Shown here: in pieces, positions 1-64,000 of the stretch
Position numbering within the stretch: the first letter of the stretch is position 1
Layout of the letters: each line of letters begins with the position of its first letter
DNA from: Clostridia bacterium
Lineage (GTDB): Bacteria > Bacillota > DSM-521 > Neomoorellales > Neomoorellaceae
NCBI GenBank assembly: GCA_030445865.1
Contig: JASUSV010000002.1
Coordinates: 62,001 to 126,000, forward strand
Length of the DNA stretch: 64,000 nucleotides
Reading direction: 5' to 3'
The notes under the pieces: model-generated
Seen by the model: the letters and a program-made list of their open reading frames with translations, nothing else
Told to the model about the DNA's origin: nothing
Databases searched by the model: none
Translations under genes and position numbers: made by a program

Positions 1-453
1 AATCACTAAGATTTTACCACCCCGACTTTCGATCCAATTTTTTAATTTCTTTCTTATATATGCCAGGTTGGTTAAATCTAAGCCCTCCGGGAAAATTAAG
101 GCCCAGAACCTGCCTATTATTTCGTCAGTTGATAAAGAAGCGAGTTCTTTCAGGCTTACCAGCTTAAAAGGGAATCCTTCTTCGGCAAGTATTTCTATGT
201 AGGCTAATTGTTGCGGCCTGGGGTTAAAAGTATCAGTGATTAGGCCGATGGTTATCGCGTCTTTACTTCCTACGGGGTTGCCTTCTTGTTTTAACCAAGC
301 AGTAAGCGAGGATAATCTGGCAGTTTCTGAAATTTTATTTACCTTTATCTCCTGCTGGGGGTTGGGGTTGATATCAATATTACTACTAAATGAAGTAGCA
401 CTTATACTTATAATACTTAGTAAGAATAATAATGCCTTTATTTTTAGCGACAT
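1..453 (-). CDS. Secreted protein of unknown function, incomplete
   Basis: An open frame of 151 codons runs from an ATG at 453 off the left edge, so the C-terminus is missing. The start has a good ribosome site (AAAGGAGA, complement of about 461-468). Residues 5-20 are a hydrophobic, low-charge stretch typical of a signal peptide. After a variable linker, residues about 70-150 look like an alternating alpha/beta domain: a beta strand (AITIGLITDTF), then helices, then LIFPEGL and a final strand. This resembles a class I glutamine-amidotransferase-like or flavodoxin-like fold, but I cannot name the family. It is divergent from the FAD oxidoreductase gene, and the two share the 100-bp gap at 454-555. 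Confidence 0.7.
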   Translation of the reverse strand, partial: MSLKIKALLFLLSIISISATSFSSNIDINPNPQQEIKVNKISETARLSSLTAWLKQEGNPVGSKDAITIGLITDTFNPRPQQLAYIEILAEEGFPFKLVSLKELASLSTDEIIGRFWALIFPEGLDLTNLAYIRKKLKNWIESRGGKILVI

Positions 454-555
454 CCAGTCTTCTCCTTTTAATACTTTAACATTTGGGAATAGACACTAAG
501 TAAGTTTTTTGATATTCTTCATTCTGTCAAGATTTTTAAAAAAGGTGATTAAACG

Positions 556-2454
556 TTGAGCCCCCGTCTCCTTTTAGGTCTAATTTACCTCTCTTTAGGT
601 TTAATCATCTTTGGCTTAATTAACGATATTTCCCTAAAAAGGGAAAAACCTGTTTTATCACCCTCTCCTGAAGTAATTTTATTACCATCTTTCCAAGAAA
701 TATTTGATGTTTTGGTTATGGGTGCCGAGCCCGAAGGCGTGGCGGCTGCGATAAGCGCGGCCCGAAGCGGCGTGCGTGTTTTGCTCCTGGACCCGCACGA
801 GAAACCAGGAGGGCTTTTTACCTATGGTATGTTAAATGTTTTAGATATGAATTTCGGCCCCCGGGGCGAGCTCTTGACAAAAGGTATTTTTGAAGAGTTT
901 TTCCGGCAAATAAAAGGCGAGGCTTTTGATGTAGAGCATGCAGCACGCGTCCTGACGGATTTAATAAAAAGAGAGTCCAACCTTACTTTTTTACCCTTGG
1001 CGACTTTTATGAGGCCTGAAATGGATGTCCTCGGCAAGACTATAATTGGCTTGCGGGTAAAACACGATAGCCTGGAAAAGTCATTTTTCGGCAAAATAAT
1101 AATAGATGCAACTCAAGATGCTGATGTTGCCGCCGCTGCCGGTGTACCCTATACGCTGGGGGGTAGCGATTACGGCCTTAAGGAAAAAATGGCTGCTACC
1201 CTAATTTTACATATTGGCGGTGTTAACTGGCAAGTATTTACCCAGGGATTAAGGCATAGCAGGGAACCTACTACAGGTTTTAATAAGGTAACGGCTTGGG
1301 GCTACGGAGAGGTAATGCATCAATACCGTCCGAAACATCCTCAGATTTATGTGCGCGGTTTGAACGTTGGTTTACAACACGATGGTTCCGTGCTAATAAA
1401 TTGTATGCTAATTTTTTTGCCCGATTATCTAGACCCTGCCGCCAGGTTAAAAGCCCTGCAGATTGGCCAGGCAGAGGCCCCGCTGCTGGTAGAATATATG
1501 AAAAAAAGAATACCCGGTTTTGAACGCGCTTACCTAATTGGTACGGCACCCGAATTATACATCCGGGAAACCAGGCATATTATGGGGGAGTACCGACTAA
1601 CGATTAATGATGTTTTGGGAAATAAGATGTTTGCCGATCGCATCGCTCTTGGTTCCTATCCTGTTGATGTTCAAGCTACTGCGCCTGGCAAGTACGGGGT
1701 TGTTTACGGTAAGCCTGCTGTCTATTCTATCCCTTACCGCTGCCTGGTACCCTTAAAGATCGACAACCTTTTAGTTGTAGGCCGTTCGGCTTCCTATACT
1801 TCTCTTGCCGCCGGCAGCGCGCGGGTAGTGCCTATAGGTATGGCAGTAGGCCAGGCTGCCGGTGTAGCTGCTGCTTATTGCATAAGAAAGGGTCTAACGC
1901 CACGCCAGCTGGCCTATAACTTAGCCGATATTCAACAAGTACAAAAGGAATTGATCAGGCAAGGAGCCTATTTGGAAGAATATAATATACCTGAAGCAAT
2001 CAGTACTCACTGGGCCTATGAATATTTAAAATTTTTTAGGTCTCTCGGTCTGGCCGCCGGAGGATATCATAATAGATGGCATTTAGACGAACCCATAAGT
2101 GTTAAACCTTTTATCCATTTAATTGAAATGGCTGCAGTCCGCAGTGGCATTATAGAACAAAAAGAAATAAGAAAAGTTTTTGAGCCAATTGAGGCGAGCA
2201 TATCTATATCCTCCGCTCCCTTATCCCGGGAGCAGGCATTGCGTATTCTGGCCTCTCTCCATAAAGAAGTACCGGAAAAAACTTCTGGAGAAGATCTTTT
2301 CCGCTATTTTTGCGAGAAAGGATGGCTTAGCCCTACAGTTCAGAAGCAGTTGCAAGGAAAAAATTTGGTCAGCCGGGGCCTGGCCTATGCCTTAATTTAC
2401 GACACCTTAAATAAAATTCGGAATCAACAAATTTCCAGGGGTGAAGCAGGGTGA
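556..2454 (+). CDS. Membrane-anchored FAD-dependent oxidoreductase
   Basis: A 632-residue flavoprotein of the FAD_oxidored type (related to the fumarate reductase/succinate dehydrogenase flavoprotein fold). Residues 4-22 form one hydrophobic segment, probably an N-terminal anchor or uncleaved signal. Next comes a dinucleotide-binding segment at about 55-90, in which GAEPEGVAAAISAARSG replaces the usual GxGxxG, with an acidic residue after the second strand (LLLDPHEKPGG). A second FAD-contact region lies near 410-435 (LLVVGRSASYTSLAAGSAR). The substrate is unknown. The start is a TTG at 556 behind AAAGGTGAT. The 3' end overlaps the amidase by 4 bp (GTGA), so the two are translationally coupled. 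Confidence 0.8.
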   Translation: MSPRLLLGLIYLSLGLIIFGLINDISLKREKPVLSPSPEVILLPSFQEIFDVLVMGAEPEGVAAAISAARSGVRVLLLDPHEKPGGLFTYGMLNVLDMNFGPRGELLTKGIFEEFFRQIKGEAFDVEHAARVLTDLIKRESNLTFLPLATFMRPEMDVLGKTIIGLRVKHDSLEKSFFGKIIIDATQDADVAAAAGVPYTLGGSDYGLKEKMAATLILHIGGVNWQVFTQGLRHSREPTTGFNKVTAWGYGEVMHQYRPKHPQIYVRGLNVGLQHDGSVLINCMLIFLPDYLDPAARLKALQIGQAEAPLLVEYMKKRIPGFERAYLIGTAPELYIRETRHIMGEYRLTINDVLGNKMFADRIALGSYPVDVQATAPGKYGVVYGKPAVYSIPYRCLVPLKIDNLLVVGRSASYTSLAAGSARVVPIGMAVGQAAGVAAAYCIRKGLTPRQLAYNLADIQQVQKELIRQGAYLEEYNIPEAISTHWAYEYLKFFRSLGLAAGGYHNRWHLDEPISVKPFIHLIEMAAVRSGIIEQKEIRKVFEPIEASISISSAPLSREQALRILASLHKEVPEKTSGEDLFRYFCEKGWLSPTVQKQLQGKNLVSRGLAYALIYDTLNKIRNQQISRGEAG

Positions 2455-3365
2455 GTAACGGTCTGGCGCGTATCACCAATTGGTATTGCCGCTTAACAGA
2501 AGAGGGCGGGCAAACTTTTAGCGAAGTAGTTATTGAATCTACATCTCCTTTTCCTTACCGCATTGAGCGGCCCGGCCCGGGTACGTTAGTCCTCGTGGCA
2601 GAAGCCCTGGCCAATGCTCATCCGGATACTATCATAGTTGATGACGGCCTTGTCGATGAAGTTAGTTTAACAATCCCGCGTACTGGAGAAGTAGAAGCAC
2701 AGGTTAAATTAGAAGCGGATGTTGTGTGGGAACATAGGACACAAAATTCCCTGCCATTTAAAACTATCTTGAGGTTTGAGCGGTCCATTTTAACAAAAAT
2801 TTTTAGCCATAAAACTATCGTTATCGATCCCGGCCATGGCGGGGCGGACTTTGGTTACCGGGGCCCGGTCAGCTTGAGGGAGAAACAGGTTACGCTCAAG
2901 ATGGCCACGGTTTTAAATGAGATTTTGCGTAGCTTCGGTGCCGAAACTTTTCTTACGCGCCAGCAAGACGTTTCTTTGTCCTGGCAAGAGCGGCTCAACC
3001 TGGCCCGGCAAAAAAAGGCCGAAGTCTTCATTAGCCTACATACCCATTGGGCGCCGGACGCTAAGATTAACGGGGCAGCAGTTTTTTACAATCCTATAAT
3101 GCCGCAGAGCGAGGGTTTGGCCCGTGAAATTTTGGCCAGAATAACCCGCAAGGGAAAGGTGACCGGACGCGGAATCGCTCCTTCCTGGTCTTTAACAGAA
3201 CTGGGCAGGATAGCGGGGTTGATTATTGAGCCCGCGACCATCTCCAACTGGGTGGAAGAAGGGCTTTTTCGCAGTCCTGATTTTCACCGTAAAATCGCTT
3301 ACGGGATTGCTGTGGGTTTAGAAAAGTATTTTGCCCAGCAGGAAGGTGCCAGTTATGCCTCTTGA
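2451..3365 (+). CDS. N-acetylmuramoyl-L-alanine amidase (Amidase_3)
   Basis: A 304-residue protein whose C-terminal half (about 120-300) is a zinc-dependent amidase that cuts the MurNAc-L-Ala bond of peptidoglycan. Visible motifs are VIDPGHGGADFG (zinc His), a downstream Glu in the LREKQVTL helix (second ligand), SLHTHW (third ligand) and LIIEPATIS, which carries the catalytic Glu. The first about 120 residues are a beta-rich region like the AMIN domains that target amidases to the wall. No signal peptide is visible, so export is unclear. In spore formers such enzymes (CwlD class) act on cortex peptidoglycan, but this assignment is inference. GTG start; its 3' end overlaps the next gene by 11 bp. 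Confidence 0.85.
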   Translation: MSNGLARITNWYCRLTEEGGQTFSEVVIESTSPFPYRIERPGPGTLVLVAEALANAHPDTIIVDDGLVDEVSLTIPRTGEVEAQVKLEADVVWEHRTQNSLPFKTILRFERSILTKIFSHKTIVIDPGHGGADFGYRGPVSLREKQVTLKMATVLNEILRSFGAETFLTRQQDVSLSWQERLNLARQKKAEVFISLHTHWAPDAKINGAAVFYNPIMPQSEGLAREILARITRKGKVTGRGIAPSWSLTELGRIAGLIIEPATISNWVEEGLFRSPDFHRKIAYGIAVGLEKYFAQQEGASYAS

Positions 3366-4017
3366 AAACGACAGAATCTTCGAGGGCAGGATCCCCATCC
3401 GTACACATGTTTTCTCCGATAGAGACGATATTGTAGAAATGGCCAAAAAATATACTGAAGGAATAGCCGGGCCCGGCGACGTAATTTGCCTGGCGGAAAG
3501 CGTGGTGGCCATTACCCAGGGCCGGGCAATTTTACCGGCGACGGTCAAGCCAGGGTTCCTGGCCAGGTTTTTGTCTTTATTTCCGGGTAAAGACGGCAGC
3601 CTGGCTACGCCTCCGGCCATGCAACTGGCCATCAATGAAGTTGGGATGCCAAGAATCTTACTAGGTTGTGCCGCTGCCGCCGTCGGCAAGTTGCTTCGGA
3701 AAAGAGGTTGGTTTTACCTCGTAGCGGGGCGCCAGTTGGCTTATATCGACGATGTTGCCGGTACCATGTACCCTTATGAAAAACACATTATTTTAGGGCC
3801 TAAGGAGCCGCAAAAAGTCGTAAACTTAATTAAGCAGGCTACCGGCGCAGAGGCGGTCATTGCGGATGTTAATGATTTGCACAGGGTCGATATTATCGGC
3901 ATTACCAACCCTGATTTAGAGGTTCACGTCGTTGAAGCCCTGCGCGATAACCCCTTCGGCAACGACGACCAGCAGACGCCTATTGTGGTGCTGAAGAGGT
4001 CGAAAACGCAGGATTGA
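3355..4017 (+). CDS. CofE-like (F420-0:gamma-glutamyl ligase-like) protein
   Basis: A 220-residue protein resembling the coenzyme F420-0:L-glutamate ligase domain. Family-like parts include the early GPGDVICLAESVVAITQGR segment, a TPPAMQLAINEVG segment, an Asp-rich VIADVNDLHRVDIIG and the closing DNPFGNDDQQTPIVVLKR, which matches the family C-terminus. Nothing else for F420 biosynthesis is visible here. Firmicutes without F420 commonly carry such CofE-like proteins with unknown substrates, so the real reaction is open. I chose the ATG at 3355 because GGAAGGTG precedes it at 3341-3348. An in-frame TTG at 3331 lacks a site. Confidence 0.75.
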   Translation: MPLENDRIFEGRIPIRTHVFSDRDDIVEMAKKYTEGIAGPGDVICLAESVVAITQGRAILPATVKPGFLARFLSLFPGKDGSLATPPAMQLAINEVGMPRILLGCAAAAVGKLLRKRGWFYLVAGRQLAYIDDVAGTMYPYEKHIILGPKEPQKVVNLIKQATGAEAVIADVNDLHRVDIIGITNPDLEVHVVEALRDNPFGNDDQQTPIVVLKRSKTQD

Positions 4018-4276
4018 ACTAATTTTGGGCACCTATGCCGATGGCCGGGAAATTGCCGGCGGGAGCTTTGTTGCCTTGCCTAACGGCAATATAGGTCCGG
4101 TAGCAGGCAGAGAACAGCAAGTGCTGGTAGCAGAGCTTGACCGGGATTTAATAGACAAGACCAGGGAACGCTGGCCCTACCTGGAGGACGCCAAGATTTT
4201 GGAGCGAAAGAATTTAGCCAAAACCCCGGCAAACGCCAGGCCGGATGAAAGAGACAGGGGATGCCGCCTTGTTTAA
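4018..4276 (+). pseudogene. Nitrilase-superfamily remnant (C-terminal part only)
   Basis: An 83-codon frame (TTG at 4025) matches only the last third of a carbon-nitrogen hydrolase: GTYADGREIAGGSFVALPNG, then QQVLVAELDRDLIDKTRERWPYLED, the usual closing strand and helix of the family. A complete enzyme has about 260-280 residues with a Glu-Lys-Cys catalytic triad. All three catalytic regions are absent, and the gene before it ends at 4017, so the N-terminal about 190 residues have been deleted. The frame is open upstream to 3995 inside the CofE-like gene, which puts the junction near 3995-4025. Translation into a stable product is doubtful. Confidence 0.7.
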
Positions 4277-4544
4277 ACTCCACGAAATCACCTGCCGCAG
4301 CGCCCTCAACCGTTCTAAAATTCCCGGCATGGATTACTGCTTAAACCCCTATACCGGGTGTAGCCATGCCTGCATTTACTGTTATGCTAGCTGTATGACG
4401 AGATTTAATGACATAAAAGAAAAATGGGGCTCCTTTGTGCAGGTCAAAACCAACTTTGCCGAAAGATTGGCCTCCCAGCTTAAGCGCCCCAAGCAGGGCA
4501 CGGTTATGCTCTCTGGAATGCTTTTATTAATGGGCATTGTCTAA
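4245..4544 (+). pseudogene. Radical-SAM protein remnant (N-terminal part only)
   Basis: A 99-codon frame begins with ITCRSALNRSKIPGMDYCLN and a complete radical-SAM cluster motif, CSHACIYC (Cx3Cx2C), as in SplB-like/Rv2578c-like radical SAM proteins. Similarity ends abruptly at GTVMLSG, where members normally continue into a conserved TDPYQP-type segment. Here the frame reads MLLLMGIV and stops, so the rest of the about 290-residue enzyme is missing. The cluster could still be bound, but no barrel could form. It overlaps the nitrilase remnant by 32 bp in another frame, so both genes have probably decayed in one deletion-prone spot. Confidence 0.7.
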
Positions 4545-4590
4545 TTATTGACGGTGGTAGGTCTGCAAGTATTTACAGTAGTAGTAACTT

Positions 4591-4634
4591 TATATGCTAA
4601 AATCAATCGAAAAGGCCGATTTTGGAGCATTATA
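4591..4634. repeat. Imperfect inverted repeat in gene-free stretch
   Basis: TATATGCTAAAATC at 4591-4604 pairs with 4618-4634 (GATTTT, AGCA, TATA), leaving two short bulges and a 13-nt loop. It lies just beyond the truncated radical-SAM gene and may be the terminator of the lost gene or an insertion scar. No long T-run follows. I see no gene in the rest of 4545-4740. Confidence 0.35.
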
Positions 4635-4689
4635 GACTAATGAATCTAAATACAGCCTTAATTAGCAGCCTAGCGAATCTAACTGTGAT

Positions 4690-4718
4690 TTTACTCCTTA
4701 TTAGATTTATGTTAAACT
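4690..4718 (+). promoter_or_regulatory. Possible promoter of the opuA leader
   Basis: TTTACT at 4690-4695 and TAAACT at 4713-4718 are 17 bp apart. Both boxes are weak, but the position, about 25 bp before the riboswitch, is right for its transcript. Confidence 0.35.
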
Positions 4719-4744
4719 AATTTTGATAAAAGTGAATAGGATTT

Positions 4745-4900
4745 TTCTCGAACGCTGAATCCTTTTGCGAGACAAAAGGAGCGGGGGAACCAGTTCCTGG
4801 GGTGAATCTCTTTGACTGGTATTATGCCAGTTGAAGAGTAGGGTTAACTTTCAATCCGAACCCGTCAGCTAACTTCGCAAGCGTGGAAAGAAGGCAGGAA
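4745..4900 (+). promoter_or_regulatory. Cyclic-di-AMP riboswitch (ydaO-yuaA)
   Basis: The segment carries the conserved blocks of the ydaO aptamer in order: CGCTGAATCC, GGAGCGGGGGAACCAG, GGGGTGAATCTC, a variable GACTGGT/GCCAGTT hairpin, AGGGTTAACTTTCAATCCGAA, CCCGTCAGCTAAC, and a closing GCGTGG that pairs back to the opening. Ligand binding in this family normally favours the downstream terminator, seen here at 4943-4975. Because it sits before a complete glycine-betaine transporter, the likely logic is that high c-di-AMP turns off osmolyte uptake, in line with the known role of c-di-AMP in osmotic balance. Confidence 0.93.
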
Positions 4901-4942
4901 GTCTTTTAGGTGCTTTTTAAATTTTATTTCGCGTTTGTTTTA

Positions 4943-4975
4943 CCCCAGGAAAAAATCCTGGGGTTTATTCTTTTA
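4943..4975 (+). terminator. Riboswitch-controlled terminator
   Basis: CCCCAGGA and TCCTGGGG form a perfect 8-bp stem around a 5-nt A loop, followed by TTTATTCTTTTATT. It lies between the c-di-AMP aptamer and opuAA, so it is the expected expression platform. Confidence 0.88.
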
Positions 4976-5059
4976 TTAGAGCTGGCACGAGCGGAAAAAC
5001 TTTTTCTTTGCATAGCGATGTATCCAGTCATAGACCTAAGTGATGGGAATGATTAACGC

Positions 5060-6235
5060 ATGGAATGTAAAATAAAAGTTTCCAACCTTTATAAGATATT
5101 CGGGCCAACCCCTGAAAAGGTTTTTGCTTTGTTGGAGCAAGGTTTAAGCAAGAATGATATTTTCGCACAAACAAAGCACACCATAGGGGTTGAAGACGCC
5201 AATTTTGAAGTTAAGACCGGCCAAATATTTGTAATTATGGGTCTTTCGGGCAGCGGTAAGTCCACGCTCCTGCGCTGCATCAACCGTTTGATAGAGCCTT
5301 CGCGCGGGACTATTTTGATTGATGGCGAGGATATCGTCAGCATGTCGGAAGCGGACTTGCGCGAAATAAGAAGGAAAAAAATAGGTATGGTTTTCCAGAA
5401 TTTTGCCCTCTTTCCCCACCGGACGGTCATAGGTAACGTGGAGTATGGGCTTGAAATTCGGGGTACACCACCGCCTGAGCGGCGGAAGAGGGCCTTAAAG
5501 GCCTTAGAGCTGGTTGGCCTGGAGAGGTGGGCTGACAGCTACCCAAGCAACCTGAGCGGGGGCATGCAGCAGAGGGTGGGGTTAGCTAGGGCCCTGGCCA
5601 TCGACCCGGATATCTTGCTGATGGACGAGGCCTTTAGTGCCCTTGACCCACTTATCCGTAAAGAGATGCAGGACGAGCTCTTAAACCTCCAAAACAAAAT
5701 GCATAAGACGATTGTCTTTATCACCCATGACCTGGATGAAGCCTTGAAGATTGGTGATAAGATAGCCATCATGCGCGATGGGAAGATAGTGCAGATCGGT
5801 ACGCCTGAGGAGATTTTAACTAATCCGGCCAACAGCTACGTGGCCGAATTCGTGCAGGACGTCGACCGCAGCAAGGTCCTGACTGCGGGGAGTATTATGA
5901 AAAAACCGGAGGCTCTGATCACCCCCAAGGACGGTCCCCATGTAGCCCTGCGTAAAATGGAAGAGATGGGCCTTTCTAGCGTTTTTGTGGTCGGCCCGGA
6001 CCGGAGGCTCCAGGGGCTGGTAACGGTAGACGATGTCGTGAATAATCTTCATAAAGACTTGAGCGATTTAATCCGTACAAATGTTCCCAGGGCTTATATC
6101 GACACCCCGGTTAAAGATTTGTTTCAGGTAGCCTCTGAGACCAAGATCCCGATTGCCGTCGTGGATAGGGATGGAACGCTGCTCGGAATTGTCGCGCGGG
6201 TATCTATTTTAGCAGCTATGGCAGGTGGAAAATAA
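5060..6235 (+). CDS. opuAA: Glycine betaine/proline ABC transporter ATPase with CBS pair
   Basis: The 391-residue ATP-binding subunit of an OpuA/ProU-type importer for compatible solutes. Walker A is GLSGSGKST (about residue 60), the signature is LSGGMQQR, and Walker B is ILLMDEAFSALDP followed by the switch His (FITHD). The N-terminal IFGPTPEKVFALLEQG stretch is typical of the ProV/OpuAA branch. The last about 110 residues form two CBS domains, which sense ionic strength or bind nucleotides in this family. The ATG at 5060 has only a weak ribosome site. It is the first gene of opuAA-AB-AC and overlaps opuAB by 11 bp. Transcription is expected to depend on the upstream c-di-AMP riboswitch. Confidence 0.95.
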   Translation: MECKIKVSNLYKIFGPTPEKVFALLEQGLSKNDIFAQTKHTIGVEDANFEVKTGQIFVIMGLSGSGKSTLLRCINRLIEPSRGTILIDGEDIVSMSEADLREIRRKKIGMVFQNFALFPHRTVIGNVEYGLEIRGTPPPERRKRALKALELVGLERWADSYPSNLSGGMQQRVGLARALAIDPDILLMDEAFSALDPLIRKEMQDELLNLQNKMHKTIVFITHDLDEALKIGDKIAIMRDGKIVQIGTPEEILTNPANSYVAEFVQDVDRSKVLTAGSIMKKPEALITPKDGPHVALRKMEEMGLSSVFVVGPDRRLQGLVTVDDVVNNLHKDLSDLIRTNVPRAYIDTPVKDLFQVASETKIPIAVVDRDGTLLGIVARVSILAAMAGGK

Positions 6236-7085
6236 AGTGAGTTATCGGTTACCACTTGGTTCAGCTTTCGAATGGGTTTTTAATTGGCTGGATGACAATG
6301 CGGATTGGATTTTTGAAGCGATTAAAGTATTTATAAAGTCTTCCATAAGCACCTTGGAAGACGGCCTCCTTCTTTTTCCGGCTCCAATAATGATAGTGAT
6401 CCTGGTGCTTATCGCCTGGAAGTTAGCCAATAGACGTATTGCCGCCTTTGCTTTAGTAAGTTTTATGCTAATCTTGAGCATGGGGTTATGGGAAGAGACC
6501 ATGATGACCTTTGCCTTGATCCTAATTGCTACACTAATCTCCCTGATTATAGGTATACCGTTGGGCATATGGTCGGCAAGGAGTGAGCGGATGGAAGCCT
6601 TTCTGCGGCCCATCCTGGACTTTATGCAGACCATGCCGGCCTTTGTCTACCTTATCCCCGCCGTAATGTTCTTCGGTATGGGTCGTGTTTCAGGTATAGT
6701 GGCCACAGTAATCTTTGCCATGCCCCCGGCCATACGACTTACCAGTTTGGGTATCCGGCAGGTGCCGGCCGAGGTGGTGGAAGCCGCCCGGGCTTTTGGT
6801 TCCACGCCGAATCAGATTTTATTTAAGATTCAACTTCCTATGGCCTTACCGACAATTATGGCTGGGGTTAACCAGTGCATCATGCTCTCCCTGTCCATGG
6901 TGGTAATTGCCTCCATGATCGGTTCGGGGGGATTAGGAGGGGAGGTGCTGCGTGGTATAACTCAGTTTAAAATAGGTTTAGGCTTTGAGAGCGGCCTGGC
7001 CGTCGTTTTGCTGGCCATTTTTTTAGATCGCGTAACGCAGTATCTAGGAGCCAGCAAAAAATTAAGAAACAATGGAGGGGTTTGA
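6225..7085 (+). CDS. opuAB: Glycine betaine/proline ABC transporter permease
   Basis: A 286-residue integral membrane subunit (ProW/OpuAB type). At least six hydrophobic segments are visible, and the inner-membrane coupling motif appears as EAARAFGSTPNQILFKIQLPMALPTI, the EAA loop that docks onto the ATPase. The start is a GTG at 6225 inside the end of opuAA. A second in-frame GTG at 6237 has a better ribosome site (AGGTGG), so the protein may be four residues shorter. opuAC follows with no gap. Confidence 0.93.
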   Translation: MENKVSYRLPLGSAFEWVFNWLDDNADWIFEAIKVFIKSSISTLEDGLLLFPAPIMIVILVLIAWKLANRRIAAFALVSFMLILSMGLWEETMMTFALILIATLISLIIGIPLGIWSARSERMEAFLRPILDFMQTMPAFVYLIPAVMFFGMGRVSGIVATVIFAMPPAIRLTSLGIRQVPAEVVEAARAFGSTPNQILFKIQLPMALPTIMAGVNQCIMLSLSMVVIASMIGSGGLGGEVLRGITQFKIGLGFESGLAVVLLAIFLDRVTQYLGASKKLRNNGGV

Positions 7086-7952
7086 TTGTTGCAGGGAAAT
7101 TCTAGAAAGCTGATAATTGTTTTTTCGCTACTTTTATTATTACTGGTAGGAGTTGTAGGATGTTCCGAAAAAGAGACTTCCAAGAAGAAGGTAAAAATTG
7201 GTTACGTTAACTGGGCAGAAAACATTGCCAATACAGGCGTGGCTGAGGCTATTATCGAGGATAAGCTTGGTTATGAGGTGGAAGCTACCCAGGCTGACGT
7301 TGGGCCGGTCTTTATGGCAGTAGCGGAAGGCGACTACGATGCCTTTCTGGATGTATGGTTACCGGTAACCCATAAGAGTTATATGGATGAGATCGGCGCT
7401 AAGGTTGATAACTATGGCAAGTTTTATGAAGGTGCCCGCATTGGCCTGGTAGTGCCCGATTATGTCACCATAAAATCCATTGACGAGATGAAGGCCAACA
7501 AGGCTAAATTTGACGGCAGGATTATAGGCATCGATGCCGGCGCCGGTATTATGAAGACCACGGCCAAGGCTATCAAGGAATATGGCCTTGATTTTAAACT
7601 GATAGAGGGTAGCGAGGCGGCCATGATTGCAGAACTTGCAGATGCTATCAAAAAAAATGAGTGGATAGCTGTGACCGGCTGGACACCTCACTGGAAGTTT
7701 GCTCGCTGGAAGCTAAAGTTTCTTGAGGATCCCAAGGGTATTTATGGTAAAGCCGAGGACATCTACATTATCGCCCGCAAAGGGCTTGATAAAGATATGC
7801 CTGACGTAGCCAAGTTCTTAAAGAATTTTAAGATGAACGACACCCAATTAGGCGAACTGGAGTCCATGATCAATGACGGCATGGAACCGGTTGAGGCTGG
7901 GCGCAAGTGGATGCAGGAGCATGAAGACGTGGTAAAGAGCTGGCTGAAGTAA
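7086..7952 (+). CDS. opuAC: Glycine betaine-binding lipoprotein
   Basis: The 288-residue substrate-binding subunit of the importer. Residues 8-25 are a lipoprotein signal ending in the lipobox VVGC, so Cys26 would be lipidated and anchored outside the cell. The mature part shows the expected ligand-box tryptophans: VNWAEN (Trp43), FLDVWLP, and GWTPHWKFARWK. These cage the trimethylammonium group in OpuAC/ProX proteins. The start is a TTG at 7086 with GGAGGGG just upstream. It is the last gene of the operon, followed by a strong terminator. Confidence 0.93.
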   Translation: MLQGNSRKLIIVFSLLLLLLVGVVGCSEKETSKKKVKIGYVNWAENIANTGVAEAIIEDKLGYEVEATQADVGPVFMAVAEGDYDAFLDVWLPVTHKSYMDEIGAKVDNYGKFYEGARIGLVVPDYVTIKSIDEMKANKAKFDGRIIGIDAGAGIMKTTAKAIKEYGLDFKLIEGSEAAMIAELADAIKKNEWIAVTGWTPHWKFARWKLKFLEDPKGIYGKAEDIYIIARKGLDKDMPDVAKFLKNFKMNDTQLGELESMINDGMEPVEAGRKWMQEHEDVVKSWLK

Positions 7953-7997
7953 AAACTAAAAGAAGTAAAAACTAATAAGAATAAATGAAGGTTAACC

Positions 7998-8022
7998 GGG
8001 GGGCACAAAAGGCCCCCTTTTA
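7998..8022 (+). terminator. Terminator of the opuA operon
   Basis: GGGGGC (7999-8004) and GCCCCC (8012-8017) form a GC-only stem with an A-rich loop, followed by TTTT, 45 bp after opuAC. Confidence 0.85.
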
Positions 8023-8083
8023 AGTTGCCACAGTGATCCCTTTAGGGTGCCGGGGGTTGTCTTTTCTAACTTTTACTCAGGGA

Positions 8084-8155
8084 GGAGCGGTAAAGAGCCC
8101 TATGCCCTATAGAAGCAAGTAGGGATAGCCGGTTATACCGATGCGGACTGCTCCG
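8084..8155 (+). ncRNA. Candidate compact three-way-junction RNA
   Basis: Three helices nest in 72 nt. The outer stem is GGAGCGG (8084-8090) with CTGCTCC (8148-8154), 7 bp with one wobble. The long arm is CTAT and CCCTA (8100-8109, one bulged G) with TAGGGATAG (8120-8128). The short arm is CGGT/ACCG (8130-8140). The closed 7-bp stem followed by TA recalls a tRNA acceptor end, but there is no D-arm, no TTCRA T-loop and no 7-nt anticodon loop, so it is not a functional tRNA. It sits between the converging opuA and sfsA genes with no gene to control. Strand and function are uncertain. Confidence 0.3.
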
Positions 8156-8166
8156 AAGTTCTTGTT

Positions 8167-8877
8167 CTAAAGAATAACAGGAACCCAATCCGATAGGTTG
8201 ATGCCCTCTAAATTTACCCGGCACTTAACAGCATATACTTCTACCCCTCCATCTGCAGCTTTTCGCAGGGATTTCCCAAAGAGCGGATCCAGAGAATCGT
8301 TGGGGGTAAAAGAAACAGCATCTTCTCTTTGAACAACAAAGAGGATGGCGGCACGATAACCTGCACTTACAAGATGCAGCAATTCCTCAACATGCCTGCT
8401 GCCCCTTAATGTAGGAGCATCGGGAAAAGAGGCCATGCCTTCCCTTACCAGGGTGCATGATTTTACCTCAACAAAACATTCAGCGAGGCCGGCAGCGGTT
8501 AGGTGGAAGTCCAGGCGGCTCCTGCCAAGGCGCGGCTCGCTTCTGACTATTTTATAATCCTTAAACCAGGGCAAGCAATTGGCTACCAGGGCTTCGGCTA
8601 CCAGGAGGTTCGGGACGCGGCTGTCTATGGAAACCAGGACGTTTCCGCAGCTTGCCAGGCTTAGATCGTAAGTCGTATTCCGCTTATTTTTGGGAGAAAC
8701 AGCCCGCAGGTAAACCCCCGCTCCCGGATAAAGCAACTCGGTTAAACGCCCCGGGTTAGGTATAAAGGCGGTTTCTATTTCTCCATCCAATTCCACTTTG
8801 GCTAAAAAGCGATTAAGCCGCTTCTGCAGCCTCGCCTGCCGTAACCGGGGAAATTTTATACCCGCTTTGTTGTCCAT
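8167..8877 (-). CDS. sfsA: SfsA family protein
   Basis: A 236-residue homologue of the sugar fermentation stimulation protein. Typical features are the N-terminal LNRFLAKVELDGE and AFIPNPGRLTELLYPGA, the central RSRLDFHL followed by CFVEVKSCTLVREG, and PDAPTLRGSRHVEEL. The DFHL...EVKS arrangement corresponds to the conserved nuclease-like core of this family. The molecular role is poorly defined; E. coli SfsA binds DNA. ATG at 8877 with AAGGGTGG upstream. Stands alone, convergent with the opuA operon. Confidence 0.9.
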   Translation of the reverse strand: MDNKAGIKFPRLRQARLQKRLNRFLAKVELDGEIETAFIPNPGRLTELLYPGAGVYLRAVSPKNKRNTTYDLSLASCGNVLVSIDSRVPNLLVAEALVANCLPWFKDYKIVRSEPRLGRSRLDFHLTAAGLAECFVEVKSCTLVREGMASFPDAPTLRGSRHVEELLHLVSAGYRAAILFVVQREDAVSFTPNDSLDPLFGKSLRKAADGGVEVYAVKCRVNLEGINLSDWVPVIL

Positions 8878-9030
8878 TGATAATCCACCCTTGGATTTTC
8901 AATTTTAGGTCCTGATTCCCTCCGGATTTTCGTTATCGGAAGCAGGAAATAGTTAGGTCTTGGCGAATAATTAACAAAGCGTTTCACTTCTTTACAAAGT
9001 GGTGAAGAAGAAGATAGGAGGTTAAAAAAC

Positions 9031-9384
9031 ATGCTTAAAAGATGTATTAAGGCTCTAGAAGTTGAAGGGATTGTAAAAACTCACGGTAGGACTTCCAGGC
9101 TTTTGCTTTCAGAAGCAACTGCCGGGGCTAAAGGTTTTACACTTGGTCTGAATATTACCAAACCAGGCGGCATGAGCCCCATGCACACCCACGAAAAAGA
9201 GCAGGAAGCCATGTACATTATTAGCGGCAAAGGTAAAGCGATTATTGGCGAGGAAGAGTATGATTTAGAACCTGATACCGTCATTATAGCTCCGGCGGGT
9301 GTGCCTCATGAATTGCGCAACACCGGAGATGAGGATATCAAGTTTATCTGGGTTTATTGCCCGCCATTGCCCGATCAAAAGTAA
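9031..9384 (+). CDS. Small cupin-domain protein
   Basis: A single-domain cupin of 117 residues. Both cupin motifs are present: GMSPMHTHEKEQEAMYIISGKG (two His and a Glu as metal ligands) and PAGVPHELRNTG (fourth His). Such proteins bind a metal ion and may be small enzymes or sensors; the sequence gives no substrate. ATG with TAGGAGGTTAAAA upstream. Its neighbour 44 bp downstream is an acyltransferase-like hydrolase, possibly co-transcribed. I see no convincing promoter in 8878-9030. Confidence 0.85.
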   Translation: MLKRCIKALEVEGIVKTHGRTSRLLLSEATAGAKGFTLGLNITKPGGMSPMHTHEKEQEAMYIISGKGKAIIGEEEYDLEPDTVIIAPAGVPHELRNTGDEDIKFIWVYCPPLPDQK

Positions 9385-9428
9385 TTGCTTTAGCTTAACC
9401 TTAAGACTTCCCGAAAGGAGTATCCAGA

Positions 9429-10502
9429 TTGAGCCAATCTATACCCGTGATTTCCATCAGCGGCCGTCCTTTTGAGCGTGGCCGGCAATACGGCGAGCAA
9501 GCGCGGGAATATATCGAAAAAAGCCTTGCTTCCTACCGTATCTGGTTCGAAGAGCGGGCCAATCTCAAATGGGAGGAGGTCCTGCGGCGGGGTGAGCAGT
9601 TCAGGCCCTTTATCGAGAACTACGACCCCGATATCCTGGAAGAAATGCGGGGTATGGCCGCGGGAGCCGGCTGCAGTCTGGAGGAGATCGTGGCTATTAA
9701 CGCCCGCAGCGAGTTGCTTTTTGTAACCATGCCCGAGTGCACTTCTTTGGGAATTACCCCGGAGGCCAGCGCTGATGGTTCGACCATCATCGGTCAGAAC
9801 TGGGACCTCAATCCGGCCACGAAAGAAACTATTGTTATTTTAAAGATTCACCAGCCCCCCAAACCGGATGTCATCGCTGTGACGGAGGCCGGCCTTATCG
9901 GTAAAGCGGGGGTTAACTCGGCGGGTATAGGCCTGGTGACCAACTTGCTGGTTTGCCGCGGTGTGAATCGGGTGGGCGTGCCCCGGATGGTAATCAACCG
10001 GGGCATCCTTAACTCAACTACCATGAGCGACGCCATTCGGGCAGTTGTCCTGACAAAACGCTCTTCTTCCAGCAACTACGTGATTGGGCATGCCGGTGGC
10101 GAAATAATCGATTTGGAAACCGCACCCCATACCTTCCATGCCCTCTACCCTGAGGGAGGGGTCATCGGCCACGCCAACCATTTTGTAGCGCCGAGAGAAG
10201 AACTGCTAAACCGCGGCGAATTTCCTTTACCCGATTCCCTTTTCCGGCACCACCGGGTCAACAAGCTATTGCGACAACTTAAACCCCAGATCACCCTTGA
10301 GGATATTAAAAATATTTTCCGCGATCATTTTAGCTACCCGGATTCCATTTGTCGTCATGCCAACGCCCGCGATCCCAGGTCGGATCAGTGGGAAACCATC
10401 ATGTCCATAATCGTCGATCTTACCCATCGCCGCTTGATCTATACCGAGGGCCAGCCGTGTACTAATGAATATAAAGTGTTGGGATTCGAGGATTCTATCT
10501 AA
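9429..10502 (+). CDS. C45-type Ntn hydrolase (acyltransferase-like)
   Basis: A 357-residue protein of the acyl-CoA:6-aminopenicillanate acyltransferase/C45 peptidase family. The N-terminal GRPFERGRQYGEQ and the EEMRGMAAGAG and NARSEL segments are family hallmarks. Cys104 in MPECTSLG would become the catalytic N-terminal residue after self-cleavage, and GQNWDLNP follows as expected. Members hydrolyse or transfer amide-linked acyl groups; the substrate here is unknown. TTG start at 9429 with GAAAGGAG upstream. The stretch 10503-10739 after it holds a CTGCTAG/CTAGCAG hairpin (about 10554-10585) but no gene and no clear T-run. Confidence 0.85.
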   Translation: MSQSIPVISISGRPFERGRQYGEQAREYIEKSLASYRIWFEERANLKWEEVLRRGEQFRPFIENYDPDILEEMRGMAAGAGCSLEEIVAINARSELLFVTMPECTSLGITPEASADGSTIIGQNWDLNPATKETIVILKIHQPPKPDVIAVTEAGLIGKAGVNSAGIGLVTNLLVCRGVNRVGVPRMVINRGILNSTTMSDAIRAVVLTKRSSSSNYVIGHAGGEIIDLETAPHTFHALYPEGGVIGHANHFVAPREELLNRGEFPLPDSLFRHHRVNKLLRQLKPQITLEDIKNIFRDHFSYPDSICRHANARDPRSDQWETIMSIIVDLTHRRLIYTEGQPCTNEYKVLGFEDSI

Positions 10503-10739
10503 CCCCCTGTCTAATAGCCTATTAAGACAACCTCGTTCTTCTCCTGAAAAGCGACTGCTAGCTAATCTGGGGGTGGAAACCTAGCAGATCTTGTTTAATC
10601 CAAACTAAAGTCGGACTTATGACTTTGGCCAGGAAATTCTTAAGATCCTTGGGCTTTTTATTACGGCTTGGTGGTCACGGGCTTTTGTTTTCCCAGTTCC
10701 GTTAGGCCAACCTTTTTCCTGCCAGATGTAAATTTTAAG

Positions 10740-11276
10740 TTATCCCGTTTCCCGTCGCCCGCTTACAAAGTACCAGTTTCCGCCCAGGTGATGGATTATT
10801 TCCGCCTTCTCCTCCCAATGATCGGAGAACAAACCTTCCTCTGCGCCGGCGGCCAGTGCCTCCCCGACAAAAAAGGTGTGGTCGCCGGTTTTATAACTTT
10901 CAACTACCCTGCATTCCAGGTGGCCCAGACATTCGGCGATTAAAGGAACTCCCACCTTCCGGGCCTGCACCGGCGTAAGGCCGGTTTCCTCAAATTTATC
11001 CCGGTCCCTACCCGAAATCTTCCCGCAACGCTGCACGGCAGTTAAAAGGTTGGGGCCGGGAATGTTGAGGGCAAATTCCCCGCTGGCCGCAATCAACTCA
11101 TGGGTAAAATGAGAAACGGCGACTGCTATGCCTACCAGGGGTGGCCTTGATGAGAGAGGTGTCTGCCAGGCCAAGGTCATGACGTTTCTCCGGCCCTGGT
11201 AAGCGGCAGTGACTAAGACGACGCAGCCAGGGTTTAGTAGACGGTAGGCTTTATCCAGGGGTATTTCTTTTTTCAT
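10740..11276 (-). CDS. Flavin reductase-like (flavoredoxin) protein
   Basis: A 178-residue FMN-binding split-barrel protein of the flavin reductase/flavoredoxin family. Typical stretches are NPGCVVLVTAAYQGRRNVMTLAW near the N-terminus, VAVSHFTHELI, EFALNIPGPNLLTAVQRCG, and ECLGHLECRVVESYKTGDHTFFVGEALAA. It probably moves electrons between NAD(P)H-linked donors and flavin or iron centres; the partner is unknown. I start it at the ATG at 11276, preceded by GAGGTGAT; an in-frame GTG at 11285 lacks a site. Confidence 0.85.
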   Translation of the reverse strand: MKKEIPLDKAYRLLNPGCVVLVTAAYQGRRNVMTLAWQTPLSSRPPLVGIAVAVSHFTHELIAASGEFALNIPGPNLLTAVQRCGKISGRDRDKFEETGLTPVQARKVGVPLIAECLGHLECRVVESYKTGDHTFFVGEALAAGAEEGLFSDHWEEKAEIIHHLGGNWYFVSGRRETG

Positions 11277-11368
11277 ACCAATCACCTCTGCAATATTTTA
11301 CTATTAAATTCTTGTTATCTCAAAATTAAAGTGATGGGGGAATAACTAACAAGATATAAAGAGGTAGC

Positions 11369-11489
11369 AATAGGCCTGGAAGTTAAACCCGCCTCATGCA
11401 ACGGTTATGTCCACCCATAGTCGGGCTTACTAACCGGAGGAATGTTATTCCCATTTTTAGCTTCCACCTTTCTTACCCAGGGGCCTATT
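11369..11489 (+). ncRNA. Candidate multi-helix structured element
   Basis: Nested pairings fill this intergenic stretch: AATAGGCC/GGCCTATT (11369-11376 with 11482-11489), TGGAAGTTAAA/TTTAGCTTCCA (11377-11387 with 11456-11466, all pairing if one U-G is allowed), CGGTTA/TAACCG (11402-11407 with 11431-11436), and a GGAAT-GTT-ATTCC hairpin (11439-11451). The one wobble is U-G on the plus strand but A-C on the minus strand, favouring a plus-strand RNA. Both neighbours are minus-strand genes. It could also be a decayed insertion-sequence end. No gene is visible in 11277-11552. Confidence 0.35.
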
Positions 11490-11552
11490 ATCCTAAAGGA
11501 AGCCACCATTATTTAAGCTTTTAGTTGGTAGCCGGAGTTATTTTCTTTGATT

Positions 11553-13337
11553 TTACTTAGGGACCATATTGCCATAGTTAAAAACGATCTCCTTGGTGGC
11601 CGCTCGGGGAAGGGTACTTTCGCGCTGCAACAGCTTGCGGTTATATGCACTTACCACATCGCTCATGGTAAGTATGCCTACCAAATTGCCTGTTTTATCA
11701 TCTACGACTAATAATTTTTCCACCTGCCGCAGGGCAAACTGTTGAAAAGCATCTTCCAGGCTAGCTTCAGGCGAAATGGTGTAGGGGCGTTTATGCATAA
11801 CTTTGGCTACGGGAACTCTGAGCCTTTCCTGCGGGTTTTCGGGGCAGGTATTGCGCACATCAGCCAGCGTAATTATCCCCTGCAAACGGCCTTCAGGGTC
11901 TAACACCGGAAAGCCGTTAAAACGATACTGCTGCATTTTGGCAACAACATCACCCAAAGTATCCGTAGAACGAACGCTTACAACTTCAGCAGACATGGCT
12001 TCTGCTACAGTTATACCCTTTAAAACGTTAAGGTCGCGTCCACCGCGTAAAAATACCCCCCGCCGTGCTAACTTCATGGTGTAGATGGATTCCTTGCTTA
12101 AGCGCCGGGCCAGGATGGCGCTTACTACACAAGCCGTCATAAGGGGCAGGATTATACGATAATCCCTAGTCATTTCAAAAACAATAAGTATGGCCTGAAT
12201 AGGAGCCTGGGTGGAGGCGGCCACCATTGCACCCATACCTACCAGCGCATAAGCACCGCTCGCCGCCGTAAAGGTGGGGTAAAGGGAATGTACTAAAGTT
12301 CCTACGGTACCACCTAACATTGAACCCATAAAGAGCGAGGGCGCGAAAATGCCTCCAGACCCGCCGCTGCCTAAAGTGAGGCTGGTGGCAACAAGCTTAG
12401 CTACTAAGAGCACCACCAGCAGTCCCAGGGTTAGTTTACCGGTTAGAGCTAAATCAACGGTTTCGTAACCCACACCAAAAACCTGAGGGAGACGCCACCC
12501 GATTAAGCCGATAGCCACTCCACCTAACACCGGCTTGAAATAGGGCGGTAATTTTTGTAAGCCATCGAAGAAGTCCTCGGCGGCATAGAGCAACTTTGTA
12601 AACGCTACGCCGACAACCCCGGCAACCAAGCCTAGAATAATATAAAAGATCATTTCGACAGGGTGGTGTAACTGGTAGGCCGGCACTATAAAGGCCGGAT
12701 AATCACCCAGAAGGGAGCGGCTGACAATAGAAGCGGTGACCGAAGAAAGAACGAGTAGACCAAAGTTGCTGGCCGTAAACTCTCCTAAGATAACTTCCTG
12801 AGCAAAAATCACCCCGGCCATGGGAGTGTTAAAGGTGGCTGCGATGCCCGCGGCCGCGCCACAGCCAACCATGGTTTTTAACATTCTTTCTGATACTTTA
12901 AGAAGCTGACCCACAGCTGACCCAATGGCCGAACCCATTTGAATTATTGGTCCTTCCCGGCCTACTGAACCACCGGACCCTATACAGGTGGCCGAGGCGA
13001 TGGCTTTAATTAGAATAACTCGCATTCGTATACGCCCGCCCTTAAAGGCTACACTCTCCATAACCTCAGGCACTCCGTGGCCTTTAGCCTCGCGTGCAAA
13101 AAAATATACTAAGGGACCGACAATAAGGCCGCCAAGGGCAGGAACTATAATTACCCAGGCGCTTCCCAACCAAACTGCCAGGCGTTCTCCCTGACCAAAA
13201 AATAAAGACTGCGCTAAGGCGATCATCTGCCGAAAAACATAGGCAAAAAGGCCGCCTCCCAATCCAATTATAACCGCGAGTAGGACTGGTGAGTTAAGCC
13301 AATTAAACCGACGGAGTTTACCCTTAAGTATCGGCAT
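11553..13337 (-). CDS. ClC-family chloride channel/antiporter with CBS pair
   Basis: A 594-residue membrane protein with the ClC core: GSGGSVGREGPIIQMGSA (anion-site loop and the gating Glu in GREGP), GCGAAAGIAATFNTPMAG, and GSGGSGGIFAPSLFMG. About the last 150 residues form two CBS domains, as in eukaryote-like ClCs and many Firmicute members. It moves chloride, or exchanges it for protons; the sequence does not settle which. ATG at 13337 has GGGGGT 5 nt upstream; an in-frame GTG at 13349 is an alternative. A clear promoter lies at 13386-13414. It is transcribed alone. Confidence 0.92.
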   Translation of the reverse strand: MPILKGKLRRFNWLNSPVLLAVIIGLGGGLFAYVFRQMIALAQSLFFGQGERLAVWLGSAWVIIVPALGGLIVGPLVYFFAREAKGHGVPEVMESVAFKGGRIRMRVILIKAIASATCIGSGGSVGREGPIIQMGSAIGSAVGQLLKVSERMLKTMVGCGAAAGIAATFNTPMAGVIFAQEVILGEFTASNFGLLVLSSVTASIVSRSLLGDYPAFIVPAYQLHHPVEMIFYIILGLVAGVVGVAFTKLLYAAEDFFDGLQKLPPYFKPVLGGVAIGLIGWRLPQVFGVGYETVDLALTGKLTLGLLVVLLVAKLVATSLTLGSGGSGGIFAPSLFMGSMLGGTVGTLVHSLYPTFTAASGAYALVGMGAMVAASTQAPIQAILIVFEMTRDYRIILPLMTACVVSAILARRLSKESIYTMKLARRGVFLRGGRDLNVLKGITVAEAMSAEVVSVRSTDTLGDVVAKMQQYRFNGFPVLDPEGRLQGIITLADVRNTCPENPQERLRVPVAKVMHKRPYTISPEASLEDAFQQFALRQVEKLLVVDDKTGNLVGILTMSDVVSAYNRKLLQRESTLPRAATKEIVFNYGNMVPK

Positions 13338-13385
13338 TTTTACCCCCACGTCTCCATCACCCCCAAGTTATTGTTTTACCAGTCT

Positions 13386-13414
13386 ATTATAGTTCAATCC
13401 TTTTTTATCAGCAA
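13386..13414 (-). promoter_or_regulatory. Sigma-A promoter of the ClC gene
   Basis: On the minus strand TTGCTG (complement of 13409-13414) and TATAAT (complement of 13386-13391) are exactly 17 bp apart, about 50 bp before the ClC start codon. The remainder of 13415-13593 shows no gene. Confidence 0.75.
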
Positions 13415-13593
13415 ATTACCTTGCTGAAGAGATAGCTCAAGCCACTGGAGCAAAATAAATTAAAGGAACTGCCAATTGCCAACCGCCACGGGGGCTTTAC
13501 GCTGACTTAATTGCGCGTAAAATGTGCTTAAGACTGATTGGCCTTTTCTGCGCCGGAATATTATCCAACATCTAAAACGGTGGATAGATAGGA

Positions 13594-15126
13594 CTAAACC
13601 TCCCTATCCAAAGGCCGGTACTGTATCGCTTCGGCCAGGTGATGCTCCTGGATAACGTTGGCCCCTTCAAGATCGGCGATGGTGCGGGCTACTTTTAGTA
13701 GACGATCGTGGGCCCGCATGGAGAGTTTTAGCTGCTGGAAGGCGGCCCGCAACAACTGCCTGGCGCTCTTACTTAACAGGCAGTAGCGCCGCACTTGCTG
13801 CGCCTGCATCTCGGCATTGCAGCTCAAGCCCTCGCTGCGCAGGCGCTCCCGCTGGATCTCGCGGGCGGCCCTTACCCGCTTACGGATAATTTCCGAAGCC
13901 TCCCCCGGAGATGCCTTTTCCACTTCGCTGTACTCCAGCCGGGGCACTTCTAACTGCAGGTCAATGCGGTCTAAAAGCGGGCCGGAAAGGCGCTTGCGAT
14001 AGAGGGCGATTTGATGTGGAGTGCAGCGGCATTCTTTGACCGGATCGCCCAAGAAACCACAGGGGCAAGGGTTCATGGTTCCCACCAGCATAAAATTGGC
14101 GGGGTAGGTTATGGCTGCTGCTACCCGGGAAACGGTTACTACCCGGTCTTCCAGGGGCTGCCGCAACGCTTCCAGCACATCGCGTCGGTATTCGGGCAGC
14201 TCATCTAAAAGGAGAACGCCGTAAGAAGCCAGGCTGACCTCCCCCGGCTTAGGTATGCGCCCACCACCGATAATGCTGGCCGAAGAGGCCGTGTGGTGAG
14301 GGGCGCGGAAGGGCCTCCGGCGTATCAACCCCTGGCCAGGAGGAAGGAGGCCGGCCACGCTGTAGATCTTGGTGACTTCCAGAGCCTCGGCTTCAGATAA
14401 ATCCGGCAGGATAGAAGGCAGGCAGCGGGCCAGCAGCGTTTTCCCCGTTCCCGGGCTGCCGATGAGCAATAAATTGTGTCCCCCGGCAGCCGCAACTTCA
14501 AGGCCGCGCTTGGCCGCCGTTTGCCCCCGCACGTCGGCCAGATCTGGCCCCGCCGGAAACCGGCCTCCGTCCCAATTTGCCTCCCCGTTTAACTGTGCAC
14601 GGGGCAACTCGGCTTCACCGCAGAGGGCCAGGGCAACCTGTTTTAAATTTTCTACCACCCGTACCTCAAGCTTTCTGGCCAGGGCAGCCTCGGGGCCGTT
14701 GCCGGCGGGCACCAGCATAACGGCTTTGGGTTGCAAATCCTGTAGGGCGAGGGCCATGGGCAGCACTCCTGGGATCGGCCTGATTTCTCCCTCCAAAGAA
14801 AGCTCGCCCACAGCGATAATTTGCTGCAGCTTCTCGGCGCTTATAACTCCGCAGGCGGCCAGTACGCCTAAGGCAATAGGTAGATCGTAAGCCGGCCCCT
14901 CTTTTTTTATATCCCCCGGCGCGAGATTAACCGTAATACGGCGGGCGGGAAAATCAAAACCCGAGTTTTTTATCGCCGCCCGCACGCGTTCCCGCGCCTC
15001 CCTTACGGCTTCGTCGGGGAGACCGACGATGTTGAAAGCGGGCAAACCGTTAGTCACATCGACTTCTACTCTCACTTCTCTGCCCTCCAGGCCCTGGAGA
15101 GCGAGACTACCTACTATGGCCAGCAT
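13594..15126 (-). CDS. comM: ComM/YifB-type AAA+ ATPase (Mg-chelatase-like)
   Basis: A 510-residue ATPase. The N-terminal about 180 residues are the ChlI-like domain (VEVDVTNGLPAFNIVGLPD, RITVNLAPGDIKKEGPAYDLPIALG). The AAA+ core follows, with Walker A GSPGTGKTLLA near residue 220, Walker B VLLLDELPEYRRDVLEALRQPLED, and a Cys-bearing NPCPCGFLGDPVKECRC segment. The C-terminus is the Mg_chelatase_C helical domain (RAHDRLLKVARTIADLEG). In naturally competent bacteria ComM is a helicase that aids branch migration of incoming DNA. dprA, another transformation gene, lies 5 kb away on the other strand. Monocistronic. Confidence 0.93.
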   Translation of the reverse strand: MLAIVGSLALQGLEGREVRVEVDVTNGLPAFNIVGLPDEAVREARERVRAAIKNSGFDFPARRITVNLAPGDIKKEGPAYDLPIALGVLAACGVISAEKLQQIIAVGELSLEGEIRPIPGVLPMALALQDLQPKAVMLVPAGNGPEAALARKLEVRVVENLKQVALALCGEAELPRAQLNGEANWDGGRFPAGPDLADVRGQTAAKRGLEVAAAGGHNLLLIGSPGTGKTLLARCLPSILPDLSEAEALEVTKIYSVAGLLPPGQGLIRRRPFRAPHHTASSASIIGGGRIPKPGEVSLASYGVLLLDELPEYRRDVLEALRQPLEDRVVTVSRVAAAITYPANFMLVGTMNPCPCGFLGDPVKECRCTPHQIALYRKRLSGPLLDRIDLQLEVPRLEYSEVEKASPGEASEIIRKRVRAAREIQRERLRSEGLSCNAEMQAQQVRRYCLLSKSARQLLRAAFQQLKLSMRAHDRLLKVARTIADLEGANVIQEHHLAEAIQYRPLDREV

Positions 15127-15289
15127 ATTGCTTTCCCTTTCTGCAAAAAATGCTCCTGGATTATATTCTTAGCTGCACCACCTTTTTCCTGCAAACAGGC
15201 AGGAATTCCTTTTTCAGGCGAGAATAATTTTCTTGATAAATAACCATTTTAACTTTTGGGCTAACGTATGGGGAGGTGCGTTTGTATAC

Positions 15290-15814
15290 ATGAATGAAGT
15301 GCAAACCTTGCAACTCGTAGGCCAGTTAATGGCTATATCGGCAAGAACGGCTCCTAAGGCTGGTGGTAAGGATTTCCTGGAGTTAAAAATTCTAACCGGC
15401 GAAGAGCTTAAGCGTCTGGCCGATGCTATGGTAGCTTACGGCCGCGAAGCCAACAAAAAGAATTTTGACCGCGACGGGGAAAACGTGCGTAATTCGGGTG
15501 CAGTTTTGCTACTGGCCCTGAAGGGAGCCCAGAAGGTAGCCCTCGATTGCGGCGCCTGCGGAGCCGACCGTTGCGCTGAGCTGTCCGATCCTCGTTCCGG
15601 GCCGGAGTTTGCCGGCCCCCTTTGCGCGTGGCGGCTGATTGATTTCGGTATTGCTATAGGTTCGGCTGTTAAAACGGCCAGTATTCTTAACGTCGACAAC
15701 CGCATCATGTACCGGATCGGCGTTGTGGCCCGCAAGCAGGGCCTGATCGAAGGAGAAATCGTCGTTGGGATACCGCTTTCGGCTACCGGCAAGAACATCT
15801 ACTTTGACAGGTAG
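15290..15814 (+). CDS. DUF2148 ferredoxin-domain protein
   Basis: A 174-residue protein of the DUF2148 family, with a cysteine cluster in the middle (DCGACGADRC, then LCAWRLIDFGIAIGSAV) likely to bind an iron-sulfur cluster. The C-terminal RIGVVARKQG and GIPLSATGKNIYFDR match the family. The function is unknown; members are common in anaerobes. ATG at 15290 is chosen because GGGAGGTG lies at 15271-15278 and no nearer in-frame start exists. The longer frame from 15233 has no ribosome site. Divergent from comM. Confidence 0.85.
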   Translation: MNEVQTLQLVGQLMAISARTAPKAGGKDFLELKILTGEELKRLADAMVAYGREANKKNFDRDGENVRNSGAVLLLALKGAQKVALDCGACGADRCAELSDPRSGPEFAGPLCAWRLIDFGIAIGSAVKTASILNVDNRIMYRIGVVARKQGLIEGEIVVGIPLSATGKNIYFDR

Positions 15815-15893
15815 GTACCGACTCCTACCTTTGCCGCTGGGCTTCTCCTAATTGGATAGCCCGGGTTTGTAAAAAGCTACTTTCGTTTTTTCC

Positions 15894-15927
15894 GGGGATG
15901 GTGGAAGAGGCCACCCCTTTCTTTTTC
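15894..15927 (+). terminator. Intrinsic terminator after DUF2148 gene
   Basis: GGGG-A-TGG (15894-15901) pairs with CCACCCC (15111-offset arm at 15911-15917), leaving one bulged A, and is followed by TTTCTTTTTCC. It separates the DUF2148 gene from murJ. Confidence 0.7.
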
Positions 15928-15987
15928 CTTCTTTTACGATTAAAATACAGTTAGTGTGCCAAAAATGTATTTTAACAGAGGATAAAT

Positions 15988-17571
15988 ATGGTGGAAAGAA
16001 CAACCCAAGGACTGGCTAAAGCGGCCGTTATAGTAAGCGTAGCCATGGCCCTTTCCAGGGTTTTAGGCTTTTTCCGAAACTCGGCTATTTCTTTAGTTTT
16101 CGGGCAAAATCGTTTAACCGATATGCTCAATGCTTCTTTTATTGTTCCGGATACCATCTACCTGATTTTGGTAGGAGGCGGCATTAGCTCTGCTTTTGTG
16201 CCGGTATTATCGGGTTACCTGGCCGAAAAGAAAGATGCAAATGTCTGGCGGACGGCGAGCATTGCTTTTAATCTCGTCCTGGTCGCCGTAGGAGCAGCGG
16301 TAGCAATCTGCATGCTCCTGGCGCCCTTGCTTGTCCGCGTGGTGGCGCCCGGTTTTACTCCCCACGAGGTAGCATATACGGCTTACCTGACGCGCATCGT
16401 CTTGATGGCCATCCTCTTTCATTGCCTAAACGGCGTCTTGATGGGTACGGAATACGCCTACCAGTCCTTTATCGGTACCTCCCTTGGCCCACTCGTTTAT
16501 AACGCGGCTATTATTATTTTTGGGTTAATCTTGGCAAAAACTTGTGGCATCGCTGCCTTCGCATATTCAACTCTGATCGGCGCAGCATTAAATTTTTTGG
16601 TGCAACTATGGGGCGTCTGGCGGCTTAAGCCCGTTTATACTTTTTCTCTAGATCTGCGCGATCCCGGTATTCTGCGTACGGTTAAACTTATGTTACCGGT
16701 TTCCGTCGGGTTGTCTATAGCTCAGATTAACCTTTTTATTAACCAGACTTTTATCGCCTCTTTTTTACCCAGCGGCTCCATAAACGCCCTTACCATTTCC
16801 AGCCGGGTGGTTCTAGTGCCCATTCTTTTTTCCGCTTCCATGGGTATTACCCTTCTGCCGGCTTTAACCCGCCGGGCCAGGGAAAAGGATATGAAGACGT
16901 TTGCCCATTACCTGACTACTTCCCTTCGGGCCATAATTTTTATTGCCCTTCCCGGCACCGTGGGCCTGATCGTGCTCGCCGAGCCCATTATTAGAATTTT
17001 ATTTGAGCACGGGCGCTTCACCCCGGCCGATACCCTGGTTACAGCCCAGGCTTTAACCTATTATTCCCTGGGAATTATAGCCTACGGTACTTACGAAATT
17101 TTAAGCCGGGCTTTTTATGCCCTGGAGGATACCATTACGCCTTTAAAGATCAGCCTCGTAACCTTGGCGGTGGGCACGTCGCTCAACTTTACCCTGGGTC
17201 CCCTCTGGGGAGTCCGGGGCCTTGCTCTGGCCTATTCCCTGGCGGGATTCGTTAATATTTGTCTTCTCTACAGGGCGTTGGCCAGGCGAGTTCAAGGGCT
17301 GGATATGAAGCGCATAGGGCAGACGTTTACCAAGAGCCTGGTTGCCTCTTTGTTTATGGGCGCTCTTATCTTTTTACTGGCTCCTCACTTTATTTTACCT
17401 GTCAACTGGATAGCTTTAATCAGGGAAGCCATAGAGCTGGTATCGCTTATTCTACTGGGCGCTTTATTTTATCTGGCCCTAGCCTACCTTTTACGTATGG
17501 AGGAATATACCGCCTTATTTAATTTCTTGGGGCGGCGCTTGCAGCGTGTTGCGGTAAGGAGGCAAAACTGA
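15988..17571 (+). CDS. murJ: Lipid II flippase MurJ
   Basis: A 527-residue MOP-family membrane protein with about 14 hydrophobic segments. Family signatures include the N-terminal SVAMALSRVLGFFRNSAISLVFG and the central ASMGITLLPALTRRAREKD, and LIRILFEHGRFTPADT. It flips lipid-linked peptidoglycan precursor across the membrane. Its place directly before murT-gatD, which amidate that same precursor, supports MurJ over other MviN homologues. ATG with AGAGGATAAAT upstream. Confidence 0.93.
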   Translation: MVERTTQGLAKAAVIVSVAMALSRVLGFFRNSAISLVFGQNRLTDMLNASFIVPDTIYLILVGGGISSAFVPVLSGYLAEKKDANVWRTASIAFNLVLVAVGAAVAICMLLAPLLVRVVAPGFTPHEVAYTAYLTRIVLMAILFHCLNGVLMGTEYAYQSFIGTSLGPLVYNAAIIIFGLILAKTCGIAAFAYSTLIGAALNFLVQLWGVWRLKPVYTFSLDLRDPGILRTVKLMLPVSVGLSIAQINLFINQTFIASFLPSGSINALTISSRVVLVPILFSASMGITLLPALTRRAREKDMKTFAHYLTTSLRAIIFIALPGTVGLIVLAEPIIRILFEHGRFTPADTLVTAQALTYYSLGIIAYGTYEILSRAFYALEDTITPLKISLVTLAVGTSLNFTLGPLWGVRGLALAYSLAGFVNICLLYRALARRVQGLDMKRIGQTFTKSLVASLFMGALIFLLAPHFILPVNWIALIREAIELVSLILLGALFYLALAYLLRMEEYTALFNFLGRRLQRVAVRRQN

Positions 17572-17573
17572 AT

Positions 17574-18971
17574 TTGCGCCTTATTTCCACCTTGCGCTTC
17601 ATAATAGCCGTGATTCTCGGCAAGGCAATGGTTTATATAGCCAGATTGTTCCCTTCGGGCGGCACCTCCCTGCCGGGTTATATAGCTTTAACCGTAGACC
17701 CTTTCTGTTTATCGAGGCTCGCCTGCGGCTTTGAACGGATTATAGTGGTGACTGGGACTAACGGTAAAACGACCACCTCCAACTTGATTGCCGCCCTTTG
17801 CCAGGAACAGGGTTGGCAGGTTATTAATAACCATGAGGGAGCGAACATGGCGGCAGGGGTGGTAACGGCCCTGCTGCGCGCTCCTTTAAAAAAGGGGCGT
17901 CGCTACCTTGCCGTTTTAGAGATCGATGAAGGCAGCCTTAAAAGAATCTTAAGCCAGATAAAAGCAGATCTCTTGGTGTTAACCAACCTCTTTCGCGACC
18001 AACTGGACCGTTACTGCGAACTCCAACGCCTGGCGGCGGCCATACGTAGCGCCCTGGCATTGCAACCGCAGTGTCATCTCCTGCTTAACGCCGACGACCC
18101 CCTGGTAGCTTCTTTGGGAAGTAGCAGGGACAAGGTCCTGTATTATGGCATGGCCAGGGTGGCGGATAGCCGCCAGGAAAGCGGAGAAGTGCACGAAGGA
18201 AAAATATGCCCCTTTTGCAGCACCCCTTTAAATTTTAAGTATTACCATTACAGCCATTTGGGCGATTACAGCTGCGGGCGGTGCGCTTTTAAAAGGCCGC
18301 GCCCCGATTATTTAGCCCAAAACCTGGCCGGATGGAATGGCGGCCAACATTTCGAACTTCGTTTTCCGGGAGGAAGTGTAACCCTGGAAACTCCGCTCAG
18401 GGGCCTTTATAATATTTATAACCTGGTGGCTGCTTCTTCTGCCGCCCTGGCCAGCGGGGTAAGGCCGGAAATAATCGCCGGGGTTGTAGCTCGCTTTCAG
18501 CCGGGCCAGGGAAGAACTGAAGTTTTTCACTTGGGGGAGAGGCTCTGCACTTTGTTGCTGGTCAAGAATCCCGCTGGCCTGACCCAGGCGGTTAAGGCGG
18601 TAGTAGATGAGCGCCAGGCACAAGCCTTTATCCTGGCCATAAACGACCTGGCAGCCGACGGCCGAGATGTTTCCTGGATCTGGGATGCCGAATTAACCCC
18701 CTTGGCCGGCAGCAACATTAAGCGTTTAATCTGCTCCGGGCTGAGGGCGGGAGATATGGCCCTTTGCCTAAAATATAACGGTCTACCTAAAGAAAAAATC
18801 GGCGTTGTCCCGGATAAAAAAGAAAGCCTGCAGGCTTTGCTGGCTACCGACGCGGAGGGATTGTACATCCTTTGCACTTACACCAATCTGGCTCCTTACA
18901 GGAAATTACTGCAGAAATGGGAGAAACAAAGTGAAGCTGCGCATCTGCCATCTCTATCCCGACCTGCTTAA
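17574..18971 (+). CDS. murT: Lipid II isoglutaminyl synthase, MurT subunit
   Basis: A 465-residue Mur-ligase-like protein. Residues about 5-25 are hydrophobic. The P-loop is VVTGTNGKTTTSNLIAAL (about 60-75), with the NHEGANMAAGV and EIDEGS segments typical of MurT. A zinc ribbon, CPFC...YSCGRC, sits at about 210-240. The C-terminal DUF1727 domain carries LLLVKNPAGLTQ, AINDLAADGRDVSWIWD and a closing CTYTNL. MurT phosphorylates the D-Glu carboxylate of lipid II so that ammonia from GatD can amidate it. TTG start at 17574 with AAGGAGG upstream. It overlaps gatD by 41 bp, indicating tight coupling of the two subunits. Confidence 0.95.
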   Translation: MRLISTLRFIIAVILGKAMVYIARLFPSGGTSLPGYIALTVDPFCLSRLACGFERIIVVTGTNGKTTTSNLIAALCQEQGWQVINNHEGANMAAGVVTALLRAPLKKGRRYLAVLEIDEGSLKRILSQIKADLLVLTNLFRDQLDRYCELQRLAAAIRSALALQPQCHLLLNADDPLVASLGSSRDKVLYYGMARVADSRQESGEVHEGKICPFCSTPLNFKYYHYSHLGDYSCGRCAFKRPRPDYLAQNLAGWNGGQHFELRFPGGSVTLETPLRGLYNIYNLVAASSAALASGVRPEIIAGVVARFQPGQGRTEVFHLGERLCTLLLVKNPAGLTQAVKAVVDERQAQAFILAINDLAADGRDVSWIWDAELTPLAGSNIKRLICSGLRAGDMALCLKYNGLPKEKIGVVPDKKESLQALLATDAEGLYILCTYTNLAPYRKLLQKWEKQSEAAHLPSLSRPA

Positions 18972-19722
18972 CCTTTATGGTGACCGGGGAAACATTTTAA
19001 TACTCGCCCAGCGGGCCCGGTGGCGGGGATGGGAGGTAGAGGTTGATTACCGTTCTTTAGGTGAGCGTATTGATCCTTTTGCTTATGACCTTATATTTCT
19101 GGGCGGCGGGCCGGATCAAGAGCAGGGCGTGGTCAGCGAGGATTTAAAAATAAAGGGCCCTCTCTTGCTGGAGGCAGCCGAAGCCGGCGTAGCTATTTTG
19201 AGCATTTGCGGCGGCTACCAGTTGCTGGGCCATTTCTATCGTTCGGCTCGGGGTGAGGTTTTCCCGGGGGTAGGACTTTTTCCGGTATACACGGAAGCGG
19301 GCGCTAAAAGGCTGCGCGGCAATATTGCCGTAGAGCTTGGTTTTCTGCCCGGCGGGGCACCGGTGGTGGGGTTTGAAAACCATTCCGGCAGGACTTATTT
19401 AGAAGGCGGGGAACCTTTAGGGCGGGTTTTATACGGCTACGGCAATAACGGCCTTGACGGCACCGAAGGGGTTCGTTACCGCCGGGCCCTAGGCACTTAC
19501 CTTCACGGTCCGCTGCTGGCTAAAAACCCCCATCTTGCTGACTACATTTTAAAGCTGGCTCTGGAGCGCCGTCACGGGCAGGTGGAACTCGAACCCCTGG
19601 ACGATGCTCTAGAGATGACCGTCAACCGGCAGGTTTATTTGCGTTTTGGAAGGAAGAATTTTCTAAAATTTAGACGTCCGCGCTCTTCTTCCCCCAACAA
19701 ACCGGCTTTTTCGCTCCGGTAA
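18931..19722 (+). CDS. gatD: Lipid II isoglutaminyl synthase, GatD glutaminase subunit
   Basis: A 263-residue class I glutamine amidotransferase partner of MurT. LYPDLLNLYGDRGNILIL is the characteristic GatD/CobQ-like start. The nucleophile Cys is in SICGGYQLLG and the catalytic His in GTYLHGPLLAKNP. It supplies ammonia to MurT for converting D-Glu to D-isoGln in the peptide stem. I start at the GTG at 18931 (VKLRICHLYPDLL), where homology begins; the frame is open further upstream within murT. The C-terminal about 20 residues are basic and Ser/Pro-rich and look like a disordered tail. Confidence 0.94.
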   Translation: MKLRICHLYPDLLNLYGDRGNILILAQRARWRGWEVEVDYRSLGERIDPFAYDLIFLGGGPDQEQGVVSEDLKIKGPLLLEAAEAGVAILSICGGYQLLGHFYRSARGEVFPGVGLFPVYTEAGAKRLRGNIAVELGFLPGGAPVVGFENHSGRTYLEGGEPLGRVLYGYGNNGLDGTEGVRYRRALGTYLHGPLLAKNPHLADYILKLALERRHGQVELEPLDDALEMTVNRQVYLRFGRKNFLKFRRPRSSSPNKPAFSLR

Positions 19723-19774
19723 CAAGGGCAGGTCGGAGTTAAAAAACTAATTGCCGGAGAGAGGCAGGTAGTTT

Positions 19775-20875
19775 ATGGAGGAAAAGGCTTACTGGGTAGC
19801 GCTCTCCCAAACACCCGGTCTCGGAGCACGCCGCTGCATTCAGCTTATTCACAAATTGGGCGGCGCCCGCACTGCCTGGGAAAAGGCAGGCGAAAGAGAT
19901 TTCCTGGCTTTAGGCTGGCCGGAGGCTTTAATTCATAATTTTTTCTCCTGGCGCCGGAAGGCGCAGCCCGAAACCCTTTTAACCGCTCTCGAGCGGAAGG
20001 GCATCGAAGTAATTACCTTAGAGGCGGAAGAATATCCTCTAAATTTAAAACGTATATATGATCCACCGCCGGTGTTATATATTAAAGGGCGCCGGGATGT
20101 CTGGCAGGCGGAGTTAAGAATAGCCATTGTCGGCACCCGGAGGGCCACGCCTTACGGCCTAAAAATAGCGGCCCGGCTGGCCCAGGACCTGGCGGCGGAG
20201 GGCGTAGTTGTCGTCAGCGGCCTAGCGCGGGGGATAGATACGGCGGCGCACGAGGGCGCTTTAAAAGGAGGTGGCCTAACGGTGGCTGTCCTGGGTTGCG
20301 GTTTGGATACCGTTTACCCGCGCGAGAATAAAAAACTTTATTCTGAGATACCCGCGCAGGGGTTGCTTTTAACCGAATTCCCTTTGGGAACACCTCCAGT
20401 AGCTAAAAATTTCCCGGCGCGCAACCGCATTATCAGCGGCCTGGCTGAGGGTACGGTGGTGGTAGAGGCAGGAGAAAAAAGCGGCGCCCTTATAACCGCC
20501 GATTTGGCCCTGGAGCAGGGGCGGGACGTTTTTGCTGTACCCGGCCCGGTGACGAGTAAATATAGCCGGGGATCGCATAATCTAATAAAACAGGGCGCCA
20601 AGCTGGTGGAAACCGCGGCCGACATTTTGGAAGAGTACGGTTGCCAGTACAGGCTTTTCCCAAAATTATTAAGTGAAGATGCTGCCTCAAACCGGTTTAA
20701 ACTTACTCCTGAGGAGGAGCGCGTACTGAAGTTTATCGATTTGCAACCGGTACACATTGATGCCCTTTTGGAGGCGGCGGGTATGGATGCAGCTCTGGTT
20801 AATCGGACACTTATACAGCTGGAGATTCAGGGAATTATTAAGAGGCTTCCGGGAAATTATTACCTACGGCGCTAG
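19775..20875 (+). CDS. dprA: DNA-protecting protein DprA
   Basis: A 366-residue DprA/Smf protein. The N-terminal SAM-like part begins ALSQTPGLGARRC. The Rossmann core has AIVGTRRATPYGLKIA, VVVSGLARGIDTAAHEGAL, VAVLGCGLDTVYPRENKKLY, LLTEFPLGTPPV and NFPARNRIISGLAEG. The C-terminal about 60 residues form the winged-helix domain. It coats incoming single-stranded DNA and loads RecA during transformation. dprA-topA-xerC is a common Firmicute order. topA starts 14 bp after. Confidence 0.95.
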   Translation: MEEKAYWVALSQTPGLGARRCIQLIHKLGGARTAWEKAGERDFLALGWPEALIHNFFSWRRKAQPETLLTALERKGIEVITLEAEEYPLNLKRIYDPPPVLYIKGRRDVWQAELRIAIVGTRRATPYGLKIAARLAQDLAAEGVVVVSGLARGIDTAAHEGALKGGGLTVAVLGCGLDTVYPRENKKLYSEIPAQGLLLTEFPLGTPPVAKNFPARNRIISGLAEGTVVVEAGEKSGALITADLALEQGRDVFAVPGPVTSKYSRGSHNLIKQGAKLVETAADILEEYGCQYRLFPKLLSEDAASNRFKLTPEEERVLKFIDLQPVHIDALLEAAGMDAALVNRTLIQLEIQGIIKRLPGNYYLRR

Positions 20876-20889
20876 ATGGGAGTGATAAA

Positions 20890-22980
20890 GTGGCCAAGAC
20901 CCTGGTTATTGTAGAATCGCCTGCGAAAGCCAAAACTTTGGCCAAATTTTTAGGTAAAAATTATGTAATTAAATCTTCTAAGGGTCATATCCGCGATTTG
21001 CCCAAAAGCCAGTTGGGCGTGGACATAGAGCACGGTTTTGAGCCCTATTATATTACCATTCGCGGCAAGGGCGAGATTATTAGGGAATTGAAATCTGCGG
21101 TCCAAAAGACGGATAAGGTTTTGTTGGCTCCCGATCCGGACCGGGAAGGGGAGGCCATCGCCTGGCACCTGCAGCAGGTGCTGGGCTTAGGCGACGGGCC
21201 CTGCCGAGTAGAGTTTAATGAAATTACCAAGAACGCCGTTTTAGAAGCCATGCGCCGGCCGCGCCCTATTGACCAGGAAAGGGTAGGAGCTCAGCAGGCG
21301 CGCCGGGTGCTTGATCGGTTGGTGGGGTACAGCCTGAGCCCCCTCCTCTGGCGCAAAATACGTAAAGGGTTGAGCGCCGGCAGGGTGCAATCGGTGGCCC
21401 TTCGCCTTATCTGCGACCGGGAGAACGAGATCCGCTCTTTTAAACCCCAGGAATACTGGAGCCTTACCGCTTGGCTGGCGCCGGCCAGCGAAAAACCTTT
21501 TGCAGCCAAACTGTTAAAAAAAGGCCAGGATAAAATCGAGATTGCCAGCGAAAAAGAAATGCAGGCCGTGCTGGCTGGGCTGGAAGGTAAGATTTTTAAA
21601 GTCCAAGAGGTTAAAAAAAGAGACAAGCGCAAGAATCCCCCGCCCCCGTTTACTACCAGCTCGCTCCAACAGGAAGCTTATCGCAAGCTGGGGTTTACCG
21701 CCCGGCGAACCATGCAAATAGCCCAGCAATTATACGAAGGCCTGGATCTAGGGCCTGAAGGCAGCGTTGGCTTGATAACCTATATTCGCACGGATTCCAC
21801 CCGCATTGCCGAGGTAGCTCAGGTGGAGGCGCGGGATTACTTGGCGGCCAGATTGGGTCCCGATTACGTCCTGGAAAAACCGAGGCAATATAAAAGCCGG
21901 GAAGGCGTCCAGGATGCCCATGAGGCCATCCGGCCTACTTCCGTTTGGCGTGAACCGCAGGCCCTTAAACCCTATCTCGACCGGGATCAGTACCGGCTTT
22001 ATGTTCTTATCTGGGAGAGATTTCTGGCCAGCCAGATGCCCGCTGCTCTTCTGGAGCAAACTTCGGTGGACATCGCGGCCGGAGATTATATTTTCCGGGC
22101 TGCGGGGTCGATAATTAAGTACCCCGGTTATTTAAAAATTTACCAGGAAAGTCGGGAAGAAGAAGGGGATGAGGGCGAAGGCCTTCTGCCGCCACTAAAT
22201 GAGGGTGAAATCTTAGATCTGCACAAACTCGAGCCCAAGCAGCATTTTACCCAGCCGCCGCCGCGCTATACCGATGCCAGCCTGGTTAAAACTATGGAAG
22301 AGCTTGGCATTGGCCGGCCCAGCACTTATGCCCCTACCATCGATACCATCCTAGAGCGCGGCTACGTAGTGCGGGAAAGTAAACAGTTTGTGCCCACGGA
22401 GCTGGGGGAAATTGTAGTGGAACTTTTAAAGGAACATTTCCCGGACATCGTGGACGTAGAGTTTACGGCTAATATGGAGGAGCGGTTAGATTTGATTGAG
22501 GCCGGGAGGCTTTCCTGGCGTGAGGTGGTAAAAGATTTTTACCTGCCCTTTAGCCAAAGCCTAGAAAAGGCCGAAAAAAATATTGGTTCCATAAACCTGG
22601 CGGAGGAAGTCAGCGAGGAGAAGTGCGAGCTCTGCGGCCGTAACCTGGTTATCAAAAAGGGCCGTTACGGTAAGTTTTTGGCCTGCCCCGGATTTCCCGA
22701 GTGCCGCTTCACCAAACCTTTGGTGGAGGATATTGGCGTAAGCTGCCCGGAATGCGGCGGGGAGATAGTGGAGCGCCACAGCAAAAGAGGCCGTAAATTT
22801 TACGGCTGCAAAAATTACCCTGAATGCAGCTATGTTTCCTGGGATAAACCGACGAACATAACCTGCCCGCGCTGCGGCCTGCGCCTGGTAGAAAAAAACG
22901 GGCGCCAGGGCCTGCGCTATATCTGCCCCAATAAAGACTGCGGTTATGAAGAGATACCGCCCCAGACTCAGGTAAAGTGA
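20890..22980 (+). CDS. topA: DNA topoisomerase I
   Basis: A 696-residue type IA topoisomerase that relaxes negative supercoils. The Toprim domain has Glu9 (VIVESPAKAKT) and Asp82/Asp84/Glu86 in PDPDREGEAIAWH. The active-site tyrosine is Tyr298 in LITYIRTDSTR. The middle shows GRVQSVALRLICDRE and GIGRPSTYAPTI. The C-terminus carries three four-Cys zinc ribbons: CELC...CPGFPEC, CPEC...CKNYPEC and CPRC...CPNKDC. GTG start 14 bp after dprA. Confidence 0.97.
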   Translation: MAKTLVIVESPAKAKTLAKFLGKNYVIKSSKGHIRDLPKSQLGVDIEHGFEPYYITIRGKGEIIRELKSAVQKTDKVLLAPDPDREGEAIAWHLQQVLGLGDGPCRVEFNEITKNAVLEAMRRPRPIDQERVGAQQARRVLDRLVGYSLSPLLWRKIRKGLSAGRVQSVALRLICDRENEIRSFKPQEYWSLTAWLAPASEKPFAAKLLKKGQDKIEIASEKEMQAVLAGLEGKIFKVQEVKKRDKRKNPPPPFTTSSLQQEAYRKLGFTARRTMQIAQQLYEGLDLGPEGSVGLITYIRTDSTRIAEVAQVEARDYLAARLGPDYVLEKPRQYKSREGVQDAHEAIRPTSVWREPQALKPYLDRDQYRLYVLIWERFLASQMPAALLEQTSVDIAAGDYIFRAAGSIIKYPGYLKIYQESREEEGDEGEGLLPPLNEGEILDLHKLEPKQHFTQPPPRYTDASLVKTMEELGIGRPSTYAPTIDTILERGYVVRESKQFVPTELGEIVVELLKEHFPDIVDVEFTANMEERLDLIEAGRLSWREVVKDFYLPFSQSLEKAEKNIGSINLAEEVSEEKCELCGRNLVIKKGRYGKFLACPGFPECRFTKPLVEDIGVSCPECGGEIVERHSKRGRKFYGCKNYPECSYVSWDKPTNITCPRCGLRLVEKNGRQGLRYICPNKDCGYEEIPPQTQVK

Positions 22981-23054
22981 AGCTGTAACTTTTCTGTAAA
23001 TTTAATTTGCCAAGGATACAGAATATATGTTAACATAAATCAAGGTGAAATTTT

Positions 23055-23963
23055 GTGCTCAAGTTTGCTACGGCCATTGACGAATACATTTTATATCTCC
23101 AGGGCGAAAAGAATGTTGCCGGATCAACTTTGCGTGCCTACAGGGCCGACCTGGAACAATTCGCCCTCTTCGTCGAGGAGCGCCTGGGGGCAGGAGCGGG
23201 GCCGGATGAGGTCGATCACCTAACCGTGCGCCGGTACCTGGGCTGGCTTCACCTGTTGGGCCGCCAACGCAGCAGTATTAACCGGAAAATAGCCGCCCTC
23301 CGCTCATTTTATCATTATCTTTTGCGGGAAGGAAAAGCGCGGGTTAATCCCCTGGCGCTCATCAGCGCGCTCAAACAAAGGCGCAAGCTGCCCGACTTTT
23401 TGCCCTATGCTGAACTGGTTACCTTGCTGGAGGCCCCGGACCAAACGCCCCTGGGCTTACGCGACCGGGCTTTGTGGGAAGTACTCTATGCTTCAGGTAT
23501 GCGCGTGGGCGAACTGGTGGCTTTAAATCTAGAAGACGTAGAACTGGAAACCGGGTACGCGCGGGTATACGGTAAAGGTAGGCGCGAGCGCCTGGTCCCC
23601 TTAGGAAAAACGGCTATTGCAGCCCTAAAGGATTACTTGGAAAGGGGTCGCCCTTTCCTGGCCGGGAGAACCCCTTCTCTAAAGGGACAGCCTTTATTCG
23701 TAAATTACCGGGGCGGACGCCTGACTGCGCGAGGGGTGCGGGAGCGCCTGCAGCACTATTTGAAGCTGGTGGGAGGTAAGAAGAACATCTCACCCCACAC
23801 CTTGCGCCACTGCTTTGCCACCCACCTTTTAGAAAGGGGAGCAGATCTGCGGGTGGTGCAGGAATTACTCGGGCACGCCCGGCTTTCGACAACCCAAATT
23901 TATACCCACGTTTCCCAGAGACGCCTGCGGGAGATATATAAGAAGGCTCATCCCCGTGCTTAA
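23055..23963 (+). CDS. xerC: Tyrosine recombinase XerC
   Basis: A 302-residue tyrosine recombinase. The N-terminal SAM-like DNA-binding domain is followed by the catalytic domain with Arg in ASGMRVGELVAL, Lys in GKGRRERLVP, His-x-x-Arg in SPHTLRHCFATHLLE, His in LGHARLSTTQ and nucleophile Tyr in IYTHVS. Chromosome-dimer resolution is the expected role, since it sits in the conserved topA-xerC-hslV-hslU-codY block rather than near phage genes. GTG start with CAAGGTGAAA upstream. Confidence 0.93.
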   Translation: MLKFATAIDEYILYLQGEKNVAGSTLRAYRADLEQFALFVEERLGAGAGPDEVDHLTVRRYLGWLHLLGRQRSSINRKIAALRSFYHYLLREGKARVNPLALISALKQRRKLPDFLPYAELVTLLEAPDQTPLGLRDRALWEVLYASGMRVGELVALNLEDVELETGYARVYGKGRRERLVPLGKTAIAALKDYLERGRPFLAGRTPSLKGQPLFVNYRGGRLTARGVRERLQHYLKLVGGKKNISPHTLRHCFATHLLERGADLRVVQELLGHARLSTTQIYTHVSQRRLREIYKKAHPRA

Positions 23964-23990
23964 AGGGGAAAATGGGGGAGGGTTAAGAAA

Positions 23991-24518
23991 TTGCAAGGCA
24001 CAACCGTAGTAGCCGTTAAGCGGGAAGACGGCGTAGCTATGGCCGCTGACGGGCAGGTAACGCTGGGCAACACTATCCTCAAGCACAAAGCCCGTAAGGT
24101 CCGCCGCCTGTACCAGAACAAAGTCCTGGCCGGTTTTGCGGGCAGCGTTGCCGATGCCTTTACTCTTTTTGAAAAATTTGAAGGCAAGTTGGAGGAATAC
24201 CACGGCAACCTCATGCGCGCTGCCGTGGAATTAGGTAAAGAATGGCGCACGGACAGGATGTTAAGGCGCCTGGAGGCGTTGCTGGTTACCGCCAATAAAG
24301 AGCATCTGCTGGTTATATCCGGCGGCGGGGAAATTGTGGAACCCGACGACGGCGTAATAGCCATCGGTTCGGGAGGCCCTTATGCGCTGGCAGCCGCCCG
24401 GGCTTTAATTAAATATACCGATATGGGCGCCGGCGAAATTGCCCGCCGGGCCTTAGAAATAGCTGCCAGCATCTGCATTTACACTAACGACCAGATAGTG
24501 GTGGAAGAACTGGGGTAG
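23991..24518 (+). CDS. hslV: ATP-dependent protease HslV, peptidase subunit
   Basis: A 175-residue proteasome-beta-like peptidase. After a three-residue leader (MQG), Thr4-Thr5 followed by VVAV matches the mature N-terminus TTIVxV, so Thr4 should become the catalytic N-terminal threonine after trimming. [25 protein letters not shown] and [16 protein letters not shown] are family motifs. It assembles with HslU. TTG start at 23991 behind GGGGGAGGGTTAAGAAA. hslU begins 12 bp after its end. Confidence 0.95.
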
Positions 24519-24530
24519 GGGGTAACTGAA

Positions 24531-25913
24531 TTGCTGGAGGAACTAACGCCGGCCAGGATTGTGGCCGAATTAGATAAATATATTGTGGGCCAGGAAGAGG
24601 CCAAGAAATGCGTGGCGATAGCTTTAAGAAATCGTTACCGGAGGCAAAAGCTGCCCCCGGAGATGCGCGAGGAGGTTTTGCCGAAAAACATCCTCCTTAT
24701 CGGTCCAACCGGCGTGGGAAAGACGGAGATTGCCCGCCGCTTGGCCAAGTTGGCCAACGCCCCCTTCATTAAGGTCGAAGCAACGCGTTATACGGAAGTC
24801 GGTTACGTAGGCCGCGACGTAGAATCCATGGTAAGGGAACTAGTCGAAAATGCGGTGCGTATGGTAAAGGCGGAGAAGAGGAGCGAGGTTGAACAACAGG
24901 CTGCCAGACAGGCTGAGGAAAGGCTTTTAGATATTCTCGCTCCGCGGCCGGGCAGGGGGCGGGAAAGTCGCAGCCCCTGGGAGGCAATTTTTGGCGGTTA
25001 TGGCCCCGAACAGGGCCAGGATGGCCGTTGGGTAAGCGATGATCAACGGGCGATAATCAGGGAGAAGCTCAGACGGAAAGAATTGGAAGATTCCATGGTG
25101 GAAATCGAGGTCGAAGAGAGCAATTTCCCTGGCTTTGCCATAGCCGGCCTGGGCGCGGAAGAGCTGGGCGTTAACTTGCAGGATATGCTGGGCAACCTTT
25201 TGCCCCGCCGTAAGCGTAAACGCTTGGTTACCGTGGCCGAAGCTCGGCGGATACTGACCCAGCAGGAGGCCGATAAACTTATAGACCAGGATACCGTTGC
25301 TGCCCTCGCCGTTCAGCGGGTCGAGCAGCATGGCATTATTTTTATCGATGAAATAGACAAAATTGCCGGCCGCGAGAAGGGCGCCGGTCCCGATGTTTCC
25401 CGTGAAGGTGTGCAGCGGGATATCCTTCCCATCGTGGAAGGAACGGTTGTGCAGACGAAATACGGGCCGGTAAAAACCGATCATATTTTATTTATCGCTG
25501 CCGGCGCCTTCCACGTGAGCAAACCTTCCGACTTGATTCCGGAACTGCAGGGGCGGTTCCCTATACGGGTAGAAATGAAAAGTCTGACTAAGACAGATTT
25601 CGAGCGGATTCTCACCGAACCCCGACATTCATTATTGAGGCAATACGCGGCTTTGTTAAAAACCGAAGGGGTTGAGGTAGAATTTTTATCAGATGCTATT
25701 GCGGAAATTGCCGAAATTGCGTATACTGTAAATACTCAGGGAGAAGATATTGGTGCCCGGCGGTTGCACACGATCTTAGAAAAAGTTTTACAGGATCTCC
25801 TCTTTGCTGCTCCAGATATAGGTCCGCAGCGAATTAAGATAGACTGCCGCTACGTTCGTGAAAGGTTGGGAGATATTGTCCAGAATGCCGATGTCCGTGC
25901 CTACATTCTATAA
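24531..25913 (+). CDS. hslU: ATP-dependent protease HslU, unfoldase subunit
   Basis: The 460-residue AAA+ unfoldase of the HslUV protease. Walker A is [38 protein letters not shown] is the pore-loop region (GYVG), the I-domain spans about 110-240, Walker B is [12 protein letters not shown], and the sensor region reads [13 protein letters not shown]. The C-terminal DVRAYIL tail inserts into HslV to activate it. TTG start behind GGGGGTAACTGA. codY follows 25 bp later with a strong ribosome site. Confidence 0.96.
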
Positions 25914-25938
25914 AAAGTTGTAAGGAGGATCGAATAAA

Positions 25939-26724
25939 ATGCAAACTTTATTGGAAAAAACGCGCAGCATTAACCGCTTATTACAGAAAGCTGCCGGTAA
26001 CCCCGTTGATTTTCAGGAAATAGCCGGTGTTTTGCGCGATGTCCTGGGATGCAACTGCTATATCGTCAGCCGGCAAGGAAGGGTCTTGGGGTATGCCTTT
26101 ATGGAAGGCTTTACCTGCGAGATCATGGAAGATATCGTCTTTCAGTCGGAAAGGTTCCCGGAAAATTATAATGAACAGCTACTTCGTATTGACGAGACCC
26201 AGGCAAACTTCTGCCAGGTTGGCAATGCCTGCGTCTTTGATCTGGGCAAAAAATGCATTTTCAATAACAAATTGACCACCATCGTGCCAATTGCCGGTGG
26301 AGCCCAGAGGCTGGGAACCCTGATACTTTCCAAGTTTGATGTGCGCTTCACCGATGAAGATTTAATTTTGGCCGAATACGGGGCCACAGTAGTGGGCATG
26401 GAGATCTTGCGTTCTAAGGCGGACAAAATTGAGGAGGAGGCCAGAAAGAGGGCGGCAGTTCACGTTGCCTTGAACACCTTATCCTATTCCGAACTCGAGG
26501 CGGTGGAACATATTTTTGCGGAGCTGGACGGCAATGAGGGGATTTTAGTAGCCAGCAAAATAGCCGACCGGGCAGGCATCACCCGCTCGGTAATTGTCAA
26601 CGCTTTGCGGAAGTTTGAAAGCGCGGGCGTTATCGAGTCCAAGTCCCTGGGTATGAAAGGCACCTATATTCGCGTATTAAACGAGAACCTCCTGGAGGAA
26701 CTGGAAAAACTCCGACGCCGTTAG
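25939..26724 (+). CDS. codY: Global regulator CodY
   Basis: A 261-residue GTP- and branched-chain-amino-acid-sensing repressor. The N-terminal about 150 residues are the GAF-type sensor, starting [15 protein letters not shown]. The C-terminal winged helix-turn-helix is [21 protein letters not shown] followed by [18 protein letters not shown], essentially the family signature. It represses transport, amino-acid synthesis and sporulation genes in rich medium. AAGGAGG precedes the ATG. Confidence 0.96.
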
Positions 26725-26741
26725 AAATGGGGTGGGGCTTT

Positions 26742-26865
26742 GGGTTTAATGGTTAGACCATCTAAAAGCAGGACGAGCCCCCTTGAGGGCGGCGGGGTTC
26801 AGAACCACGACATCTCGGTTCTGGTCCTTCCAGCCGGGGCAAACCCTGAGTAAAAATAAGGTTTG
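26742..26865 (+). ncRNA. Candidate structured RNA between codY and rpsB
   Basis: The segment folds into a branched structure: outer GGGTTT/AAACCC (26742-26747 with 26841-26846); hairpin ATGGT-TAG-ACCAT; an AGGAC/GTCCT helix enclosing two adjacent hairpins, GAGCCCC/GGGGTTC and AGAACC/GGTTCT. The 3' arm of the outer helix can instead pair downstream, CAAACC (26840-26845) with GGTTTG (26860-26865), so two mutually exclusive forms exist, as in riboswitches and protein-binding leaders. A terminator follows at 26886. I do not recognise a known RNA family. It could be a leader for rpsB or a codY 3' UTR element. Confidence 0.45.
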
Positions 26866-26879
26866 GCCGCCATAAAAAG

Positions 26880-26909
26880 TTGCTTAACACCAGAGGTTTA
26901 TGCTATACT
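26880..26909 (+). promoter_or_regulatory. Probable rpsB promoter, nested in a terminator
   Basis: TTGCTT (26880-26885) and an extended -10, TGCTATACT (-10 box 26904-26909), are 18 bp apart. The -10 box forms part of the loop of the terminator hairpin at 26886-26921, so transcription from codY would end where rpsB transcription begins. Confidence 0.6.
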
Positions 26910-26926
26910 ACCTCTGGTGTTTTTAT
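26886..26926 (+). terminator. Terminator after codY/leader RNA
   Basis: AACACCAGAGGT (26886-26897) and ACCTCTGGTGTT (26910-26921) pair perfectly over 12 bp around a 12-nt loop, followed by TTTTATTA. Confidence 0.85.
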
Positions 26927-27021
26927 TACTACACACGCCGCAACGATCTCTTGAGGGGTGCCTTTGGGTTCTCAGGGGAAATGAGGGCGGCGGTGGCAAA
27001 ACCATGAAGGGAGGTGTCGGG

Positions 27022-27735
27022 ATGGCTATTATTTCCATGAAGCAGCTCCTGGAAGCCGGCGTACACTTCGGTCACCAGACGCGTCGCTGGAATCCCAAAA
27101 TGGCTCCTTATATTTTTACGGAGCGCAACGGGATCTACATTATCGACCTGCAGCGGACCGTGAAAATGATGGAAGAAGCCTACAACTTTGTGCGCGACCT
27201 GGCCAGGGACGGGGGCAAACTATTATTCGTCGGTACGAAAAAACAGGCCCAGGAAGCCGTTAAAGAAGAAGCGGAACGCTGCGGTATGTTTTATGTAAAC
27301 GTGCGCTGGCTGGGCGGCATGCTTACTAATTTTCAGACCATCCGCAGGCGGATCGAAAGGCTGAAAGAGCTGGAACGTATGGAAGAAGAAGGCAAGTTCG
27401 AGCTGCTGCCCAAAAAAGAAGTGGCCAGGCTTTCCGGCGAGCGGGAGAAATTACAGCGTTTCCTGGGGGGCATCAAAGATATGCAGAGTTTGCCGGACGC
27501 TCTTTTTGTAATCGACCCCCGGAAAGAGAAGATCGCCGTAGCGGAAGCCAGGCGGTTGGAGATACCCATCGTGGCTATTGTGGATACGAATTGCGATCCG
27601 GATGAAGTAGATTATGTTATCCCCGGAAACGATGATGCCATCAGGGCAGTACGTTTAATAACCAGCAAAATAGCCGATGCCGTAATCGAAGGGCGCCAGG
27701 GTTTAGATCAACCTGAAATGGCCGTGGCCGAGTAA
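27022..27735 (+). CDS. rpsB: 30S ribosomal protein S2
   Basis: A 237-residue S2 protein beginning [27 protein letters not shown], with [29 protein letters not shown] and [20 protein letters not shown] as family signatures. I start at the ATG at 27022, behind GGGAGGTG (27010-27017); the frame is open further upstream but shows no homology there. It pairs with tsf 16 bp downstream, the usual S2-EF-Ts operon. Confidence 0.97.
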
Positions 27736-27751
27736 AGAAAGGAGGAACAAG

Positions 27752-28348
27752 TTGATCTCTGCTGAAACAGTTAAGGAATTGCGCAGCCGCACCGGCGCCG
27801 GCATGATGGATTGTAAAAGGGCGCTGGAAGAAACGGGCGGCGACATGGAAAAGGCCATTGAATATTTGCGCAAAAAAGGCCTTGCTGCTGCGGCTAAAAG
27901 AGCGGGTCGTACGGCAAGCGAGGGGCTGGTCGAAGCATACATTCACGGTGGCGGCCGGATAGGGGTTCTCATAGAGGTTAACTGTGAGACGGATTTTGTG
28001 GCCAAAACCGAAGATTTTCGAGATTTGGTGCACAATCTGGCCATGCAGGTGGCTGCTGCCAGGCCGCAGTACATCTCGCGCGAAGATGTGCCCGAAGAGG
28101 TAATAGCCAAGGAAAAAGAGATCCTGCGGGCCCAGGCCCTGAACGAAGGCAAGCCGGAAAAGGTCGTAGAACGTATAGTTGAAGGGCGACTGGAAAAATT
28201 CTTCCAGGAAAATTGTTTGTTGGAACAACCCTTTATCAAAGACATGGACTGCACGGTTAAGGATTTGATAAATGAAAAAATAGCCAAGCTGGGCGAAAAT
28301 ATAGTGGTGCGGCGCTTTTGCCGCTATGAGGTCGGGGAAATATCATAG
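27752..28348 (+). CDS. tsf: Elongation factor Ts
   Basis: A 198-residue EF-Ts, the nucleotide exchange factor for EF-Tu. The UBA-like N-terminus reads [23 protein letters not shown] and the core has [22 protein letters not shown]. It is shorter than the E. coli protein (283 residues), as in other short EF-Ts forms that have a reduced second core domain. TTG start at 27752 behind AAAGGAGGAACAAG. Confidence 0.96.
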
Positions 28349-28365
28349 GAACCTAATTTTTTAGA

Positions 28366-28391
28366 AGAGCACTTTCAGGTGCTCTTTTTTC
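28366..28391 (+). terminator. Terminator after tsf
   Basis: AGAGCAC and GTGCTCT form a 7-bp stem with a 6-nt loop followed by T6, 17 bp after tsf. It ends the rpsB-tsf unit before pyrH. Confidence 0.87.
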
Positions 28392-28441
28392 AAATTCAAC
28401 AGGAATTTTGGCCTGTATGTAGAAACCTAATGGGAGTGTAA

Positions 28442-29726
<1,285 letters not shown>

Positions 29727-29728
29727 CC

Positions 29729-29938
29729 GTGGATTATACCGGTTGGCCATGGCCGGAGGCTAGGTCTGCTCTAGGCGCAGCAGGATATACGATTGTGGCC
29801 GAAGAATTTACCGGTCCACCTTGTCCCCCGGGGAAAGAGCATGAAAGCCGTGTTGTGCGGCAGCGCCTGGTGGGAGCCAACCAGGTAGAGCTGGTTTTGG
29901 CCTGGAAGAATAAGCCACCGGTGAAAGGAGGTGGATAA
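29729..29938 (+). CDS. Small protein with weak PASTA-like pattern
   Basis: A 69-residue frame from a GTG at 29729, two bases after frr. The pattern WPWPEARSALGAAGYTIV, then RVVRQR and VELVLAW, resembles one PASTA repeat (helix plus three strands). It has no membrane segment or signal, so a wall-binding role is unlikely. AAGGAGGTGG, the ribosome site of the ferredoxin gene, lies in its last codons, so both are co-translated. Function unknown. Confidence 0.65.
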   Translation: MDYTGWPWPEARSALGAAGYTIVAEEFTGPPCPPGKEHESRVVRQRLVGANQVELVLAWKNKPPVKGGG

Positions 29939-30112
<174 letters not shown>

Positions 30113-30119
30113 ACAGCGG

Positions 30120-30145
30120 CAACCCCCTTTTGAGGGGGTTGTTTT
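30120..30145 (+). terminator. Terminator-like hairpin after ferredoxin gene
   Basis: CAACCCCCT and AGGGGGTTG pair over 9 bp around TTTG, followed by TTTT. It ends 18 bp before the uppS start, so uppS is either read through or has its own promoter. Confidence 0.78.
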
Positions 30146-30162
30146 GTACGGGAGGTTCATCT

Positions 30163-30906
30163 TTGTCCGAAGAGGTTTTAGATAAAGGGCGCTTACCCCG
30201 CCATGTGGCCATTATCATGGACGGTAACGGAAGGTGGGCCCAAAAGCGCGGCCTGCCCCGCATTTTTGGCCACCGGGCAGGAGTAGAATCTTTACGCGAA
30301 ATCGTCAAAGCCTGCATAGAATTGGGGATACCTATACTTACGGTTTACGCCTTTTCTACAGAAAATTGGAAACGGCCCCAATCGGAAGTAGAAGGCCTAA
30401 TGGAGCTACTAGTTGAGTACCTGCAGAAAGAGATCGGCGAGCTTAAGGCCGAGGGCGTCCAGGTGAGGGCCATTGGCCGCCTGCAGGATCTTCCAGCCGC
30501 CGCTCGTTCGGAACTCGCTAAGGCAGTAACCCTAACGGCATCTAACCAACGCTTGATCCTCAACCTGGCTTTAAATTACGGCGGCAGGGCGGAACTGGTT
30601 GATGCCTTTAAGGGCCTGGCATTGGAAGTTCAGGCTGGCCGCCTGGATATAACGCAAATTGATGAGAATACCATCTCCGGTTTTTTATATACGTCCGGTT
30701 TGCCTGACCCCGACCTTCTAATCCGTCCCGCCGGTGAAATGCGGTTGAGCAACTTTTTGCTCTGGCAGATGGCTTATACAGAGCTGTGGGTTACGGATGT
30801 CCTCTGGCCAGATTTCCGGCGGGAACACTTAATAGCGGCCCTAAAAGATTACCAGGGCCGCGAGCGGCGTTTTGGCGGATTAAAATCTTTCGATGGCGGT
30901 GACTGA
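30163..30906 (+). CDS. uppS: Isoprenyl transferase (undecaprenyl diphosphate synthase)
   Basis: A 247-residue cis-prenyltransferase making undecaprenyl diphosphate, the wall-lipid carrier. VAIIMDGNGRWAQKRGLPR holds the catalytic Asp, FGHRAG and AFSTENWKRP follow, and the C-terminus has the TSGLPDPDLLIRPAGEMRLSNF binding motif. I start at the TTG at 30163 behind GGGAGG (30150-30155); the frame is open further upstream but would start inside the terminator. Confidence 0.95.
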   Translation: MSEEVLDKGRLPRHVAIIMDGNGRWAQKRGLPRIFGHRAGVESLREIVKACIELGIPILTVYAFSTENWKRPQSEVEGLMELLVEYLQKEIGELKAEGVQVRAIGRLQDLPAAARSELAKAVTLTASNQRLILNLALNYGGRAELVDAFKGLALEVQAGRLDITQIDENTISGFLYTSGLPDPDLLIRPAGEMRLSNFLLWQMAYTELWVTDVLWPDFRREHLIAALKDYQGRERRFGGLKSFDGGD

Positions 30907-30908
30907 TC

Positions 30909-31700
30909 ATGTTATGGAAGCGCTTCCTCGTCGCTTTGCTGGGTATCCCCTTAATTTTATTACTGGCCTATACAGGCGGCCTGGCTTTCTTTTTATTTGT
31001 AGCTTTGTTAACATGCATGACCCTTAGAGAATTTTTTTATTTAGGCCTGCGTTCCGGTTTACGGCCTCTCTTTGGTGTAGGTTATATCGGCGCCCTCACT
31101 TACATAGGGATAATATATATTCACGGCGACTTGCCTTCATGGGGCCCTTTATGGATTTTGATTTTAGTTTTAGGCGGCTTGCTCTGGTATTTTCCTGGGC
31201 GGTCGTTAACAGATGCCGCCTTCACCTTTTTAGGCCTTTTTTATACTGCTTTTCTTTTAAGTTATTTGCTCCTTCTGCGTTTTTCTCAAGCGGGTTTTGC
31301 TGCCGTAACCCTCGCCTTCATTATAACCTGGGCCAGCGATACGGGAGCCTATTTTGCCGGTTTAATTTTTGGCCGGCACCGGCTTTGGCCGGAGGTAAGC
31401 CCGCATAAGACCTGGGAGGGCGCTTTAGGGGCCTTAGTTTTAACTCTTCTGGCGGTTATTAGTTTTGGCCCCTGGCTATTCCCTCAGAAAAGCTATGGGG
31501 TTTTGATTCCCCTGGGTTTATCGGCTTCAGTTGCGGCTCAGATCGGGGATTTGATCGAATCTGCCTTAAAACGTTTGACGAGGGTAAAGGATAGCGGTAA
31601 AATTTTACCTGGGCACGGCGGCCTACTCGATCGTTTTGATAGTTTGCTGCTGGTGGCGCCGGTGGTATACTATTATCTACAATGGCGTTTTTTTATTTAA
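30909..31700 (+). CDS. cdsA: Phosphatidate cytidylyltransferase
   Basis: A 263-residue membrane enzyme making CDP-diacylglycerol for phospholipid synthesis. About seven hydrophobic segments are present. The catalytic part has TWASDTGAYFAGLIFGRHRL, SPHKTWEGALGAL and the signature SALKRLTRVKDSGKILPGHG followed by GLLDRFDSLL. Starts 2 bp after uppS. Confidence 0.95.
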   Translation: MLWKRFLVALLGIPLILLLAYTGGLAFFLFVALLTCMTLREFFYLGLRSGLRPLFGVGYIGALTYIGIIYIHGDLPSWGPLWILILVLGGLLWYFPGRSLTDAAFTFLGLFYTAFLLSYLLLLRFSQAGFAAVTLAFIITWASDTGAYFAGLIFGRHRLWPEVSPHKTWEGALGALVLTLLAVISFGPWLFPQKSYGVLIPLGLSASVAAQIGDLIESALKRLTRVKDSGKILPGHGGLLDRFDSLLLVAPVVYYYLQWRFFI

Positions 31701-31712
31701 GGAGAGAATGCG

Positions 31713-32834
31713 GTGGTTAACCTGCCTGAGGATGGCTACAACAGGATATTCCGGGGTTTGCTTTTAGCCCTGGTAGGAGTCGTTTTATTTTTCCTTCTTT
31801 ATTATCATATTTTACCGGCAATAAGAGCCACATTGCTGGCAGTTTTCCCGGTGGCCTTGCCATTTATCTTTGCCGGTGTCCTGGCCGCCCTTATCGATCC
31901 GGTGGTAAATTTTTTTGAGCAGCGTTGCCGTTTTCCCCGGACTTGGGCGGTGTTGGTCACCATGATTTTGTTCCTGGGGGGTACCAGTCTGGGGCTATTT
32001 TTCTTGATCTCTAATATGGTAATAGAACTGGAAAATTTAGCGGTTACCCTCCCGAGACTGGTGCGTTCTTCAGGCATCCAGCTCCAGGAATTGATAGCCC
32101 AACTCCAAAAATTTTATTTCTCGGGGCAGATTCCTCCCCAGGTAATGGCCACCTTCCAGAGCACCATTGAGAGCTTGGCCAGCAACGCCAGGGATTTAAT
32201 GGTGCGCCTGACGCAATGGCTGGTTGCTTTTATAAGTATTTTGCCCGAATTTTTTATTTCCGTGTTGATAATGCTGGTAGCAACCTTTTTCTTCAGCCGC
32301 GACCGGGATTTAATTTTAAAAAATATCCGCTTGCTTACCCCGCCTCGCTGGCGAAACATGACGGGCGATATCCTAAGTTCTTTAATTAAGGCCATAATCG
32401 GGTTCCTACGGGCCGAAACCTTGCTTATCAGTATCCAGATAATCCAGACCACCATCGGGCTTTTGCTTTTAGGCGTACAGTATCCCTTAACCCTGGCCTT
32501 TTTAATTGGCCTTGCCGACCTTTTGCCTATTGTGGGGCCCGGAACCATCTATTTACCCTGGGTGGCCTGGGAATTAATAGGTGGCAATTACGGCATGGCC
32601 ATAGCCCTGCTGGTGCTGTACGGCGCCATAATTATTTTGCGCCAACTTCTCCAGCCAAAACTGGTGGCCATTAATTTGGGGCTTTACCCGCTGACGGCCT
32701 TGGTGGCCCTTTACGCCGGGTTGAAGCTTATGGGGATAATCGGTTTGGTTTTAGGGCCTTTAACCATAGTTATCTTAAAAGCCGTCCTGCGTTCGCGCTA
32801 TCAGAATAGGAGAAATGGAAATTACCATGCCTAA
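31713..32834 (+). CDS. ytvI: AI-2E/YtvI-type membrane protein
   Basis: A 373-residue protein of the AI-2E transporter (PerM/UPF0118) family, with seven or eight hydrophobic segments and a long soluble loop at about 95-160. Family motifs include LPFIFAGVLAALIDPVVNFFE at the N-terminus and GLADLLPIVGPGTIYLPWVAW near the C-terminus. Spore formers have a YtvI branch involved in sporulation; assignment to it is likely but not certain. GTG start behind AAGGAGAG. Overlaps dxr by about 8 bp. Confidence 0.8.
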   Translation: MVNLPEDGYNRIFRGLLLALVGVVLFFLLYYHILPAIRATLLAVFPVALPFIFAGVLAALIDPVVNFFEQRCRFPRTWAVLVTMILFLGGTSLGLFFLISNMVIELENLAVTLPRLVRSSGIQLQELIAQLQKFYFSGQIPPQVMATFQSTIESLASNARDLMVRLTQWLVAFISILPEFFISVLIMLVATFFFSRDRDLILKNIRLLTPPRWRNMTGDILSSLIKAIIGFLRAETLLISIQIIQTTIGLLLLGVQYPLTLAFLIGLADLLPIVGPGTIYLPWVAWELIGGNYGMAIALLVLYGAIIILRQLLQPKLVAINLGLYPLTALVALYAGLKLMGIIGLVLGPLTIVILKAVLRSRYQNRRNGNYHA

Positions 32835-33990
32835 AGGTATCGTTATTTTAGGTTCTACTGGGTCGATAGGCCGGCAGACCCTGGCGGTCATCGATAAATT
32901 TCCCGATAAATTTCAGGTGCTGGGCCTGGCGGCCTCTAAAAGCAACGCGTTGCTGGCGGAGCAAATCAGGCGTTACCGGCCTCGCATGGCGGCACTTTTA
33001 GAGCCGGAAAAAGCCAGGCTCCTGGAGAAAGAGGTAGCCGGGCTGCCGGTTAAAATTTTGGCAGGTCCGGAGCGCCTCGTAGAACTGGTCCAACAGCCAG
33101 AAGTTGAGCTGGTAGTGGCAGCCATGGCAGGTATTGCCAGCCTGCAGGCCGTTCTGGAAGCAGTTGGACAAGGAAAAACTATCGCCCTGGCCAATAAGGA
33201 AGTTTTGGTAGCCGCCGGAGAAATAATCCAAGCCAGAGTTCAAAGCTCAAAAGCCAAAATAATTCCGGTGGATAGCGAACACTCGGCGATTTTTCAGTGC
33301 CTGCGGCCGGGGGAAAAGGTAAAAAAAATTATTTTACCTGCCTCAGGCGGCCCTTTTCTGGATTGGGACATGGATAAAATGGCCCGGGTAACCCCGGCTC
33401 AGGCGTTAAAGCACCCCAACTGGAAGATGGGGGCCAAAATTACCGTCGATTCTGCCACCTTAATGAATAAGGGGCTGGAGGTCATCGAAGCCAGGCATTT
33501 ATTTGCTTTAAGTTACGACCAGATAGAAGTTTTAATCCACCGCCAGAGCATCGTTCACGGCATGGTAATCTATAATGACGGTTCCCTTTTTGCCTACCTG
33601 GCCCAGCCCGATATGCGCCTGCCTATACAGTATGCTCTGAGCTGGCCGGAAAGGTGGGAGAACGCTTTCTCCGAGCTGGATCTGGCCCAAATAGGTGAGC
33701 TGGAATTCAACCGGCCGGACACAGAAAAGTTTCCCTGTCTGGAGCTGGCCTACCAGGCGGGTCGCGCCGGCGGCACTTTCCCGGCGGTTTTAAGCGCTGC
33801 CGATGAAATAGCAGTGCAAGCTTTTTTAAGCGAAAAGATACCGTTTTTGGCCATACCGCAATTGATTGCTGACGTAATGGCAGAACACGATTCCCTGCCG
33901 GCCCCCGGTTTAGAAGAGATTCTGGCCGCCGATGCATGGGCCAGAAGGGCTGCGGAGGCCTGGGTGGAAAAGAGGAGGAGTAGCTTTTGA
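32827..33990 (+). CDS. dxr: 1-deoxy-D-xylulose 5-phosphate reductoisomerase
   Basis: A 387-residue MEP-pathway enzyme converting DXP to MEP with NADPH. NADPH is bound by ILGSTGSIGRQT; LANKEVLVAAG, PVDSEHSAIFQCL (metal and substrate), PASGGPF and KITVDSATLMNKGLEVIEA are the family signatures. Two possible ATG starts exist; 32827 gives the usual short N-terminus. The one at 32815 is only 2 nt from AGGAG. It overlaps rseP by 4 bp. Confidence 0.96.
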   Translation: MPKGIVILGSTGSIGRQTLAVIDKFPDKFQVLGLAASKSNALLAEQIRRYRPRMAALLEPEKARLLEKEVAGLPVKILAGPERLVELVQQPEVELVVAAMAGIASLQAVLEAVGQGKTIALANKEVLVAAGEIIQARVQSSKAKIIPVDSEHSAIFQCLRPGEKVKKIILPASGGPFLDWDMDKMARVTPAQALKHPNWKMGAKITVDSATLMNKGLEVIEARHLFALSYDQIEVLIHRQSIVHGMVIYNDGSLFAYLAQPDMRLPIQYALSWPERWENAFSELDLAQIGELEFNRPDTEKFPCLELAYQAGRAGGTFPAVLSAADEIAVQAFLSEKIPFLAIPQLIADVMAEHDSLPAPGLEEILAADAWARRAAEAWVEKRRSSF

Positions 33991-34997
33991 CTATATTATT
34001 AGCAGTTATCGTTTTCGGGGTCTTGATCCTGGTGCATGAGCTGGGCCATTTTCTGGCCGCCAAAAAGGCCGGCATCAAGGTAGAGGAATTCAGCATCGGC
34101 CTGGGGCCAGCTATAGGGCAGTTCAGGCGGGGAGAGACCCTTTATTCCCTCCGTCTCCTCCCCCTGGGTGGTTATAACAAAATGGCCGGTTGGGACACCG
34201 GGGAATGGGATGATCCCAGGGGGTTTAACCGCCAGCCTCTGAGATGGCGCATGGGGGTAATCGGAGCCGGTTCGGCCATGAACTTTGTTCTGGCCCTGGC
34301 GCTTTTTATTTTCGTCTTTATGGTTCTGGGGATACCTTCCGATAAAAGCGTAATCGGTAAAGTCGTGCCAGGGCTCCCGGCGGCAGCTGCCGGCATCCAG
34401 CCGGGCGACCGTGTACTGGCCATTGAAGGGGTAAAAGTGAATACCTGGCGGGAAATGGTAGAACAGATTTATAGCCGGCCTGAGCAGGAAATTTCCCTGG
34501 TTATTGAACGCGCTGGCCAAAAGCGAGAAATTACTTTACGAACGGCACGGGATCTGCGCTCCGGCGTAGGTATAATCGGCGTTGAACCCCGTTGGGAGCG
34601 CCAGGGTCTGCTGCGGTCCATCGCTTTGGGCATCCAGCAGACGGTGGCCATAACTACTTTGATTCTTGCTAGCCTTATTCAGATGTTGACCGGCCAGATT
34701 GCTCCCGAAGTAGTGGGACCGGTTGGCATCGTCCAGTTAGTAGGGCAGGCGGCCAGCTTCGGTCTGGCCAACGTACTTAACTTCATCGCTGTCTTGAGCG
34801 TTGATCTAGGTATAATTAACCTTTTCCCCATCCCGGCCCTGGACGGCAGCCGGCTTGTCTTTCTGGCCATAGAAGGCATCCGGGGTAGACCTATTGACCC
34901 CGAGAAAGAAAATATTATCCATTTTATCGGTTTTGCCCTGTTAATGGCTCTGCTGCTCTTCATAACGTATAAAGATATTTTGCGGCTAATAGGGTGA
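33987..34997 (+). CDS. rseP: Site-2 protease RseP
   Basis: A 336-residue intramembrane zinc metalloprotease. The zinc site HELGH is at residues 17-21 in the first membrane helix, a PDZ domain (about 115-195) carries GLPAAAAGIQPGDRVLAIEG, and the third ligand is in NLFPIPALDGSRL. It cleaves membrane-spanning regulators, such as anti-sigma factors, and signal-peptide remnants. TTG start overlapping the dxr stop (TTGA). Lies between dxr and ispG as in many bacteria. Confidence 0.96.
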   Translation: MTILLAVIVFGVLILVHELGHFLAAKKAGIKVEEFSIGLGPAIGQFRRGETLYSLRLLPLGGYNKMAGWDTGEWDDPRGFNRQPLRWRMGVIGAGSAMNFVLALALFIFVFMVLGIPSDKSVIGKVVPGLPAAAAGIQPGDRVLAIEGVKVNTWREMVEQIYSRPEQEISLVIERAGQKREITLRTARDLRSGVGIIGVEPRWERQGLLRSIALGIQQTVAITTLILASLIQMLTGQIAPEVVGPVGIVQLVGQAASFGLANVLNFIAVLSVDLGIINLFPIPALDGSRLVFLAIEGIRGRPIDPEKENIIHFIGFALLMALLLFITYKDILRLIG

Positions 34998-35001
34998 AAA
35001 C

Positions 35002-36105
35002 ATGGAGATCAAGCGGCGCTATTCCCGGCCCATCCAGGTGGGTTCAGTAACCGTGGGCGGTGGAGCCCCCATAAGCGTGCAGTCCATGACCAATACCGAT
35101 ACGCGCGATATCGAAGCGACCCTGGCCCAGATCAAAAGGCTGGAAAGGGCCGGATGTGAAATAGTGCGGGTGGCGGTGCCCGATGCCGAGGCGGCGAAGG
35201 CTTTAAAGAAACTCAAGGCGCAGGCAAAAATTCCCCTGGTAGCGGATATCCACTTTGATTACCGCCTGGCCCTAGCAGCGCTGGAGGCAGGGGTGGACGG
35301 CCTGCGTTTAAACCCGGGTAATATCGGCGGCCGGGAAAGAGTGAAGATAGTTGCCCGCGAGGCCAAACAGCGGGGGGTACCCATCAGAATAGGCGTTAAC
35401 GCCGGTTCCCTGGAAAAAGAACTTTTGGCCCGTTACGGCGGGCCTACGCCGGAGGCTATGGTGGAAAGCGCGGAGCGGCATATCAGGCTTTTGGAAGACC
35501 TGGATTTTTCGGCGTTGAAAATTTCCTTGAAAGCTTCCTCCGTACCTTTAACAATTGACGCCTACCGCCTTTTAGCCGGCCGGGTGGATTACCCGCTGCA
35601 CCTGGGCATAACCGAAGCCGGCCGCGTTCTGGCCGGCGCCGTGAAATCGGCCGTAGGCCTGGGAATCTTGTTGAGCGAAGGTATTGGAGACACCATCCGG
35701 GTATCGCTGACCGGTGACCCGGTCCGGGAAATCCAGGTTGGCTACCAGATCCTGCGGGCTTTGGGTTTACGCGCCCGGGGAGTAGAATTAATTTCTTGTC
35801 CCACCTGTGGCCGCTGCCAGGTAGACTTAGAAAAGCTAGCGGCCGAGGTTGAAGAGCGGCTTTCCGGTATTACGGCGCCTTTACAGGTGGCAGTAATGGG
35901 TTGCGCCGTCAACGGGCCCGGTGAAGCCCGGGAGGCCGACGTAGGTGTGGCAGCCGGCAAAGGGTTTGGGGTCATATTTCGCCGAGGTAAACCGGTTGCC
36001 CGGGCGAGAGAAGAAGATTTAGCTAAAGCCTTGCTGGCAGAGGTAGAGAAAGTATTAGAGGAGGCGGGTTATGCGGACAAGCCAAATGTTAATACCGACA
36101 CTTAA
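35002..36105 (+). CDS. ispG: 4-hydroxy-3-methylbut-2-enyl diphosphate synthase
   Basis: A 367-residue GcpE, the [4Fe-4S] enzyme that makes HMBPP from MEcPP. The barrel holds [23 protein letters not shown] and LRLNPGNIG. The cluster cysteines are in ISCPTCGRC and [12 protein letters not shown]. It needs reduced ferredoxin or flavodoxin; a small ferredoxin is encoded 5 kb upstream in the same gene run. It overlaps proS by 35 bp. Confidence 0.97.
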
Positions 36106-37801
36106 AGAAATTCCGGCCGAGGCTGAGGTTGTAAGTCACCAGTTATTATTACGAGCCGGCTTTATTCGTAAGGTAGCAGCTGGTATTTATACTTTTTTAC
36201 CTTTAGGCCAAAGAGTCATTTCTAAAATTGAAAAAATTGTGCGCGAGGAAATGGACCTGGCAGGAGGACAGGAAGTCATTTTGCCTATTATCCAGCCGGC
36301 CGAGCTCTGGCAGGAGAGCGGCCGCTGGGAAGTTTACGGCGAAGAAATGTTTCGCCTGCGCGACCGCCATCACCGACCTTTTTGCCTTGGCCCTACCCAT
36401 GAGGAAATCATTACCGCCCTGGTGCGTAGTGAGGTGAGTTCTTACAAACAGCTCCCGTTACTGCTCTACCAGATTCAGAATAAGTATCGAGACGAACCTC
36501 GTCCCCGTTTTGGCCTGCTGCGGGGGCGGGAATTCATCATGAAGGACCTTTATTCTTTTGACCGGGATGAAGAAGGCCTTAAAGAGAGCTATGCTAAAAT
36601 GTACCGGGCTTACAGCAACGTTTTCCGGCGCTGCGGCCTGCGCTTCCGCGCCGTTGAAGCCGATACCGGCGCTATTGGCGGGAATTACAGCCATGAATTT
36701 ATGGTGTTGGCCGACGCCGGGGAGGCGGAAGTCGCCTTTTGCCCTGCCTGCGACTATGCCGCTAATATAGAGATCGCCCTGGCCAGGCCTCAAAATAAGG
36801 GAAGGCAGGAAGAAATTCCGGCCAAGCTAGAATTGGTGCCTACGCCAGGTTGCCAGACGGTAGAAGAAGTGGCTTCTTATCTTCAAATCGAACCTACAAA
36901 AATAATTAAAACCCTCTTTTTTAAAGCCGACGGCCGGTTAGTAAGCGTCTTACTACGAGGAGACCGGGAGTTGAGCCATGTTAAATTAATGCGTTACCTG
37001 GGGTGCCGAGACCTACATCTTGCCGCTCCGGATGAAGTTAAGGAGATTGCCGGCGCTCCTACAGGTTACGTCGGGCCCCTTGGCCTTAAATCTATCAGAG
37101 TGATAGGCGATCTGGAAGTGCCCTATATGGTCAATGCCGTGGCAGGGGCCAATCGCGAGGGCTATCATTATATGAACGTGAATGCCGGCCGCGATTTTGA
37201 GCTGGCCGAGGTGGCCGATTTGCGGCAGGCGGAAGCAGGCGAACCCTGCCCTCGCTGCGGCGTACCCCTGGAGAGGAAGCGCGGTATTGAGGTGGGCCAG
37301 ATCTTCCAGTTAGGAACGAAATATAGCCGGGCCATGGGAGCGACCTATACCGATCCTCAAGGGCAGGAGCAATATATAGTCATGGGCTGTTACGGCATCG
37401 GTATAAGCCGGACCATGGCGGCGGCCGTGGAACAAAACCACGATGCCAGCGGCATTATCTGGCCTTTAAGCATTGCTCCCTACCAGGTAGTGGTGGTACC
37501 GGTTTCGAACCGGGATGGTGAGCAGATGGCCATCGCCGAAAGCCTTTATTACGAGTTGCAACAGGCTGGCGTGGAAGTTGTTCTGGATGACCGGGATGAA
37601 CGGGCGGGGGTAAAATTTGTCGAAGCCGATCTTATCGGTTATCCGTTGCGCCTAACAATTGGCAAAAAGACTATCCAGGAAGGTACAATCGATTTAAAGT
37701 GGCGCGAGAGCGGACGGGAAATTGCCTTACCCTGGGAGGGACTGGCCCGCCGGGTCAAGGAGGAAATCGAGAACGTGCTCAAGGAAAGGTATGGCCGTTA
37801 A
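36071..37801 (+). CDS. proS: Prolyl-tRNA synthetase
   Basis: A 576-residue bacterial-type ProRS. Class II motifs are visible: [25 protein letters not shown] (motif 1), [21 protein letters not shown] (motif 2) and [16 protein letters not shown] (motif 3). The editing (INS) domain fills about 220-400, and the C-terminal anticodon-binding domain begins [18 protein letters not shown] at 36071 within ispG. It is the last gene of this run; a promoter for the next operon follows. Confidence 0.97.
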
Positions 37802-37830
37802 GTCAGTTTAATTTTGGCCTGCACTTTTTC

Positions 37831-37859
37831 TTGCGGTTCCGGGCCGTGTATGGTATACT
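37831..37859 (+). promoter_or_regulatory. Sigma-A promoter of the rimP operon
   Basis: TTGCGG (37831-37836) and TATACT (37854-37859) are 17 bp apart. Transcription would begin near 37866, giving about 95 nt of leader before rimP. Confidence 0.75.
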
Positions 37860-37909
37860 AAATTTCAAGAAGATCGCTACTCCTCCGGGATTAATGTTAC
37901 CTGTGGTTT

Positions 37910-37938
37910 AAGAGTGGGTTTTGTTTGCCCACTCTTTT
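37910..37938 (+). terminator. Leader terminator before rimP
   Basis: AAGAGTGGG and CCCACTCTT form a 9-bp stem with a U/G-rich loop, followed by TTTT. It lies after the promoter at 37831, so it would stop most initiating transcripts early and act as an attenuator. Confidence 0.78.
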
Positions 37939-37960
37939 ACGTTGATATGGAGGGATTAAG

Positions 37961-38416
37961 TTGTCGAAAATCGTTGAGACGGTTAAATCTTTGGCCGAAC
38001 CCTTGCTGTCCAATCTAGGCTACGAACTAGTGGACGTGGAATACCGTAAAGAGCGCCAGGGATATGTGTTGCGGCTATTTATCGATAGTCCGAACGGGGT
38101 GGGGCTGGACGACTGCGAAGCTGCTAGCCGGGCAGTGGAGTCCGAACTGGATCGTTTGGACCTGATCCCGCACAGCTATAACCTAGAAGTATCTTCGCCG
38201 GGGCTGGAAAGGCCCTTGAAAAAGGAAGAGGATTTCCGGCGTTTTCAGGGTAGAACGGCTTTTATCCGTACCTTCGCTGCCTTTGAAGGCAGGCGCCGTT
38301 TTCAAGGGCGTTTGGAAGGCGTGGGTCCGGAAGGCGTTAAAATCGTGACTGCCGAAGGAACTTATATCTTGCCCCTGAACCAGATTGCCTCGGCGCGGTT
38401 GGTTATAGATTTTTAA
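37961..38416 (+). CDS. rimP: Ribosome maturation factor RimP
   Basis: A 151-residue RimP needed for 30S subunit maturation. GYELVDVEYRKERQGYVLRLFIDSPNGVGLDDCEAASRAVE is the expected N-terminal domain pattern (split here by the variable loop), with SYNLEVSSPGLERPL and a C-terminal SH3-like part. TTG start behind GGAGGGATTAAG. First gene of the rimP-nusA-rnpM-infB operon. Confidence 0.95.
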   Translation: MSKIVETVKSLAEPLLSNLGYELVDVEYRKERQGYVLRLFIDSPNGVGLDDCEAASRAVESELDRLDLIPHSYNLEVSSPGLERPLKKEEDFRRFQGRTAFIRTFAAFEGRRRFQGRLEGVGPEGVKIVTAEGTYILPLNQIASARLVIDF

Positions 38417-38434
38417 AGGAGTTGGGAGCAGCAG

Positions 38435-39514
38435 ATGAACACGGAATTTATTCATGCGTTACGCGACCTGGAGCGCGAAAAAGGCATCAGCAGCGAAATC
38501 TTAATCGAGGCTATTGAAGCCGCCTTGATTTCGGCTTATAAGAAAAACTTTGGTTCTTTACAAAACGTTCGCATCGATATCCATAGAGATACCGGCAAAA
38601 TCAAAGTCCTTGCCCGCCGTACAGTCGTAGAAAAAGTAACGGACCCGCGTTCGGAAATAAGCCTGGAGGAGGCGCGGCGGATCGATCCTAATTACGAGGT
38701 CGGCGATGTCATTGAAGTCGAAGTAACGCCTCAAAATTTTGGGCGTATTGCAGCTCAAACGGCCAAACAAGTAGTAGTCCAGCGTATCCGGGAAGCGGAA
38801 CGGAACCTGATATATGAAGAATTTATCAGCCGGGAAAACGATATTGTTACCGGAATTGTCCGGCGGCAGGAAGGCAAAAACGTGATAATTGATTTAGGCC
38901 GGACGGAGGCCATCTTACCCCCCGGGGAACAGATAGCCAGCGAAGTCCTGCGGCCGGGTGAACGCATTAAGGCCTACGTCCTGGAAGTGCGCAAGACGAC
39001 CAAAGGGCCGCAGATTATAGTTTCCCGGACCCATCCGGGGCTTTTAAAGCGCCTTTTTGAACTGGAAGTGCCCGAAATTCACGATGGCATTGTAGAAATT
39101 AAAGACGTGGCCCGGGAAGCAGGCGCCAGGTCTAAAATAGCCGTCCATTCCCGCGATGAAAAGGTAGATCCGGTAGGCGCTTGCGTCGGCCCTAAGGGGG
39201 TGCGCGTACAGGCGGTGGTAAATGAGCTGCGCGGCGAAAAAATCGATATTATAAAGTGGAATGAAGATCCGGCTGTTTATGTAGCCAATTCTTTAAGCCC
39301 TTCCCGGGTTCTTGATGTAAGGATCGATCCCGAAAATAAGGTGGGTGAGGTTATAGTTCCTGATAACCAGCTTTCGCTGGCTATTGGTAAAGAAGGTCAA
39401 AACGCCAGACTCGCTGCCAGGTTAACCGGTTGGAAGATCGATATCAAGAGCGAATCTGAAGCCGGGGATTGGGATGCCTGGGATGATGAGGAATGGGATC
39501 AGGAGGGAAAGTAG
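38435..39514 (+). CDS. nusA: Transcription factor NusA
   Basis: A 359-residue NusA. The N-terminal RNA-polymerase-binding domain (EFIHALRDLEREKGISSEILIEAIEAAL) is followed by an S1 domain at about 135-200 and two KH domains at about 230-345 (DPVGACVGPKGVRVQAV and SLAIGKEGQNARLAA). The acidic C-terminal repeats of E. coli NusA are absent, as in other Gram-positives. It controls pausing, termination and antitermination. Confidence 0.97.
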   Translation: MNTEFIHALRDLEREKGISSEILIEAIEAALISAYKKNFGSLQNVRIDIHRDTGKIKVLARRTVVEKVTDPRSEISLEEARRIDPNYEVGDVIEVEVTPQNFGRIAAQTAKQVVVQRIREAERNLIYEEFISRENDIVTGIVRRQEGKNVIIDLGRTEAILPPGEQIASEVLRPGERIKAYVLEVRKTTKGPQIIVSRTHPGLLKRLFELEVPEIHDGIVEIKDVAREAGARSKIAVHSRDEKVDPVGACVGPKGVRVQAVVNELRGEKIDIIKWNEDPAVYVANSLSPSRVLDVRIDPENKVGEVIVPDNQLSLAIGKEGQNARLAARLTGWKIDIKSESEAGDWDAWDDEEWDQEGK

Positions 39515-39787
39515 TTGACCAGGAAAATACCCTATCGTATGTGCGTGGGCTGCCGGATTCACAGAGCCAAGCGGGAGTTAATCAGGGTGGTACGCACTCC
39601 GGAAGGCACGCTTTTGCTTGATCCTACCGGCAAGAAGGCCGGGCGCGGGGCTTACATTTGCCCACAGCGAGAATGCTTTCAAAAAGCCTTAAAAAATCGC
39701 GCCCTTGAAAGGGCCTTAGGAGTGGATGTTAGCCCGGATCTACAGCGAGAAATAGAAGAGACTTTAATAAAGATGGGGGTGGACTAA
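39515..39787 (+). CDS. rnpM: YlxR/RnpM family RNA-binding protein
   Basis: A 90-residue DUF448 protein beginning [20 protein letters not shown] and containing [19 protein letters not shown]. subtilis YlxR (RnpM) binds RNase P RNA and modulates it. TTG start directly after the nusA stop codon; its own stop overlaps the infB start by one base. The ylxQ gene that usually follows is absent. Confidence 0.92.
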
Positions 39788-42318
39788 TGGCGAAAACGCG
39801 TGTTTTTGAATTGGCTAAAGAACTCCGGGTTTCCAATAAAGAACTTATGGATACGATGTCGGCTTTAGGAATTTATACCCGTTCTCATATGAGCGTTTTA
39901 GAAAACGGCGAAGTGATCAAGGTTAGAAACCATTACCGCAAGCTGCGGCGGGCGGCTAAGGCTGCCAAGATGGCTGAAATGGAGCAGGCTGCCCGGGAAA
40001 TTCCGCCGGAGCAACCGGTCCAAAAGCAGGAAACCGTAGAAATCCCGGAGCAGGAACAGGAGAAGGGCAGGGCAGAAGCCCGGGTGGAAAAGCAGGTCCA
40101 AAAGGAGGAACATATCCAGGCGCAACCTCCAGAGATAAAGGAAAAGGTTCAAGAAAAAGCGGCTGAGGCCCGGGAGAAAGAGGAACTTGCAAAAGAACGT
40201 GGGGCCGAGAAACCCCAGGTAAGAGGGGAGGCTGCCCCAGCACCGGATAAAAAGGCGCCTCATAAACCCCCCCGCCGCTCCCACCAAGGCCGTCCATGGC
40301 AACAGAGGCCCGCTACTGGCGAGGAGGCTGTTAAGGAGGGAGGGGCGAAACCGAAAGGAAAGGTTTTGCACATTCCCAGGATGCCGGAAGTCGAGCGGGG
40401 CAAAGAACAACCCGAAAAGAGGCGCGAGAGAGCGCCGAAAGTTACCCATATACCCGAACGCGACCGGAGCCGCAGGCGCTTTGAGCAAGATGAGGAACGG
40501 GAAACGAAGCTTATTAGGCCTAGTAAACCCAAGCCCAAAAAGCAGGAGGTTGTCGCTGCTCCTAAGGTTGTTCCCCACGTCGTCTTAAGCGGCAGTATCA
40601 CCGTTCAGGAATTAGCCAAAAGAATTGGTAAGACGGCCGCCGAGGTAATAAAAAAGCTCATTTCTTTAGGGGTAATGGCTACTATCAATCAGGAAATCGA
40701 TGTTGAGACAGCGGCAATCGTAGCCGAAGAGCTCGGAGCCAAAGTCGAGGTTAAAGTTGAAAAGCCCATTACCGAACTCGAGGATATTGAGGATGCTCCT
40801 GAGAGCTTACGCGAGCGGCCGCCAGTAGTAACGGTAATGGGGCATGTTGACCACGGCAAAACTTCGCTGTTGGACGCCATCCGGCACACTAATGTTACGG
40901 CCACGGAAGCCGGGGGTATCACGCAGCATATTGGGGCCTATCAGGTTCAGATCGGCGGCCGGGTTATAACCTTTTTGGATACCCCAGGCCACGAGGCCTT
41001 TACGGCCATGCGTGCCCGGGGCGCCCAAGTAACCGACATTGCCGTGCTGGTCGTCGCTGCCGACGACGGTGTTATGCCCCAAACGGTAGAAGCCATAAAC
41101 CATGCCAAGGCCGCCGGCGTGCCCATTGTGGTGGCCATAAATAAAATCGATCGCCCTGATGCCAATCCGGATCGGGTAAAGCAGCAATTGACAGAATACG
41201 GTCTGGTGCCGGAAGAATGGGGCGGCGATACGGTTATGGTCCCGGTGTCAGCCCTGAAAAAGCAGGGAATCGAGCAACTGCTAGAAATGATTCTCTTGGT
41301 AGCCGATATGGCCGAGTTAAAGGCCAATCCCGACAGGCCGGCAAGAGGAGTGGTTATCGAGGCCAAGCTGGATAAGGGGCGGGGCCCCGTTGCCACTATG
41401 TTAATCCAGAAAGGTACTTTGCGGGTTGGAGATGTCTTAGTTGCCGGTACCTGTTATGGCCGCGTGCGGGCCATGGTAGATGACCAGGGCCAGAAGGTTA
41501 AAGAAGCCGGCCCTTCCAAGCCGGTAGAAGTGCTGGGGTTATCGGAAGTGCCGGAAGCCGGCGATATTTTCCAGGTATTAGATGACGAAAAAATGGCCCG
41601 GGAGATCGCCGAGCAGCGCCGCATAAATAAGCGCCAGGAAGAGATGAAGAACGCCGTCAAGACCTCTTTAGATGAGGTATTTAAGAAATTGGAAACCGGC
41701 GAAGTGAAAGAATTAAACTTGGTCATCAAGGGAGATGTTCAGGGTTCGGTAGAGGCCATGCGGCATTCCCTGCAACAGCTTTCCACGGATGAGGTAAAGG
41801 TAAATATTATTCACAGCGGTGTAGGAGCCATTACCGAAACCGATGTAATGCTGGCGGTAGCTTCCAAAGCTGTAATAATCGGTTTCAATGTCAGGCCGGA
41901 TGCCAACGGGCGTAAGGCCGCCGAAGAAGCAGGCATCGAAATTCGCCTCTACCGGGTTATTTATGAGATGATCGATGACGTGAGGGCATCTTTGAGCGGC
42001 TTACTGGAGCCCGAACAGAAAGAAGTGCAATTGGGCCGCGCTGAGGTAAGGGCTACCTTTAAAGTGCCTAAAGTGGGTACAGTTGCGGGTTGCATGGTAC
42101 TGGAAGGTAAAATGGTTAACCGGGCCCAGGTCAGGGTCGTTCGCGACGGAGTAGTAGTCTATGAAGGCCGCATAGAATCCCTTAAACGTTTTAAGGATGA
42201 TGTGCGCGAAGTGGCTCAGGGCTACGAATGTGGTATCGGCCTGGAAAAATTTAACGATATTAAAGAAGGAGATATTATAGAAGCTTATACTATCGAGGAA
42301 ATTAAACGCACGCTTTAA
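39787..42318 (+). CDS. infB: Translation initiation factor IF-2
   Basis: An 843-residue IF-2. An N-terminal IF2_N domain is followed by a highly charged Glu/Lys/Pro/Arg-rich stretch (about 60-265) that looks disordered, then a second IF2_N ([19 protein letters not shown]). The GTPase has G1 [13 protein letters not shown]3 DTPGHEAF and G4 NKIDRPDA. The C-terminal domains end [22 protein letters not shown]. It brings initiator tRNA to the ribosome. Its stop codon lies inside the left direct repeat of the mobile-looking element at 42321. Confidence 0.97.
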
Positions 42319-42320
42319 GA

Positions 42321-42566
42321 GGTTCTTCCGAAACTAATATGGAAATGCTTGGGTGCTGGCGGCAGGCGGGAGTAAAAAGGCTGAGCGCTTCGGTCGGCGA
42401 AAAATCGAGCCCGGAGGCGGGGCCGAGGGCATGGAGGCTCAAGGCCGGAACCTCGTACAGGACGCTTAAATCCGGTCGGAAACCCCGCCGGACGGCGTGA
42501 GGGGCCTTACGGCCCGTAAGCGAGCGCCACCACTCCCTCCGGCATGGGTACTGTTTCGGAAGCATC
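42321..42566 (+). mobile_element. MITE-like structured element, copy 1
   Basis: A 246-bp insert between infB and rbfA. The ends GGTTCTTCCGAAAC and GTTTCGGAAGCATC are imperfect inverted repeats (12 of 14, with 10 perfect). The 8-bp direct repeat CTTTAAGA flanks it at 42313-42320 and 42567-42574, a likely target-site duplication that contains the infB stop codon. Long blocks match copy 2 at 56687-56995, including 30 identical nt at 42365-42394. It has no transposase and no convincing gene. The short minus-strand frame across it is not plausible as a protein. Internal helices (for example GAGCC/GGCTC) suggest that a structured RNA is made. Confidence 0.75.
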
Positions 42567-42590
42567 CTTTAAGAAATGGGGGTAAAAATA

Positions 42591-42971
42591 ATGGATCTGA
42601 GGGTTCGGCGAATAGCGGAGCAGATGAAAAAAGAAATTGCCCAGATCCTGCAGGATGAGCTTAAAGACCCTAGGGTAGGTTTTGTAACCGTTACCGAGGT
42701 AGAACTATCCACCGACTTGCGCTATGCTAAAGTATATGTAAGTATTTATGGCGATGAAGAGGCGAAGAAACAGAGCCTGGAAGGATTAAGCAAGGCGACG
42801 GGGTTTATCAGGCGGGAGATCGGAAAGCGGATATCCTTAAGGCATACCCCGGAAATAGTGTTCAGGTTTGACGAATCTATCGAGCGCGGCGACCGCATCG
42901 CCCGCCTTATCTCCCAGATCAAGGAAGAAAAAGGAAATGAAGGCACTTCAGGAAATAGCCACGGAGCTTAA
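42591..42971 (+). CDS. rbfA: Ribosome-binding factor A
   Basis: A 126-residue RbfA for late 30S maturation and cold adaptation. RVRRIAEQMKKEIAQILQDELKDPRVGFVTVTEVELSTDL (interrupted by variable residues) is the family N-terminus, with the KH-like fold ending RHTPEIVFRFDESIERGDRI. ATG at 42591 behind GGGGGT; it begins 25 bp after the mobile element. Overlaps nrnA by 35 bp. Confidence 0.94.
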   Translation: MDLRVRRIAEQMKKEIAQILQDELKDPRVGFVTVTEVELSTDLRYAKVYVSIYGDEEAKKQSLEGLSKATGFIRREIGKRISLRHTPEIVFRFDESIERGDRIARLISQIKEEKGNEGTSGNSHGA

Positions 42972-43899
42972 AAAGGCCAAGGATATATTGATAGGTTCCC
43001 ACCTTAACCCTGATGGTGACTGTATTGGTTCTACGCTGGGGCTAACCCTGGCCTTAAGGCAGCATGGTTGCAGAGCCATACCTTTGAATGCCGATCCCCT
43101 GCCGGAGATGTACGGCTTTCTCCCCGGCAGCCAGGCTATCTGCCGCCCCCAGGATCTAGAAGAGGTGCCGCCTATTTTGGTAGCCGTTGACTGCACCGAC
43201 CTGGACCGGATAGCCGAAGGTTTTGTTCAGTGGCAGGATAAATTTCGCCTGATAATCAACATCGATCACCATGCTAGCAATTCCTTTTTCGGTCACCTTA
43301 ATCTGGTGGACAGCCAGGCAGCGGCTACTGGCGAGCTGGTTTACTATTTACTGCAGGCCATGGATATAGCCATTTCGCCTGATGTGGCCACCTGCCTTTA
43401 TACCGCTCTGGTTACCGACACCGGTTCTTTCCAGTATGAAAATACCGGACCCCGGACTCATCGGCTGGCAGCTTCATTATTAGAGGCCGGGGCGAATTTA
43501 GGGCTTATCCGGGAGCACCTATGGGAAAGCAAGCCCCTGTCCGGTATCCAGTTGTTGGGCCAAGTTTTACCTACTTTAACCTTGGCCTTTTCGGGAAAGG
43601 TAGCCTATATTTACGTTAAGGAAACTACCCTGGCCGCGCTACAGGCTAACGGCGAACATATCGAAGGCCTGGTCAATTATCCTCGAAGTATTTCCGGGGT
43701 GGAAGTGGCATTGCTCTTCCGGGAAATGAAGCCAGAGGTGATAAAAGTAAGCCTTCGTTCTAAGAAATATGTGGATGTCAATTTAATAGCCCAGAGATTT
43801 GGCGGCGGAGGCCATCACCGGGCTGCGGGCTGCACTTTGAAAGCCCCGTTAGCCGAGGCTATTTCCCAAGTTTTAACCGTAGTCGGGGAGTTTTTATAA
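42937..43899 (+). CDS. nrnA: DHH-family nanoRNase/pAp phosphatase NrnA
   Basis: A 320-residue DHH-DHHA1 protein. ILIGSHLNPDGDCIGSTLGL holds metal-binding His and Asp residues, INIDHHASNSFFG is the DHH motif, and RFGGGGHHRAAGC is the DHHA1 signature. NrnA degrades very short RNAs and dephosphorylates pAp. Start chosen at the ATG at 42937 inside rbfA, where homology begins. truB starts 3 bp after its end. Confidence 0.93.
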   Translation: MKALQEIATELKKAKDILIGSHLNPDGDCIGSTLGLTLALRQHGCRAIPLNADPLPEMYGFLPGSQAICRPQDLEEVPPILVAVDCTDLDRIAEGFVQWQDKFRLIINIDHHASNSFFGHLNLVDSQAAATGELVYYLLQAMDIAISPDVATCLYTALVTDTGSFQYENTGPRTHRLAASLLEAGANLGLIREHLWESKPLSGIQLLGQVLPTLTLAFSGKVAYIYVKETTLAALQANGEHIEGLVNYPRSISGVEVALLFREMKPEVIKVSLRSKKYVDVNLIAQRFGGGGHHRAAGCTLKAPLAEAISQVLTVVGEFL

Positions 43900-43902
43900 T
43901 AG

Positions 43903-44826
43903 ATGGAGTTTGAGGGTTTTATTAATTTCCTCAAGCCCCCGGGCCCTACATCTCATGATGTAGTAGATATCATCCGTCGCTACCTGGGGGTACGCCGGGT
44001 AGGCCATGGCGGAACCCTCGACCCTGCAGCTGCCGGCGTGCTACCCCTGGCAGTAGGAAATTCTACTCGCCTCCTGCAATATGTCCAGGAGGGGGGTAAA
44101 AGTTACCGGGCGGAAATCGTCTTTGGCCGGGAAACCGATACCCAGGACTCGTGGGGTAAAATAATTGCCGAACGCCCGGTGGAAATGTTAGGCCGGGACA
44201 AACTGGAACAGGTTTTGGCCGGTTTCCGGGGCCCTGTTTACCAGATGCCGCCGATGGTTTCGGCAATACGCGTAGGCGGGCAGCGCCTTTATAACTTGGC
44301 CAGGCAGGGTAAAGAGGTTCAGAGGCAGCCGCGGCTTATTTTTATCAGCCGCCTGGAACTGGTTGCCCTTTGGCCTTGGGGGCCTTTCCCGCGGGCCTTG
44401 CTGGATATAACCTGCTCCAAAGGAACTTATATACGGACCCTAGCGGCTGACCTGGGCCGCGCTCTGGGCAGCGGGGCTTATTTAGACTTTTTAGTAAGAA
44501 CCAAGGCCGGCCCTTTTAGCATAGGTAACAGCTATACCCTTGAAGAAATTAGCGACTGCTTATCCCGAAAAGACTATTCTTTCCTGTTACCTCCGGAAAC
44601 GGGTTTGAAGCACCTGCCGGCCGTTTGGCTTAAGCCCTGGGCAGAGCGGCTCGTTTTAAACGGGGCGCCTGTTAAGCCTGAAGGCCTGGAGGGGGCACCC
44701 GATATCAAGCCCGGAGCTCTAGTGGCTGTTTTTAGTAAATCCGGCCAGCTTTTAGCCGTTGGCCGCTGGCTTGAGGGCGATGCCCGAATTTTAAAAGCAG
44801 TAAAGGTTGTGGGGAAGAGGAGCTAA
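43903..44826 (+). CDS. truB: tRNA pseudouridine-55 synthase
   Basis: A 307-residue TruB making pseudouridine 55 in the T-loop of tRNAs. The catalytic Asp40 is in GHGGTLDPAAAGVLP. Also visible are GPTSHDVV, YQMPPMVSAIRVGGQRLYNLAR and the CSKGTYIRTLAADLG motif. The C-terminal about 70 residues form a PUA-like domain. Lies between nrnA and ribF as is usual. Confidence 0.96.
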   Translation: MEFEGFINFLKPPGPTSHDVVDIIRRYLGVRRVGHGGTLDPAAAGVLPLAVGNSTRLLQYVQEGGKSYRAEIVFGRETDTQDSWGKIIAERPVEMLGRDKLEQVLAGFRGPVYQMPPMVSAIRVGGQRLYNLARQGKEVQRQPRLIFISRLELVALWPWGPFPRALLDITCSKGTYIRTLAADLGRALGSGAYLDFLVRTKAGPFSIGNSYTLEEISDCLSRKDYSFLLPPETGLKHLPAVWLKPWAERLVLNGAPVKPEGLEGAPDIKPGALVAVFSKSGQLLAVGRWLEGDARILKAVKVVGKRS

Positions 44827-44830
44827 ATAA

Positions 44831-45757
44831 ATGCAGATCTGGGACTTTTCCTGGCAGGAGATTGCGGAGCATTGCTACCTTGCCCTGGGCAACTTCGACG
44901 GCGTTCATCTCGGACACCAGGAGCTTATCCGCCGGGTAGTAGAAGGGGCCAGGAAGGCCGCAGCCGATTCCTTGGCGGTTACTTTCGATCCCCATCCCGC
45001 GGCTGTTTTGCAGCCGGCAGTAAACCCGGGTTTGCTAACTACCCGGAAACAAAAATTGCGCCTAATGGAGGCCATGGGCGTAGATGGCGTTTGTTTTTTA
45101 CCTTTTACCCCTAAACTTGCCGCCCTTTCTCCCGAAGCTTTTGTGGAAGAAATCTTGTGGCCGTATTTCCGGCCACGAATGGTGGTGGTGGGATTTAATT
45201 TTACTTTTGGTTACCGGGGGATGGGGACGCCCGCTTTTTTACAGCAATTAGGATCGAGGTTTGGTTTTGAAGTGCAGGTAGTTCCGCCGGTTAAAGTTGC
45301 AGGAAAGGTGGTAAGCAGCACCGCCATCCGGGCCAGCCTGGAAAAGGGTGACGTAGCGACGGCCAGTTTATTGCTAGGCCGCTGGCCGGCGTTAGAAGGA
45401 ACGGTAACAGGCGGCGACTGCCGAGGAAGGCATCTAGGCTTCCCAACGGCCAATCTTCGCATTGCCGATGATATAAAATTGCCCAAATACGGCGTTTACG
45501 CCTGCCGCGTCCATATGCCGGGGGGAGCGAAGCTTCCGGGGCTGGTTAATATCGGCTGCAGGCCGACATTTGGCATCAACTTGCCTGCTACTGTTGAAGT
45601 GCACATTTTAAATTTTGATGGTAATTTATATGGAACGGAGCTGGAAATAGAGCTCTGCGCTTTCCTGCGGCAGGAAAGGCGCTTTGGCAGCGAGAGCGAA
45701 CTCCGCCGGCAAATAAATAACGATATTATCCGGGCTCGTAAAATTTTGGAAATGTGA
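44831..45757 (+). CDS. ribF: Bifunctional riboflavin kinase/FAD synthetase
   Basis: A 308-residue RibF. The N-terminal nucleotidyltransferase domain has GNFDGVHLGHQELI and TFDPHPAAVL; the flavokinase domain at about 180-305 has GRHLGFPTANL and ends in an acidic helix. It turns riboflavin into FMN and FAD. It starts 4 bp after truB and is probably the last gene of the infB operon. Confidence 0.96.
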   Translation: MQIWDFSWQEIAEHCYLALGNFDGVHLGHQELIRRVVEGARKAAADSLAVTFDPHPAAVLQPAVNPGLLTTRKQKLRLMEAMGVDGVCFLPFTPKLAALSPEAFVEEILWPYFRPRMVVVGFNFTFGYRGMGTPAFLQQLGSRFGFEVQVVPPVKVAGKVVSSTAIRASLEKGDVATASLLLGRWPALEGTVTGGDCRGRHLGFPTANLRIADDIKLPKYGVYACRVHMPGGAKLPGLVNIGCRPTFGINLPATVEVHILNFDGNLYGTELEIELCAFLRQERRFGSESELRRQINNDIIRARKILEM

Positions 45758-45810
45758 GGGCCTTTGGGTAACCAGAAGGTTGGTGGGAGCGTAATATGTA
45801 GTACCAACTT

Positions 45811-46053
45811 ATGCACAGGACTGGTTTTACCGTGCGGGTAATTATTACTGCTCACGCAAAAAAAAGGCTGCGGGACCTGCGGCAGGAGGGCCTCTCCGTT
45901 AACGATATACTGGCCGCAGCCCGCAGAATACCCGGATATATACCTACAGCCACCAGGTTTCGCGGCTTTGTGAGTACGGCCGGTCGCCCTTTTGACCTGG
46001 TAGCCAAAGATGTGCCTGCCGGCCGCCTGGTTATCACTATTATCGGGAAATAA
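45811..46053 (+). CDS. Small DUF4258-like protein
   Basis: An 80-residue frame with VIITAHAKKRLRDLRQEGLSVNDI, then a beta-rich tail (GYIPTATRFRGFVSTAGRPFDLVAK and RLVITII). The H-x-x-x-R-x-x-x helix followed by strands recalls DUF4258/RelE-like small proteins, which are sometimes toxins. No antitoxin-like partner is beside it. No good ribosome site precedes the ATG at 45811; a GTG at 45829 is another start. Function unknown. Confidence 0.6.
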   Translation: MHRTGFTVRVIITAHAKKRLRDLRQEGLSVNDILAAARRIPGYIPTATRFRGFVSTAGRPFDLVAKDVPAGRLVITIIGK

Positions 46054-46072
46054 ATTTAGGGTAGCAGGATAG

Positions 46073-46101
46073 TTGCTTCTTGTAAGCAAATAACCTATAA
46101 T
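46073..46101 (+). promoter_or_regulatory. Sigma-A promoter of rpsO
   Basis: TTGCTT (46073-46078) and a consensus TATAAT (46096-46101) are 17 bp apart. The about 95-nt leader before rpsO has a CTTAA/TTAAG hairpin and further GC-rich pairing, possibly an S15-binding site. Confidence 0.82.
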
Positions 46102-46204
46102 ATACTTAACTTAATGTCAAAAGGGAACCTTAAGCTGGGTTAAGCGAGGGCTCCTGGCGCTTTTCTCGGCTAAGGGGATCATGCAAAATAGGGGGTGAAG
46201 CCTG

Positions 46205-46474
46205 ATGGCTTTAGATCGGCAAAAGAAGCAAGAGATTATCAGCCGCTTCCAGAAGCATGCGAATGATACCGGTTCCCCGGAGGTACAAATTGCCCTTTTT
46301 ACCGAGCGCATTAATTACCTTAATGAGCATTTAAAGATACACCGCAAGGATCATCATTCGCGGCGCGGCCTGTTGAAATTAGTCGGCCAGAGGCGGGGTC
46401 TTTTAAATTATCTGCGGGAAACCGATAAAAAGCGTTATGAGGAAATTGTAGAAGCCCTGGGCCTGAGGCATTAA
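46205..46474 (+). CDS. rpsO: 30S ribosomal protein S15
   Basis: An 89-residue S15, with [21 protein letters not shown] and the RNA-binding [23 protein letters not shown] behind GGGGGTGA. rpsO-pnp is a conserved pair; a terminator lies between them. Confidence 0.97.
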
Positions 46475-46486
46475 CTCTGAGGTATT

Positions 46487-46518
46487 AAGGAGCGGTTTTA
46501 AGGCCGCTCCTTTCTTTA
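46487..46518 (+). terminator. rpsO-pnp intergenic terminator
   Basis: AAGGAGCGG and CCGCTCCTT form a 9-bp stem around an 8-nt loop, with TTTCTTT after. It separates rpsO from pnp, probably leaky. Confidence 0.82.
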
Positions 46519-46595
46519 ATGGTTTTAACTTCTTAAGTTAGGGAAATAATATTTTGAATGCGGTAAATAGTTTACAGGGAGGAATTAGAGATTTC

Positions 46596-48824
46596 ATGCA
46601 ACCGATATTGCGTAAGTCCTTGAATATAGCAGGAAGAGATTTAATTTTAGAGACAGGCCGCTTGGCTAGGCAGGCGGGCGGAGCCGTGTTGGTGACCTAC
46701 GGAGGAACCATGGTCTTGGTTACAGCTACCGCTTCGGCTACCCCTCGTGAGGGCATTGACTTTTTCCCTTTAACCGTGGATTACGAGGAAAGGTTGTATG
46801 CGGTTGGTAAAATACCAGGTGGTTTTATTAAGCGTGAAGGCAGGCCCAGCGAAAAAGCCATTCTTTCTGGCCGCCTGATAGACAGGCCTATCCGCCCGTT
46901 ATTTCCCAAAGCTTACCGCAATGATGTCCATGTGGTCGCTACAGTTTTCTCGGTTGATCAGGACTGTCCTCCTAACGTTGCCGGTATTATCGGTGCCTCG
47001 GCAGCTTTGACCATTTCAGAAATACCTTGGGCCGGACCTATTGGAGCCGTCGCCGTAGGGTTTGTGGACGGCAGACCGGTAATTAACCCTACCCTTAAAG
47101 AAGACGAGCAAAGTACCCTCCATTTGGTGGTGGCAGGAACAAGAGACGCCATCATGATGGTGGAAGCAGGTGCCAAGGAAGTTCCGGAAAATATACTGTT
47201 AGAATGTATTATGCAGGGGCATGAAGAAATTAAACGCCTCGTGGACTTTATCGAAGATTTTTATCGGGAGGCGCAGGAATTAGGCCTGGCCAAGCCCAAG
47301 CAGGAGGTCTTGGCAGCCGAGCTGGAATCCGGCCTGGCTGAGAGGATATATGCTTTGAGCCAGGATCGCCTCAATACCGTAATCAGGCAGGGTATAGCCG
47401 AAAAATGGACTAAACAAGTGCGCGACGCCAATATAGATGCTTGCAAACAAGAGATTTTGAGCCATATTTTGGCCGAAGAGGCCGAAGCCCTGGCGGAAAA
47501 TCCCGATCTGGAAAAGCTGATAGCCGAATATATAAATAAAGTTGAAAAAGATATTGTCCGCAAAATGATTCTCGATGAGGGGCTCAGGGTTGACGGCCGG
47601 GGCCTGGAAGATATTAGGCCGATAAGTTGCGAAGTCGGTGTACTGGCCAGGACTCATGGTTCAGGGCTTTTTACGCGGGGGGAAACTCAAATATTAACGG
47701 TTGCCACTCTCGGGTCTATTAGCGATGAGCAGGTACTGGATGACCTGGGAGTGGAAGAGACTAAGCGCTACATGCACCACTACAATTTCCCGCCTTACAG
47801 CGTCGGCGAGGCGCGGCCCATTAGGGCTCCCGGCAGGCGGGAGATCGGTCACGGCGCCTTGGCCGAGCGCGCCCTTGAGCCGATGATACCTTCAGAAGAA
47901 GAATTTCCCTATGCCATCCGGCTCGTTTCTGAAGTACTGGGCTCCAACGGCTCTACTTCTATGGGCAGCGTGTGCGGGAGCACCCTGGCCCTTATGGATG
48001 CCGGCGTACCCATAAAAGCGCCGGTGGCCGGTATAGCCATGGGGTTGGTAAAAGAAGGGGACCGGGTGGCCATACTCACCGATATCCAGGGCATCGAGGA
48101 CGCTCTGGGTGATATGGATTTTAAGGTTGCCGGGACTGCCCAGGGTGTTACGGCTCTGCAAATGGATATTAAGATCCCCGGCATCGACCGGTCTATACTC
48201 GAGCGGGCCCTGGAACAGGCAAGGCGGGGGCGCCTTTTTATCCTGGAAAAAATGCTGGCCGTTTTGCCGGCACCGAGGCCGCAGTTGTCGCCCTATGCTC
48301 CCCGTATGATTATTACCACCATCGACCCAGAAAAGATCCGCGATGTCATAGGGCCTGGCGGTAAAGTAATTAAAAAGATTATCGAGGAAACCGGCGTGGA
48401 AATTGACATTGAGGACGACGGCCGCGTCTTTATCGCAGCCGTAGATAGTAAGGCCGGGGAAAAGGCCCTGCAGATTATTGAGGCTTTAACTAAAGATATA
48501 GAAGTCGGTAAAATTTATAGCGGCAGGGTTACCAGGATAATGGATTTCGGCGCGTTTGTTGAAATAGTACCTGGCGTGCTGGGCATGCCGGGTAAAGAGG
48601 GCCTGGTGCATATTTCCCAGCTGGCGCCTGGCCGCGTGGCGCGGGTTGAAGATGTGGTGCATGAAGGGGATGAAATATTGGTCAAGGCTATTGGCTTTGA
48701 CCCTCAAGGTAGGCTGCGGCTTTCCCGCCGGGAAGCGTTGCAGGCTTTACGCGGCAACGAAGAGAAGACCTCCAATAACCACAACCGCCGCCACGGGCGG
48801 GAGCGCTTGCGCGAAAAAGTTTGA
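46596..48824 (+). CDS. pnp: Polyribonucleotide nucleotidyltransferase
   Basis: A 742-residue PNPase. Two RNase PH domains ([39 protein letters not shown]) are linked by an all-alpha domain. A KH domain has [20 protein letters not shown], and an S1 domain follows ([20 protein letters not shown]). It phosphorolyses RNA 3' ends. I start at the ATG at 46596, where homology begins, with GGAGG 13 nt upstream. An in-frame TTG at 46554 would add 14 residues. Confidence 0.95.
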
Positions 48825-48841
48825 TCCTAAAAGCTTCCGGC

Positions 48842-48905
48842 AAGGCATATACTTTGATGGAAAAAGATTAGGGGCGGGTGACATCAAAGTGTATGTCTTT
48901 TATTT
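48842..48905 (+). terminator. 18-bp hairpin at pnp/pdaB junction
   Basis: 48842-48859 pairs with 48882-48899 over 18 bp with two G-U wobbles, followed by TTTTATTT. It looks like the pnp terminator. However, its loop carries the ribosome site and its 3' arm the GTG start of pdaB, so it may also hinder pdaB translation. Confidence 0.65.
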
Positions 48906-49605
48906 GGGCCGGCGAAGGTTAAGAAGTATTGCATTTTTTTTGCTGGTTTTATTATTTGTTCTGGGTCTTGGCCTAAGCTTCACCCGGGCCCAATTAAACC
49001 CGGTACCGGTAATGAAAATCGAACCAATCTACCAGGGAAATCCCAATATAAAGGCGGTAGCCCTTACCTTCAACATTGATTGGGGTCAGGAATACTTGCC
49101 TAAGATTGAGGAAGCCTTGGCTAGCGCTGGGGTTAAGGCTACTTTTTTTATTACGGGACGTTGGGCGGAACAGTTTCCAGGAATGGTTAAGGAACTGGCC
49201 CTGGCCGGGCATGAGATCGGCAACCACGGTTTCAGCCATGCCCATGTTGACCAGTTGAGCCTGGAGGACAACAAACGGGAGATCGAAAGAGCTGAAAAAA
49301 TATTAAAGGAGCTAACCGGCATAAAGCCGAACCTTTATACACCTCCCTACGGTGAAAATAAACCGCACGTTGTGGCTGCGGCTGCCCAGCTCGGTTATAA
49401 AACCATTATGTGGACGGTTAATCCCGGCGACTGGATGCCTGAACGCAACGGCGCCGACATAATCCGCATTGTGAAGCAGAAAGCCCAAAATGGCGCAGTT
49501 ATACTCCTTCACCCTACGGAAAAGACGGCGGAAGTTCTACCGGAAATTATCCGCCTTCTGAAAGAAGAAGGATACGGTTTTAAAACGGTCACCGAAATAC
49601 TTTAA
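48889..49605 (+). CDS. pdaB: PdaB-type polysaccharide deacetylase
   Basis: A 238-residue NodB-fold protein. An N-terminal membrane anchor follows a short basic head (VFYLGRRRLRSIAFFLLVLL). The core starts KAVALTFNIDWGQEYLPKI, with TFFITGRW, GHEIGNHGFSHAHVDQLS (metal His residues) and LYTPPYGENK. The Asp-Asp pair of normal deacetylases is altered to Asn/Asp, as is common in the PdaB sporulation branch, so activity is uncertain. PdaB is needed for spore stability in B. subtilis. GTG start at 48889, matching the short cytoplasmic head of homologues. Confidence 0.85.
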   Translation: MYVFYLGRRRLRSIAFFLLVLLFVLGLGLSFTRAQLNPVPVMKIEPIYQGNPNIKAVALTFNIDWGQEYLPKIEEALASAGVKATFFITGRWAEQFPGMVKELALAGHEIGNHGFSHAHVDQLSLEDNKREIERAEKILKELTGIKPNLYTPPYGENKPHVVAAAAQLGYKTIMWTVNPGDWMPERNGADIIRIVKQKAQNGAVILLHPTEKTAEVLPEIIRLLKEEGYGFKTVTEIL

Positions 49606-49631
49606 GCTAACCTCTTTTTTATATGACCATG

Positions 49632-49684
49632 GCTTCCCGGATATAATAACTTTATACCTTTATATTCCGGGAGCGTGGTTTTTT
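49632..49684 (+). terminator. Hairpin plus T6 abutting the next start codon
   Basis: 49632-49646 pairs with 49660-49674 (CCCGGA/TCCGGG core, one bulge on each side), then GTGGTTTTTT runs straight into the ATG at 49685. It probably ends pdaB transcription. Confidence 0.65.
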
Positions 49685-50788
49685 ATGGCAAAATTTAAGT
49701 TGCCCTCCCTGCTTGCCGGCCTTTTTTTATCTTTGTTATTGCCGGCCGGGGAAATTAACGCTGCCGAGGCGCCTTATGTTTCGGCGCCTGCGGCTATAGT
49801 CATGGAGATGGCTACAGGCCAGGTGCTCTATGCTAAAAACCCCGATCTTAAACGACCCCCGGCAAGTACGACTAAAATCCTGACAGCTATCCTAGCCCTC
49901 GAGCTGAGCGACGAGCAAGAAATGGTAACCGTTAGCCGGCAAGCTGCCTATACCGAAGGCGCTTCCATTGGACTGGAGCCCGGCATTCAAATCAGCATTG
50001 GCGCCCTGGTAAGAGGGGCTTTAATATCTTCCGGCAACGACGCTACCGTAGCTATAGCCGAGCATCTGGCCGGCAGCCAGGAAAATTTCGCCCTGCTCAT
50101 GGACCGCAAAGCCTGCCTCTTGGGCGCTAAAAATTCCCATTTTGTTAATCCCAACGGCCTGCCGGCTCCTGATCACTACAGTACGGCGCGTGATCTGGCC
50201 TTGATGGCCGCCTACGCCATGCAGAACCCCGTCTTCAGGGCTATCGTAGCTACCAAAGAAACGATCATTATCGCTTCAGACGGTGCGCGCTATTTGGGCA
50301 ATACCAACAGGTTACTCTGGAGCTATCAAGGTGCCGATGGCGTTAAAACGGGTACTACCAATGCTGCCGGTCAATGCCTGGTGGCCTCGGCGACGCGCAA
50401 TGGCCGGCAGCTTTTGTCTGTGGTCTTGGGTAGTTACAACCGGTGGGAGGACAGCGCCAGATTACTCGATTACGGTTTCGAGCAATTTTATCTCGAGCAG
50501 ATAGATAGCGATAGTTCCTGGCAGGTTTACGTACCTAATGGGACAAAAAACCGGCTTTTAGTAAGACCGGACCGGACCCTTACTCTTTCCCTGCCGGTTG
50601 TTGTCAAGCCCGAAGTGGAAAGGCGTGTGTTTCTGCCTGCAAGCGTGCGGGCACCTATCAAAAGCGGTCAGATATTGGGTAAAATTTGCCTGTATTGCCG
50701 TGGACAAGAGCTAGCCTCCGTTCCCTTAGTTGCTGGCGAAACGGTAGAAGCCCGCTCTTTTTTAGGCCGCCTACGGCCCGCGTGGTAA
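49685..50788 (+). CDS. D-alanyl-D-alanine carboxypeptidase (DacF-like)
   Basis: A 367-residue S11 penicillin-binding protein. Signal peptide at about 1-27. The three active motifs are Ser61-Thr-Thr-Lys64 in PPASTTKILTA, SSGNDA and VKTGTT. The C-terminal domain (about 270-367) is beta-rich as in PBP5-type enzymes; no clear membrane anchor helix ends it. It trims the terminal D-Ala of the peptide stem. DacF of Bacillus acts on the spore cortex and the neighbouring pdaB supports a spore role, but a vegetative role is possible. No clear ribosome site: T6 precedes the ATG. Confidence 0.88.
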   Translation: MAKFKLPSLLAGLFLSLLLPAGEINAAEAPYVSAPAAIVMEMATGQVLYAKNPDLKRPPASTTKILTAILALELSDEQEMVTVSRQAAYTEGASIGLEPGIQISIGALVRGALISSGNDATVAIAEHLAGSQENFALLMDRKACLLGAKNSHFVNPNGLPAPDHYSTARDLALMAAYAMQNPVFRAIVATKETIIIASDGARYLGNTNRLLWSYQGADGVKTGTTNAAGQCLVASATRNGRQLLSVVLGSYNRWEDSARLLDYGFEQFYLEQIDSDSSWQVYVPNGTKNRLLVRPDRTLTLSLPVVVKPEVERRVFLPASVRAPIKSGQILGKICLYCRGQELASVPLVAGETVEARSFLGRLRPAW

Positions 50789-50866
50789 ATAAATTTTAAA
50801 AAGGGAGAGGAATTACCTTTGCTGGGGCGAAATAAGTAAAAAGTAAACCAGTTTGAGGAGGAAATT

Positions 50867-52132
50867 ATGTACCGAAAAGCCAAGTTAGATAACGGCATAC
50901 GCGTGGTTTACGAGGCCATGCCTTACGTCCATTCTGTAGCTTTGGGGATTTGGGTACGCACCGGTTCGCGGGATGAAACGGAGAAGAACCACGGCATTTC
51001 TCATTTTATTGAGCACCTTTTATTTAAAGGCACGGCGAAGCGTACGGCTAAGCAAATTGCCGAAGAGATAGAAGCGGTTGGTGGCGTTTTAAACGCTTTT
51101 ACCACTAAAGAATATACCTGTTTTTACGCCCGCGTGCTTGCCGAGCACTTAGATCTGGCCATCGATATTTTAAGCGATATGCTTTTTAACTCCCTCTTTA
51201 CCGAAGAGGATATCGAGCGGGAAAAGAACGTAATCCTGGAAGAAATAAGAATGTATGAAGATTCTCCTGATGAATTGGTTCACGATCTCTTCGCTCAGAC
51301 CATCTGGCCCGGCCACCCGCTGGGGCGGGCGATCCTGGGTACCTATACTTCGGTGGCAGGGCTTCAACGGGAAGATATTTTAAATTATTATCAAAAACAA
51401 TATAATGCCTCCAACCTCGTACTGGCGGTTGCCGGCAAAATAGAAGAGAATGAAGTATTGGATAAACTGGCTACGGCTTTCGGTCAAAGGCGACTCCCGG
51501 GGGAGGTCTCGATCCATGTGCCGCCTGTGGAGCGGGCGGCCGTAAATAACGCCGTTAAGGATACGGAACAGGTACAGATATGCCTGGGCACTCCGGGGTT
51601 AAGCCAGGAAGATTCCCAGGCTTACACCATGCAGGTGCTCAACAGTATTTTGGGCGGCGGCGTAAGCTCGCGCCTTTTCCAGGATATCAGGGAAGAAAAG
51701 GGTTTGGCCTATGCGATCTATTCTTATCATACCTCCTACAGCGATACCGGGCTCTTTACTATTTACGCCGGCACCAGCCCGGCCAACTGCCGGGAAGTTA
51801 TTTCTTCCATTCTTAATCAAATCAGGTTGCTGAAAACAAATGGTATTACAGAAAGGGAACTGCAGCGCACCAAGGACCAGATCCGAGGCAACCTTTTATT
51901 GGGTATGGAAAACGTCAGCCAGAGAATGAGCCGCCTAGGCAAAACGGAACTATGCTTTAACCGCGTTATTACTGCCGAAGAAGTTATCGAAAATATTAAG
52001 CGCGTGAAAGTAGAGGATGTCAAACTCCTAGCCGAGCAATTATATAAGGGCGAAAATTTTGCCCTGGCCACCTTGGGCCCACAAAAAGAAGAAATAGATT
52101 TGGACGCGCTGCTGGCCGATGCGGGTCTTTAA
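50867..52132 (+). CDS. ymxG: M16 family zinc peptidase (YmxG/processing-peptidase-like)
   Basis: A 421-residue pitrilysin-family peptidase. The inverted zinc motif HxxEH is His46-Phe-Ile-Glu49-His50 in GISHFIEHLLFKGT, with the distal Glu in NVILEEIRMYEDSPDEL. The second half has LGGGVSSRLFQDIREEKGLAY, the substrate-binding signature. This gene typically follows pnp and deacetylase genes in Firmicutes. Substrate unknown. ATG behind GAGGAGGAAATT. Confidence 0.92.
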   Translation: MYRKAKLDNGIRVVYEAMPYVHSVALGIWVRTGSRDETEKNHGISHFIEHLLFKGTAKRTAKQIAEEIEAVGGVLNAFTTKEYTCFYARVLAEHLDLAIDILSDMLFNSLFTEEDIEREKNVILEEIRMYEDSPDELVHDLFAQTIWPGHPLGRAILGTYTSVAGLQREDILNYYQKQYNASNLVLAVAGKIEENEVLDKLATAFGQRRLPGEVSIHVPPVERAAVNNAVKDTEQVQICLGTPGLSQEDSQAYTMQVLNSILGGGVSSRLFQDIREEKGLAYAIYSYHTSYSDTGLFTIYAGTSPANCREVISSILNQIRLLKTNGITERELQRTKDQIRGNLLLGMENVSQRMSRLGKTELCFNRVITAEEVIENIKRVKVEDVKLLAEQLYKGENFALATLGPQKEEIDLDALLADAGL

Positions 52133-52147
52133 TGCAAGGTGATTTAG

Positions 52148-52513
52148 ATGGATAAATTGGAACATATTTTTGAATTGCAGGCGGCCTTTGATGGTGAACT
52201 GGCCCGGCGGCGCCGTTTGCCGGAGCTTGATGTAAATACCTGGGTGCAAAAAGAGGTTCTGGCTATTGTGGCCGAGTTGGGAGAATTGCTGGAAGAAGTT
52301 AATTATAAATGGTGGAAAGATCCCCATGAAATAAATTTAGAGGCTATAAAAGACGAACTGGTAGATATTTTGCACTTTCTTATAAGCATCTGCTTGAAAC
52401 TGGGCATTAACGCTGAAGATTTGTACCGCGCTTACTGTCAAAAAAATGCCGAAAATTTTCGCCGCCAGGACGGCACCTCCTCTAAGCCGGGTTACAGGTC
52501 GCCGAAAAAATAA
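52148..52513 (+). CDS. Dimeric dUTPase-like (all-alpha NTP-PPase)
   Basis: A 121-residue all-alpha pyrophosphohydrolase. The first metal motif is EVLAIVAELGELLEEVNYKWWK (E-x-x-E), the second KDELVDILHFLISI (E-x-x-D). This matches the dUTPase_2 family, which hydrolyses dUTP to dUMP. ATG with AAGGTGATTTAG upstream, 15 bp after the peptidase gene. Confidence 0.85.
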   Translation: MDKLEHIFELQAAFDGELARRRRLPELDVNTWVQKEVLAIVAELGELLEEVNYKWWKDPHEINLEAIKDELVDILHFLISICLKLGINAEDLYRAYCQKNAENFRRQDGTSSKPGYRSPKK

Positions 52514-52524
52514 CATCATATCCT

Positions 52525-52560
52525 GGCCACGTCCCTCATAAGTTTTAGAGGGAGGTGGCT
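52525..52560 (+). promoter_or_regulatory. Hairpin sequestering a ribosome site
   Basis: GGCCACGTCCCTC (52525-52537 region) pairs with GAGGGAGGTGGC (52548-52559) around a 10-nt loop, with one G-G mismatch. The 3' arm is the ribosome site (GGGAGG) of the membrane protein that follows. No T-run follows, so this is more likely translational control than a terminator. Confidence 0.55.
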
Positions 52561-52563
52561 GAA

Positions 52564-52887
52564 GTGGTAGGGTATTTTATTCTCCTTATAATTTTTGTCC
52601 TGCTGGTTTATGGGGCTATAAGGGTTAAGATGCAAATTTGGCGAGAAAACGGGGAATTTCCGGTGGAACCCAAACCGAGCCCGGCCTCGCAGGCTCTGGC
52701 CGAGCTGGCGGCCATCGCAGGCGGTATTTACGTCAGCCTGGTTCTGTTAACGGCTTTTCTAAAGATTCCGGTGCCGGAAAAAGTAATTATTGCCGGCATG
52801 GAGCTGGACCCGCTGGCGCTAATAGCCGTGATTATAGCTATTATCCAGCCCTACCTGGCTCGCGCCTGGCGGAGCGCCCGCCTCTAA
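52564..52887 (+). CDS. Small membrane protein, unknown
   Basis: A 107-residue protein with three hydrophobic segments: residues 3-20, about 50-70 (IAGGIYVSLVLLTAFL) and about 78-97 (LDPLALIAVIIAIIQPYLARAW). Charged residues lie between the first and second. No family recognised. The GTG at 52564 is chosen because GGAGG lies 8 nt before it; the frame is open from another GTG at 52555. Its ribosome site is buried in a hairpin. The lysine riboswitch promoter starts just after it. Confidence 0.75.
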   Translation: MVGYFILLIIFVLLVYGAIRVKMQIWRENGEFPVEPKPSPASQALAELAAIAGGIYVSLVLLTAFLKIPVPEKVIIAGMELDPLALIAVIIAIIQPYLARAWRSARL

Positions 52888-52894
52888 AACCTAT

Positions 52895-52923
52895 TTGACA
52901 GCAAGCCTTAATTATGTTAGCAT
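52895..52923 (+). promoter_or_regulatory. Promoter of the lysine riboswitch operon
   Basis: A perfect TTGACA (52895-52900) is 17 bp from TAGCAT (52918-52923). Transcription would start near 52930, just before the aptamer. Confidence 0.78.
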
Positions 52924-52949
52924 GTAGGCGAAAACTAAATAAGCCTCAT

Positions 52950-53105
52950 CAGATGGTGGGGTAGAGGTGCAGCCCGGCATTAGTAATCCTGGGGAGCTAG
53001 GGGAAGCTGGGAACCAGGATGAAAGGGCCGGCTGCCGAAGTAAGGCGCTTCCCCTGGGCGCTTTGCTGGGCCGGGGCTGAAAAAGTTCCGGACTGTCACG
53101 GTTTT
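52950..53105 (+). promoter_or_regulatory. Lysine riboswitch (L box)
   Basis: Conserved L-box blocks occur in order: GGGTAGAGGTGC, ATTAGTA, GGGGAAGCTGGG, GGCTGCCGAAGTAAGGCGC, then CTGGGCCGGGGCTGAA and GTTCCGGACTGTCACGG. The closing CAC pairs with the opening GTG (P1). Lysine binding in this class leads to termination, here at 53161-53201. The last arm of P1 can also pair with AACCGTG further on (53093-53130 region), which would serve as the alternative fold. The operon it governs makes lysine, diaminopimelate and dipicolinate. Confidence 0.92.
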
Positions 53106-53160
53106 TATTTTAATTTGGAACCGTGGAGCGCTACCCGAGTATTCTTGTATTGTTTCAGGA

Positions 53161-53201
53161 GGATGCCGGGACAAGAAAGCTCAGGGCATCCTTTTATTTT
53201 T
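53161..53201 (+). terminator. Terminator of the lysine riboswitch
   Basis: GGATGCC (53161-53167) and GGCATCC (53185-53191) pair, followed by TTTTATTTTT, 24 bp before dapB. Confidence 0.88.
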
Positions 53202-53225
53202 AAAAATGTTCATGAGGTGAAAGGC

Positions 53226-54032
53226 GTGGAAAACAAGATACGCGTAATAATTACCGGTGCGGCCGGGCGCATGGGAAGGGAAATGTCGAAAGGGTTATTG
53301 CAGTCGCCCGGGGTAGAAGTGGTGGGTGCGGTAGATAGGGTAGGCCTGGGCCAGGACATCGGTACCTTAAACGGCCTGCCGGCGTTAGGTATAGCTATAA
53401 GCGACAACTTGGAAGAGGTCATAAATAAAGCGCGGCCCCGGGTAATGGTTGATTTTACGGTGGCGGAAGCCGCTTACCATAACGCCAGGATAGCCATTAA
53501 TCATGGCGTTTCCCCGGTCATCGGTACAACCGGTATGGACCGTTCCCAGATTGATGAATTGCATATTTTGTGCGAGGAAAAGCAAATTGGAGCGGTAATA
53601 GCCCCTAACTTTGCCCTTGGAGCTGTTCTTATGATGTTGTTTGCCCGCCAGGCGGCGCGTTTTTTGCCCCAGGTTGAAGTTATCGAAATTCATCATGACG
53701 GTAAATTAGATGCGCCATCCGGGACGGCTCTTAAAACCATAGACATGATAGCCGATGCCAGGCCGGATACCCCTCAGCCCTCCAGAATCGAGCAAGAGAA
53801 AGCGCCTGGGTCTCGCGGCGGCTGTTACCGGGATGTGCGCGTACATAGCCTGCGGCTCCCCGGGGCTGTAGCTCACCAGGAAGTAATTTTTGGCGGGTTG
53901 GGGCAATTGTTAACTATCCGCCATGATACTACCAGCCGCGAGGCTTTTTTACCGGGAGTGCTGCTGGCTATTGAAAAGGTGATTAACCTCAAGGGGGTGG
54001 TCTTCGGCCTGGAAAACCTTCTAGATTTGTAG
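53226..54032 (+). CDS. dapB: 4-hydroxy-tetrahydrodipicolinate reductase
   Basis: A 268-residue DapB making tetrahydrodipicolinate. NAD(P)H is bound by VIITGAAGRMGREMSKGL; the catalytic segment is EVIEIHHDGKLDAPSGTA, with its His pair and Lys. GTG at 53226 behind GAGGTGAAAGG; the open frame upstream runs through the riboswitch and is not coding. The substrate is also the branch point to dipicolinate, made by the next two genes. Confidence 0.95.
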   Translation: MENKIRVIITGAAGRMGREMSKGLLQSPGVEVVGAVDRVGLGQDIGTLNGLPALGIAISDNLEEVINKARPRVMVDFTVAEAAYHNARIAINHGVSPVIGTTGMDRSQIDELHILCEEKQIGAVIAPNFALGAVLMMLFARQAARFLPQVEVIEIHHDGKLDAPSGTALKTIDMIADARPDTPQPSRIEQEKAPGSRGGCYRDVRVHSLRLPGAVAHQEVIFGGLGQLLTIRHDTTSREAFLPGVLLAIEKVINLKGVVFGLENLLDL

Positions 54033-54117
54033 CCTTTTCTTAACGCACCTCCTTTCCCCGCGGGACATATTATACAAGTAGCCGAGGGGCAAAAGTTACA
54101 AGGAGGAGCGTCCTGGC

Positions 54118-55011
54118 ATGGGCGGGTTACTGGCTGGAGTTAAAATTGCGGTGCTGGGCGGCGACGCCCGTGAACTGGTGCTCATTCCGGAATTAGTGCA
54201 ACTGGGAGCAGAGGTAAGAGTGGTAGGTTATCCACCCCGGCCGGAATTGAGCGGCTGCACGGTAGGACAATCTCCCCAGGAATTAGTGCGCGAAGCCGAG
54301 GTGATAATCTTGCCGGTGCCCGGGGTGGACGCTGCCGGCCTAATCCGGGCACCCTACGCCGATGGTCAGCTTATTTTCGATGAAGAGCTTGCCGCCGCCA
54401 TTTCCGCCGGCGCCCTGGTGCTGGTGGGTACGGCCCGGCCCTGGCTCAAGGAACAGGCCCGGAAGAATGGCTGGAGATTGATTGAGACCGCCGATCTCGA
54501 TGAAATGGCCATCCTTAACTCGATCCCGACCGCCGAAGGCGCCATCATGCTGGCCATGCAGGAGTTACCCTTTACCATCCACGGCAGCAATTCCTTTGTT
54601 CTCGGGTTGGGGCGGGTAGGTTTTACGCTTGCCTGCATGCTTGCCGGCTTGGGCGGCAGGGTAACGGTGGTGGACCGGGGGGCGGCCGACCGGGCGCGGG
54701 CTTATTGTCAGGGGTGGCGGGCGGTAGATTTCGCTGAACTTCCCGGTGTTATTGGGGAAGCGGAGATAATTTTTAATACCGTTCCGGCTATGGTGCTTAC
54801 GGCTGAGCTTTTAACCCTCACCAGGCCCGACTGTTTCATTATCGACCTCGCTTTGGCTCCAGGCGGCACCGATTTTGAGGCGGCCCGGAATCTCGGCAGG
54901 CGCGCCCTGCTGGCGCCAGGACTACCGGGAAAGGTTGCACCTAAAACCGCAGGCCAGATCCTGGCCCGTATTTACCCCCGGCTCATATGTGAACACCTGG
55001 GACGCTCCTGA
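54118..55011 (+). CDS. dpaA: Dipicolinate synthase subunit A
   Basis: A 297-residue SpoVFA-type dehydrogenase. The N-terminal IAVLGGDARELVLIPELVQLGAEV is a Rossmann-like start. A second nucleotide-binding segment, SFVLGLGRVGFTLACMLAGLGG, lies at about 160-185. With DpaB it oxidises (hydroxy)tetrahydrodipicolinate to dipicolinic acid, the calcium chelator of the spore core. AAGGAGGAGCG precedes the ATG. Confidence 0.94.
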   Translation: MGGLLAGVKIAVLGGDARELVLIPELVQLGAEVRVVGYPPRPELSGCTVGQSPQELVREAEVIILPVPGVDAAGLIRAPYADGQLIFDEELAAAISAGALVLVGTARPWLKEQARKNGWRLIETADLDEMAILNSIPTAEGAIMLAMQELPFTIHGSNSFVLGLGRVGFTLACMLAGLGGRVTVVDRGAADRARAYCQGWRAVDFAELPGVIGEAEIIFNTVPAMVLTAELLTLTRPDCFIIDLALAPGGTDFEAARNLGRRALLAPGLPGKVAPKTAGQILARIYPRLICEHLGRS

Positions 55012-55035
55012 CTTTGTGGCGGAGGTGCATGAGCC

Positions 55036-55650
55036 GTGTCGCTGGCGAGCAAGAGGGTAGGTTTTGCCCTTACGGGTTCTTTTTGCACGCTGGAAAAAAT
55101 TTTGCCGGAAGTAAAAAAGTTGGTAGATGCCGGAGCCGAAGTTTATCCCCTAATTTCTTTTGCGGTTAAAAAGATCGATACGCGCTTTGGAACAGCCCAG
55201 TTTTGGCGTGCGGAACTGGAAAAGATTTGCGGGCGCCCGGTAATCGCCTCTATTGAAGAGGCCGAGCCCATCGGACCTAAGAAGCTCTTTGATATTATGG
55301 TGGTAGCGCCATGCACCGGTAATACCATTGCTAAATTAGCTAACGGCATTACAGATTCACCCGTTTTAATGGGTATTAAGGCCCATTTACGCAATCAGCG
55401 GCCTGTCGTCTTGGCGATTTCTACTAACGATGGCCTGGGCATGAATGCCAAGAATATCGGCCTTCTGTTGAACACCAAAAATATTTACCTGGTTCCTTTT
55501 GGCCAGGATGATCCTTTTGGTAAAACCAATTCCTTAGTGGCGGATATGAGTTTAATTTTAGACACCGTTAAAGGCGCCCTGGAAGGCAGGCAACTGCAAC
55601 CTGTTTTAGTCCCGCACGTTTCCTGCACCTGTGCGTCAGGGAGTACCTAA
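55036..55650 (+). CDS. dpaB: Dipicolinate synthase subunit B
   Basis: A 204-residue flavoprotein-fold subunit (SpoVFB). VGFALTGSFCTLEKILPEV and VVAPCTGNTIAKLANGITDSPVLMG are the family signature, with the latter the flavin-loop equivalent. GTG start at 55036, with GGCGGAGGTG 8 nt upstream. Forms dipicolinate synthase with DpaA. Confidence 0.94.
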   Translation: MSLASKRVGFALTGSFCTLEKILPEVKKLVDAGAEVYPLISFAVKKIDTRFGTAQFWRAELEKICGRPVIASIEEAEPIGPKKLFDIMVVAPCTGNTIAKLANGITDSPVLMGIKAHLRNQRPVVLAISTNDGLGMNAKNIGLLLNTKNIYLVPFGQDDPFGKTNSLVADMSLILDTVKGALEGRQLQPVLVPHVSCTCASGST

Positions 55651-55675
55651 GTAAAACGGAGGTAATGAAGATCTA

Positions 55676-56683
55676 ATGCGTAAGTTGCGTGTAGCGGTAG
55701 TAGGTACAGGGGCCGTAGGTCAGACCATCCTGGAAGTCCTGGCCGAGCGCGATTTCCCGGTAGGCCACCTGCGGCTCCTGGCAACCAGTCGTTCAGCAGG
55801 TAAGACGGTAGAGTTTAAGGGCAAGGCTTATACCATAGAGGAAACTACGCCGGAAGCCTTTGAGGGGGTAGATCTGGCCCTTTTTGCCGGCGGCGAGGCC
55901 AGCAAAATTTTCGCCCGTGAGGCCGTCAAGCGTGGAGCCGTAGTGATCGATAACAGCAGCACTTTCCGTATGGATCCTGATGTGCCGCTGGTTGTTCCGG
56001 AAGTTAATCCCGAGGATGTAACCTGGCACAAAGGCATTATCGCCAACCCCAATTGTTCCACTATTCAAATGGTGGTAGTTTTAAAGCCCCTCCACGATGT
56101 GGCCCGCATTAAGAGAGTGGTCGTGGCCACCTATCAGGCGGTTTCCGGCGCCGGCCTGGAAGCGATTGAAGAATTGAAGTTGCAGAGCAAGCAGGTGCTG
56201 GAAGGTGAGGCAATAAGCTCGAAAGTTTTTCCTCACCAGATCGCCTTCAACGCCCTTCCCCATATAGATGTCTTTTTAGACAACGGCTATAGCAAAGAAG
56301 AAATGAAAATGGTTAACGAAACAAAAAAAATTATGGGCGACGCCGGTATAGCCGTTACGGCTACTACTGTTAGAGTACCGGTGCTTAACTGTCATTCCGA
56401 AGCCGTCAACATCGAGACGGAGAAGAAGCTTACTGCCGCCGAAGCTCGCCGGATTTTAGAAAAGGCGCCGGGCGTGGTGGTGCAGGACGATCTGGCGCGG
56501 AACCTATACCCGTTAGCCAGCAATTGTTCGGGCCGTGACGAAGTCTTTGTGGGGCGCATCCGCGAAGACGTAACTATAGCCAACGGCCTGAATCTATGGA
56601 TAGTGGCCGATAATCTGCGCAAGGGAGCGGCTACTAACGCCGTTCAGATCGCCGAATTGTTGCTGCAAAAAGGGCTATTGTAA
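55676..56683 (+). CDS. asd: Aspartate-semialdehyde dehydrogenase
   Basis: A 335-residue Asd, second step of the aspartate family pathway. VAVVGTGAVGQTILEVL binds NADP. The catalytic Cys is in ANPNCSTIQMV, and the catalytic His in VRVPVLNCHSEAV. Its TAA stop lies inside the left direct repeat of mobile-looking element copy 2. Confidence 0.96.
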   Translation: MRKLRVAVVGTGAVGQTILEVLAERDFPVGHLRLLATSRSAGKTVEFKGKAYTIEETTPEAFEGVDLALFAGGEASKIFAREAVKRGAVVIDNSSTFRMDPDVPLVVPEVNPEDVTWHKGIIANPNCSTIQMVVVLKPLHDVARIKRVVVATYQAVSGAGLEAIEELKLQSKQVLEGEAISSKVFPHQIAFNALPHIDVFLDNGYSKEEMKMVNETKKIMGDAGIAVTATTVRVPVLNCHSEAVNIETEKKLTAAEARRILEKAPGVVVQDDLARNLYPLASNCSGRDEVFVGRIREDVTIANGLNLWIVADNLRKGAATNAVQIAELLLQKGLL

Positions 56684-56686
56684 GGT

Positions 56687-56995
56687 GGTCCTTCCGAAAC
56701 TACCCTGAAAATAACTCTTTGCCATTTTCATCCTCTGCTGGTGCCGCGTTAGCGGCATGGGGATCTAATATGAAAATGCCGGAGTGCCGGCGGCGGGCGG
56801 GAGTAAAAAGGCTGAGCGCTTCGGTTGGCGAAAAACCGGGCCCGGAGGCGGGGCCGAAGGCATGGAGGTCCAAGGCCGGAATTTCGCTTGGCTGGAAACC
56901 CCGCCTTAAGGCACGTGAGGGAGCCATATGGATCGCAAGCGAGCCCTTGAGCGCGAGCGACACCAATCCGGCGTGGGTACTGTTTCGGAAGCATC
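56687..56995 (+). mobile_element. MITE-like structured element, copy 2
   Basis: A 309-bp relative of 42321-42566, in the same orientation, between asd and lysC. Ends GGTCCTTCCGAAAC and GTTTCGGAAGCATC match copy 1. The flanks TGTAAGGT (56679-56686) and TGTAAGCC (56996-57003) share six bases, a partly decayed target duplication holding the asd stop codon. The 30-nt identical block is at 56796-56825. It has about 60 extra nt near the left end, which include a TGCCGC-GTTA-GCGGCA hairpin. A helix is kept by compensation (GGGCC/GGTCC here, GAGCC/GGCTC in copy 1). No protein is convincingly encoded. Confidence 0.75.
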
Positions 56996-57068
56996 TGTAA
57001 GCCGGAGGCAGGAAAAATATATGAAGGAGGCTCTGGTTTGATGGGTGGATAGGGGGTGATTTGTAAGC

Positions 57069-58274
57069 ATGCGTATCCTAGTGCAGAAGTTTGGCGGTAC
57101 GTCGGTAGCCACGCCGGAGCGGCGGGAAGCGGTGGTCGGGCACATCAGGCAGGCTTATGATGAAGGCTATGCCCTGGTTGTAGTCGTCTCGGCCATGGGG
57201 CGGGCAGGTGAACCCTATGCTACCGACACCTTGCAGAACCTTATTGCCGGAACAGAAGTTCCCGCCAGGGAAAAAGATCTCTTGCTTTGCTGCGGGGAAA
57301 TTATTTCCACCGTCGTTCTGGTTGGTGTATTGCGAAAGCATGGCTTTGATGCCGTAGCCCTGACGGGTTGGCAGGCAGGTATTATTACTGATGATAATTA
57401 CGGCGATGCCCGCATTTTGCGCGTGGATCCCGGCAGGGTCCTGCACCACCTAAACCAGGGGCAGATAGTGGTAGTCAGCGGCTTTCAGGGCCGGACGGAG
57501 CAGGGGGAAATAACCACCTTGGGGCGAGGAGGTAGCGATACTACGGCTGCGGCTCTGGGCGTAGCTCTTGGCGCCGAGGTAGTGGAGATTTATACCGACG
57601 TTGATGGTATTTATACCGCCGACCCCGGCATCGTGGCTGAAGCTCAAACCCTTCCTAACCTAACCTATTACGAAGTCTGCCAGCTGGCCTACGAAGGAGC
57701 AAAAGTCATCCATCCCCGCGCTGTGGAAATCGCTATGGAAGGGAATGTTCCCCTGAGGATCAAATCTACTTTTAAACAAGGCCCTGGAACCCTGGTAGGT
57801 ATACGGCCCCGGGATAATGGCGTACCCATCAGGCGGGACAGAATAATCACCGGAATTACCCATATGGCCGACTTGACACAGCTAAAAGTTAATCTTAAGA
57901 ATGATGGCGCCGATGGCCTAAAAGTTTTTAAGCGCCTAGCCCAGGCCGGCATAAGCGTGGATTTTATTAATGTTTTCCCGGATCAACTGGTTTTTACCGT
58001 TTCCAACCAGTTGGGTGCTAAGGCGGAAAAACTTATTGAGGAGCTCAACCTGGAGGTTCAGGTACGCCCGGACTGCGCCAAAGTTGCCGCCGTGGGGGCG
58101 GCTATGCGAGGCGTGCCGGGAGTAATGGCCGCCATCGTGGAAGCTTTAACGGAAGAGAAGATAGAAATATTACAGTCGGTAGATTCCTACACTTCTATCT
58201 GGTGCCTGGTGCCCCGCAAAGATATGGAAAGGGCCGCGCAGGCCCTGCATCGGAAATTTGGCCTGGGCGCCTAA
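57069..58274 (+). CDS. lysC: Aspartokinase
   Basis: A 401-residue aspartate kinase. KFGGTSVATPERR at the N-terminus and GRGGSDTTAAALGVALGAEVVEIYTDVDGIYTADP (catalytic, split by variable residues) are clear. Two ACT domains fill about 265-400 and should bind lysine or threonine for feedback control. ATG behind GGGGGTGATTTGTAAGC, 70 bp after the mobile element. Confidence 0.95.
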   Translation: MRILVQKFGGTSVATPERREAVVGHIRQAYDEGYALVVVVSAMGRAGEPYATDTLQNLIAGTEVPAREKDLLLCCGEIISTVVLVGVLRKHGFDAVALTGWQAGIITDDNYGDARILRVDPGRVLHHLNQGQIVVVSGFQGRTEQGEITTLGRGGSDTTAAALGVALGAEVVEIYTDVDGIYTADPGIVAEAQTLPNLTYYEVCQLAYEGAKVIHPRAVEIAMEGNVPLRIKSTFKQGPGTLVGIRPRDNGVPIRRDRIITGITHMADLTQLKVNLKNDGADGLKVFKRLAQAGISVDFINVFPDQLVFTVSNQLGAKAEKLIEELNLEVQVRPDCAKVAAVGAAMRGVPGVMAAIVEALTEEKIEILQSVDSYTSIWCLVPRKDMERAAQALHRKFGLGA

Positions 58275-58294
58275 AAATCTTGGAGGTGGAAGCC

Positions 58295-59182
58295 TTGGTT
58301 AATTGGGGTCGCATTTTGACGGCGATGGTTACCCCTTTTAAAGCCGATGGGTCGCTGGATGTAGAGGGGGCGCGACGGCTAGCGTCTTACCTGGTCGAAC
58401 ACGGCAGCGACGGCCTGGTGGTAGCCGGAACCACGGGAGAGTCCCCTACCCTTACCCATGAGGAGAAGCTAGCCTTGTTTAAGGCGGTAAAAGAAGAAGT
58501 AGGCGGCCGCGCGACCGTTATCGCCGGGACGGGTACCAACTCGACGGCGGCCAGTATAGAACTAAGCAAGGAGGCGGAAGAAACCGGCGTTGATGGCCTG
58601 ATGCTGGTTGTGCCCTACTATAACCGTCCTTCGCAGGAGGGCCTTTACAGGCATTTCAAGGCCGTAGCCGAAGCTACTTCCTTGCCCATTCTCCTTTACA
58701 ATATCCCTTCGCGTACCGGCCGCAACATGGAAGTGGACACCGTTTCCCGCTTGGCCGAGATTAAAAATATCGTCGCCCTCAAGGAAGCCAGCGGTGACCT
58801 GGACCAGGCTGCGGCCATCTTGCGCAAGGTCCCGGAAGGCTTTTTGCTTTACAGCGGCGACGATTCCCTTACCCTGCCCATGATGGCCGTAGGCGGTTAC
58901 GGGATCGTCAGCGTAGCCTCCCACGTGGTGGGAGAAAAAATGCAAGCGATGATCCAGGCCTTTTTGAGCGGCGATGTGGCCCGGGCCGCTAGGTTGCACC
59001 AGGAGCTCATGCCTACCTTTAAGGCCCTTTTTGTAACGACCAACCCTGTGCCGGTTAAAGCCGCCTTAAATATGCTGGGGCTGCCGGCAGGCCCGGTACG
59101 CCTGCCTTTAGTAGAACCCACCGAGGCCGAACTCTTAAAGATTGAGGCGGGTTTAAAGGCGGCAGGTTTGCTGCAGGCATAA
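58295..59182 (+). CDS. dapA: 4-hydroxy-tetrahydrodipicolinate synthase
   Basis: A 295-residue DapA condensing pyruvate with aspartate semialdehyde. GTTGESPTL is the substrate-binding TT motif, YNIPSRTGRNM holds the catalytic Tyr, and VALKEASGDL has the Schiff-base Lys. TTG at 58295 with GGAGG 8 nt upstream; the longer frame starts inside lysC. It completes the set asd-lysC-dapA-dapB in this window. Confidence 0.95.
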   Translation: MVNWGRILTAMVTPFKADGSLDVEGARRLASYLVEHGSDGLVVAGTTGESPTLTHEEKLALFKAVKEEVGGRATVIAGTGTNSTAASIELSKEAEETGVDGLMLVVPYYNRPSQEGLYRHFKAVAEATSLPILLYNIPSRTGRNMEVDTVSRLAEIKNIVALKEASGDLDQAAAILRKVPEGFLLYSGDDSLTLPMMAVGGYGIVSVASHVVGEKMQAMIQAFLSGDVARAARLHQELMPTFKALFVTTNPVPVKAALNMLGLPAGPVRLPLVEPTEAELLKIEAGLKAAGLLQA

Positions 59183-59191
59183 AGCTAAGGG

Positions 59192-59220
59192 TTGTTTCCC
59201 GTCCCTTCTTGGGTTATAAT
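59192..59220 (+). promoter_or_regulatory. Sigma-A promoter before rnj
   Basis: TTGTTT (59192-59197) and a consensus TATAAT (59215-59220) are 17 bp apart. Transcription would start near 59227. Confidence 0.75.
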
Positions 59221-59248
59221 AAAACCGGAAATTATACTGGCCGGGTTT

Positions 59249-59288
59249 AAGCGCTGGCAGCGCAGGCGGAGCGCGCAGCGCTTTCTTT
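59249..59288 (+). terminator. Leader terminator before rnj
   Basis: AAGCGCTG (59249-59256) pairs with CAGCGCTT (59276-59283), with extra GC pairing inside the loop, followed by TTCTTTA. It lies between the promoter at 59192 and the rnj start, so it can act on rnj as well as ending dapA transcripts. Confidence 0.7.
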
Positions 59289-59321
59289 ATGTTAAGAAAA
59301 GGGGAATATGGAGGTGGATTG

Positions 59322-60989
59322 ATGGCTGAAAACGGGCAGAAGCTTTCCCTGATCCCGCTGGGCGGCTTGGGGGAGATCGGTAAAAATATGCTCCTGGTTA
59401 AATATGCGAATAACATCCTGGTAATCGACTGTGGCTTAAGTTTTCCGGAAGATGAAATGCTCGGCATCGATGTGGTTATCCCGGATATAAGTTACCTTCT
59501 GGAAAACCGCCAGATGGTGAGGGCCATTATTCTCACTCATGGGCATGAAGATCATATCGGCGCTATGCCCTATATTTTGCGGGAACTTAACGTACCGGTT
59601 TACGGGACAAAACTTACCTTGGGCTTGCTCCACGCGAAGTTAAAAGAGTACGGCTTGCAAAATAACCTGCGTTTACAAGAAGTGAAGCCGCGGAACGTTT
59701 TAAAGATCGGGCCTTTTAGGGTCGAGTTTATCCGCGTTAACCACAGCATTCCCGATTGCGTAGGTCTGGCGATACACACCCCTGTGGGTACGGTTGTTCA
59801 TTCAGGCGATTTTAAAATAGATTTTACGCCTACGGGTGAGGAAACTACAGATTTTTATAAATTTGCCCAACTGGGGGAAGAAGGAGTATTAGTTCTCCTT
59901 TCGGATAGCACCAACGTGGAGAGGCCCGGCTATACCATGTCCGAAAGGGTAGTGGGGCGGAATTTTGAAGAAATTTTTCGCCAGGCTAAAGAACGAATTA
60001 TCGTCGCCAGCTTTGCTTCCAATATTTACCGCATTCAACAAGTAATAAGTATCGCCCATAAATACGGCCGCAAGGTGGCCGTTGTCGGCCGCAGTATGGT
60101 TAACGTTGTAAATATAGCTTACGAATTGGGCTACCTCACCATCCCTAAGGATACTCTTGTGGACATTGAAGAAATAAAAAACTTGCCTAAGTCCAAAACG
60201 GTCATTATTTCCACAGGGAGCCAGGGTGAGCCCATGTCGGCTCTGGCGAGGATGGCTATGGCCGACCATCGCCAGGTGGAAATAGTTCCGGGAGATACCG
60301 TTATTATTTCGGCCCTTCCTATCCCCGGCAACGAAAAGCTGGTTGCCCGCACCGTGGACCAGCTTTTTAAACAGGGCGCTGATGTGTACCACGAAGCGAT
60401 CGGGGGCTTTCACGTTTCCGGCCATGCCAGCCAGGAAGAGCTAAAGCTCATGCTAAGGCTGGTGAAGCCGAAATTTTTCATCCCCATACACGGCGAATAC
60501 CGTATGCTCATTAAACATGCCCGCCTGGCAGAAGAATTGGGGATACCGGGGGAGAATATCTTTGTGGCCGAGAATGGCCAGGTCATCGAGTTTAGCGCCG
60601 ACCGCGGAGCCGTAGTCGGGCGCGTGCCGGCAGGCAGGGTGCTGGTTGACGGGCTGGGGGTAGGCGATGTCGGTAATATAGTTTTACGCGATCGTAAAAT
60701 GCTGGCCCAGGACGGCATTCTTATCGTGGTGCTTACCCTCCGCAAGGACACCGGTACCGTCCTGGCCGGCCCGGATATAATTTCCAGGGGTTTTGTTTAC
60801 GTGCGCGAATCCGAGGAACTGCTAGAAGAAGCTAAAGAAAAGGTCCGCCAGGCTTTAGATAAATGTTGCCAGGACAACTTGACCGACTGGTCAACCATTA
60901 AAAGCAGCGTCAGGGATGTTTTGGGTAAATTCCTTTATGAAAAAACCCGTCGCCGCCCCATGATCCTGCCCATCATCATGGAAGTATAA
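59322..60989 (+). CDS. rnj: Ribonuclease J
   Basis: A 555-residue beta-CASP metallo-beta-lactamase nuclease. The zinc motif is THGHEDHIGAMPYIL; NHSIPDCVGLAI, VHSGDFKID and STNVERPG follow. The beta-CASP part has STGSQGEPMSALARMA and FHVSGHASQEELKLML, and the C-terminal domain ends RRRPMILPIIMEV. It has 5'-exonuclease and endonuclease activity in RNA decay and rRNA processing. ATG at 59322 with GGAGGTG at 59310-59316. Confidence 0.95.
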   Translation: MAENGQKLSLIPLGGLGEIGKNMLLVKYANNILVIDCGLSFPEDEMLGIDVVIPDISYLLENRQMVRAIILTHGHEDHIGAMPYILRELNVPVYGTKLTLGLLHAKLKEYGLQNNLRLQEVKPRNVLKIGPFRVEFIRVNHSIPDCVGLAIHTPVGTVVHSGDFKIDFTPTGEETTDFYKFAQLGEEGVLVLLSDSTNVERPGYTMSERVVGRNFEEIFRQAKERIIVASFASNIYRIQQVISIAHKYGRKVAVVGRSMVNVVNIAYELGYLTIPKDTLVDIEEIKNLPKSKTVIISTGSQGEPMSALARMAMADHRQVEIVPGDTVIISALPIPGNEKLVARTVDQLFKQGADVYHEAIGGFHVSGHASQEELKLMLRLVKPKFFIPIHGEYRMLIKHARLAEELGIPGENIFVAENGQVIEFSADRGAVVGRVPAGRVLVDGLGVGDVGNIVLRDRKMLAQDGILIVVLTLRKDTGTVLAGPDIISRGFVYVRESEELLEEAKEKVRQALDKCCQDNLTDWSTIKSSVRDVLGKFLYEKTRRRPMILPIIMEV

Positions 60990-61070
60990 TTTGCGGTACT
61001 GTGATGTCCATCATAGTTATTCCCCCCGCCGAAGTTTAGGATTAAATTAAGCATGAAGGAGGGGGAAAAA

Positions 61071-61727
61071 ATGAGCATTTGGCGTTGCCCGGGGCAGGAC
61101 CGGAGGTACTGGAAACCGGAGGATATTTTTGAGGCCCCCTGCCCCCATTGCGGGGGGCTTATTGAATTTTGGAAAGACGACGTGAGCCTGAGATGCCCGC
61201 ATTGCCGCCAGATGGTGACCAACCCCAAATTTGACCCTGGCTGCGCTGCCTGGTGCCCCTATGCCAGCAAGTGTATTGGCGAGACGGCCCTGATTTATCA
61301 GAGTCAGCCGCAGGTTCTTCGCGATCGCTTAGAGGTGGAAGTTCGTAAAAGACTCGGAAAAAAGCACAAGGACTTGCTTAAAATTTCTTTGAAAGCCGCC
61401 CAATTTGCTGAAAAAATTGCCCGGGAAGAAGGGGCTGATCCCCTGGCGGTTATTGCCGCCTGCCTGTTGTACCAGATTGATGCTTCCGGGCAGAGAGAGG
61501 CAGGGGAGCTGGCGGACAAGAAGGGTACGACCCAGGCTGCCGAGATTATGGAAGGCTTGGGTATCGAACCGGAAATAAAGAAGCGCATAATAGATATTAT
61601 CGAGCATTATTTCAGCGGAAATCTGGCCGGCACCGAGGAGAAGATTCTTGCAAAGGCCATAGATTTAGCCAAAGAGGCTTTAGGGGCAAGTACCGAGGAA
61701 ACATTTCCGAAAAAGCTAGACGCCTGA
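61071..61727 (+). CDS. Zinc-ribbon protein with degenerate HD-like domain
   Basis: A 218-residue protein. The first about 75 residues hold many Cys: CPHC, CPHC and GCAAWCPYASKC, most likely zinc ribbons. The following helical part (about 95-200) resembles HD-domain hydrolases: ISLKAAQFAEKIAREEGADPLAVIAACLLYQIDAS. However, the His-Asp dyad expected in the LLHDIG position is replaced by Tyr-Gln, and the first His is absent, so it is probably not a metal hydrolase. AAGGAGGGGG precedes the ATG at 61071. Its 3' end overlaps ttuA tail to tail by 12 bp. A weak ACTGTGAT/ATCATAGT hairpin lies at 60998-61017. Confidence 0.75.
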   Translation: MSIWRCPGQDRRYWKPEDIFEAPCPHCGGLIEFWKDDVSLRCPHCRQMVTNPKFDPGCAAWCPYASKCIGETALIYQSQPQVLRDRLEVEVRKRLGKKHKDLLKISLKAAQFAEKIAREEGADPLAVIAACLLYQIDASGQREAGELADKKGTTQAAEIMEGLGIEPEIKKRIIDIIEHYFSGNLAGTEEKILAKAIDLAKEALGASTEETFPKKLDA

Positions 61728-62663
61728 GCCGACAGAATCAACAATTGCTGCCCGCAGGGCTAAGGGATCGAGGCCGGCCCTGCTCATTTGCCGACAAAAA
61801 CCGCATACTTCATCTGTAGTGGGCTGGCCGCACTTCGTGCACGGCTTCAGGATAGGTTCTTCTATCCGGTTATGGAAGAAGCTCCGCCCGGTCCGGAGAA
61901 AGCCGAGGTAAAACTGATCCTTTGTGCCAGGCGCGCTGGCCTCTAACTTGTTGAGGAGCTCTTTATAGAGCAGGGTGTGGGTTCCCCTGGACATGGGGCA
62001 CTCCTCAAGGACGTAGTCTATCCCCTGTAGCAGGCAGTAGGCAGAGGTTTCACGCTCGCCCAACCGGCATAGAGGCTTGACTTTGCGCGCCAGCCCCTGG
62101 CCTGCCGGCATGTGGGGCGACTGGCGGCGCAGGTAGCCGGTTTGCCAGTACAATAAGTTTCCCAAGAGAGCGGCAGCCTCGTCGTCCAGGTTATGGCCGG
62201 TGGCGATGGCGTCGTAGCCGCCGCTGGCGGCAGCCAGGTTCATAATGTAGCGTTTGACCAACCCACAGGCGGAACAAAAAGTCTTGGCGTTCTTCCTGGC
62301 AATATAGCCCACATCTACGCCGTAAATTTCCCGCAGGGAAATCTCGTGCAGAACCGCTTTTTTAGCCGAGGCAAAGTTTCGCGCTTTTTGGCGCGAGGTT
62401 TCTGAATAGCCGGGTATTCCCAGATCAATGTACAGCCCGTGAGCCTGGTATCCCATACTGAGCAAGATATCCCACAGAGCCAGGCTGTCCTTGCCTCCCG
62501 AGACGGCTACGAGCAATTTCTCCTCTTTGGTAAACATCCGGTAAGCTTTTATGGCCCTGGCTACTTGTTTATGCAGGTGTTCCAGAAGATGCTCCGGGCA
62601 AAAGGCTGCATGGTGGCGGCGGATTTCCAGGCAGGCTTTTTGCCCGCATTTTAAGCACCGCAT
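61716..62663 (-). CDS. ttuA: tRNA 2-thiouridine synthetase, TtuA/NcsA-like
   Basis: A 315-residue PP-loop ATPase of the TtuA/NcsA/Ncs6 group. An N-terminal zinc finger (CLKCGQKACL ... FC) precedes LLVAVSGGKDSLAL (ATP pyrophosphatase loop). The [4Fe-4S]/catalytic cysteines are in FCSACGLVKRY and EECPMSRG. GHNLDDEAAALLGNLL is the group signature, and a C-terminal zinc finger reads CTKCGQPTTDEVCGFC. It activates a tRNA uridine for sulfur insertion. The partner sulfur carrier lies 17 bp upstream. ATG at 62663 behind AAGGGGCGA. Confidence 0.85.
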   Translation of the reverse strand: MRCLKCGQKACLEIRRHHAAFCPEHLLEHLHKQVARAIKAYRMFTKEEKLLVAVSGGKDSLALWDILLSMGYQAHGLYIDLGIPGYSETSRQKARNFASAKKAVLHEISLREIYGVDVGYIARKNAKTFCSACGLVKRYIMNLAAASGGYDAIATGHNLDDEAAALLGNLLYWQTGYLRRQSPHMPAGQGLARKVKPLCRLGERETSAYCLLQGIDYVLEECPMSRGTHTLLYKELLNKLEASAPGTKDQFYLGFLRTGRSFFHNRIEEPILKPCTKCGQPTTDEVCGFCRQMSRAGLDPLALRAAIVDSVGSGV

Positions 62664-62680
62664 TGGATAATCGCCCCTTT

Positions 62681-62875
62681 TTACCCACCGGAAGTTACCG
62701 GCCAAATTTCTATTTCCTCGTTTTCCTCGACCACGACATCCTGCGTCAGTAATTGCCCGCCTTTTACTACCAGCACGGTCTCGGGATTAATTTGCAGGAG
62801 ACGTAAAATATTTCTCACCGTATGTTTCCCGGAAATTTCTTTCACCGTATTGTCTCTCCGCATAACGACGCGCAT
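62681..62875 (-). CDS. ttuB: ThiS/MoaD-like sulfur carrier, TtuB-like
   Basis: A 64-residue ubiquitin-like protein ending in Gly-Gly (WPVTSGG), the mark of sulfur carriers that are adenylated and thiocarboxylated. VRNILRLLQINPETVLVVKGGQLLTQD fits the ThiS/MoaD/TtuB fold. Its place directly before ttuA on the same strand points to supplying sulfur for tRNA 2-thiolation. Start ATG at 62875 with GGGGGTGGGAA upstream; a longer open frame shows no homology. A -10-like TATAAT (complement of 62915-62920) lies about 40 bp upstream. Confidence 0.82.
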   Translation of the reverse strand: MRVVMRRDNTVKEISGKHTVRNILRLLQINPETVLVVKGGQLLTQDVVVEENEEIEIWPVTSGG

Positions 62876-63042
62876 TTTCCCACCCCCGGTATTGCTCTCT
62901 ATATAAATTTTAACATTATAGTGTTTGTTACTCAAAAATGCTGCCGGGAAAAAATTTTGCGGCATGGTTAGAGGAATTTCCTAAAAGGAAATAGAATTAA
63001 CTGGACCGGTGACAAAAAACGAGGTGCTTGTAGGGGAAAATT

Positions 63043-64000
63043 ATGCGAGTAAGAAATAAAACAATGGCATTTATTGCAGCCGTTCTTTTTATGTCTACCA
63101 TGATTTTAGCGCCGGTTTGGGCCGGAGAACCCCCGCAAATTACCGCCAGGGCGGCGGTGCTTATGGATATGGCTACCGGGAAGATACTTTTCGCCCATAA
63201 CCCCGATATGCGTATGGCGCCGGCCAGCACAACCAAGATCCTTACGGCTCTTATCGCCTTGGAGCTGGGTAACCTGGACGACCGTATAACCGTAGGCCCA
63301 AACCCACCTCGGGTTGAAGGGACGCGCGTCTACCTGGTAGAAGGGGAAACCGTTACCCTAAAGGATTTACTGTACGGCATGATGTTAAATTCCGGAAACG
63401 ATGCCGCCCTGGCCGTAGCCGAACATTACGGCGGGTCCCAGGAGGGTTTCGCCCGACTGATGAATAAAAAAGCAGGTGAGCTTGGAGCCCAGCATTCCCA
63501 CTTCGTCAATCCCAGCGGCCTGTCCGATCCCGATCACTACACCACCGCCCGCGACTTGGCCGTTATCGCCAGGGCGGCCATGCAAAACCCCACCTTCAGG
63601 GAAATAGTGGCCACTAAAACCCGGCCCTGGCGCGGCAAGGAGTGGGAAAGCGTTCTCATCAACCAGAATAGGCTTCTATGGCATTATGAGGGCGCCGACG
63701 GCATAAAAAACGGCTATACCTCTGAGGCCAATTTTACCCTGGTGGGCTCGGCTACTCGCGGAGATCAGAGCCTTATAGCCGTTGTCCTGGACGAACCCAG
63801 TAGCCATGCAGCTGAACAGGATGTCCAGGATCTTCTCGACTACGGCTTCCGCGAATTTCGCTCCTACGTCCTGGCGCGAAAAGGGGAAATATTGGCCACG
63901 GTCGGCCTGGAAAAGGTAAAAAATTTAGAACTGGTGGCGGCAGACAATCTGGCCGTTGTGTGTAAAAATGACGGCAGCACCCCGCCTAAAGGCCAGCTAC
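63043..64000 (+). CDS. D-alanyl-D-alanine carboxypeptidase, incomplete
   Basis: An S11 penicillin-binding protein of which 319 residues are inside the window; the frame runs off the right edge. Signal peptide about 1-25, ending APVWAGE. SxxK is in APASTTKILTALIA and SxN in LNSGNDAALAVAE. The third motif reads KNG (DGIKNGYTSEA) rather than KTG, an unusual change at the active site. It is a paralogue of the enzyme at 49685. ATG at 63043 follows GTAGGGGAAAATT. It is divergent from ttuB. Confidence 0.9.
   Translation, partial: MRVRNKTMAFIAAVLFMSTMILAPVWAGEPPQITARAAVLMDMATGKILFAHNPDMRMAPASTTKILTALIALELGNLDDRITVGPNPPRVEGTRVYLVEGETVTLKDLLYGMMLNSGNDAALAVAEHYGGSQEGFARLMNKKAGELGAQHSHFVNPSGLSDPDHYTTARDLAVIARAAMQNPTFREIVATKTRPWRGKEWESVLINQNRLLWHYEGADGIKNGYTSEANFTLVGSATRGDQSLIAVVLDEPSSHAAEQDVQDLLDYGFREFRSYVLARKGEILATVGLEKVKNLELVAADNLAVVCKNDGSTPPKGQL

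Follow-up and report, generated by a model that had tools for sequence, protein, structure and literature searches.

Two copies of a non-autonomous transposable element lie in the window (the whole stretch of 64,000 nucleotides analyzed here), both on the plus strand, which is the strand that folds, and both in sense with the gene on each side. The first, of 309 bp (positions 56687-56995), is found between asd and an aspartokinase gene, and the second, of 246 bp (42321-42566), between infB and rbfA. The ends GGTYCTTCCGAAAC...GTTTCGGAAGCATC are common to both, and the window element encodes no transposase. In the 56-kb element, the terminal inverted repeats on the plus strand are GGTCCTTCCGAAAC on the left (56687-56700) and GTTTCGGAAGCATC on the right (56982-56995), and the flanking target duplication consists of TGTAAGGT (56679-56686) and TGTAAGCC (56996-57003), which match at six of eight positions; around the 42-kb element, the duplication CTTTAAGA is exact (42313-42320 and 42567-42574, 8/8). 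The 56-kb copy also contains a nested insert of 65 bp (56702-56766) with Moorella-type element end sequences, which is missing from the 42-kb copy; a stand-alone relative of this insert (cf. L027) occurs in the host genome (G000:C74:7104-7168). Two riboswitches, for lysine (52954-53141) and for c-di-AMP (4743-4898), were additionally recognized in the window by Rfam matches over the cut-off.

Each element carries a structured RNA core on the plus strand, at 42398-42507 (model R1, 56.9 bits, E 9e-13) and at 56827-56925 (49.0 bits, E 1e-10); against a best R1 score of 121 bits, these are diverged copies. Stem P2 joins GGCGGGG (42416-42422; 56847-56853) to CCCCGCC (42483-42489; 56899-56905), and hairpin P3 (42423-42444; 56854-56875) exposes the loop ATGGAG (42431-42436; 56862-56867), which is closed by a C-G pair and has the CsrA-type form ANGGAN. 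In the 42-kb copy, model R1 and the sequence place the P5 loop with its closing pair, CAGGACG, at 42458-42464, while the P5 hairpin has been lost from the 56-kb copy.

The core occurs at least 59 times in the host genome (2.08 Mb in 90 contigs); copies were gathered by searches, so that all copy numbers are lower bounds. The commonest form of the element measures 253-260 bp, and another form, of 96-97 bp, is without the core. Exact 8-bp target duplications surround many copies, among them some without the core in L004 and L060, and the ends of the family are 14-bp inverted repeats. With terminal inverted repeats, target duplications, many copies, and no coding gene, the family has the anatomy of a miniature inverted-repeat transposable element. 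Intact duplications around core-less copies argue against a need for the core in movement, and its conservation therefore asks for another function. No description of the element in Moorella was found in the open-licence literature. Several contigs start or stop inside a copy, and thus the repeat breaks the assembly; contig ends inside the repeat (C4, C7, C14, C36, C40, C42, C46, C55, C62, C76, and C90 of G000) explain part of the fragmentation of the draft.

The end sequence and the 8-bp duplications had suggested ISL3 as the partner family, a candidate rejected on finding no ISL3 transposase in the genome. At C89:13504 of the host genome, the terminal repeat adjoins a zinc-ribbon reading frame, and via this protein a 1376-bp insertion sequence was reached in the relative G018 (L269:421-1796). 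Its ends, GGTCCTTCCGAATC...GTTTCGGAAGCATC, are the same 14-bp ends as those of the window elements (the left end of the 56-kb element included), and it has the zinc-ribbon frame, overlapped by a frame for a DDE transposase of the IS6/IS240 type, but lacks the core. The DDE domain matches PF13610 over the cut-off (35.1 vs. 27 bits), and the transposase scores 51.2 bits with the NCBIfam IS6 model, for which the family cut-off is 125. Insertion sequences of IS6/IS240 type have 8-bp duplications and short inverted ends, as seen here, whereas the separate, overlapping zinc-ribbon frame and the score below the IS6 cut-off distinguish the partner from them. No target duplication was found around the L269 copy. 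The autonomous partner is present in G018, and the host genome itself has a fragment only. Given an insertion sequence with the same ends, the window elements are most plausibly non-autonomous derivatives that such a transposase mobilizes. The inverted ends, which an earlier note on this DNA had taken to close the whole molecule into one domain, are the transposon termini shared with this insertion sequence. That note had also hinted at guide RNAs, and a structured RNA in a mobile element would suit the guide of a nuclease-bearing element; this is nevertheless scarcely credible, because the 14-bp inverted ends, 8-bp duplications, and IS6-like partner are not the anatomy of IS200/IS605 or IS110, no variable guide segment was seen, and guide-type Rfam families such as HEARO or IS605-orfB gave no match.

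Among 60 relatives searched, full-length copies occur only in genome G018, and what is common to other genera and families, in many copies, is the internal part of ∼110 bp alone. Genome G005 has three 262-bp copies with the ends CTGAGTTATCCCC...GGGGATACGCCAG and 9-bp duplications (9/9, 8/9, and 9/9). Different ends around a shared core indicate that the conserved unit is the core and not the transposon. Hosts retrieved with a pattern derived from P5 include Moorella stamsii, M. mulderi, M. sulfitireducens, Thermoanaerobacter wiegelii, Thermoanaerobacterium species, Desulfovirgula, and Desulfofundulus. In four species of one genus (g91, probably Thermoanaerobacterium; L189, L190, L192, and L202), a single core copy was found per genome, at the same site between the genes for an S41 protease and a glycerate kinase, with the core body inverted in L190 relative to the three others. 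Discrete variants of P3 (such as GGACAGAGAGGCCTGCGGCC) recur across genera (L038, L139, L136, L208, and others), as if the elements had exchanged hairpin modules.

The fold is a rod broken by tandem G-A pairs, leading to a three-way junction with hairpin P3 and a stem P4 that bears hairpin P5. In a BLAST-derived alignment of 43 sequences, which was not fitted to the structure although the structure was read off it, 87.5% of cells are paired (77.5% when shuffled), and 22 pairs have double-sided changes in 127 cells, compared with 44 cells for shuffled and 14-45 for slid partners. The earlier note had proposed a covariance model of homologues, and such an alignment of 33 diverse copies from many families, which is fitted to the structure and so leans towards it, gives 92.8% pairing and double-sided changes in 32 of 35 pairs (220 cells; 60 when shuffled and 22-35 when slid). 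Tandem G-A pairs (GA/GA) are found at three sites, in 30 (outer site), 22, and ∼29 of the 33 copies. A coding explanation of the changes is unlikely, because the compensatory changes follow base pairs and core lengths differ by 1-4 nt among copies.

The mobility signature and the covariation relative to shuffles thus lend strong support to the earlier claim of a mobile element with a conserved RNA fold and compensatory change, and conserved pairing, with double-sided changes far above chance, stands; the particular helix named for it does not, since the pairing belongs to another structure. The letters and coordinates of that 5-bp helix are correct (GAGCC 42407-42411 with GGCTC 42436-42440; GGGCC 56838-56842 with GGTCC 56867-56871), but it is broken in most copies and was rejected: the second pair is A-C in 33 of 43 family sequences, and the fourth is A-G or G-G in 28 of 43. 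Its 3′ half (GGCTC/GGTCC) is part of the local hairpin P3 and its 5′ half part of the rod, and the predicted fold of the 42-kb copy contains P3 and not this helix. The identical 30-mer, which had been suggested as a constrained loop, is present at 42365-42394 and 56796-56825; it is no conserved loop, being located outside the conserved core and different in sequence in the other copies compared.

Relative to shuffles, fold stability is moderately unusual at most (z of -2.22 for the 56-kb copy and -0.85 for the 42-kb copy), and with such modest energies in both window copies the case rests on the family and not on these two. An ordinary fold-back repeat without host function, in which the pairing would be mere inverted repeats, could account for a 42-kb copy that is not unusually stable, and transposon ends are inverted by nature; many independent compensatory changes across families, along with fixed loops and G-A sites, need long selection and make this explanation very improbable.

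The plus strand is the more stable one in 32 of 33 copies with RNA parameters and, by a smaller difference, in 31 of 33 with DNA parameters, a polarity that is consistent with a transcript. Alternatively, the fold could matter as DNA, in single-stranded or hairpin form during transposition or replication, and it would then be the transposase, not CsrA, that contacts the loops. In favor of this, transposons with different ends contain the core, and tandem G-A pairs are stable in DNA too. A DNA-level role has likewise been left open by the authors describing another repeat motif (PMC11109978). We nonetheless regard such a role as quite improbable, given exact 8-bp duplications around the core-less 96-97 bp copies in L004 and L060, a partner insertion sequence that does without the core, loops with the motif of an RNA-binding protein (ANGGAN), and a biased orientation to genes.

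Both hairpin loops read C-A-N-G-G-A-N-G in nearly all of the 33 diverse copies, and only the N positions are free: column entropies in this alignment are 0-0.4 bits for the fixed loop positions and 1.4-1.7 bits for N, compared with a stem mean of 0.90. Some P3 loops are one nucleotide shorter, and GGA is missing from some. Matches selected by a model favor conserved loops, yet the stems are rewritten in the same matches. The two loop sites are ∼28 nt apart. The recognition element of CsrA/RsmA is ANGGAN in a loop (PMC3791407), and SELEX yielded RUACARGGAUGU in hairpin loops (PMC7652899). AAGGAU, the commonest P5 loop in the 43-sequence alignment, is equal to the loop of RsmZ-2 (PMC3791407). 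The core thus shares ANGGAN loops with the sponge RNAs CsrB/CsrC and RsmX/Y/Z; these have many sites, while the core has two per copy, repeated and mobile, and occurs in Firmicutes.

The window copies gave no meaningful Rfam match, even at E 10. Several family members do match RF01731 (TwoAYGGAY RNA), most of them over the full length (best 39.2 bits in L189, others 26.7-35.6), with no copy tested reaching the Rfam gathering cut-off of 43 bits. The P5-derived pattern retrieved Lachnospiraceae loci that, at 78-111 bits, count as accepted TwoAYGGAY RNAs. In the other direction, R1 matches 12 of 20 loci picked with RF01731 alone (E <= 0.0012). TwoAYGGAY RNA has two hairpins with AYGGAY-type (ANGGAN-type) loops in the same layout at a junction, tandem G-A pairs in a stem, and an outer stem (PMC2864571; PMC4333381), all of which are present here. 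The core differs from it in scoring below the cut-off, in its G-A-rich rod and GC-rich composition, and in lying between transposon ends in dozens of copies. Their hosts are also mostly different: of the 398 genomes sampled from the phylum, 70 have R1 matches, 26 have RF01731 matches, and 6 have both. We conclude that the core belongs to the same structural class as TwoAYGGAY RNA, short of the formal threshold, and the two are probably of common descent; in this sample of one phylum, the R1 model makes the range known for the class about three times as wide. CsrA binding by TwoAYGGAY RNA was already proposed in 2014 by Gardner and Eldai. The CsrA idea was reached here from the loops, independently of that proposal (PMC4333381), and the two agree. 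What appears to be new is that transposons carry the RNA and that its range is wider, roughly threefold.

The host genome has flgL, fliW, and csrA in a row, and in its CsrA, as judged by residue count, L4 and R44 are retained, which we take to be key residues for RNA binding. Among the 398 genomes, csrA is found in 65 of 70 R1 carriers and in 219 of 328 others (Fisher p = 2e-6); by genus, the figures are 49 of 52 and 146 of 215 (p = 4e-5), and 25 of 26 RF01731 carriers have csrA. Because this co-occurrence follows lineage, for which the statistics do not correct, and flagellar genes, with FliW (275 of 398) distributed in almost the same way, it is supportive only. Relative to two collinear neighbors, 36 copies are sense and 12 antisense (p = 7e-4, with genes called as longest ORFs), and copies often lie a few bases downstream of a stop codon; the bias can be read in two ways, namely that the folded strand is transcribed by read-through or that antisense copies are selected against. 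A conserved RNA function without CsrA, for example the protection or insulation of mRNA between cistrons or an interaction with a different protein, would be compatible with the sense bias, with sites just after stop codons, and with the R1 carriers that have no csrA match (G021, G155, G250, G323, and G364, some of them drafts; G022 has a weak match only). It is an unlikely alternative, as it leaves unexplained why the ANGGAN letters are fixed in two loops while the stems and N positions vary.

The explanation that we favor, with a moderate degree of confidence as a whole, is that of a transposon-borne, TwoAYGGAY-class RNA that is produced by read-through and whose two loops are contacted by CsrA. 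The miniature element would be mobilized as DNA in trans by an IS6/IS240-like transposase, and transcription of the upstream gene would run on into its plus strand. The resulting rod with tandem G-A pairs would present two ANGGAN hairpin loops, both of which a CsrA dimer most likely binds. Each copy may then give the mRNA that contains it a CsrA site, and jointly the copies may titrate CsrA. More tentatively, and with rather less assurance, we propose that transposons of Clostridia spread CsrA-binding RNA modules, one of them taken up by unrelated ends, and that in FliW-bearing Firmicutes they would amount to a CsrA sponge of many mobile copies or to a portable site of CsrA regulation. If CsrA does bind the core RNAs, a mobile element would be coupled to global post-transcriptional regulation, and the sponge, if true, would operate in a group without an established Csr-type sRNA, such sRNAs having been identified only in Gammaproteobacteria, as stated in PMC4333381. 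The finding also touches the stated open point of whether FliW and sRNAs jointly act on CsrA in any species (PMC7652899), and it makes the 2014 prediction of TwoAYGGAY as a clostridial CsrA-binding RNA (PMC4333381) testable in culturable Moorella, Thermoanaerobacter, and Thermoanaerobacterium.

Other bacterial repeats bear a partial resemblance to the element, and for one of them, bcr1, we know of no CsrA-type double loops. Like the element here, bcr1 is an intergenic repeat with characteristics of a mobile element and a predicted common fold, but it is reported to be specific to the Bacillus cereus group (PMC2267715). The MRSC-65-2 repeat motif, thought to be a selfish element (PMC11109978), similarly has a multi-copy covarying structure; it was rejected as the same thing, as it forms a single long stem with UYCCGG repeats and not a branched core with two fixed loops. 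On a Gammaproteobacteria MAG contig (L240:2659-2749), the same architecture was seen with a quite different P3 stem, in a weak match (28.1 bits with R1 and 34 with RF01731) that is sub-threshold for both models. Finally, TwoAYGGAY RNAs of Lachnospiraceae (L219, L229, L211, and L216) cap very long imperfect stems and, on that ground, may likewise be fold-back mobile elements.
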